This document shows, in pieces, positions 1 to 26,334 of a DNA stretch of 26,334 nt. The translations under genes and the position numbers were made by a program. The notes below the pieces were generated by a model that worked only from the letters and a program-made list of their open reading frames with translations, was not told the DNA's origin and did no database searches. Source of the DNA: a virus; IMG/VR virus record IMGVR_UViG_3300020411_000462, positions 1 to 26,334 of that record; one strand, given 5' to 3'. How positions within the stretch are numbered: the first letter of the stretch is position 1; each line of letters begins with the position of its first letter.

Positions 1-417
1 AAGGCAGTGCATTTAGCTTATGTTTATATTGCTGCTGGTACATCTGGTGACTTCACTGATGATACTAAGGTTGCTGATGTTGCATCTTCTGTAACTATTG
101 GTACACAACCTGCTTCTTCTACATCATCTTCTGGTGCTGGTACGTTTGCGAACCTTGCTACAAGTACAACAGGAACACCTGGAACTCTCACATATCAGTG
201 GCAGCGTCAAACTGCATCTGGTAAGCGTTGGGTTAACCTTGCTGCTGACACAGACACAGGTATTACTTATACTAACTTCACTACAGCCACACTTGGCTAC
301 ACTGGACTTGGTGGTGCTACCTTAGATGGTTACAAGTACAGAGTTAAGATCAACTCTGCTGGTGGTACTGAGGAAGTAATCTCCAACGGAGCTGCGACTC
401 TAACATTCGGAAGCTAA
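1..417 (+). CDS. Ig-like domain protein, 3' end (probable virion structural protein)
   Basis: The reading frame is open from the first base, so the gene starts upstream and only its last 138 residues are visible; the GTG at 7 is an internal codon. The segment is rich in Ser, Thr, Gly and Ala. Its C-terminal ~80 residues have the pattern of an immunoglobulin-like beta sandwich: a TYQWQ strand, an alternating Thr/Leu/Gly stretch, then GYKYRVKI and a final AATLTF strand. Such domains are common at the ends of phage head-decoration and tail proteins, where they bind carbohydrate or host surfaces weakly. A virion role is inferred from composition and fold pattern only. It ends four bases before the next gene, with no terminator seen. 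Confidence 0.75.
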   Translation, partial: KAVHLAYVYIAAGTSGDFTDDTKVADVASSVTIGTQPASSTSSSGAGTFANLATSTTGTPGTLTYQWQRQTASGKRWVNLAADTDTGITYTNFTTATLGYTGLGGATLDGYKYRVKINSAGGTEEVISNGAATLTFGS

Positions 418-420
418 TGA

Positions 421-777
421 ATGAATATTCGTGAACTGGACCATGAAAATTGGTTATTCTTTGCAATTAAACATTATAACAACCCGTTGTCCGTCACCTA
501 TCAAGATTTTGAAGAGGACTTGAAGAGATTCAAGTATATCAAAAGATTATTGAAAAGGTACGAGACAACGGGAGAGCTGAAGACTCACCTGATACTTAAT
601 CATGTAATAGTTTTATATAATGTTTTTGATGATGCAGCAACCCCGCTGCTATTTTATAGAGTAGAGGCAACATATTGGTCTATAATTAAGGCGTTTATGT
701 TGTTTCTAAATAGATTACCACCCAAACTTAACGAGGATGTTGACGAGGAATGTCTGAAAGAACTGAACCTAATCTAA
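421..777 (+). CDS. Conserved-looking small cyanophage protein of unknown function
   Basis: This 118-aa protein starts at ATG 421, just after the TAATGA at the end of the preceding gene. It is mixed charged and aromatic (many Tyr, Phe, Leu), with a Lys/Arg-rich helix-like stretch (KRFKYIKRLLKRYE, about residues 35-48). A hydrophobic central part (HLILNHVIVLYNVFDDA) looks like a buried helix rather than a membrane span. It resembles a small hypothetical protein I associate with T4-like cyanophages, but I recognise no catalytic motif and give no function. Its last 28 bp overlap the start of the coiled-coil gene at 750, suggesting translational coupling. Confidence 0.75.
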   Translation: MNIRELDHENWLFFAIKHYNNPLSVTYQDFEEDLKRFKYIKRLLKRYETTGELKTHLILNHVIVLYNVFDDAATPLLFYRVEATYWSIIKAFMLFLNRLPPKLNEDVDEECLKELNLI

Positions 778-1457
778 AAGAAGAGATCAATTCTGCTGGT
801 GATGGATCTGGACTCCAGTTGCCACCTGCTTTTGTCATGGTAAATCCTAGACAACATCGTAAGTATAAGAAAAATAATGAAACCGTTGATGGGCGTACTA
901 AAGGTGCTCGCTCTCTCTTCGACCGTATCCAAAAAAGAAAAATGAAAGAAGAAACTAATGTAACAGAAGCTCTGACTACAGATACTGAGAGAGCTCAAAA
1001 ACAGATCCAGCAAGGTAAGAAACTGGGTCGTCAAAAGGATCTCCAGAAAAAACGTGGAGAAGCCAAAGAGAAAATGATGCGTAAAACCAAAGAGATGGAT
1101 ACGCTCATGAAGGCACGTCTTTCTGATTTTAAAAAGAAAGCATCTGCACAAACAAAAAAACTCAAAAAAGAGGAAACTGAAGTGACTACTGAAATTATGA
1201 ATGAAAAACAAGATGTAATCCAAGTTGCATTAGATGTAGCTACATCAGAATTGAATCCACAAGGTGAAGGATCATTTGCTAAGATCCAGTTTGCTGACAA
1301 TTCTGTACAGAATTTAGATAACTTCTCTGCTAAGAGAATTGCTGCATGTTATGCACAATTAGATGATACACATAAGCAACAGTTCCAGTATATGCTGAAC
1401 AAAGATGCTTCTACATACCAATCTGCACTTGATTTTGCCGTAAGAAACTCAGGGTAA
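750..1457 (+). CDS. Coiled-coil protein of unknown function
   Basis: This 235-aa protein begins at ATG 750 inside the end of the previous gene; GAGGA at 733-737 is a possible ribosome site. Residues about 55-155 are almost entirely Lys, Glu, Arg, Gln and Met, the composition of a long charged alpha-helical coiled coil. The last ~60 residues form a less charged domain (FAKIQFADNSVQNLDNFSAK onward) that reads as globular. Scaffold-like or nucleic-acid-associated roles would fit, but nothing shows either. The stop TAA shares a base with the next ATG (TAATG at 1455-1459), so the two genes are probably coupled. Confidence 0.75.
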   Translation: MSERTEPNLKEEINSAGDGSGLQLPPAFVMVNPRQHRKYKKNNETVDGRTKGARSLFDRIQKRKMKEETNVTEALTTDTERAQKQIQQGKKLGRQKDLQKKRGEAKEKMMRKTKEMDTLMKARLSDFKKKASAQTKKLKKEETEVTTEIMNEKQDVIQVALDVATSELNPQGEGSFAKIQFADNSVQNLDNFSAKRIAACYAQLDDTHKQQFQYMLNKDASTYQSALDFAVRNSG

Positions 1458-1855
1458 TGTCTGAAATTAATGGTGCAATACTAGAAAGATTAGAAAAAGT
1501 AGTTGACTCTCTTCAGGATAATTCTGTGAAGATGGGTCAACTTCTTGCTGTACACAATGAAAAACTTGATAAACAGGATAGGATAGATGCAGTATTATTC
1601 GAGAAAATTGAATCGGTTCATAGGGAAGTTAACAGAAGGTCTGAAGAAATTAAGAAGGGATGTGAGAGAGATATTCGCCTTGTAGATGACCGCCTTAGGG
1701 TCATGGAGAAGAAGATGTGGACTATCTTTGGTGCTCTGTCCATCATATCCTTCCTTGTATCCACACCAGGACAGGCACTTCTGAGAAACTTGACACCTCA
1801 GCAATCTCCTGCTACTATATCAGCAGTAGAAACGCCTTCGATTGAGCTATCTTGA
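1457..1855 (+). CDS. Coiled-coil plus C-terminal transmembrane protein (XhlA-like topology)
   Basis: This 132-aa protein starts in a TAATG overlap. Residues about 5-85 are heptad-like and charged (ILERLEKVVDSLQ, then VLFEKIESVHREVNRRSEEI), predicting a coiled coil. One hydrophobic helix follows at about 87-103 (MWTIFGALSIISFLVSTPG) and then a short polar tail. A soluble coiled coil followed by one membrane helix is the topology of XhlA-type hemolysin/holin-associated proteins and of some spanin-like accessory proteins. The lysis link is inference from topology only. Its end contains a strong sigma70-like promoter and overlaps gp61 by 14 bp. Confidence 0.7.
   Translation: MSEINGAILERLEKVVDSLQDNSVKMGQLLAVHNEKLDKQDRIDAVLFEKIESVHREVNRRSEEIKKGCERDIRLVDDRLRVMEKKMWTIFGALSIISFLVSTPGQALLRNLTPQQSPATISAVETPSIELS
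1790..1818 (+). promoter_or_regulatory. Putative host sigma70 promoter upstream of gp61-nrdA-nrdB
   Basis: A perfect -35 TTGACA (1790-1795) is followed by a 17-bp spacer and TACTAT (1813-1818). The -10 is preceded by TGC, the extended -10 signature. Transcription would start near 1825, about 17 bp before the gp61 TTG codon. The site lies inside the preceding coding sequence, as phage early/middle promoters often do. Not experimentally supported here. Confidence 0.5.
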
Positions 1856-2831
1856 TGTTAAGTACATAAATTTAATATCTCCTCGTCTGACTCTCTTCAC
1901 TAAGAAGAAGGCAGACCTTTTTAATTTTAGGTGTCCTTACTGTGGAGACTCGAAAAAGAGGAAGAACAAGGCGAGAGGATATTTGTTTAAGATTAAAAAC
2001 AATTTCACCTACAAATGTCACAATTGTGGTGTTGGTAGGTCTCTTGCTAACTTTATAAAAGATCAAGATTTACATCTTCATGATCAGTATGTCATGGAGA
2101 AATTTAAAGAAGGCAGCACTGGTAAGGGTACTGCAACTCCTAACCCAAAACTTAATTTTTCAGTACCAAAATTTGTTTCAAAAGGAGTTGATCTTGAGAG
2201 GATTTCAGAGCTAAATATTGAACATCCAGCACGAGTTTATCTTGAGCAGCGTGGTATCAAAGATCTAGATTACTTCTATTATTGTCCCAAATTTAAGGAA
2301 TGGACAAACAAACAAAAGAAGACATTTGATACTCTGAGACAAGATAGTCCTCGTATTATAATACCATTCAAAGATAAAGACGGAAAACTCTTTGGTTACC
2401 AAGGCAGATCGCTAGCTCCTAAGGCAAAAATAAGATACATTACGATCATGCTGGACGAAGATAAACCTAAGATCTTTGGACAGGACAGAATAGATTATGA
2501 AAAACCGATTTACATTGTTGAAGGACCGTTTGACAGTACCTTCATTCAGAATTCCGTTGCGATGGCTGGGTCTGATGTTGATATTCGGACGTTTGGCTGG
2601 AGCAATTATATTTGGATATATGATAACGAGCCACGTAACAGAGAGATCGTCAACCGAGTCTCCAAGTCAATCGACAGAGGAGATAAGGTAGTGATTTGGC
2701 CAAAAAATATTCAACAAAAGGACATCAATGACATGCATTTAGCTGGACATGATGTTCAAACTCTGGTAGAATCAAACACCTATCAGGGACTAACCGCAAC
2801 CCTTAAATTTAACGATTGGAAAAAAGTATGA
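1842..2831 (+). CDS. 61: DNA primase (T4 gp61-like)
   Basis: This 329-aa protein matches T4 gp61, which makes RNA primers for lagging-strand synthesis with the gp41 helicase. An N-terminal zinc site is visible: CPYC (C31, C34) and CHNC (C59, C62). The C-terminal half has the TOPRIM catalytic fold: YIVEGPFDS with Glu227, the acidic IYDNEPRN motif at 259-266, and KDINDMHLAG near 293-302. The length is close to T4's (about 340 aa). The only reasonable start is TTG at 1842, because no in-frame ATG precedes the zinc finger. It overlaps the upstream gene by 14 bp and joins nrdA by an ATGA overlap at 2828-2831, which fits coupled expression of replication and dNTP-supply genes. Confidence 0.93.
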   Translation: MSYLDVKYINLISPRLTLFTKKKADLFNFRCPYCGDSKKRKNKARGYLFKIKNNFTYKCHNCGVGRSLANFIKDQDLHLHDQYVMEKFKEGSTGKGTATPNPKLNFSVPKFVSKGVDLERISELNIEHPARVYLEQRGIKDLDYFYYCPKFKEWTNKQKKTFDTLRQDSPRIIIPFKDKDGKLFGYQGRSLAPKAKIRYITIMLDEDKPKIFGQDRIDYEKPIYIVEGPFDSTFIQNSVAMAGSDVDIRTFGWSNYIWIYDNEPRNREIVNRVSKSIDRGDKVVIWPKNIQQKDINDMHLAGHDVQTLVESNTYQGLTATLKFNDWKKV

Positions 2832-5146
2832 CAAACGGGCATGGAAATATCAAAGTTCTCAAGCGAGATGGAACTGAGACCACTCTTAATCTTGATAAGA
2901 TTCATAAGGTAGTAGAGGAAGCTTGCGAAGGTCTGGGAAGCGGTGTGAGTGCCTCTCAGGTAGAAATGAATTCTGGTCTTCAATTCTATGATGGAATTGA
3001 GACTAAGGATATCCAAGAAATTCTAGTGAGATCTGCTAGTGATCTTATTAGTTTAGATGCACCTAATTATCAGTTTGTTGCTGCTCGTCTTCTTCTATAC
3101 GGAGTATACAAACAGGTATTTGGATCCGAGTGGGTTCGTGGTCTTCCTAGCGTATATGACCATGCGTTACACTGCACTAACAAAAACGTATATGATCAGG
3201 ACATTCTTGGTAAATATACAGAAGAAGAGTGGAGCAAAATCAATTCATGGATCGATCATGGACGTGATGAGCTATTTACATATGCTGGTCTTCGCCAAGT
3301 AGTTGATAAGTATCTTGTTCAAGATCGTAGTTCTGGTGTGGTTTATGAATCACCTCAGTACATGTACATGATGATTGCTGTAACACTATTTCAAAATTAT
3401 ACAGACAATCGTTTAGAATACATTAAAAAATACTATGACGCAATCTCAAAGCACAGAATCAACATCCCAACCCCGATCATGGGGGGTGTCAGAACACCCA
3501 TTCGTCAATTTGCATCTTGTGTTCTGGTTGATAGTGATGACACCCTCGATAGTATCTTTAGCTCTGATATGGCTATTGGCAAATATGTCGCACAGAGGGC
3601 TGGTATCGGTATTAACGCAGGCAGAATCAGGGGAATCAATTCTAAAATCCGTGGGGGAGAAGTTCAACACACAGGTGTGGTCCCCTTCCTCAAAAAATTT
3701 GAATCAACTGTTCGTTGCTGTACGCAAAACGGTATTAGAGGAGGATCAGCTACTGTCCACTTTCCTATCTGGCATCAAGAAATCGAAGACATCCTCGTCC
3801 TCAAAAACAACAAAGGAACCGACGACAACAGAGTCCGAAAGTTAGACTATAGTATACAGATTTCAAAACTATTTTATGAACGCTTTATCGAGAACGGAGA
3901 GATTAGTTTATTCTCTCCTCATAATGTTCCTGGTCTTTATGATGCTTTCGGAACTGAGTCTTTTGACGAACTCTACAGACAATACGAGTCCGATGAGACC
4001 ATCCCTAGAAAGACTATTGCTGCCCAAGAATTAATTCTTGACCTCCTTAAGGAGAGAGCAGAGACTGGTCGTTTATATATTATGAACATTGACCATTGTA
4101 ATAGTCATAGTTCATTCTTAGATAAGGTAAATATGAGTAACCTCTGTCAAGAGATTACTTTACCAACAACACCATTACAACATATTGATGGCGAGGGTGA
4201 GATTGCATTGTGCATCTTATCCGCTATCAATATTGGTAAGATCAATAAGATAGATGAAATTGAAAACCTTTGCGACCTAGCAGTCCGTGGTCTAGAGGAA
4301 CTTATTGATTATCAGAACTATCCTGTTAAAGCAGCAGAACGTAGTACACTTGCACGTCGTTCTCTTGGTATTGGTTATATCGGACTAGCACACTACCTAG
4401 CTAAACAGGGATACAAATATGACGATCCAGCAGCATGGAAAGCAGTCCACGATTTATCTGAATCTTTCCAGTATTATCTACTCAAGTCCAGTAACGAAAT
4501 TGCAAAAGAAAAAGGGAAGTGCGAATATTTCAATCGCACCAAGTATGCAGAAGGTATCCTCCCAATCGACACTTATAAACGTGACATCGATGAGTTCTGT
4601 GGGAGTGAATTAAAACATGATTGGGAACATCTTAGAAAGTCTATCTTGGAACACGGTCTTAGGCACTCAACATTGTCCGCACAAATGCCTTCAGAGAGCA
4701 GTTCCGTTGTGTCAAATGCAACAAATGGAATTGAACCACCTAGAGGATTCTTGTCCACTAAAAAATCAAAGAAAGGACCTCTTAAGCAGATTGTTCCGTC
4801 TTATGGATCTCTAAAAAATAATTACACATTGTTATGGGATATGAAGGACAATGATGGTTACATTAAAATTGTAGCTGCCATGCAGAAATTCTTTGATCAA
4901 GCAATTTCTGGCAACTGGTCATATAATCCAGAGAATTATGACAATAATGAAGTTCCTGTTTCTATCATGGCAGGAGACCTTCTTAAAACATATAAGTATG
5001 GATGGAAGACCTCTTACTATCAAAATACATATGATCAGAAAGGAGAAGAACCTGAACTTACTGATGAAAAGAAACAGAGTATAGCAGATTTGCTTACAGA
5101 CATTCTAGAAACAGAGGAAGAAGATTGTGACAGTTGCAAAATTTAG
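2828..5146 (+). CDS. nrdA: Class Ia ribonucleotide reductase, alpha (large) subunit
   Basis: This 772-aa NrdA reduces ribonucleoside diphosphates to deoxyribonucleotides together with NrdB. The N-terminal ~95 residues look like an ATP-cone (KVLKRDGTETTLNLDKIHKV), implying allosteric control. The catalytic set is complete: Cys231 and Cys462 as the redox pair, Cys440 as the thiyl-radical residue in NMSNLCQEI with Asn438 and Glu442, and the C-terminal CDSC pair (C767, C770) that exchanges electrons with glutaredoxin or thioredoxin. I chose ATG 2828 (ATGA overlap with gp61) over TTG 2816, which would add only four residues. A glutaredoxin gene lies about 5.2 kb downstream, and nrdB follows with a short overlap. 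Confidence 0.96.
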   Translation: MTNGHGNIKVLKRDGTETTLNLDKIHKVVEEACEGLGSGVSASQVEMNSGLQFYDGIETKDIQEILVRSASDLISLDAPNYQFVAARLLLYGVYKQVFGSEWVRGLPSVYDHALHCTNKNVYDQDILGKYTEEEWSKINSWIDHGRDELFTYAGLRQVVDKYLVQDRSSGVVYESPQYMYMMIAVTLFQNYTDNRLEYIKKYYDAISKHRINIPTPIMGGVRTPIRQFASCVLVDSDDTLDSIFSSDMAIGKYVAQRAGIGINAGRIRGINSKIRGGEVQHTGVVPFLKKFESTVRCCTQNGIRGGSATVHFPIWHQEIEDILVLKNNKGTDDNRVRKLDYSIQISKLFYERFIENGEISLFSPHNVPGLYDAFGTESFDELYRQYESDETIPRKTIAAQELILDLLKERAETGRLYIMNIDHCNSHSSFLDKVNMSNLCQEITLPTTPLQHIDGEGEIALCILSAINIGKINKIDEIENLCDLAVRGLEELIDYQNYPVKAAERSTLARRSLGIGYIGLAHYLAKQGYKYDDPAAWKAVHDLSESFQYYLLKSSNEIAKEKGKCEYFNRTKYAEGILPIDTYKRDIDEFCGSELKHDWEHLRKSILEHGLRHSTLSAQMPSESSSVVSNATNGIEPPRGFLSTKKSKKGPLKQIVPSYGSLKNNYTLLWDMKDNDGYIKIVAAMQKFFDQAISGNWSYNPENYDNNEVPVSIMAGDLLKTYKYGWKTSYYQNTYDQKGEEPELTDEKKQSIADLLTDILETEEEDCDSCKI

Positions 5147-6308
5147 AACCAAAAAACCTATGACTAGCGTAGAACATATGACGGTATTTAATACCGATGA
5201 AGTGGATACTACTAAAGGACAAATGTTTTTTGGTCCTCCATTAGGTGTCCAACGATATGATAAGTTTAGATATCCTATCTTTGATAAGTTGACACAAAAT
5301 CAATTAGGCTTCTTCTGGAGACCAGAAGAAGTTTCTTTGCAGAAAGATAGAGCAGATTACCAGACATTAAATGCTGCACAGAAGCATATATTTACTAGTA
5401 ATCTAAAGTATCAGATATTATTAGACTCTGTACAGGGTCGTGGTCCTGGTATGGCATTCATGCCATATTGTAGCTTACCAGAACTTGAAGGATGTATGAA
5501 TATATGGCAGACCATGGAGATGATCCATAGTCGCTCATACACCCATATTATTAAAAATGTATATTCAGATCCCTCTGATGTTTTTGATCATATTCTAGAC
5601 GACGAGAAGATCCTTGCACGTGCTCAATCAGTTACTAAAGCATATGATGAGTTTATTAACGCAGCACATGAGTATGATCAAAGCAATCTCTGGAAAGATG
5701 GTTGGAGAGATCATATTAATTCTGAATGGACATTAAATGACCTTAAACGTAAACTTTATAGAGCAGTTGCAAATGTCTACATCCTCGAAGGAATCAGATT
5801 CTACGTATCCTTCGCTTGTTCCTTCGCTTTTGGTGAACTTAAACTCCTTGAAGGATCGGCTAAAATCATTGGTCTTATTGCGAGGGATGAATCGCAACAC
5901 ATGACTGTCTCTCAGAATATTCTTAATAACTGGATGAAAGATGATGATCCAGAAATGAAGAAAATTGCTGAGGAAGAAGAAGAACATGTCTATGATATGT
6001 TTCGTGAATCTGTAGAAGAAGAGAAGCTATGGGCAGAGTATCTGTTCAAAGATGGATCTATCATTGGTCTTAATGATAAATTACTACAGAAGTATGTTGA
6101 ATGGACTGCTAATCGTAGATTAAAAGCGATTGGATTGAAGGCGATATTCGATACTCCTATTAGCAATAATCCTCTTCCATGGACTGCACATTGGTTATCC
6201 TCTAAGGGTATGCAAGTAGCTCCACAGGAGACAGAGGTTGAATCTTATCTAATCGGGAGCATAAAACAAGATGTCAAAAAAGACACCTTCGCAGGGTTTC
6301 AGTTATAA
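5127..6308 (+). CDS. nrdB: Class Ia ribonucleotide reductase, beta (small) subunit
   Basis: NrdB houses the diiron-tyrosyl radical cofactor that starts catalysis in NrdA. All ligands can be read: Asp100 (LLDSVQG), Glu131 and His134 with radical Tyr138 in EMIHSRSYTH, Glu221 (EGIRFYVSF), and Glu255 and His258 in RDESQHMT. The C-terminal tail (DTFAGFQL) is the type of peptide that docks on NrdA. GTG 5127 has a Shine-Dalgarno-like GAGGAAG at 5114-5120 and overlaps nrdA by 20 bp. However, ATG 5160 or ATG 5178 would put the N-terminus closer to the E. coli length, so the exact start is uncertain. The 3' end overlaps the next gene by 38 bp. Confidence 0.95.
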   Translation: MTVAKFRTKKPMTSVEHMTVFNTDEVDTTKGQMFFGPPLGVQRYDKFRYPIFDKLTQNQLGFFWRPEEVSLQKDRADYQTLNAAQKHIFTSNLKYQILLDSVQGRGPGMAFMPYCSLPELEGCMNIWQTMEMIHSRSYTHIIKNVYSDPSDVFDHILDDEKILARAQSVTKAYDEFINAAHEYDQSNLWKDGWRDHINSEWTLNDLKRKLYRAVANVYILEGIRFYVSFACSFAFGELKLLEGSAKIIGLIARDESQHMTVSQNILNNWMKDDDPEMKKIAEEEEEHVYDMFRESVEEEKLWAEYLFKDGSIIGLNDKLLQKYVEWTANRRLKAIGLKAIFDTPISNNPLPWTAHWLSSKGMQVAPQETEVESYLIGSIKQDVKKDTFAGFQL

Positions 6309-6762
6309 TTTTGAAATTGTCTTTGACAAGGAAAAAGAAACAACCCTACAAAAAATAAAAAGGTGGATCAGTAAACAGAAACCACCTTACAATACTATTC
6401 TTAAATATCTTTTTTCATACATAGAAAAATGGTACTGGGATGGTAAAGTCTTACAGACCATGGCGGGGGTTGATTTAGAGACTAAAAAGTTACATGAATT
6501 ATGGGAGGCAGATGACAGACAAATCACCCCACACATCGTGGAGACAGGAGTATTTGGAAACGAAGGCTGGTCTATCCAAATTTCAAATCCAATTGTTGAA
6601 AGAGGGACCGAAATCTCTGTCCCAAAGTTGGTTACTCCAAGCAATGTACGGTCAGTGGAAAAGGATGAAGGGAATACCCCCAGACCCAGAACCACCAAAC
6701 TGTCAGAGCAGCATGAAGGAGTGGGAAGAATCAATCAAGAAATATCAGACCCATGGGAATGA
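6271..6762 (+). CDS. Protein of unknown function downstream of nrdB
   Basis: This 163-aa protein starts at ATG 6271 inside the nrdB end, with GGGAG at 6255-6259 as ribosome site. The first ~75 residues are basic and aromatic (LQKIKRWISKQKPPYN, then YIEKWYWDGK) and look helical. The middle has beta-like hydrophobic alternation (WSIQISNPIVERGTEISVP). The last ~45 residues are polar and probably disordered. I recognise no family. Position immediately after nrdAB and before pebS suggests membership of the same transcript but no particular job. A second reading frame is open across its 3' half (6494-6766), so the true product of that half deserves a check. Confidence 0.65.
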   Translation: MSKKTPSQGFSYNFEIVFDKEKETTLQKIKRWISKQKPPYNTILKYLFSYIEKWYWDGKVLQTMAGVDLETKKLHELWEADDRQITPHIVETGVFGNEGWSIQISNPIVERGTEISVPKLVTPSNVRSVEKDEGNTPRPRTTKLSEQHEGVGRINQEISDPWE

Positions 6763-6765
6763 GTG

Positions 6766-7401
6766 ATGAATCTTTGGAAAAATTATAAAACCGTTGTCTC
6801 AGATGTCTTTCCTGATATAGAATTTGTTGAGAGACATGCTGAATGGACTAGTGATAAGGGTGTAAACCTGACTGCTGATTTGTATAAGGGTGATCATATT
6901 ATCAAGTCTAGACAAATTGAAATATGGGATGATAAATCTTGTAGTATTCATAACAATATAATATATCCTAAGACAGGATCTAATTTACCCTGTTTTGGTA
7001 TGGATCTCATGGGAATGAGTGACAAGAGAGTTGTTATTGTGTTTGATTTTCAACATCCTGTAGAAAAATACCTATTTTATACACCAGATCTACCTAAATC
7101 TGAGGGTACATATAGATTTTTTGAAGCAGGTAATCATTTCTCTGACAACATTGTTGTTAGATATTGTAAACCAGATGAAGTGGATGAATATTTACCACTA
7201 TTTGAAAAATATCTGAGGTTTTATAAAAATATGTTGGATGAAAATCAACCAACTGGTACAGATACTTCAGAGTACATTGATTTCGACAAGTATATGATAA
7301 GACTTGACCCTATTTCAGGGTATTTGTCTAATAGATTTGGCAAAGAAGAGGCTCAAACTTTAATTAAAGAATTCTTTTTCAGTTATGCGACACATAGTTA
7401 A
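6766..7401 (+). CDS. pebS: Phycoerythrobilin synthase (ferredoxin-dependent bilin reductase)
   Basis: This 211-aa protein strongly resembles the phage PebS described from cyanophage P-SSM2, which reduces biliverdin IXalpha to phycoerythrobilin in two ferredoxin-dependent steps. The signature YPKTG...LPCFGMDLM carries the first catalytic aspartate (Asp80, equivalent to Asp105 of the P-SSM2 enzyme). DFDKYMIRLDPISGY carries the second (Asp181). Other PebS-like blocks are VIVFDFQHP, YRFFEAGNHFS and VRYCKPDEVD. ATG 6766 is preferred to GTG 6763; both lie at the TGA of the previous gene. The N-terminus is about 20 residues shorter than P-SSM2 PebS. It overlaps pcyA by 17 bp. No heme oxygenase lies in the window to make the substrate, so host biliverdin or a phage gene elsewhere must supply it. 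Confidence 0.93.
   Translation: MNLWKNYKTVVSDVFPDIEFVERHAEWTSDKGVNLTADLYKGDHIIKSRQIEIWDDKSCSIHNNIIYPKTGSNLPCFGMDLMGMSDKRVVIVFDFQHPVEKYLFYTPDLPKSEGTYRFFEAGNHFSDNIVVRYCKPDEVDEYLPLFEKYLRFYKNMLDENQPTGTDTSEYIDFDKYMIRLDPISGYLSNRFGKEEAQTLIKEFFFSYATHS
7304..7332 (+). promoter_or_regulatory. Possible sigma70 promoter upstream of pcyA
   Basis: TTGACC (7304-7309), a 17-bp spacer and TCTAAT (7327-7332) match the sigma70 consensus at 10 of 12 positions with ideal spacing. It lies inside the pebS 3' end, about 53 bp before pcyA. Chance matches of this quality occur in AT-rich DNA, so this is only a candidate. Confidence 0.3.
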
Positions 7402-8071
7402 TGACCTAGCTAATATTATTCGCAAACATCAAGAAACTCTACCTAACATAGAGGAAATGGATGTTGATGATAAGTTTAGAGAAGTCTACAAAGAAACAGA
7501 AGATGGTAAACTAACCATTGAGAATGATATGCACGTGTGTACTGGATTACGCAAGGTCCATATGGAAATTGCTAGTCTAGGACCATTAGATATCTTGCAT
7601 TGTATTTGGTATCCAGATCCTGAGTTTAATTTACCTATTTTTGGTGCTGATATTGTAGCTAATAAGAGCAAGGTCACTGCTGCTATTACAGATATCTCTC
7701 CTGTAGATGGTATAGAACATTCAATCTATGAAGATATCTCTGATATTAGTAGATACTATAGTTTTAAACATAATAGAGAGATCCCTGCATGGGGTACTAT
7801 TTTTTCACCGTACTGTAAGTTCGCAAGATTAGATGATGAAGAAGATATTGATGTATTTTGTAATGTAGTTAACGAATATCTAGATGTATATGTTGGTGCT
7901 GTCTGGAAAGCTACTATGAATAGTCGTGGAGCAGAACAGAGATGGATGGCACAGTCTAACTACTGTACTAATCAGAGAAAGAATGATAAAACTAGAAAAA
8001 TTTTAGAAGCTTATTTTGGTGTGCGTTGGGCAGACCAATATATAAACCAAGTATTGTTTGATGAACCATAA
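7385..8071 (+). CDS. pcyA: Phycocyanobilin:ferredoxin oxidoreductase, phage type
   Basis: This 228-aa protein is a PcyA-type ferredoxin-dependent bilin reductase; cellular PcyA converts biliverdin IXalpha to phycocyanobilin by four-electron reduction. The core reads RKVHMEIASLGPLDILHCIW and then LPIFGADIV. Glu61, His72 and Asp89 correspond to the Glu76/His88/Asp105 catalytic set of Synechocystis PcyA, with the same 17-residue His-Asp spacing and an 11- rather than 12-residue Glu-His spacing. Further conserved-type blocks are AAITDISPV and a Trp/Asn-rich C-terminal helix region. The start ATG lies inside the pebS end (17-bp overlap), so both enzymes, which use the same substrate, are probably co-translated. 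Which bilin this protein makes cannot be settled from sequence alone. Confidence 0.9.
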   Translation: MRHIVNDLANIIRKHQETLPNIEEMDVDDKFREVYKETEDGKLTIENDMHVCTGLRKVHMEIASLGPLDILHCIWYPDPEFNLPIFGADIVANKSKVTAAITDISPVDGIEHSIYEDISDISRYYSFKHNREIPAWGTIFSPYCKFARLDDEEDIDVFCNVVNEYLDVYVGAVWKATMNSRGAEQRWMAQSNYCTNQRKNDKTRKILEAYFGVRWADQYINQVLFDEP

Positions 8072-8079
8072 ATAGGACC

Positions 8080-8226
8080 ATGAGCGTAATAATCTACCAA
8101 GAACATTGCGAGTATCTAGAGAAAGAGAATGAGGAACTTAAACAAGAGGTTCTCTTTCTTAAGACTCAGCTGGAATATAAAACAATGGGGTTCCCCTCAG
8201 AAGATGAACTAAATAATGAAGAGTAA
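8080..8226 (+). CDS. 48-aa charged coiled-coil peptide
   Basis: A short frame runs ATG 8080 to TAA 8224-8226 with an AGGA ribosome site at 8074-8077. The 48-residue product is dominated by Glu, Lys and Leu (YLEKENEELKQEVLFLKTQL), a clear heptad pattern for a short coiled coil, followed by an acidic tail. It fills the otherwise empty gap between pcyA and the nuclease, and the nuclease frame opens at its stop codon. No family is recognised; it could be a small interaction or inhibitor peptide. Confidence 0.6.
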   Translation: MSVIIYQEHCEYLEKENEELKQEVLFLKTQLEYKTMGFPSEDELNNEE

Positions 8227-8238
8227 TATTATGATCAA

Positions 8239-8676
8239 GTGGTTAAGGAACGAGTTTACGAAAACCCCTGGATATATGAGGGTAAACCTTTCACTTCTGA
8301 TGATATTGGCGACCAGTTCGGTTTTGTCTACAGGATTACTAATATCAAGACAGGTCAACAGTACATCGGCAGAAAATATTTCTATCAGAAACGAAAACCT
8401 AAAGGTGGCAAGCGCAGGGTCACAAGCGAGTCAGACTGGAGACGATACTACGGAAGCTCTGAAGATCTTAAACGAGACATTAGAGAAATGGGCAGAGAGA
8501 ATTTCAAAAGAGAAATCCTCTCAACGCATTCCACCCCAGGTAGAGTCAATTATGAAGAAACTAGACAGCTCTTCGCAAGAGGAGTTCTAACTGAATCTTT
8601 AGAGGACGGAACACCTGCCTACTACAATTCAAACATACTTGGACGTTATTATAGAAAAGATTATTTTGAATCATGA
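8239..8676 (+). CDS. GIY-YIG family nuclease
   Basis: This 145-aa protein carries the GIY-YIG endonuclease pattern: GFVYRIT (28-34) as a variant GIY strand, QYIGRKYF (41-48) with the YIG motif and catalytic-type Arg45, a downstream Glu in NYEETRQ (Glu106 or Glu107), and Asn130 near the end. The Lys/Arg-rich middle (KRKPKGGKRR) would contact DNA. It has no obvious extra DNA-recognition domain, unlike T4 Seg homing enzymes, so it may be a stand-alone homing-type nuclease or a repair/host-DNA nuclease. GTG 8239 is the first plausible start, as no in-frame ATG lies between the preceding stop and the catalytic motif. Another frame is also open across most of the gene. It overlaps the next gene by 4 bp (ATGA). 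Confidence 0.8.
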   Translation: MVKERVYENPWIYEGKPFTSDDIGDQFGFVYRITNIKTGQQYIGRKYFYQKRKPKGGKRRVTSESDWRRYYGSSEDLKRDIREMGRENFKREILSTHSTPGRVNYEETRQLFARGVLTESLEDGTPAYYNSNILGRYYRKDYFES

Positions 8677-9245
8677 GTGAAATAAAAATTGTTGATAAAT
8701 TCATCAATCCTAGAGATCATGAAGAATTGCAAACAGTAATGCTACAAAGGGAATTCCCTTGGACAGTTGCACAGAAAACTGGTGACATGGACATAGATGG
8801 TAAATCTAGTAATCCATTAAACACCCAATTGAATCATTGGTTTGCTGATTATAGAATTGCACACTTCTCTCCATTTTTTAAATACGTTTTACCTATTGTA
8901 AATGAACAAAGAATCATAGCTATATCTAGAATCAAAGCAAATTTACAGTTGCCATGTGAAAATCCTATAAAATCTGATTTTCATGTTGATCAATCTTTGA
9001 GATATGGAATTCAGGAGATACCAGAACCACATCTTACTAATATAATTTACTACGTGAATACAAATAATGGGTATACAGAGTTTGAAACTGGTGAGAAGGT
9101 AGAGTCAGTTGCAAATCGTGCAGTAATATTTCCTAACACCCTTAGACACAGAGGTGTCTCACAAACAGATACACACTATAGAACAGTTATAAACTTAAAC
9201 TTATGTTTTAGTGCAGCTGCTCCACCAGAATTCCCAGGAGGTTAA
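8673..9245 (+). CDS. 2-oxoglutarate/Fe(II)-dependent oxygenase
   Basis: This 190-aa protein has the metal-binding facial triad of the 2OG-Fe(II) dioxygenases: His104 and Asp106 in SDFHVDQS, and His159 in FPNTLRHRGVS, with Arg170 placed to hold 2-oxoglutarate. The surrounding double-stranded beta-helix pattern (TNIIYYVNTNNGYTEFETGE, ANRAVIFPN) fits the prolyl-hydroxylase-like branch. T4-like cyanophages commonly carry such oxygenases, but their substrates are mostly unknown. The start is ATG 8673 in an ATGA overlap with the nuclease gene. A strong GGAGG at the very end of this gene serves the following gene. Confidence 0.85.
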   Translation: MSEIKIVDKFINPRDHEELQTVMLQREFPWTVAQKTGDMDIDGKSSNPLNTQLNHWFADYRIAHFSPFFKYVLPIVNEQRIIAISRIKANLQLPCENPIKSDFHVDQSLRYGIQEIPEPHLTNIIYYVNTNNGYTEFETGEKVESVANRAVIFPNTLRHRGVSQTDTHYRTVINLNLCFSAAAPPEFPGG

Positions 9246-9255
9246 ATGAATAACA

Positions 9256-9504
9256 ATGTTAATTGCAAGATGCAAAATTTGTTCCAAAGAATTGATAAGT
9301 AGTAGTAAGGTTCAGTTCTGTGGTTGTTCCAATCAGATGAGGATTGTGGATGATCATGTAGCTGCTGTTGATTTGGATCAAGTAGTCTTAACAAAATCTA
9401 AAGATATTGTTAAAAATCATGGAATCCTGACAGAAAATGACCTAAAATACCAAGAGGCTCGCCGCCAACGGAAAGTCCGCAAACTGTACTACGAGGAAAG
9501 ATGA
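9256..9504 (+). CDS. Small zinc-ribbon-like protein
   Basis: This 82-aa protein begins RCKICSKELISSSKVQFCGC, with Cys6, Cys9, Cys22 and Cys24 arranged as a zinc ribbon. The C-terminal third is basic and helical (YQEARRQRKVRKLYY), suggesting nucleic-acid or protein binding. ATG 9256 is 14 bp after a strong GGAGG (9237-9241), unusually far. A closer ATG at 9246 opens a different, 18-codon frame. It joins the next gene by an ATGA overlap at 9501-9504. Function unknown. Confidence 0.75.
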   Translation: MLIARCKICSKELISSSKVQFCGCSNQMRIVDDHVAAVDLDQVVLTKSKDIVKNHGILTENDLKYQEARRQRKVRKLYYEER

Positions 9505-9707
9505 TCAACCTAGACGAGAAATTTCACAACTACCTAGAAAATGGTAGTAAATGCTTCAGAATTGATGGAGTTAATGAACCTCTCAAAGGGTATGGTTATC
9601 ATTGTGATGGTAATGACATAAAGGGTTATTACGTGTTGACAAAAAACTATAAATTATTCTATAATCTACAGGAAAAATTCCTTTATAAAGAAGCTCTTCC
9701 TATATAA
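9501..9707 (+). CDS. 68-aa protein of unknown function
   Basis: This small protein starts in an ATGA overlap with the zinc-ribbon gene. It is rich in Tyr, Asn, Lys and Gly (GYGYHCDGNDIKGYYVLTKN) and reads as a compact beta-rich domain. No family is recognised. Its 3' third contains the near-consensus promoter for talC, so part of its sequence may be constrained by that signal. Confidence 0.65.
   Translation: MINLDEKFHNYLENGSKCFRIDGVNEPLKGYGYHCDGNDIKGYYVLTKNYKLFYNLQEKFLYKEALPI
9636..9665 (+). promoter_or_regulatory. Consensus sigma70 promoter upstream of talC
   Basis: A perfect TTGACA (9636-9641) and a perfect TATAAT (9660-9665) are separated by 18 bp. Transcription would begin near 9672, giving a leader of about 54 nt before the talC ATG at 9726. 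The spacer is AT-rich. It is the strongest host-type promoter in the window and lies within the preceding 68-aa gene. Confidence 0.6.
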
Positions 9708-9725
9708 TAAACCTTATTAATTGTT

Positions 9726-10373
9726 ATGCAAATTTTTCTAGATACAGCTGATTACGGAGAGATTAAAGATCGTTATGAAACTGGTTTAATTGCTGGTATC
9801 ACTACTAATCCTACACTTGTTCGTAAGTCAGGAGTTTCTTATCTTGATTTTATTACTACCCTTTCAAAAGAGTTTTCTTTTGTGAGTATCTCTGCAGAAG
9901 TTAATGGAGATACTGCCGATGAAATGGTTGAGAATGCTCAACAGTATATTCAGATTGGTGAAGAAGTTACAATCAAACTTCCTCTTACTAGAGAAGGTCT
10001 TATTGCTTGTAAGGAATTATCTGACGAGGGCATTCAAACTAACGTTACCCTTTGCTTCTCTGTAGCACAGGCAGCAATGGCAGCACTAGCAGGTGCTACA
10101 TATATCTCACCATTTGTGGGTCGTCTTAATGACAATTCGTTCAGTGGTGTTGAACTTGTACGTGCTATCTCTGGATTATATAATGTTCAGGGATGTGAAA
10201 CTAAAATTCTAGCAGCATCTTTGCGTGATGTTCATCACGTTTCTAGATGCTTTTCTTATGGAGCGAGTGTAGCTACGCTACCTACTAAAATATTCGACAA
10301 GATGTATAATCATGTTTTGACAGATGCAGGTCTGGCAATCTTTGAAGAAGACTTTAAACATCTAAAAGAATGA
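9726..10373 (+). CDS. talC: Transaldolase, TalC/fructose-6-phosphate aldolase type
   Basis: This 215-aa protein belongs to the short transaldolase/FSA family common in cyanophages, where it is thought to shift host carbon from the Calvin cycle to the pentose phosphate pathway for NADPH and ribose. Landmarks are MQIFLDTAD at the start, GITTNPTLV, the Schiff-base lysine in VTIKLPLT (Lys84), GIQTNVTLCFS, YISPFVGRL and ILAASLRDVHH. Length matches the family (about 215 aa). No clear Shine-Dalgarno precedes ATG 9726. A consensus promoter lies 60-90 bp upstream. It overlaps the glutaredoxin gene by 4 bp, linking carbon and redox supply to nucleotide synthesis. Confidence 0.95.
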   Translation: MQIFLDTADYGEIKDRYETGLIAGITTNPTLVRKSGVSYLDFITTLSKEFSFVSISAEVNGDTADEMVENAQQYIQIGEEVTIKLPLTREGLIACKELSDEGIQTNVTLCFSVAQAAMAALAGATYISPFVGRLNDNSFSGVELVRAISGLYNVQGCETKILAASLRDVHHVSRCFSYGASVATLPTKIFDKMYNHVLTDAGLAIFEEDFKHLKE

Positions 10374-10612
10374 TTGTAATCTATTCAAAATCTGGTTGTC
10401 CATATTGTATAAAGATGAAAAAAGTGATGGAGTTAGAAGAACTCCCACATGTATCATATGAACTAGATCATGACTTTACAAGAGAAGAATTCTATGCTAA
10501 ATTTGGTGAGGGATCAACCTTCCCACAAGTGACTCTTGATGATATTCACCTTGGTGGATGTCAAGAGTCAATTCAACATATGCAACGTGAAAAGATTTGC
10601 TGTCAATTATGA
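10370..10612 (+). CDS. Glutaredoxin
   Basis: This 80-aa glutaredoxin has the redox motif CPYC at residues 10-13 (YSKSGCPYC), the cis-proline segment TFPQVTLDD and the GGCQE glutathione-site block, as in T4 NrdC-type proteins. It should pass electrons to the C-terminal CDSC of the NrdA encoded upstream. Its start overlaps the talC stop (ATGA, 10370-10373) and its stop overlaps the start of the 50-aa gene that follows. An extra Cys pair (ICC) near the C-terminus is unusual. Confidence 0.93.
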   Translation: MIVIYSKSGCPYCIKMKKVMELEELPHVSYELDHDFTREEFYAKFGEGSTFPQVTLDDIHLGGCQESIQHMQREKICCQL

Positions 10613-10761
10613 TTGAACTAACTGAGAGAGAATTTAACGAGAATAAAGACAAGTATACCACTCAGATTGAGCACGGTGAAGACTTTCTTATTAAGAAAGA
10701 AGATGGCACTAAGTATATTGCCACCGATATAACTAAGTTTCAGAACCCATGTGATATATAA
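10609..10761 (+). CDS. 50-aa Phd/YefM antitoxin-like peptide
   Basis: A 50-residue frame runs from ATG 10609 (ATGA overlap with glutaredoxin) to TAA 10759-10761. Its pattern, LTEREFNENKDKY then IEHGEDFLIKKEDGTKYIAT, matches the N-terminal fold of Phd/YefM-type antitoxins: a conserved [T/E]-E-F-x-x-N helix, an E-x-G-E turn, and a beta hairpin with a Gly. The usual C-terminal toxin-binding helix is missing, and no toxin gene is adjacent; the next gene encodes a membrane protein. It could be a DNA-binding regulator or a decoy antitoxin against host systems. Assignment rests on pattern similarity only. Confidence 0.55.
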   Translation: MIELTEREFNENKDKYTTQIEHGEDFLIKKEDGTKYIATDITKFQNPCDI

Positions 10762-11799
10762 ATGATTGATATTATATTTTCGATCCTACAGAAGGAACTC
10801 TATATGGGTTACATCTTTGGGATCATGATTTTAGGTGGATTTATCAGACAATATCATGTATTGGATGATGTTTATTCTTTAGCTAAAAGATATGTAAAAG
10901 ATAATCGAGTGATGATTATCATTACTTCTATCTTTGGTGGAGTGCTACCAATACCAGGTAGAGTTGCATTATCAGCACCACTACTAGATGCTATTGCACC
11001 TCCAGATAAGCGAAAGAGAAGTGAGTTTGGTATTATTGATTACCTATCGACACACCATTACTATTGGTGGTCACCATTAGAGAAGACAATTGCTCTTCCT
11101 ATGGCAGCATTGGGTATAACCTATGGGCAGATGTTAGGTTATACATTTATTCCACTTTGTATATGTTTAGCATATACTTGGTGGTATATTTTTTCTAAGG
11201 TAGACCCCAGAAGTGTTGTCCCTGACATGAGTAATATCAGAGACTTTGATTGGCAACGAGCATTAAGAGGATGGGCACCTTTCATTGCAACACTATGGTT
11301 CCTATTAACAGTAGGTAAAGCAGGAGCACCATTCTTCTTTCCTTGGTTCTTTGGTATGGCATGTTATTACAGTATCCTTTGTAAGGATTGGAACTGGGGT
11401 AAATACCTTGATGGTAAGTTTGCCATCATTGCAACCATTGTTCTTGCTCTTGGTGGTATAGTCGGACTGATCAAAGGACCAGTCATGGCATATCTTAGTG
11501 CAGCAACACCTGAGATGCTTCTTCCTGCTTCTTTGGTAGCTATGGTTGCTGCTTATATTATGGGTTCATCTGGTAAGTATGCTGGTATGACATCTGCATT
11601 AGTTTTGATCTTTGGTCCTCAGTATCTCGTGTGGTTTCTCTGCACTGAGTATTCTGGATACTTGATCTCACCAGCACACAAGTGTCTTATGATTGGACAG
11701 CAGTATTTTGGGACACCCATTAAAAAATATTATGTTGTTCTTTCTCGACTGTGTGCTATACTAATTGGATACGCAGCAATTACTACTTTCATTTTATAA
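10762..11799 (+). CDS. Polytopic membrane protein, DUF401/ion-transporter-like
   Basis: This 345-aa protein has eight or more hydrophobic segments (about residues 15-30, 48-65, 110-145, 172-205, 221-240, 254-272, 277-294 and 325-343). The motif LPIPGRVALSAPLLD (62-76) and the C-terminal GYLISPAHKCLMIGQQYF (299-316) resemble the paired re-entrant regions of the DUF401 (COG1906) membrane family, which is related to ion/organic-anion permeases. A transport role is inferred. ATG 10762 directly follows the upstream stop codon; M15 is an alternative start. A transporter-size membrane protein is unusual in a cyanophage metabolic block. Confidence 0.7.
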   Translation: MIDIIFSILQKELYMGYIFGIMILGGFIRQYHVLDDVYSLAKRYVKDNRVMIIITSIFGGVLPIPGRVALSAPLLDAIAPPDKRKRSEFGIIDYLSTHHYYWWSPLEKTIALPMAALGITYGQMLGYTFIPLCICLAYTWWYIFSKVDPRSVVPDMSNIRDFDWQRALRGWAPFIATLWFLLTVGKAGAPFFFPWFFGMACYYSILCKDWNWGKYLDGKFAIIATIVLALGGIVGLIKGPVMAYLSAATPEMLLPASLVAMVAAYIMGSSGKYAGMTSALVLIFGPQYLVWFLCTEYSGYLISPAHKCLMIGQQYFGTPIKKYYVVLSRLCAILIGYAAITTFIL

Positions 11800-11817
11800 A
11801 TTTACATAGAGGTTACT

Positions 11818-12195
11818 ATGAGCGTTAGATCACATTTGGAAAAAGCAGAAGAAGCTATCCGTCAGGCATTGATGAACGCTCTTGCAGAGGGTGAAGATGC
11901 ATACCTAAACGAACTTTTTGAAAACTATAATTCAGTTCGTGATTTGAGAAAGAAAGTCTCTAACACTATTCGTTTTTCAGATCAAACTAGTCAGTGGTTT
12001 GATAATTTGAATGATAATATTTCATTTAATCTTACAGATCCTGATATTAGTGGAGGAACTTATCCAACTACTAAGATTGGAAAAGATTTAGACCTTATGG
12101 ATGGTTCATTCAATTTTGATAACATCAATATTCAAACTTATGGATCACCAGATGTTATCTCTTTTGGAGATTATAAAGATTCCAAAAAGGATTAA
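11818..12195 (+). CDS. Acidic protein of unknown function
   Basis: This 125-aa protein starts at ATG 11818 after an AGAGG ribosome site (11808-11812). The first ~60 residues form an acidic helical region (LEKAEEAIRQALMNALAEGE). The rest is rich in Asn, Asp, Phe, Gly and Ser, with aspartate repeats (DLDLMDGSFNFDNINIQ) that read as extended or beta structure. It looks like small cyanophage hypothetical proteins, but I cannot name a family. A short 18-bp gap separates it from the membrane protein, and the oxygenase gene follows after 5 bp. Confidence 0.7.
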   Translation: MSVRSHLEKAEEAIRQALMNALAEGEDAYLNELFENYNSVRDLRKKVSNTIRFSDQTSQWFDNLNDNISFNLTDPDISGGTYPTTKIGKDLDLMDGSFNFDNINIQTYGSPDVISFGDYKDSKKD

Positions 12196-12200
12196 TATCA

Positions 12201-12776
12201 ATGAGCAAAGTTCATAATTATTATTACTTACCAACAGCAATCGATAGTTCTGTTAGTGAAGTTATTGTCAATCAATTATCTAAACTAAAACTAGAAGAAG
12301 CTAGGATTACCGAATCTGGTAAAGAGTTAGGAGAAAGTAATAAAACTATTAGGAACTGCCTGACCCAAGGGATCCCTTCGGATCATTGGGTCTCAGGTAT
12401 GCTTGCTCATTTTGTCAATTGTGCCAATACTCAATTGTTTCATTTTGATCTTCATAACTGGGCGGATTATATTCACCTATGTGTGTACAATACAAATGAA
12501 TCACATTACCATTGGCACACTGATATTACTGCTTCTGCTTATAAGGAACCACCCGATCATATAAGAAAATTAAGTATCAGCATGTGTCTCTCTCCCAAAG
12601 AAGAGTATGAAGGTGGAGAGTTTGAATTATATGTTGGTAGAAAAATGTTTAGTTTTAAATTGGATTGTGGAGATGCCATCATATTTCCTTCAGATTGTAT
12701 GCATAGAGTTAAACGGATTAACTCTGGTACTAGAAAAGCATTAGTTGGATGGTATGGCGGTCCTCCTTTTAGATAA
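12201..12776 (+). CDS. 2-oxoglutarate/Fe(II)-dependent oxygenase (prolyl 4-hydroxylase-like)
   Basis: This 191-aa protein has the iron triad His106-x-Asp108 in YHWHTDIT and His168 in SDCMHRVKR, with Arg178 for 2-oxoglutarate. The block EYEGGEFELYVG followed by GDAIIFPSD is typical of PKHD/P4H-type hydroxylases. It differs clearly from the other oxygenase at 8673: different N-terminal half and different strand motifs. An AGGA at 12187-12190 precedes ATG 12201. It is the last gene before the late fibre block. Substrate unknown; protein or nucleic-acid hydroxylation are both possible. Confidence 0.87.
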   Translation: MSKVHNYYYLPTAIDSSVSEVIVNQLSKLKLEEARITESGKELGESNKTIRNCLTQGIPSDHWVSGMLAHFVNCANTQLFHFDLHNWADYIHLCVYNTNESHYHWHTDITASAYKEPPDHIRKLSISMCLSPKEEYEGGEFELYVGRKMFSFKLDCGDAIIFPSDCMHRVKRINSGTRKALVGWYGGPPFR

Positions 12777-12780
12777 TTAG

Positions 12781-12787
12781 ATAAATA
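12781..12787 (+). promoter_or_regulatory. T4-type late promoter box
   Basis: ATAAATA in the gap between the oxygenase and the first fibre gene matches the T4-like late promoter core (TATAAATA in T4, commonly CTAAATA/ATAAATA in cyanomyophages). It lies 38 bp before ATG 12825, so the start site would be about 25 bp before the gene. It marks the left edge of the late block. Confidence 0.6.
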
Positions 12788-12824
12788 CTTCTAGCTTAGT
12801 GTAACTGTCTTCAGGACTGGAAGT

Positions 12825-14750
12825 ATGTCAAAAATTCTTGCAAATGAAATTGCTAATTACGGTGATAATGCACCGATAGATCTCAAGGAAGGTCTTAATA
12901 TTCCTGCTGGTAAACCCATTCAAGCAGCAGGCAGTGCAGGAACTTCTGGTCAAGTCCTTACTACAACTGGATCTTCTGTTGCTTGGATTACTCCTTTTGA
13001 TGGAGATTATGGTAGTCTGACGAATAAACCTACTATCCCTGCAGCACAAATAAATTCTGATTGGAATGCTAGTAGCGGTGTTGCAGTTATTAATAACAAA
13101 CCTACTGTCCCTCCTTTACCTAGTGTTACAACAGAAACTGCAGGTACTGCCGCACTAACATATAATGCAGGAAACGGACAATTTACTTTCACTCCACCAG
13201 ATCTTTCTAATTATAATACTGCATATGGTTGGGGAGATCACGCACAAGCAGGATATTTAACATCACTTGGTGATGCTGCTGGAGTTACTACAGCTAAGAT
13301 AAGCAATTGGGATACAGCATATGGTTGGGGTAACCATGCTAATGGAGGATATTTAACATCTTATACAGAGACACAGACACTTGATGATGTTCTTACACTA
13401 GGTGCAACAACTACTCAAAACATTACTACTACTGGTAAAATATTATATGCTAATAACTATGATAATATAGGAGATCTTCCTGGTGCATCTACTTACCATG
13501 GTATGTTTGCACATGTACATAATACAGGTAAAGGATATTTTTCACACGCAGGAAATTGGATAGAGCTATTAGATGTTAGCACTACTATAGGAGATCTTGA
13601 TGGTGTAGATCTTACTGTTGCACCTACTGATGGTCAGGTTCTTAAGTGGGAACAGTCTTCTAGTTCTTGGAAACCAGCTAATGATCTCACTGGTGGAGGT
13701 GGAGGTGGTGGTCTAGCACTAACAGATCTTTCTGCTTCAACTGCAACTGCATCTGGTACTGGATCTCTTTCATATAATAATGGTACTGGTGCATTTACTT
13801 ACACACCACCAGATTTATCAGGTTTCTTAACTTCAGAATCTGATCCAGTATTCTCTGCATCCGCAGCTGCAAGTGTTACTACAACACAAATTAATAACTG
13901 GAACAATGCATATTCATGGGGCAACCATGCAGGACAAGGTTACCTAGTTGGATATGGTGCAGTTTCTAATCACACTGATGTTTCTATTACTGGTGCTCAA
14001 AATGGTCAAGTATTACGATATAATGGTAGTAACTGGACTAACTTTACACCTAACTACCTCACTTCTTATACAGAAACAGATACATTAGATAGTGTAGTTG
14101 GAAGAGGAGCTACTACAAATAAAAACTTTACCCTAACTGGAGCTCCATCATTACCTGGTAGGTTAGATGTACAAAATAATGGAAACTATGCTATCAGTTT
14201 AGATGCTACTCCTGGTGTTGGAATCAATACTGCTGATGGTGTTGGACTTAATATTGGTAAAATTGTTGGTAACGTATGGAGAGCACAGATCGATGGTGCT
14301 ACTGGTGCAATCACTGGTGCATCATTATCAACATCTGGTAGTTTAACTGCTGGATCTATGGTTGTTGGTGGTTTGACCTATCCAACAGTGAACGGGACAA
14401 ATGGACACGTGTTGACCAGTGATGGAACTGGTAACGTGACATGGCAAGCACAATCAGGTGGTGGCGGCGGTGCAAGTGTAACCATATCCGACACAGCTCC
14501 AGCAGCATCTGCTGGTGATCTTTGGTGGGAGAGTGACAGTGGTCGTCTTAAGATTTACTATCAAGACGTTGATACATCACAATGGGTTGATTGTAATCCA
14601 CCACTAACTCAAGATAGAATTGCATCTTCATCTGCCCCATCTTCTGCTACAGATAATGGAACTCCTGGTGATATCAGATATGATTCTAGCTATGTTTATA
14701 TCTGTATTTCTCTTAATACTTGGAAGAGAGCAGCATTAACCACATGGTAA
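12825..14750 (+). CDS. Tail-fibre-like repeat protein
   Basis: This 641-aa protein is rich in Thr, Gly, Ser, Ala and Asn and lacks enzymatic motifs, as for phage fibres. The N-terminus (MSKILANEIANYGDN) is probably the virion-attachment part. It contains three copies of WGxHAxxGYL (about 136-144, 168-176, 365-373), two AL/SLxYNxGxGxFTxTPPDLS modules (about 108-130 and 313-333), a Gly run at 290-296 and another at 545-549. Near the C-terminus are LTYPTVNGTNGHVLTSDG and two short GDLWW/GDIRY...W modules. Fibres of this type trimerise and bind host lipopolysaccharide. AGGA at 12813-12816 supports the start, and a late promoter box is 38 bp upstream. Confidence 0.83.
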   Translation: MSKILANEIANYGDNAPIDLKEGLNIPAGKPIQAAGSAGTSGQVLTTTGSSVAWITPFDGDYGSLTNKPTIPAAQINSDWNASSGVAVINNKPTVPPLPSVTTETAGTAALTYNAGNGQFTFTPPDLSNYNTAYGWGDHAQAGYLTSLGDAAGVTTAKISNWDTAYGWGNHANGGYLTSYTETQTLDDVLTLGATTTQNITTTGKILYANNYDNIGDLPGASTYHGMFAHVHNTGKGYFSHAGNWIELLDVSTTIGDLDGVDLTVAPTDGQVLKWEQSSSSWKPANDLTGGGGGGGLALTDLSASTATASGTGSLSYNNGTGAFTYTPPDLSGFLTSESDPVFSASAAASVTTTQINNWNNAYSWGNHAGQGYLVGYGAVSNHTDVSITGAQNGQVLRYNGSNWTNFTPNYLTSYTETDTLDSVVGRGATTNKNFTLTGAPSLPGRLDVQNNGNYAISLDATPGVGINTADGVGLNIGKIVGNVWRAQIDGATGAITGASLSTSGSLTAGSMVVGGLTYPTVNGTNGHVLTSDGTGNVTWQAQSGGGGGASVTISDTAPAASAGDLWWESDSGRLKIYYQDVDTSQWVDCNPPLTQDRIASSSAPSSATDNGTPGDIRYDSSYVYICISLNTWKRAALTTW

Positions 14751-14752
14751 AT

Positions 14753-14759
14753 CTAAATA
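14753..14759 (+). promoter_or_regulatory. T4-type late promoter box
   Basis: CTAAATA (14753-14759) lies 24 bp before ATG 14783 in the short intergenic gap. A strong ribosome site, GGAAGGAG (14764-14771), sits between the two. It could drive the 334-aa fibre gene and the protease gene behind it, which has no box of its own. Confidence 0.6.
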
Positions 14760-14782
14760 CTACGGAAGGAGCATCATAAGAA

Positions 14783-15787
14783 ATGGCAATTAATTTTCCC
14801 TCAACAGCAGGGCAGGCAACTGACGGTTCATATACGTATACAGTAGCGGGTATTGTATACTCATGGAACGGATCGTCTTGGGAAGCAGCAGGTGCAGGTG
14901 CTAGTGCAACTGATAGAAGTTTGTTCAGTGTCACCACTAACGCTGCTGGAACTGCTGCTCTTTCATACAATAATAGTAATGGTGTATTTTCATATACTCC
15001 TCCTAATCTTTCTAGTTATCTAACAGCAGAAGCAGATACTCTTGATACAGTAACGGGAAGAGGTGCGACAACATCAAATAATATAACAGCAGGTAATTTA
15101 ATATGTTCTGATGCTGGACAGTTCTCAGTTGGAACATCACAATATGCAACACTTGGATATAATGTTGCTGGTACAAAAGTTGTATACAATGGAAACAATA
15201 GCAATTTTGATGTAATAGCAGATCAACTTGATTATTATTCTGGTGCAACTCTAAAAGCTACTCTTAATTCAACTGGATTGAATGTTGTTGGATCTATTGT
15301 TGGTAATTCTTTAACTGCTGGTGGTCTTACATACCCAACGAGCAACGGGACTAGTGGTCAGGTCTTGACCAGTGATGGTGCAGGTGGTGTAACTTGGACC
15401 GCAGGTGGATTACAATCAAGAGCTACAACAGGAGTAACACAATCTATTGCAGGAGGAGCATCTGCTGATGTCTCTATTACGGCACCTTCTGGTTATGCAT
15501 TATTAGCTATTGAAACATCACATGCTGCATGGGTGACACTTTATAGTGATACAGCAAGTAGAACACTTGATGCTACTAGAGCTATTACTAATGATCCTTT
15601 ACCAGGATCAGGTGTTCTTGCAGAAGTAATCACAACTGGTGCAGCAACTCAAAAGATTACACCAGGAATTATTTGTTTTAATTCTGGTGGTGCTGGACAG
15701 AATACTACCTATGCCAAGATTGAGAATAGAAGTGGTTCTACTAATAATATTACAGTAACGCTTACATATATCACATTAGAGGCTTGA
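14783..15787 (+). CDS. Tail-fibre-like mosaic protein
   Basis: This 334-aa protein shares modules with the 641-aa fibre upstream: GTAALSYNNSNGVFSYTPP, DTVTGRGATTSNN, and LTYPTSNGTSGQVLTSDG before a VTWT strand. The N-terminal stretch (DGSYTYTVAGIVYSWNGSSW) is a short fibre module, and the C-terminal ~120 residues form a distinct beta-rich domain of alternating Thr, Ile and Val. A receptor-binding or accessory-fibre role is inferred. Expression is strongly suggested by the late box and GGAAGGAG ribosome site just upstream. It ends one base before the protease gene. Confidence 0.8.
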   Translation: MAINFPSTAGQATDGSYTYTVAGIVYSWNGSSWEAAGAGASATDRSLFSVTTNAAGTAALSYNNSNGVFSYTPPNLSSYLTAEADTLDTVTGRGATTSNNITAGNLICSDAGQFSVGTSQYATLGYNVAGTKVVYNGNNSNFDVIADQLDYYSGATLKATLNSTGLNVVGSIVGNSLTAGGLTYPTSNGTSGQVLTSDGAGGVTWTAGGLQSRATTGVTQSIAGGASADVSITAPSGYALLAIETSHAAWVTLYSDTASRTLDATRAITNDPLPGSGVLAEVITTGAATQKITPGIICFNSGGAGQNTTYAKIENRSGSTNNITVTLTYITLEA

Positions 15788-15788
15788 T

Positions 15789-17972
15789 ATGTCGGAAAAA
15801 ATCTACATCGTCACTCTTTATAAGAGAGAAGACTTAGAAGGTTTCTATTCAGAGATGAAGGAGAATGGTTTCCGTGTAAACCTAAAACGTCCATTGAGTA
15901 GAGCAACTCACTATTGGATGACTTCCGAACAAGCAGAAGAATTAAAACAAGATCCTAGAGTCTGGGATGTAGAATTAAATCCAGATGATGCTGGAGTAGA
16001 GTTGATTCGTAATACATATCCCACTAGCTTAAATCACTCTACCATTTTATATACAGGTGAATATTGGAAAGATGATAGTATTTCACCACCTGTTAATCCT
16101 TTTGATGATAACTGGGGATTATTCCATCACTGTGGTGTGTATGGTGCTGGAATCCCTACTAGAGATAAGAATAATTTTGGTAGTGGTGTAGTAGAAAAAA
16201 TTCCTGATGATATTATTTGGCACAACGATGGTGCAGAAGTTGATGTAGTCATTTGTGATGATCCTGTATCTAGTGATTGTGGTGAGTGGTTAGATAGACT
16301 TAACAGACAACCAGTACAGGGAGCAGGAACTACTAATAGATTTGTAGAGTACCAATGGTTTAATAATCTCAATAGTGCAGTGTCATCTATAGATGATGAT
16401 GGACAGGTACTACCTACTGGTAACGTAACTTACTATACTAATGGAACAAATATTGAGATGCATGGTACTCACGTTGCAGGAACTGTAGCTGGTGGTACTT
16501 ATGGATGGGCGTCAGCAGCAAACATATATGGTTTACAAGTTCTTGGAACAATGCCTTCTGGTCAATCTTTACCAGGACTATTGGTCTTTGATTATCTAAG
16601 AGCATTCCATAGCAATAAAACAATTGATGACAATTTAGGAATTAGAAGACCTACTATTACTAATCATAGTTGGGGGTATGGTATTACAGCTAATAGTGAG
16701 ACCTTCCCTAATGGTTTTGATATCTCTGACATTATTGAAATTAATTATGGTGGTGTAATTTACGATGCAAATAATCCAGGACCATCTGGTTGGAACATAT
16801 ATGGTATTGAAGTGGACTTTGGTATAGGACAATATAAACTTAGGTTCCCTTACCATTACACTGCAATTAATGCAGATATTGAAGATGCAATTGCTGATGG
16901 TGTTGTCATTGTTGCAGCTGCAGGAAATAATAATTTCAATATTGTTAAAGATACTTCTCCAGATTGGAATAACTATGTAAGAATTAATGGAGTAAGTGGT
17001 GGTAATCCAATTTATTTTAATAAAGGTTCATCTCCAGGATCATCTCCTAATGCTATTAATGTTGGTGCCATTAGTAAGTATGCTAATCAACGAAGAGCTA
17101 ATTTCACTAACTATGGAGAAGGTGTAGATATCTTTGCTGCTGGAGAAAATATTCTTTCTTGTTGGCCAAACCCTGCTACAATTGTTGGTGATTATGCTGG
17201 TATTGGATTGGTTGATGGAAAATATGCTCAAGGAACTGGTGATTGGTATTACCCTATCAGTGGTACTAGTATGGCAAGTCCACAAGTTACTGGTATTCTA
17301 GCGTGTGCTGCTACTGGTAAGAATAGATTTACTCAAGAAGATGCTTATGGAGTTATTGGAAGAGGTATTCAGAAAGATTTGATGACTTTTGATACAGGTC
17401 TTGGTGGTGGATCTATTGCTCTCTCATATGGTGTGACAGTTACAGCACCTAGTTCTTCTTTCTATACACTTAGTGGAACTACCAGAGAGGGAAATGTTAA
17501 TGGTAATGATATTAATATTAGAATTTACTTAGGTGATACGATTAATTTTAATTTGAGTAACGTTGGTGCTACTCATCCGTTTCATGTGAGAGATACTCCT
17601 GGTGGATCAGATGTAAGTAATCCTACTATTCCTAACAATGGATCTACAGGAACAGTAACAATCTCTTGGACTCCTGCAGCTTCTGGAACTTATTATTACC
17701 AATGTGGTACTCATTCCAGTATGCTTGGTGTTATTATTGTAGATGATTATTCCAGTCCTCCTCCAGGAACATTTGCAGATGATTCATGTAGAGCACTTAC
17801 AGAAAACTATACTATCGAGTATAAGTTTACTAGATGGCAGGGCACAGGTGACTGGTCAGGTGGTGGTATCTCTGGAGTAGCTGATGATTTTAAGGGAAGA
17901 AGAAAACTAGAACAGAATTCATTAGCATTTCCACGTAGGAACACTTTGTTCCAACCTCCAGTTGGACCTTAG
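15789..17972 (+). CDS. Subtilisin-like serine protease with C-terminal cupredoxin domain
   Basis: This 727-aa protein has a complete S8 catalytic set: Asp157 (VDVVICDD), His228 (MHGTHVAGTVAGG), oxyanion Asn380 (VAAAGNNN) and Ser494 (SGTSMASPQVTG). Residues 1-70 (KIYIVTLYKREDLE to DPRVWDVELNPDD) resemble an I9-type inhibitory propeptide. No secretion signal is visible. After the protease, residues about 550-653 form a cupredoxin-like domain with His596 or His599 (THPFHV) and YYYQCGTHSSMLG, giving Cys639, His642 and Met645, the Cys-x2-His-x2-Met spacing of amicyanin. About 70 residues of unknown tail follow. AGAGG at 15777-15781 supports ATG 15789. Its position between fibre genes suggests a virion-associated or fibre-maturation protease (inference). 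Confidence 0.88.
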   Translation: MSEKIYIVTLYKREDLEGFYSEMKENGFRVNLKRPLSRATHYWMTSEQAEELKQDPRVWDVELNPDDAGVELIRNTYPTSLNHSTILYTGEYWKDDSISPPVNPFDDNWGLFHHCGVYGAGIPTRDKNNFGSGVVEKIPDDIIWHNDGAEVDVVICDDPVSSDCGEWLDRLNRQPVQGAGTTNRFVEYQWFNNLNSAVSSIDDDGQVLPTGNVTYYTNGTNIEMHGTHVAGTVAGGTYGWASAANIYGLQVLGTMPSGQSLPGLLVFDYLRAFHSNKTIDDNLGIRRPTITNHSWGYGITANSETFPNGFDISDIIEINYGGVIYDANNPGPSGWNIYGIEVDFGIGQYKLRFPYHYTAINADIEDAIADGVVIVAAAGNNNFNIVKDTSPDWNNYVRINGVSGGNPIYFNKGSSPGSSPNAINVGAISKYANQRRANFTNYGEGVDIFAAGENILSCWPNPATIVGDYAGIGLVDGKYAQGTGDWYYPISGTSMASPQVTGILACAATGKNRFTQEDAYGVIGRGIQKDLMTFDTGLGGGSIALSYGVTVTAPSSSFYTLSGTTREGNVNGNDINIRIYLGDTINFNLSNVGATHPFHVRDTPGGSDVSNPTIPNNGSTGTVTISWTPAASGTYYYQCGTHSSMLGVIIVDDYSSPPPGTFADDSCRALTENYTIEYKFTRWQGTGDWSGGGISGVADDFKGRRKLEQNSLAFPRRNTLFQPPVGP

Positions 17973-17982
17973 GGGATAAGAC

Positions 17983-17989
17983 ATAAATA
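17983..17989 (+). promoter_or_regulatory. T4-type late promoter box
   Basis: ATAAATA (17983-17989, in context CATAAATAAAC) is in the 48-bp gap after the protease gene and 32 bp before ATG 18021. It likely drives the 1207-aa fibre gene. No clear Shine-Dalgarno precedes that ATG. Confidence 0.6.
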
Positions 17990-18020
17990 AACCTGAGCAC
18001 TAGTATTTGTTGATAGTTAA

Positions 18021-21000
18021 ATGGCCGACCGCTTTCCGTTAATTGTTAATCCAGTTTCTCAGAAGATTGAAGAACTGATTTCTGGAGATAACCTAGACTT
18101 CACAGGTAACAACTTTGTTATCTCTGGGGATTCTGGCAATGGTAAATATCTGACGAGCGATGGAACGTCGATTCTCTGGGGAACACCAGGAGATGTATAC
18201 CTTACACAGACACAAACTCTTACAAACAAAACACTAGAAGGTTGTAATCTTGTTGGTACTCTTAACACATTAACCAACATACCAAACAACTCATTAATTA
18301 ACTCACAGATTACTGTTAACGGTGCTGCTATTGCTCTAGGTGGATCCGTAACTACTCCAGACAACAATACTACTTACGCTATCTCTGCTCAAGATGGTGC
18401 TGGTGCTGCTCAAAAAATTATTAGATTGACATCTGGCGGTAATGCTGGTGCTGGTGTTGATGATGATGTTACTCTTGCGGTTGGAGTACCTTCATCTGTT
18501 CCTGCTGGTAACAAAGCACTTAGCTTGTTTATCGATAGAACTGGTGAAACTATTACAATCTCTGGTCATCAAGAAGATGATAACACTGTAACTACAATCC
18601 AGTCTGCTACTGGTGGTACAGCACAGAGTGGAGATATTACTATTGCTGCAACTGGATCTTCTACAATTTCTCAGGACGCAGCATCCAAAACAATTACGAT
18701 CAACTCAACTTATGTTGACACTATTACTAGACTAAGAGCAACTACTGGTCAAGTATTTGCTGATGCAGACTTTACTTTCTTAGCTACTGGTGCAAGTACA
18801 GTAACTCAAGGTGTTGATGGTAATGGTGATCCTACTATTACATATGATTCTGTTGATACTATCACTAGATTAAAAGGTGGTGCAGCAGGAACATTTGTGA
18901 CTGGTGACACAACAATTACAGGTGGAGCAAATGTTACTGTATCTCAATCGGGAAATGATATTACAGTAACTAGTGTAGACACAGATACTGTTACTAAATT
19001 AGCTGCAAACTCTGATGTTCTTTCTTCTGGAGATTTTCGATTTACAGGTGCTGGAGCAACTGCTGTTACCACACAAACAGTTGGTGGTGTAACTACATTA
19101 ATATTTACATCTGCCAACGATGATACTGGTGCACAATTAACTGCATCTGATGGTTTGATACTTGATGGTACTAACTTTGAGATAAAGAATGCTTCAAACT
19201 TAAGTGGTAACACTGTAGTAAAATGGGACTCTGGTAATAATCAATTAACAGATACATTAATTACTGACAACGGATCTACAGTTACTATAGGTGGAGATTT
19301 AGTTGTCGAGGGAACTCAAACAATTTTGAATACTTCTACTTTACAGGTGGAAGATAATGATATTGAATTAAGAAAAGGAGTTAATCTTACTGGTTCTAAT
19401 GGTGGTATTACTCTCAACAGAACAACTGATGCTTCTGGTAATGTTACATCATTTGTTGGACTTCAGTGGAATGAGTCTTCAGGATATTGGAGATCTTGGG
19501 ATGGTTCAACGGAAAAGAGATTTGTTACAGAAGGTGAGACACAAGTTCTAACAAACAAAACTCTTACATCACCAACACTAACTGCTCCTGTTCTTGGTGC
19601 AGCTACAGCTACATCAATTAATGGTCTGGAGATTGCTTCTACTGCATCTGCAACTATAGATATTGCTACAAGTAAAACTTTAGATGTTGATAGAGATCTA
19701 CTCTTTACATCTGATAATGCCAACGCTTCTATTAGTGTAAACTTTAGACAGGGTGGTAACGTAGCATATACATCTGATACTCTTGCTACCTTTGCATCTA
19801 CTACATCCACACAGTTACGTGGTTTGATTACAGATACCACTGGTCTTGATAAGTTGGTGTTCCAAACAAACCCAACAATTCTAACTGGTATTACAACAAC
19901 ATCTTCTGGATTTACTTTACTTAATTCTGGTGTAACCAACTTGACTATGGCAGGTGCAGCTAGCATCATCACAATTGGTGCTGCTGGTGGTACAACAACA
20001 TTTAATCAGAGTGTAACTGTAAGTGAAGATTTAATAGTAGGTGGTGCTTCAACTGATAATCTTACATGTAATGCTCAGTTCAACTCTGAAAATGCTGACT
20101 TACTAATCAGAGGAACTGGTACTGATCCAATGAGAGTTGGACGTGGTGCTAGTGCTGTCAATACAAACACTGCAGTGGGTGTAAGAACACTCAACAGTGT
20201 CACTTCGGGATCTCAAAATACTGGATATGGATTTGAAACATTATTCACGGTAAATTCTGGTGCATCTAATACAGCTTTTGGCCACAGGTGTTTGAGAGCA
20301 ACTGGTATCGGAGATAACAACATTGCGATTGGTAAAGATGTATTGCTGGTTAATACTTCTGGAAGTGAAAACATAGGTATTGGTAACAATGTTTTAGAGC
20401 AAAATATTGACGGAAAACATAACGTTTGTATTGGACATTATGCAGGTTTTGATGTCTTTGGTGATGGTAACGTTCTTATTGGACCTGCATATAATGAGAA
20501 CTCTGGTGATGTAACATTCCGTCCACCTAATATTAGTGGAGATAACCAACTTGTTATTGGTTCAGGTGGTCAGGCATGGGTCAGAGGTGATGCAAACTTT
20601 GATGTTACTTTCAATAATGATGTTACTGTTGACGTTGATCTAACAGTTAAAGGTAACTTAAATGTCCTAGGACAACAGACAATTACTGAGTCTAATATCA
20701 TACGAGTTGCTGATAAGAATATTGAACTTGCATATGTTGTAAGTAGACAGTTCGTAGCTACTGCTGTTGATGGAACAGCAGACATCACTGCAATCAATCC
20801 TACTGCTGGTTTGATTCCTGGTATGGAAGTTACAACTTCTACAAATGGATTTACAATTCCACCAAACACAACTATTGTTTCTATCACTGCTAATGCTGCT
20901 ACATTATCAAACAATATCACTGGTAGTGGACAGATTACATTAACTGCTATTGGTCCTTCTGATACTACTGCTGTTGACGGTGGTATGATTGTTAAGGGCA

Positions 21001-21644
21001 CCACTGACAAGTCGATTCTTTGGAAGGGAGCAGATGCTGGTGTCACATATAACACATGGGTATCTTCTGAGAACTTTGATCTTGCTTCTGGAAAGTATCT
21101 TACACTAAATGCAATTAAAATTGCTGATCCAAACACATTAGCTATAGGACCTAACGACGGAACAAATACAGGAGAAATTAATGTTGCTGGTGGATCCACT
21201 GGATATACTTTAGGTAGTGCAGTAACTGGTGCTGGTGCAACAACGTTTAGTTTCTCTAGCACTGGTCAGATTAAATTACCAAATGGTGATACATCTCAAC
21301 GTGAATCAAATCCTGTCGCTGGAATGATGAGATATAACGGTCAAACTCATCAGTTTGAAGGTGCTACTGGTTCTACTCCTGCATGGGGGCAACTTGGTGC
21401 AAACTTTGCTAGTGTTGCTGAAAATATTATTCCTGATGCTGATAACACAAGAGATCTTGGATCATCTGCTAAGAGATGGGCAAACATATACTCTGCTGAC
21501 CTTCAATTATCTAATGAGGGTGCTGCTAATGATGTAGATGGAACTTGGGGTCAGTACACAATTCAAGAGGGTGAGACAGACCTCTTCCTAATAAATAGGA
21601 GAAGCGGTAAGAAGTATAAGTTCATGCTCCAGGAGGTAAACTAA
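18021..21644 (+). CDS. Large tail-fibre protein with YadA-like repeats
   Basis: This 1207-aa Thr/Ser/Gly/Asn-rich protein has features of long cyanophage fibres. It begins MADRFPLIVNPVSQKIEELI, then TLTNKTL motifs occur near residues 65 and 515. A module GDLVVEGTQTILNTSTLQV (about 427-445) recurs as DLTVKGNLNVLGQQTITESN (about 873-893). Residues about 711-820 hold NTAVG, NTGYG, NTAFG, NNIAIG, ENIGIG, HNVCIG and GNVLIG, a left-handed beta-roll repeat like the YadA head. The C-terminus has a GMMRYNGQTHQFEG module and a basic end (INRRSGKKYKFML). Trimeric adhesin folding and host binding are inferred. Large minus-strand open frames inside it are codon-bias shadows. Confidence 0.85.
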   Translation: MADRFPLIVNPVSQKIEELISGDNLDFTGNNFVISGDSGNGKYLTSDGTSILWGTPGDVYLTQTQTLTNKTLEGCNLVGTLNTLTNIPNNSLINSQITVNGAAIALGGSVTTPDNNTTYAISAQDGAGAAQKIIRLTSGGNAGAGVDDDVTLAVGVPSSVPAGNKALSLFIDRTGETITISGHQEDDNTVTTIQSATGGTAQSGDITIAATGSSTISQDAASKTITINSTYVDTITRLRATTGQVFADADFTFLATGASTVTQGVDGNGDPTITYDSVDTITRLKGGAAGTFVTGDTTITGGANVTVSQSGNDITVTSVDTDTVTKLAANSDVLSSGDFRFTGAGATAVTTQTVGGVTTLIFTSANDDTGAQLTASDGLILDGTNFEIKNASNLSGNTVVKWDSGNNQLTDTLITDNGSTVTIGGDLVVEGTQTILNTSTLQVEDNDIELRKGVNLTGSNGGITLNRTTDASGNVTSFVGLQWNESSGYWRSWDGSTEKRFVTEGETQVLTNKTLTSPTLTAPVLGAATATSINGLEIASTASATIDIATSKTLDVDRDLLFTSDNANASISVNFRQGGNVAYTSDTLATFASTTSTQLRGLITDTTGLDKLVFQTNPTILTGITTTSSGFTLLNSGVTNLTMAGAASIITIGAAGGTTTFNQSVTVSEDLIVGGASTDNLTCNAQFNSENADLLIRGTGTDPMRVGRGASAVNTNTAVGVRTLNSVTSGSQNTGYGFETLFTVNSGASNTAFGHRCLRATGIGDNNIAIGKDVLLVNTSGSENIGIGNNVLEQNIDGKHNVCIGHYAGFDVFGDGNVLIGPAYNENSGDVTFRPPNISGDNQLVIGSGGQAWVRGDANFDVTFNNDVTVDVDLTVKGNLNVLGQQTITESNIIRVADKNIELAYVVSRQFVATAVDGTADITAINPTAGLIPGMEVTTSTNGFTIPPNTTIVSITANAATLSNNITGSGQITLTAIGPSDTTAVDGGMIVKGTTDKSILWKGADAGVTYNTWVSSENFDLASGKYLTLNAIKIADPNTLAIGPNDGTNTGEINVAGGSTGYTLGSAVTGAGATTFSFSSTGQIKLPNGDTSQRESNPVAGMMRYNGQTHQFEGATGSTPAWGQLGANFASVAENIIPDADNTRDLGSSAKRWANIYSADLQLSNEGAANDVDGTWGQYTIQEGETDLFLINRRSGKKYKFMLQEVN
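21591..21597 (+). promoter_or_regulatory. Possible late promoter box inside fibre gene end
   Basis: ATAAATA (21591-21597, context CTAATAAATAGGAG) lies in the 3' end of the 1207-aa fibre gene, 47 bp before ATG 21644. It could drive the 60-aa gene and the 1414-aa gene. As it also encodes fibre residues, chance is not excluded. Confidence 0.35.
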
Positions 21645-21826
21645 TGGCATTACATGTCAACAATACTAAGATGCTAGGTGCGTTAGCTAGTGATCCAACT
21701 AGCAACAATACTGAGGGAGATCAATACTTTAATACTGTAGAGAATGCTTACAAAGTATACAACGGTACTGAGTGGGTAGAGATCTTTACTGATTATATTC
21801 CTACTGGTTCCACTACATTCGGTTGA
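21644..21826 (+). CDS. 60-aa single-module fibre-associated protein
   Basis: This 60-residue protein shares a base with the previous stop (TAATG). Its core, EGDQYFNTVENAYKVYNGTEW, is the same short module (GDxxY, then Y...W) that is embedded at the C-termini of the large fibres in this window. A stand-alone copy may act as a fibre tip, adaptor or chaperone; that is inference. It is followed after 3 bp by the 1414-aa gene. Confidence 0.7.
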   Translation: MALHVNNTKMLGALASDPTSNNTEGDQYFNTVENAYKVYNGTEWVEIFTDYIPTGSTTFG

Positions 21827-21829
21827 TAA

Positions 21830-24800
21830 ATGGCTGACGAAATTTTAAGCAGGAGATCCACGCACACTGGTTCTAAAACCAAAGGAACTTGGTCTTTCTG
21901 GATAAAGAGAAATATTTTCAATGGTTCTGCAACATCGACATATATGTTCTATGCATATGATGGTGGTAATGGAGAAGCATTAAGATTTAACGACGATGAT
22001 GGTGGTGATTCTTTAAGAGCTTTCTTTTGGGATTCAAATTCTAATGGTGGTAGTTTTATTAATTATGATAAGTTGAGAGATCCTTCAGCTTGGCAACATA
22101 TTATGTGTGTTTATGACTCAACTTTAAACACTGCGGACAATATGTCCAATAATGATCAGACACTAGAGAGAGTTAAAATTTATGTGAATGGTCGTAGAAT
22201 GATTGAAACTGGAGGTACTGCTGGTCAAAATCCAGGAGTTCCAGCAAATCATTTATTGGATCATTGGGGTAATGCTGGTATTGTTAATTCATTATTTGGA
22301 GTTGATACTGCGGCAAATAATACCCAGTTGCAGGTGATGGATCATTTCTTTGTAGATGGTCAAGCACTCACACCAGATGTGTTTGGTTTTAATAAAGATG
22401 GTGATGGTTATTACGCTGCTGGTCATAAGTATGCTACTGATTATAGATCAGGACAATGGCGTCCTAGATTACCAAAGTCAATCAAGCATACGATCAATCG
22501 TGGTGGTGGATTTGGTACCAATGGTTACTATCTTCCTTTGAATGATAGCTCTAATCCTGGTGCTGACTTCCATTGTACTCCTAATACTATTATTAAATTG
22601 AAAGGAGAGGATGAATCACAACCACGCAACGGTGTTCCTACAACTTCTGATTCATTTGTCAGTCAGTTAAGAGAAGAAAAAGGATCAGAAGATCTTCCTT
22701 TTGAGGGAGTTGTAAGATTTGGTGGTGATGGTACATCATCTGCAGTTATATTTCCTCATGATGCTGATCTTGATTTAGGTGGTTCTCCTTTTACTGCTGA
22801 GTGTTGGATATATCCACAGGATACATCTGGTTCTAATTATGGAGCTCTATTTAATAAAGGATTTGGTTTTCAAGTATATTGGAAAGATGATATTGAAGCT
22901 TTACAACTTTATGTTAGTGGTGATGGAAGTAATTATAATGTAATAAACGGAGTAACATCTCAGAACGGATCTGTACCTAAAGGAAGATGGACTCACATTG
23001 CAGTGGTCAGAGAGCCTGGTAATAATACTTGGAAGATGTTTACTAATGGTAAACTAACTTATGGTCCATTAGTTGTTTCAGGATCAGTTCATAGTAATAC
23101 AACTAATTGGGCAATTGGAGATTATCTTCCTGCTCCTGGTAATTATGAATTTAAGGGATTCGTATCCAATTTCCGTTTGGTTGTGGGGAATGCACTTTAT
23201 ACAGCAGCATTCACACCACCAACAACAAGACTTGAAAATATAGCAAATACAAAACTTCTTTGCTGTCAGTCAGCTACTAGTGCTACTGAAGCTGCAGTTT
23301 CTCCTACCACTGGTACTACTTCTGGTGGAACAGAAACTTATGCAACCAAAAATGAAATGACTGGTTCTATTGTTCTAGCTATTCCATTTATTTCTCATCC
23401 TATTGGTAGTAATTTACTTACTGTTGGTACTTTTGATAATGCTGCTGCATGGACACCATCAGATGTAGCTGCTCCCACAATTAGTGGTGGTAAAGCCATT
23501 TGGGATGGAACATCTGGTACTGGTCTTTTACAACGTGCTGAAACTCCTGCTGTTATTACAACTGGTAATAAGTATATTGTAAAATTCACAATGACACGAG
23601 CAGCAGGTACTCTTCAGGTTAGAGTTGGTAATAGTGGATATACAGATACTTTCACAGAGAATGGAACTCATACTGTTAACATAGTAGCAGGTAGTACACC
23701 AACAGAAACAATTTTATTCTATGGTAATTCATTTGATGGGACAGTTGATGATGTAGAAATTTATCTACAAGATACAATAAGAGATTACTCTGCTGATATC
23801 AGAGGTAGTGGAACAAATAAAACAGTAAATGTTCTTGGTACTGCTGATGTTGCTGAGTGTCCTTCACATTATGGTTCTGCATTGGTGACTGCTACTGGTG
23901 CTGGTAATTATGTTGAAGTAGCAGCAAATGCTGAGTTTGCTTACTTATATGATATGGATCACACTATAGAATTTTGGTATAAAAATGATACTTGGGATGG
24001 TAGCTATCTACCCCATGATTCTCTCATCGGATTGAAAGACGGCACAGATGTTGCTTGGAGGTTTGCGTTCACTGATAAAAATACTTCTGAAGATGGAATA
24101 CAACTTTTTGGTAGTAATGGATTCTCTACTGGTGCTCAGACTCTGAATAATGATTGGAATCATTGTGCTGTTGAGCAATATACTAGTGCTGGAGCAACAA
24201 AAACAACAGTATACATTAACGGAGTTGCATCAGGTCAGAGTAATGGACCTGTTGGATATGATGCACATAAAGACTCAACTGGACCAATTATTATTGGTAC
24301 TGATCCAAGGTCAGCTAATCTTGGAGACACATATTCATTCCGTGGTGAGATACAAGACGTTCGTATCTATAAAGGTATAGCAAAATACAAAGGTGGTTTT
24401 GATGTTGCCAAACCTTATACACCAAAGCAAGATGCTGATGTAGGTATTGATAGTTGGAGAACAACTCCTGATACTGTTACGAATAACTTTCCTACTTGGA
24501 ACAACCTTCAGAGTTCCATGCCATTAACTCAGGGAAATTTAACTTGTACTGGAAGTTCAGCGAGTCAGGAAAGTTACTCAACAGTAGGAATAACCTCAGG
24601 TAAATGGTATGTTGAAGCAAGAACAAATAGTGGAACTTATAATCACTTTGGATTAAGGGCAAGTTCATTGGCAGAATACGATAGTACATATCGTCTAATA
24701 GCTAGAGATGATGGAAATGTTTATGGTGATTCATCACAAGGTCAAGTTGCAACTCTTTCTGATAATTATAGTCAGGTGGGTGATATTGTTGCTATGGCTA

Positions 24801-26074
24801 TTAATGGTGATGATGGTGAAGTAACTTTTTATATTAATGGCGTAAATGTTGGAGGTCCGTATTCAATATATCAGTATGGTTCAACACCAACACCATACAA
24901 AATATATAATTTAGTAAATTCTGGAGATAGTTTAACAGTTAACTTCGGTCAGAACCCATCATTCTGTGGCACTGAAACAGCAGGAACTAATACAGATAGT
25001 AATGGTAAGGGACTGTTTAAGTATCTACCTCCAAGTGGTTACCTAGCATTATGTACGGATAATTTACCTACTCCTGCAATTGCTGATCCTGGTAAGCACT
25101 TTAAGACTGTTATTTATGATGGTGATAGCACTATTGGTAGAAAGTTTAATGTTGGATTTAAACCAGACTTAGTTTGGATTAAGTGTAGAAGTGATGCTAA
25201 GTGGTTCGCAATAGTTGATTCTGTTAGAGGAAATACTTCAACTCTCTTTTCAAATTCTGCTAATGCTGCTTCAGCTGAAACACACGTTTCAAGTTTTGAT
25301 AGCGATGGATTCACAATTGATGATATAGATTCAGGTACTGCTAATGAAACTGGAATGACTTATGCTGCTTGGGCTTGGAAAGCAGGTGGTAGAGCGTACA
25401 CAAACAATGATGGAAGTGTTTCATCTACAGTTTCTGTGAATCAAGATGCTGGATTTAGTATTGTTAAATTTACGGGACAAACAAGTGGTGATATTACAGT
25501 TGGTCATGGACTTGGTAAGAAACCTGGTTTCTGGATCTATAAACCAATCAATACTGGAACAGATTGGTATACGTATCATCAAAGTCTAGGAGCATCTGCT
25601 TGGATAAAACTTGATGGTGCTGAAGCAACTACTGGTAATAATGCAGCATGGGGAATTGAACCAACAGATACAGTATTAACACATGCATCTGGTCTTGTTA
25701 ATCAAGGTGAATGTATCATGTATGTCTGGACAGAAATAGAAGGTTACAGTAGTATTGGAAGCTATATTGGAAACCAAGATGATGACGGACCTTTTGTGTA
25801 TTGTGGATTCAAACCCGCTTTCGTTCTACTCAAGCTAGCCACGGGTGATGGTAGAGATTGGCATATCTATGATAGTGCTAGAAATTCTGTCAATCCAGTA
25901 GGATTGAATTTGAGACCATCATCTACTAGTGTTGAAAATGATGAACCTGGAATTGATTTCCTTGCAAATGGATTTAAAATTAGGAAGAATTATATTTTCT
26001 CTAATAAAGATAATTCGACCATAGTCTATGTTGCTTTTGCTGAGTCACCATTCAAAACAGCTAACGCTAAATAG
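21830..26074 (+). CDS. Giant LamG/SPRY multi-domain fibre or adhesin
   Basis: This 1414-aa protein is a chain of carbohydrate-binding-type beta domains. LamG/concanavalin-like domains lie at about 1-190 (KGTWSFWIKRN, VKIYVNGRRM), 300-470 (FTAECWIYPQ, FKGFVSNFRLV) and 680-865 (HTIEFWYKND, IQDVRIYKGIAKY). A jelly-roll resembling CBM4/9 is at about 525-655 (FDNAAAWTPSD onward). A SPRY-like domain is at about 895-1045 (GKWYVEARTNSGTYNHFGLR, GEVTFYINGVNVG). Residues about 1100-1410 contain three diverged copies of one module (GFKPDLVWIK / GKKPGFWIYK / GFKPAFVLLK), resembling the DUF7483-type end of cyanophage fibres. A host-surface adhesin role is inferred. It begins 3 bp after the 60-aa gene, without its own ribosome site. 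Confidence 0.85.
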   Translation: MADEILSRRSTHTGSKTKGTWSFWIKRNIFNGSATSTYMFYAYDGGNGEALRFNDDDGGDSLRAFFWDSNSNGGSFINYDKLRDPSAWQHIMCVYDSTLNTADNMSNNDQTLERVKIYVNGRRMIETGGTAGQNPGVPANHLLDHWGNAGIVNSLFGVDTAANNTQLQVMDHFFVDGQALTPDVFGFNKDGDGYYAAGHKYATDYRSGQWRPRLPKSIKHTINRGGGFGTNGYYLPLNDSSNPGADFHCTPNTIIKLKGEDESQPRNGVPTTSDSFVSQLREEKGSEDLPFEGVVRFGGDGTSSAVIFPHDADLDLGGSPFTAECWIYPQDTSGSNYGALFNKGFGFQVYWKDDIEALQLYVSGDGSNYNVINGVTSQNGSVPKGRWTHIAVVREPGNNTWKMFTNGKLTYGPLVVSGSVHSNTTNWAIGDYLPAPGNYEFKGFVSNFRLVVGNALYTAAFTPPTTRLENIANTKLLCCQSATSATEAAVSPTTGTTSGGTETYATKNEMTGSIVLAIPFISHPIGSNLLTVGTFDNAAAWTPSDVAAPTISGGKAIWDGTSGTGLLQRAETPAVITTGNKYIVKFTMTRAAGTLQVRVGNSGYTDTFTENGTHTVNIVAGSTPTETILFYGNSFDGTVDDVEIYLQDTIRDYSADIRGSGTNKTVNVLGTADVAECPSHYGSALVTATGAGNYVEVAANAEFAYLYDMDHTIEFWYKNDTWDGSYLPHDSLIGLKDGTDVAWRFAFTDKNTSEDGIQLFGSNGFSTGAQTLNNDWNHCAVEQYTSAGATKTTVYINGVASGQSNGPVGYDAHKDSTGPIIIGTDPRSANLGDTYSFRGEIQDVRIYKGIAKYKGGFDVAKPYTPKQDADVGIDSWRTTPDTVTNNFPTWNNLQSSMPLTQGNLTCTGSSASQESYSTVGITSGKWYVEARTNSGTYNHFGLRASSLAEYDSTYRLIARDDGNVYGDSSQGQVATLSDNYSQVGDIVAMAINGDDGEVTFYINGVNVGGPYSIYQYGSTPTPYKIYNLVNSGDSLTVNFGQNPSFCGTETAGTNTDSNGKGLFKYLPPSGYLALCTDNLPTPAIADPGKHFKTVIYDGDSTIGRKFNVGFKPDLVWIKCRSDAKWFAIVDSVRGNTSTLFSNSANAASAETHVSSFDSDGFTIDDIDSGTANETGMTYAAWAWKAGGRAYTNNDGSVSSTVSVNQDAGFSIVKFTGQTSGDITVGHGLGKKPGFWIYKPINTGTDWYTYHQSLGASAWIKLDGAEATTGNNAAWGIEPTDTVLTHASGLVNQGECIMYVWTEIEGYSSIGSYIGNQDDDGPFVYCGFKPAFVLLKLATGDGRDWHIYDSARNSVNPVGLNLRPSSTSVENDEPGIDFLANGFKIRKNYIFSNKDNSTIVYVAFAESPFKTANAK

Positions 26075-26093
26075 ATTCTATCCTAAATAGAAT
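26067..26093 (+). promoter_or_regulatory. Duplicated late promoter box with hairpin
   Basis: Two CTAAATAGA repeats (26067-26075 and 26083-26091) are 16 bp apart. The second is in the gap, 22 bp before ATG 26111; the first spans the fibre gene's stop codon. A perfect 7-bp inverted repeat, ATTCTAT (26075-26081) and ATAGAAT (26087-26093) around a 5-base loop, overlaps the second box. It is AT-only apart from one pair, so it is a weak terminator candidate. Confidence 0.5.
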
Positions 26094-26110
26094 GGCCTTG
26101 ATAAGTTATA

Positions 26111-26334
26111 ATGACTATTGAAAAAAATAAAGAGGTAAAAGAAGAGAAGAAAGGTTTCTTTGGTAAAGCAAAGGACGCAATTCTTCCTGACCCCGAAGAG
26201 CAAGCAGCCATCATCAGTACAATGGTGAGAATCACAGTGCTGGCCTGGTCTGGAGGTATCTTAACTTTAAACTATGTCGCCATACCTGGCGTTCCTCAAC
26301 AGAAAATAGATCCGACATTTATAGCTTCAGTTTT
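26111..26334 (+). CDS. Small membrane protein, 5' part (possible holin)
   Basis: The gene opens at ATG 26111 and runs off the end with no stop; 74 complete codons are visible. The first ~33 residues are charged (KEVKEEKKGFFGKAKD). A hydrophobic stretch then follows at about 35-56 (IISTMVRITVLAWSGGILTL), probably a transmembrane helix, with another hydrophobic segment starting at the window edge. A charged N-terminus and closely spaced membrane helices fit a holin, and the late promoter just upstream fits too, but this is a guess. No Shine-Dalgarno is obvious. Confidence 0.75.
   Translation, partial: MTIEKNKEVKEEKKGFFGKAKDAILPDPEEQAAIISTMVRITVLAWSGGILTLNYVAIPGVPQQKIDPTFIASV

Follow-up and report, generated by a model that had tools for sequence, protein, structure and literature searches.

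Metal sites reported in phage tails are mostly iron sites, and metal-binding tails include the HxH iron sites of T4 gp37 and the tail of Alteromonas phage R22Y (PMC11705849). The locus described here is like these HxH-iron tails in having candidate metal ligands in a tail-fibre-region protein of a marine phage. It differs from HxH iron held in a trimeric fibre in that its putative ligands are of type-1 copper character and lie on a cupredoxin fold; the H-x-H motif was absent from the 727-aa sequence when this was read directly. The protease part of the protein resembles Peptidase S8 enzymes of the proteinase K/aqualysin type in fold, catalytic triad, oxyanion Asn and, as modeled, prodomain topology, and its relatives show the last-strand motif GSPNxYL. 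Unlike those enzymes, it is encoded in a tail gene cluster, has a cupredoxin domain inserted before its last strand and carries an extra C-terminal KGxR...FPR tail. The cupredoxin part shares with rusticyanin, plastocyanin and amicyanin the predicted fold and, as aligned, all four ligands, and its Cys-x2-His-x2-Met loop spacing is like that of amicyanin, a comparison also drawn in a first-pass annotation of this DNA. In contrast to these single-copper cupredoxins, the phage module is built into a protease and into further proteins of phage tails, has no known electron-transfer partner, and in some copies carries an axial Gln or no ligand at all.

The closest described proteins are those of cyanophages S-CAM4 (C440309_190), S-H9-1, P-HM1 and S-CAM1, which likewise unite S8 and cupredoxin domains in one protein; the S-H9-1 and S-CAM1 relatives are recorded as "subtilisin-like serine protease" and "putative proximal tail fiber", respectively. 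Such cyanophage relatives are annotated as hypothetical, as protease only, as Ig domain or as tail fibre, with copper unmentioned, and they differ from the present gene in that their module occupies the C-terminus, precedes the protease or flanks it on both sides. The S8 and cupredoxin folds are each already known, and their recurrent union in tail genes seems undescribed; in the open-access literature, we found nothing on cupredoxin, plastocyanin-like or copper-binding modules in cyanophage or other phage tails. The first-pass annotation had read the gene as a protease with a type-1 copper domain. Sequence profiles, structure prediction and the joint conservation of the ligands support that reading, and support its interpretation in part.

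The window (the whole 26,334-nucleotide stretch analysed), a virus record of 26 kb, most closely resembles Synechococcus myoviruses, S-CAM4 and ACG-2014j among them. The gene and its neighbors are as follows:

14783-15787, + strand: preceding fibre-cluster gene, phrog_9627, unknown function
15789-17972, + strand: entire gene (727 aa), an S8 protease into which a cupredoxin domain is inserted
18021-21644, + strand: following gene, virion structural protein, phrog_6002

S-CAM4 and S-RSM4 show the same gene order of fibre gene, small fibre-cluster protein, protease and structural protein. The protease start codon lies 1 nt past the stop of ORF 14783-15787, and a CTAAATA box occurs at 14754, 29 nt upstream of the start of that ORF; a second box is found 37 nt upstream of 18021. 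The protease is probably co-transcribed with the preceding gene. Given the 1-nt gap and the CTAAATA sequence before the preceding ORF, a late promoter common to both genes, as the first-pass annotation had proposed, is plausible.

Positions 15789-17972 form a single open frame, as had been claimed, and when checked in translation every residue named earlier was found at its number. PHROG matches to the ORF fall in two parts, with phrog_9158 covering aa 2-536 and several tail-protein families matching aa 526-654. The protease features are:

15798-15977, + strand: I9-like prodomain, aa 4-63, predicted b-a-b-b-a-b
16206-17411, + strand: main part of the S8 catalytic domain, aa 140-541, by Pfam and fold match
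16257-16259, + strand: catalytic Asp157, aligned with the Asp of DTG in SSCSM1_228 of phage S-SCSM1
16470-16472, + strand: catalytic His228, canonical motif HGTHV
16926-16928, + strand: oxyanion Asn380, canonical motif AAGN
17268-17270, + strand: catalytic Ser494, canonical motif GTSMASP
17769-17840, + strand: last strand of the S8 fold, aa 661-684, 3' of the insert, by structure match and empty-site alignment
17841-17969, + strand: C-terminal tail with family motif KGxR...FPRR, aa 685-727, mostly low model confidence

The intact triad with N380 was borne out by a Pfam Peptidase_S8 match (E = 9.5e-26; 91.2 bits against a cut-off of 21.8), by the lack of any variation at D157, H228, N380 and S494 across 30 aligned relatives, and by a subtilisin fold: the predicted catalytic domain matches ProteinT, of proteinase-K type, with Z 33.7 and rmsd 2.5 over 277 aligned aa. 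The full-length model, built from a 30-row alignment, has a moderate mean pLDDT of 75.4. The proposal of an I9-like prodomain agrees with the modeled b-a-b-b-a-b order of the I9 fold, although the Pfam I9 match (E 0.092) falls below threshold.

The cupredoxin domain had been placed after the protease. It is instead inserted in the loop right before the last protease strand, since the proteinase-K-type structural match extends to model residue 680, past the cupredoxin, and since in the multiple alignment, with the insert omitted, the C-terminus aligns to that of cupredoxin-free relatives (GG|FTDxTCxKGSPNxYL...KGxR...FPR). The strand that follows the insert rules out a simple C-terminal fusion for this protein. 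The features of the inserted module are:

17433-17747, + strand: inserted cupredoxin (type-1 copper) domain, aa 549-653, by model, profile and fold match
17574-17576, + strand: putative copper ligand His596, His in 143/145 copies
17703-17705, + strand: putative copper ligand Cys639, the domain's only Cys, Cys in 142/144 copies
17712-17714, + strand: putative copper ligand His642, His in 142/143 copies
17721-17723, + strand: putative axial copper ligand Met645, with Met in 132, Gln in 9 and Leu in 1 of 144 copies

On the single sequence, Pfam Copper-bind (E 0.023, under cut-off) and NCBIfam amicyanin (0.026) gave weak matches. A profile of 18 diverse phage copies matched solved copper cupredoxins in the PDB at 4e-8 to 1e-4, including copper nitrite reductase (4e-8), rusticyanin (1.8e-6), plastocyanin (6.6e-6) and amicyanin (6.5e-5). 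The domain model of aa 549-653 has a pLDDT of 97.5, and the top structural matches listed for it are cupredoxin folds, among them the N-terminal copper domain of 2dv6 (Z 11.5, rmsd 2.0, 94 residues) and rusticyanin (about Z 10). These profile matches and the predicted fold bear out a cupredoxin-like domain; the fold is not that of a plain Ig or carbohydrate-binding domain, and a plain Ig domain is ruled out by both kinds of match. In the profile alignment to rusticyanin, four phage residues (His, Cys, His and Met) are in register with the positions that we take to be the copper ligands of that protein. By this register the putative type-1 set is complete, as had been claimed, with H596, C639, H642 and M645. 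The first ligand had been given as either His596 or His599; conservation favors H596, whereas H599 can be rejected, as position 599 is Y, R or K in other copies. Use of Cys639 in a disulfide is unlikely, since it is the sole Cys of the cupredoxin domain.

The per-site counts above were made over 148 unique copies from viral contigs, of which 143-145 were scored at each site. The copies average 36% identity, and the four ligands are among their most conserved positions; residues in the loop beside the ligand His are variable. Known type-1 copper sites use these three residues, Met, Gln or Leu, in the axial position. Replacement of the axial Met by Gln (HCHQ, stellacyanin-type) was seen at aa 1419-1523 of L082 and in similar copies within proteins of 1.8-2.0 kaa. 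Across 80 full-length copies of the protease family, which are relatives chosen largely by protease peptides and pooled with other family members, all four ligands were kept in 71, all four were lost in eight and two were lost in one; the kept fraction of 71/80 is an upper estimate because degenerate copies are harder to detect. The ligand-less copies have E, S, N/T/S and V/A as replacements and retain the fold-defining residues, and the eight may reflect one or few events. That the ligands are conserved jointly speaks for a need for copper, or for some metal at any rate, in most copies. Neither the module nor the metal is essential, since some relatives lack the module or have a LamG domain and some copies are ligand-less. 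The copies that lost all ligands (L156, L157, L162, L163, L165, L167, L153 and L158) form a natural metal-free comparison set.

The domain was found in 155 of 50,697 phage records, nearly all of them cyanophages, and its carriers are annotated as gp9 baseplate wedge/tail fibre connector, proximal tail fibre and minor tail protein, among others. A sample of carriers was drawn from viral contigs with a DNA pattern for the copper loop YYYxCxxHxxMxG. Among the matches listed, 79 of 80 pattern loci encode a cupredoxin domain, and Pfam S8 is the commonest partner (26/79 carriers). The window-family S8 profile, again among the matches listed, hit 24/79 carriers and 3/149 other ORFs of at least 300 aa (Fisher p 7.5e-10, over non-independent loci in 9 protease clusters). 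The first-pass annotation had suggested a survey of cyanophage genomes for conservation of the fusion; the S8-cupredoxin union does recur, but the position of the module varies or the module is missing. The window-family S8 profile was used to sample 80 cellular loci, and none of these had an S8-cupredoxin fusion; the sample is non-exhaustive, and the profile misses distant S8 domains, such as those of P-HM1 type. No plasmid-borne relatives of the cupredoxin domain were found.

Layouts vary widely. Among 76 complete relatives, the module follows the FPR tail in 37, precedes the tail in 12, lies on both sides in seven and is absent in 14, with other layouts in six. In the multiple alignment, its place relative to the protease is N-terminal, at one of at least three internal places or C-terminal, and insertion inside the protease domain occurs in several lineages. 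A domain tree of 171 copies, which is rough and built on few columns, requires at least six changes for each of two protease positions and places the copy of this gene near copies from the 1.8-kaa proteins of P-HM1 type. Judged from these comparisons of sequence, the module is joined to proteases repeatedly and from several origins. For the L012/L170 pair, which has a C-terminal cupredoxin, dS is 0.18 in the cupredoxin and 1.0 in the protease; a cupredoxin dS so far under that of the protease suggests that the module alone was swapped by recombination. In all comparisons, dN was lower than dS. In one S8 phage protease, a LamG/concanavalin-A-like domain stands in the place of the cupredoxin (L119, aa 618-767).

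Synteny supports a tail- or virion-linked context, also claimed earlier, as does mass spectrometry on virions of the related phage S-SCSM1, in whose purified particles 45 proteins were detected (PMC9602691). The S-SCSM1 record carries the note "(virion protein)" on ORF213 and ORF214, both named as detected in that paper, and lacks it on some core baseplate genes, so the note is taken to indicate detection. It is attached to SSCSM1_228 (L426, 3577-7812), which has an S8 match (E 2.9e-26), an intact triad and LamG domains where other members carry the cupredoxin, and to the fibre protein SSCSM1_231, in which the copper ligand set is complete. By analogy, the detection of both supports a location of the window protein in the virion, short of proof. 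The S8 and the cupredoxin of the S-SCSM1 virion are, however, on two separate proteins, which counts against the reading favored below. The main text on S-CREM1 gave no link between its S8 protein and virion mass spectrometry.

We moderately favor the reading that the gene encodes a tail-borne surface S8 protease of a T4-like cyanophage with an exchangeable, copper-stabilized accessory module, because the module varies in position, is also found in fibre and baseplate proteins, is exchanged with LamG and has jointly conserved ligands. The varied positions point to a peripheral module and not to a copper switch on the catalytic site, while presence in fibre and baseplate proteins and exchange with LamG suggest display, targeting or stabilization at the particle surface. 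The I9-like prodomain would probably chaperone and restrain the enzyme until assembly, and the particle-borne protease would most likely cleave host-surface proteins during adsorption. The cupredoxin would protrude beside the protease as an exchangeable accessory module, taking up copper from the lysate or from seawater. Copper would most likely make the fold of the module rigid and resistant to proteolysis and help to direct the particle to the host surface or keep it there, instead of gating catalysis. For the window protein itself, we infer copper occupancy, virion location, substrate and the role of the metal.

The rival explanations are ranked as fibre maturation, metal-free display, redox switch and copper Trojan horse, in that order. 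A fibre-maturation protease would act inside the cell, cleaving the neighboring fibre and structural proteins as well as itself, with the cupredoxin as an assembly anchor that docks on the tail. The I9-like prodomain, the place of the gene, with a fibre gene immediately before it, a structural gene immediately after it and co-transcription probable, and the gene order common to S-CAM4 and S-RSM4 are in keeping with this. We nevertheless regard it as unlikely, as S-SCSM1 particles still contain an S8 relative once they are complete, and some relatives have no cupredoxin, so the cupredoxin is not a required anchor. Phage tail proteins commonly collect Ig-like domains, and the module could be one more display or adhesion domain of Ig-like kind, metal-free, whose copper ligands are left over from an ancestor and whose function needs nothing but the fold. 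That copies with all four ligands replaced retain their fold-defining residues, and that the module is exchanged with LamG domains, would fit such a role. Against it, the ligands are among the best-kept positions at a mean identity of 36% and, when lost, go as a set, and where a copy is otherwise intact its axial site is limited to residues of real type-1 sites; we consider it quite unlikely.

A role in redox chemistry or metal sensing, in which electrons pass between the module and host surface proteins, or the module detects copper and oxygen and switches the protease on extracellularly, is improbable. It would draw on the apparently complete type-1 site and on insertion within the protease domain in several lineages, but the place of the module differs so widely that a common switch interface is unlikely, the module is also found in tail proteins without a protease, and the loop residues beside the ligand His vary. 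Metal sensing is the least supported of the roles proposed in the first-pass annotation, because the position of the module varies widely and the module occurs in proteins without a protease. Nearly all of the named phages infect cyanobacteria, which have no known outer-membrane copper receptor of a matching kind, and we give very little credence to a copper Trojan horse, in which a host copper-uptake or copper-binding surface protein would recognize the metal-loaded module as a receptor-binding part. The presence of the module in several fibre and baseplate proteins would suit this idea, which is otherwise an analogy to the iron use proposed for phage tails (PMC11705849).

Beyond the favored reading of a surface protease with a copper-stabilized module, marine tailed phages might possess a general device of exchangeable blue-copper tail domains, built time and again into extracellular proteases, with copper serving attachment or proteolysis-coupled redox at the host; we put this forward tentatively and think it doubtful. 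If true, phage particles would be a carrier of protein-bound copper in seawater. A conserved type-1 copper module in tail-region proteins of more than 150 phage genomes, nearly all from cyanophages, which has entered subtilases repeatedly and at different places, would add copper to particle chemistry and invites tests of the way in which marine phages deal with host surfaces in an ocean that is both poor in copper and sensitive to it. The comparison also corrects annotation, in that several "hypothetical", "Ig-domain" and "tail fiber" proteins of cultured cyanophages, those of P-HM1 and S-CAM1 among them, combine a protease with a cupredoxin. The 1.8-kaa protein of P-HM1 (L060) has S8 at aa 283-589 by Pfam together with copper domains. 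Its P-HM2 counterpart in size, PHM2_106 (L178, 4066-9549), in which the cupredoxins alone were tested directly, is a 1.8-kaa "hypothetical" protein with an Ig-domain note and two or more cupredoxin domains. That note (PF07686) probably arises from the Ig-motif resemblance of the ending GTYYYxC. In P-SSM2 (PSSM2_297/298; L180, 1976-7116), an S8 gene is immediately followed by a two-cupredoxin fibre gene, the two being neighbors and unfused. Marine Bacteroidota (L305, L313, L335, L344 and others) carry the copper domain at the extreme C-terminus of surface-like cellular proteins, which are a possible source or sink of the phage module.

Elsewhere in the window, a small thioredoxin-fold-like protein with a glutaredoxin-like CPYC motif is encoded at 10370-10612, adjoining a transaldolase gene. 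The tail-fibre gene of S-CAM4 and S-RSM4 is preceded by tRNA-Gly; the window has no tRNA, and its region 11800-12824 holds a 2OG-Fe(II) oxygenase gene at 12201-12776.
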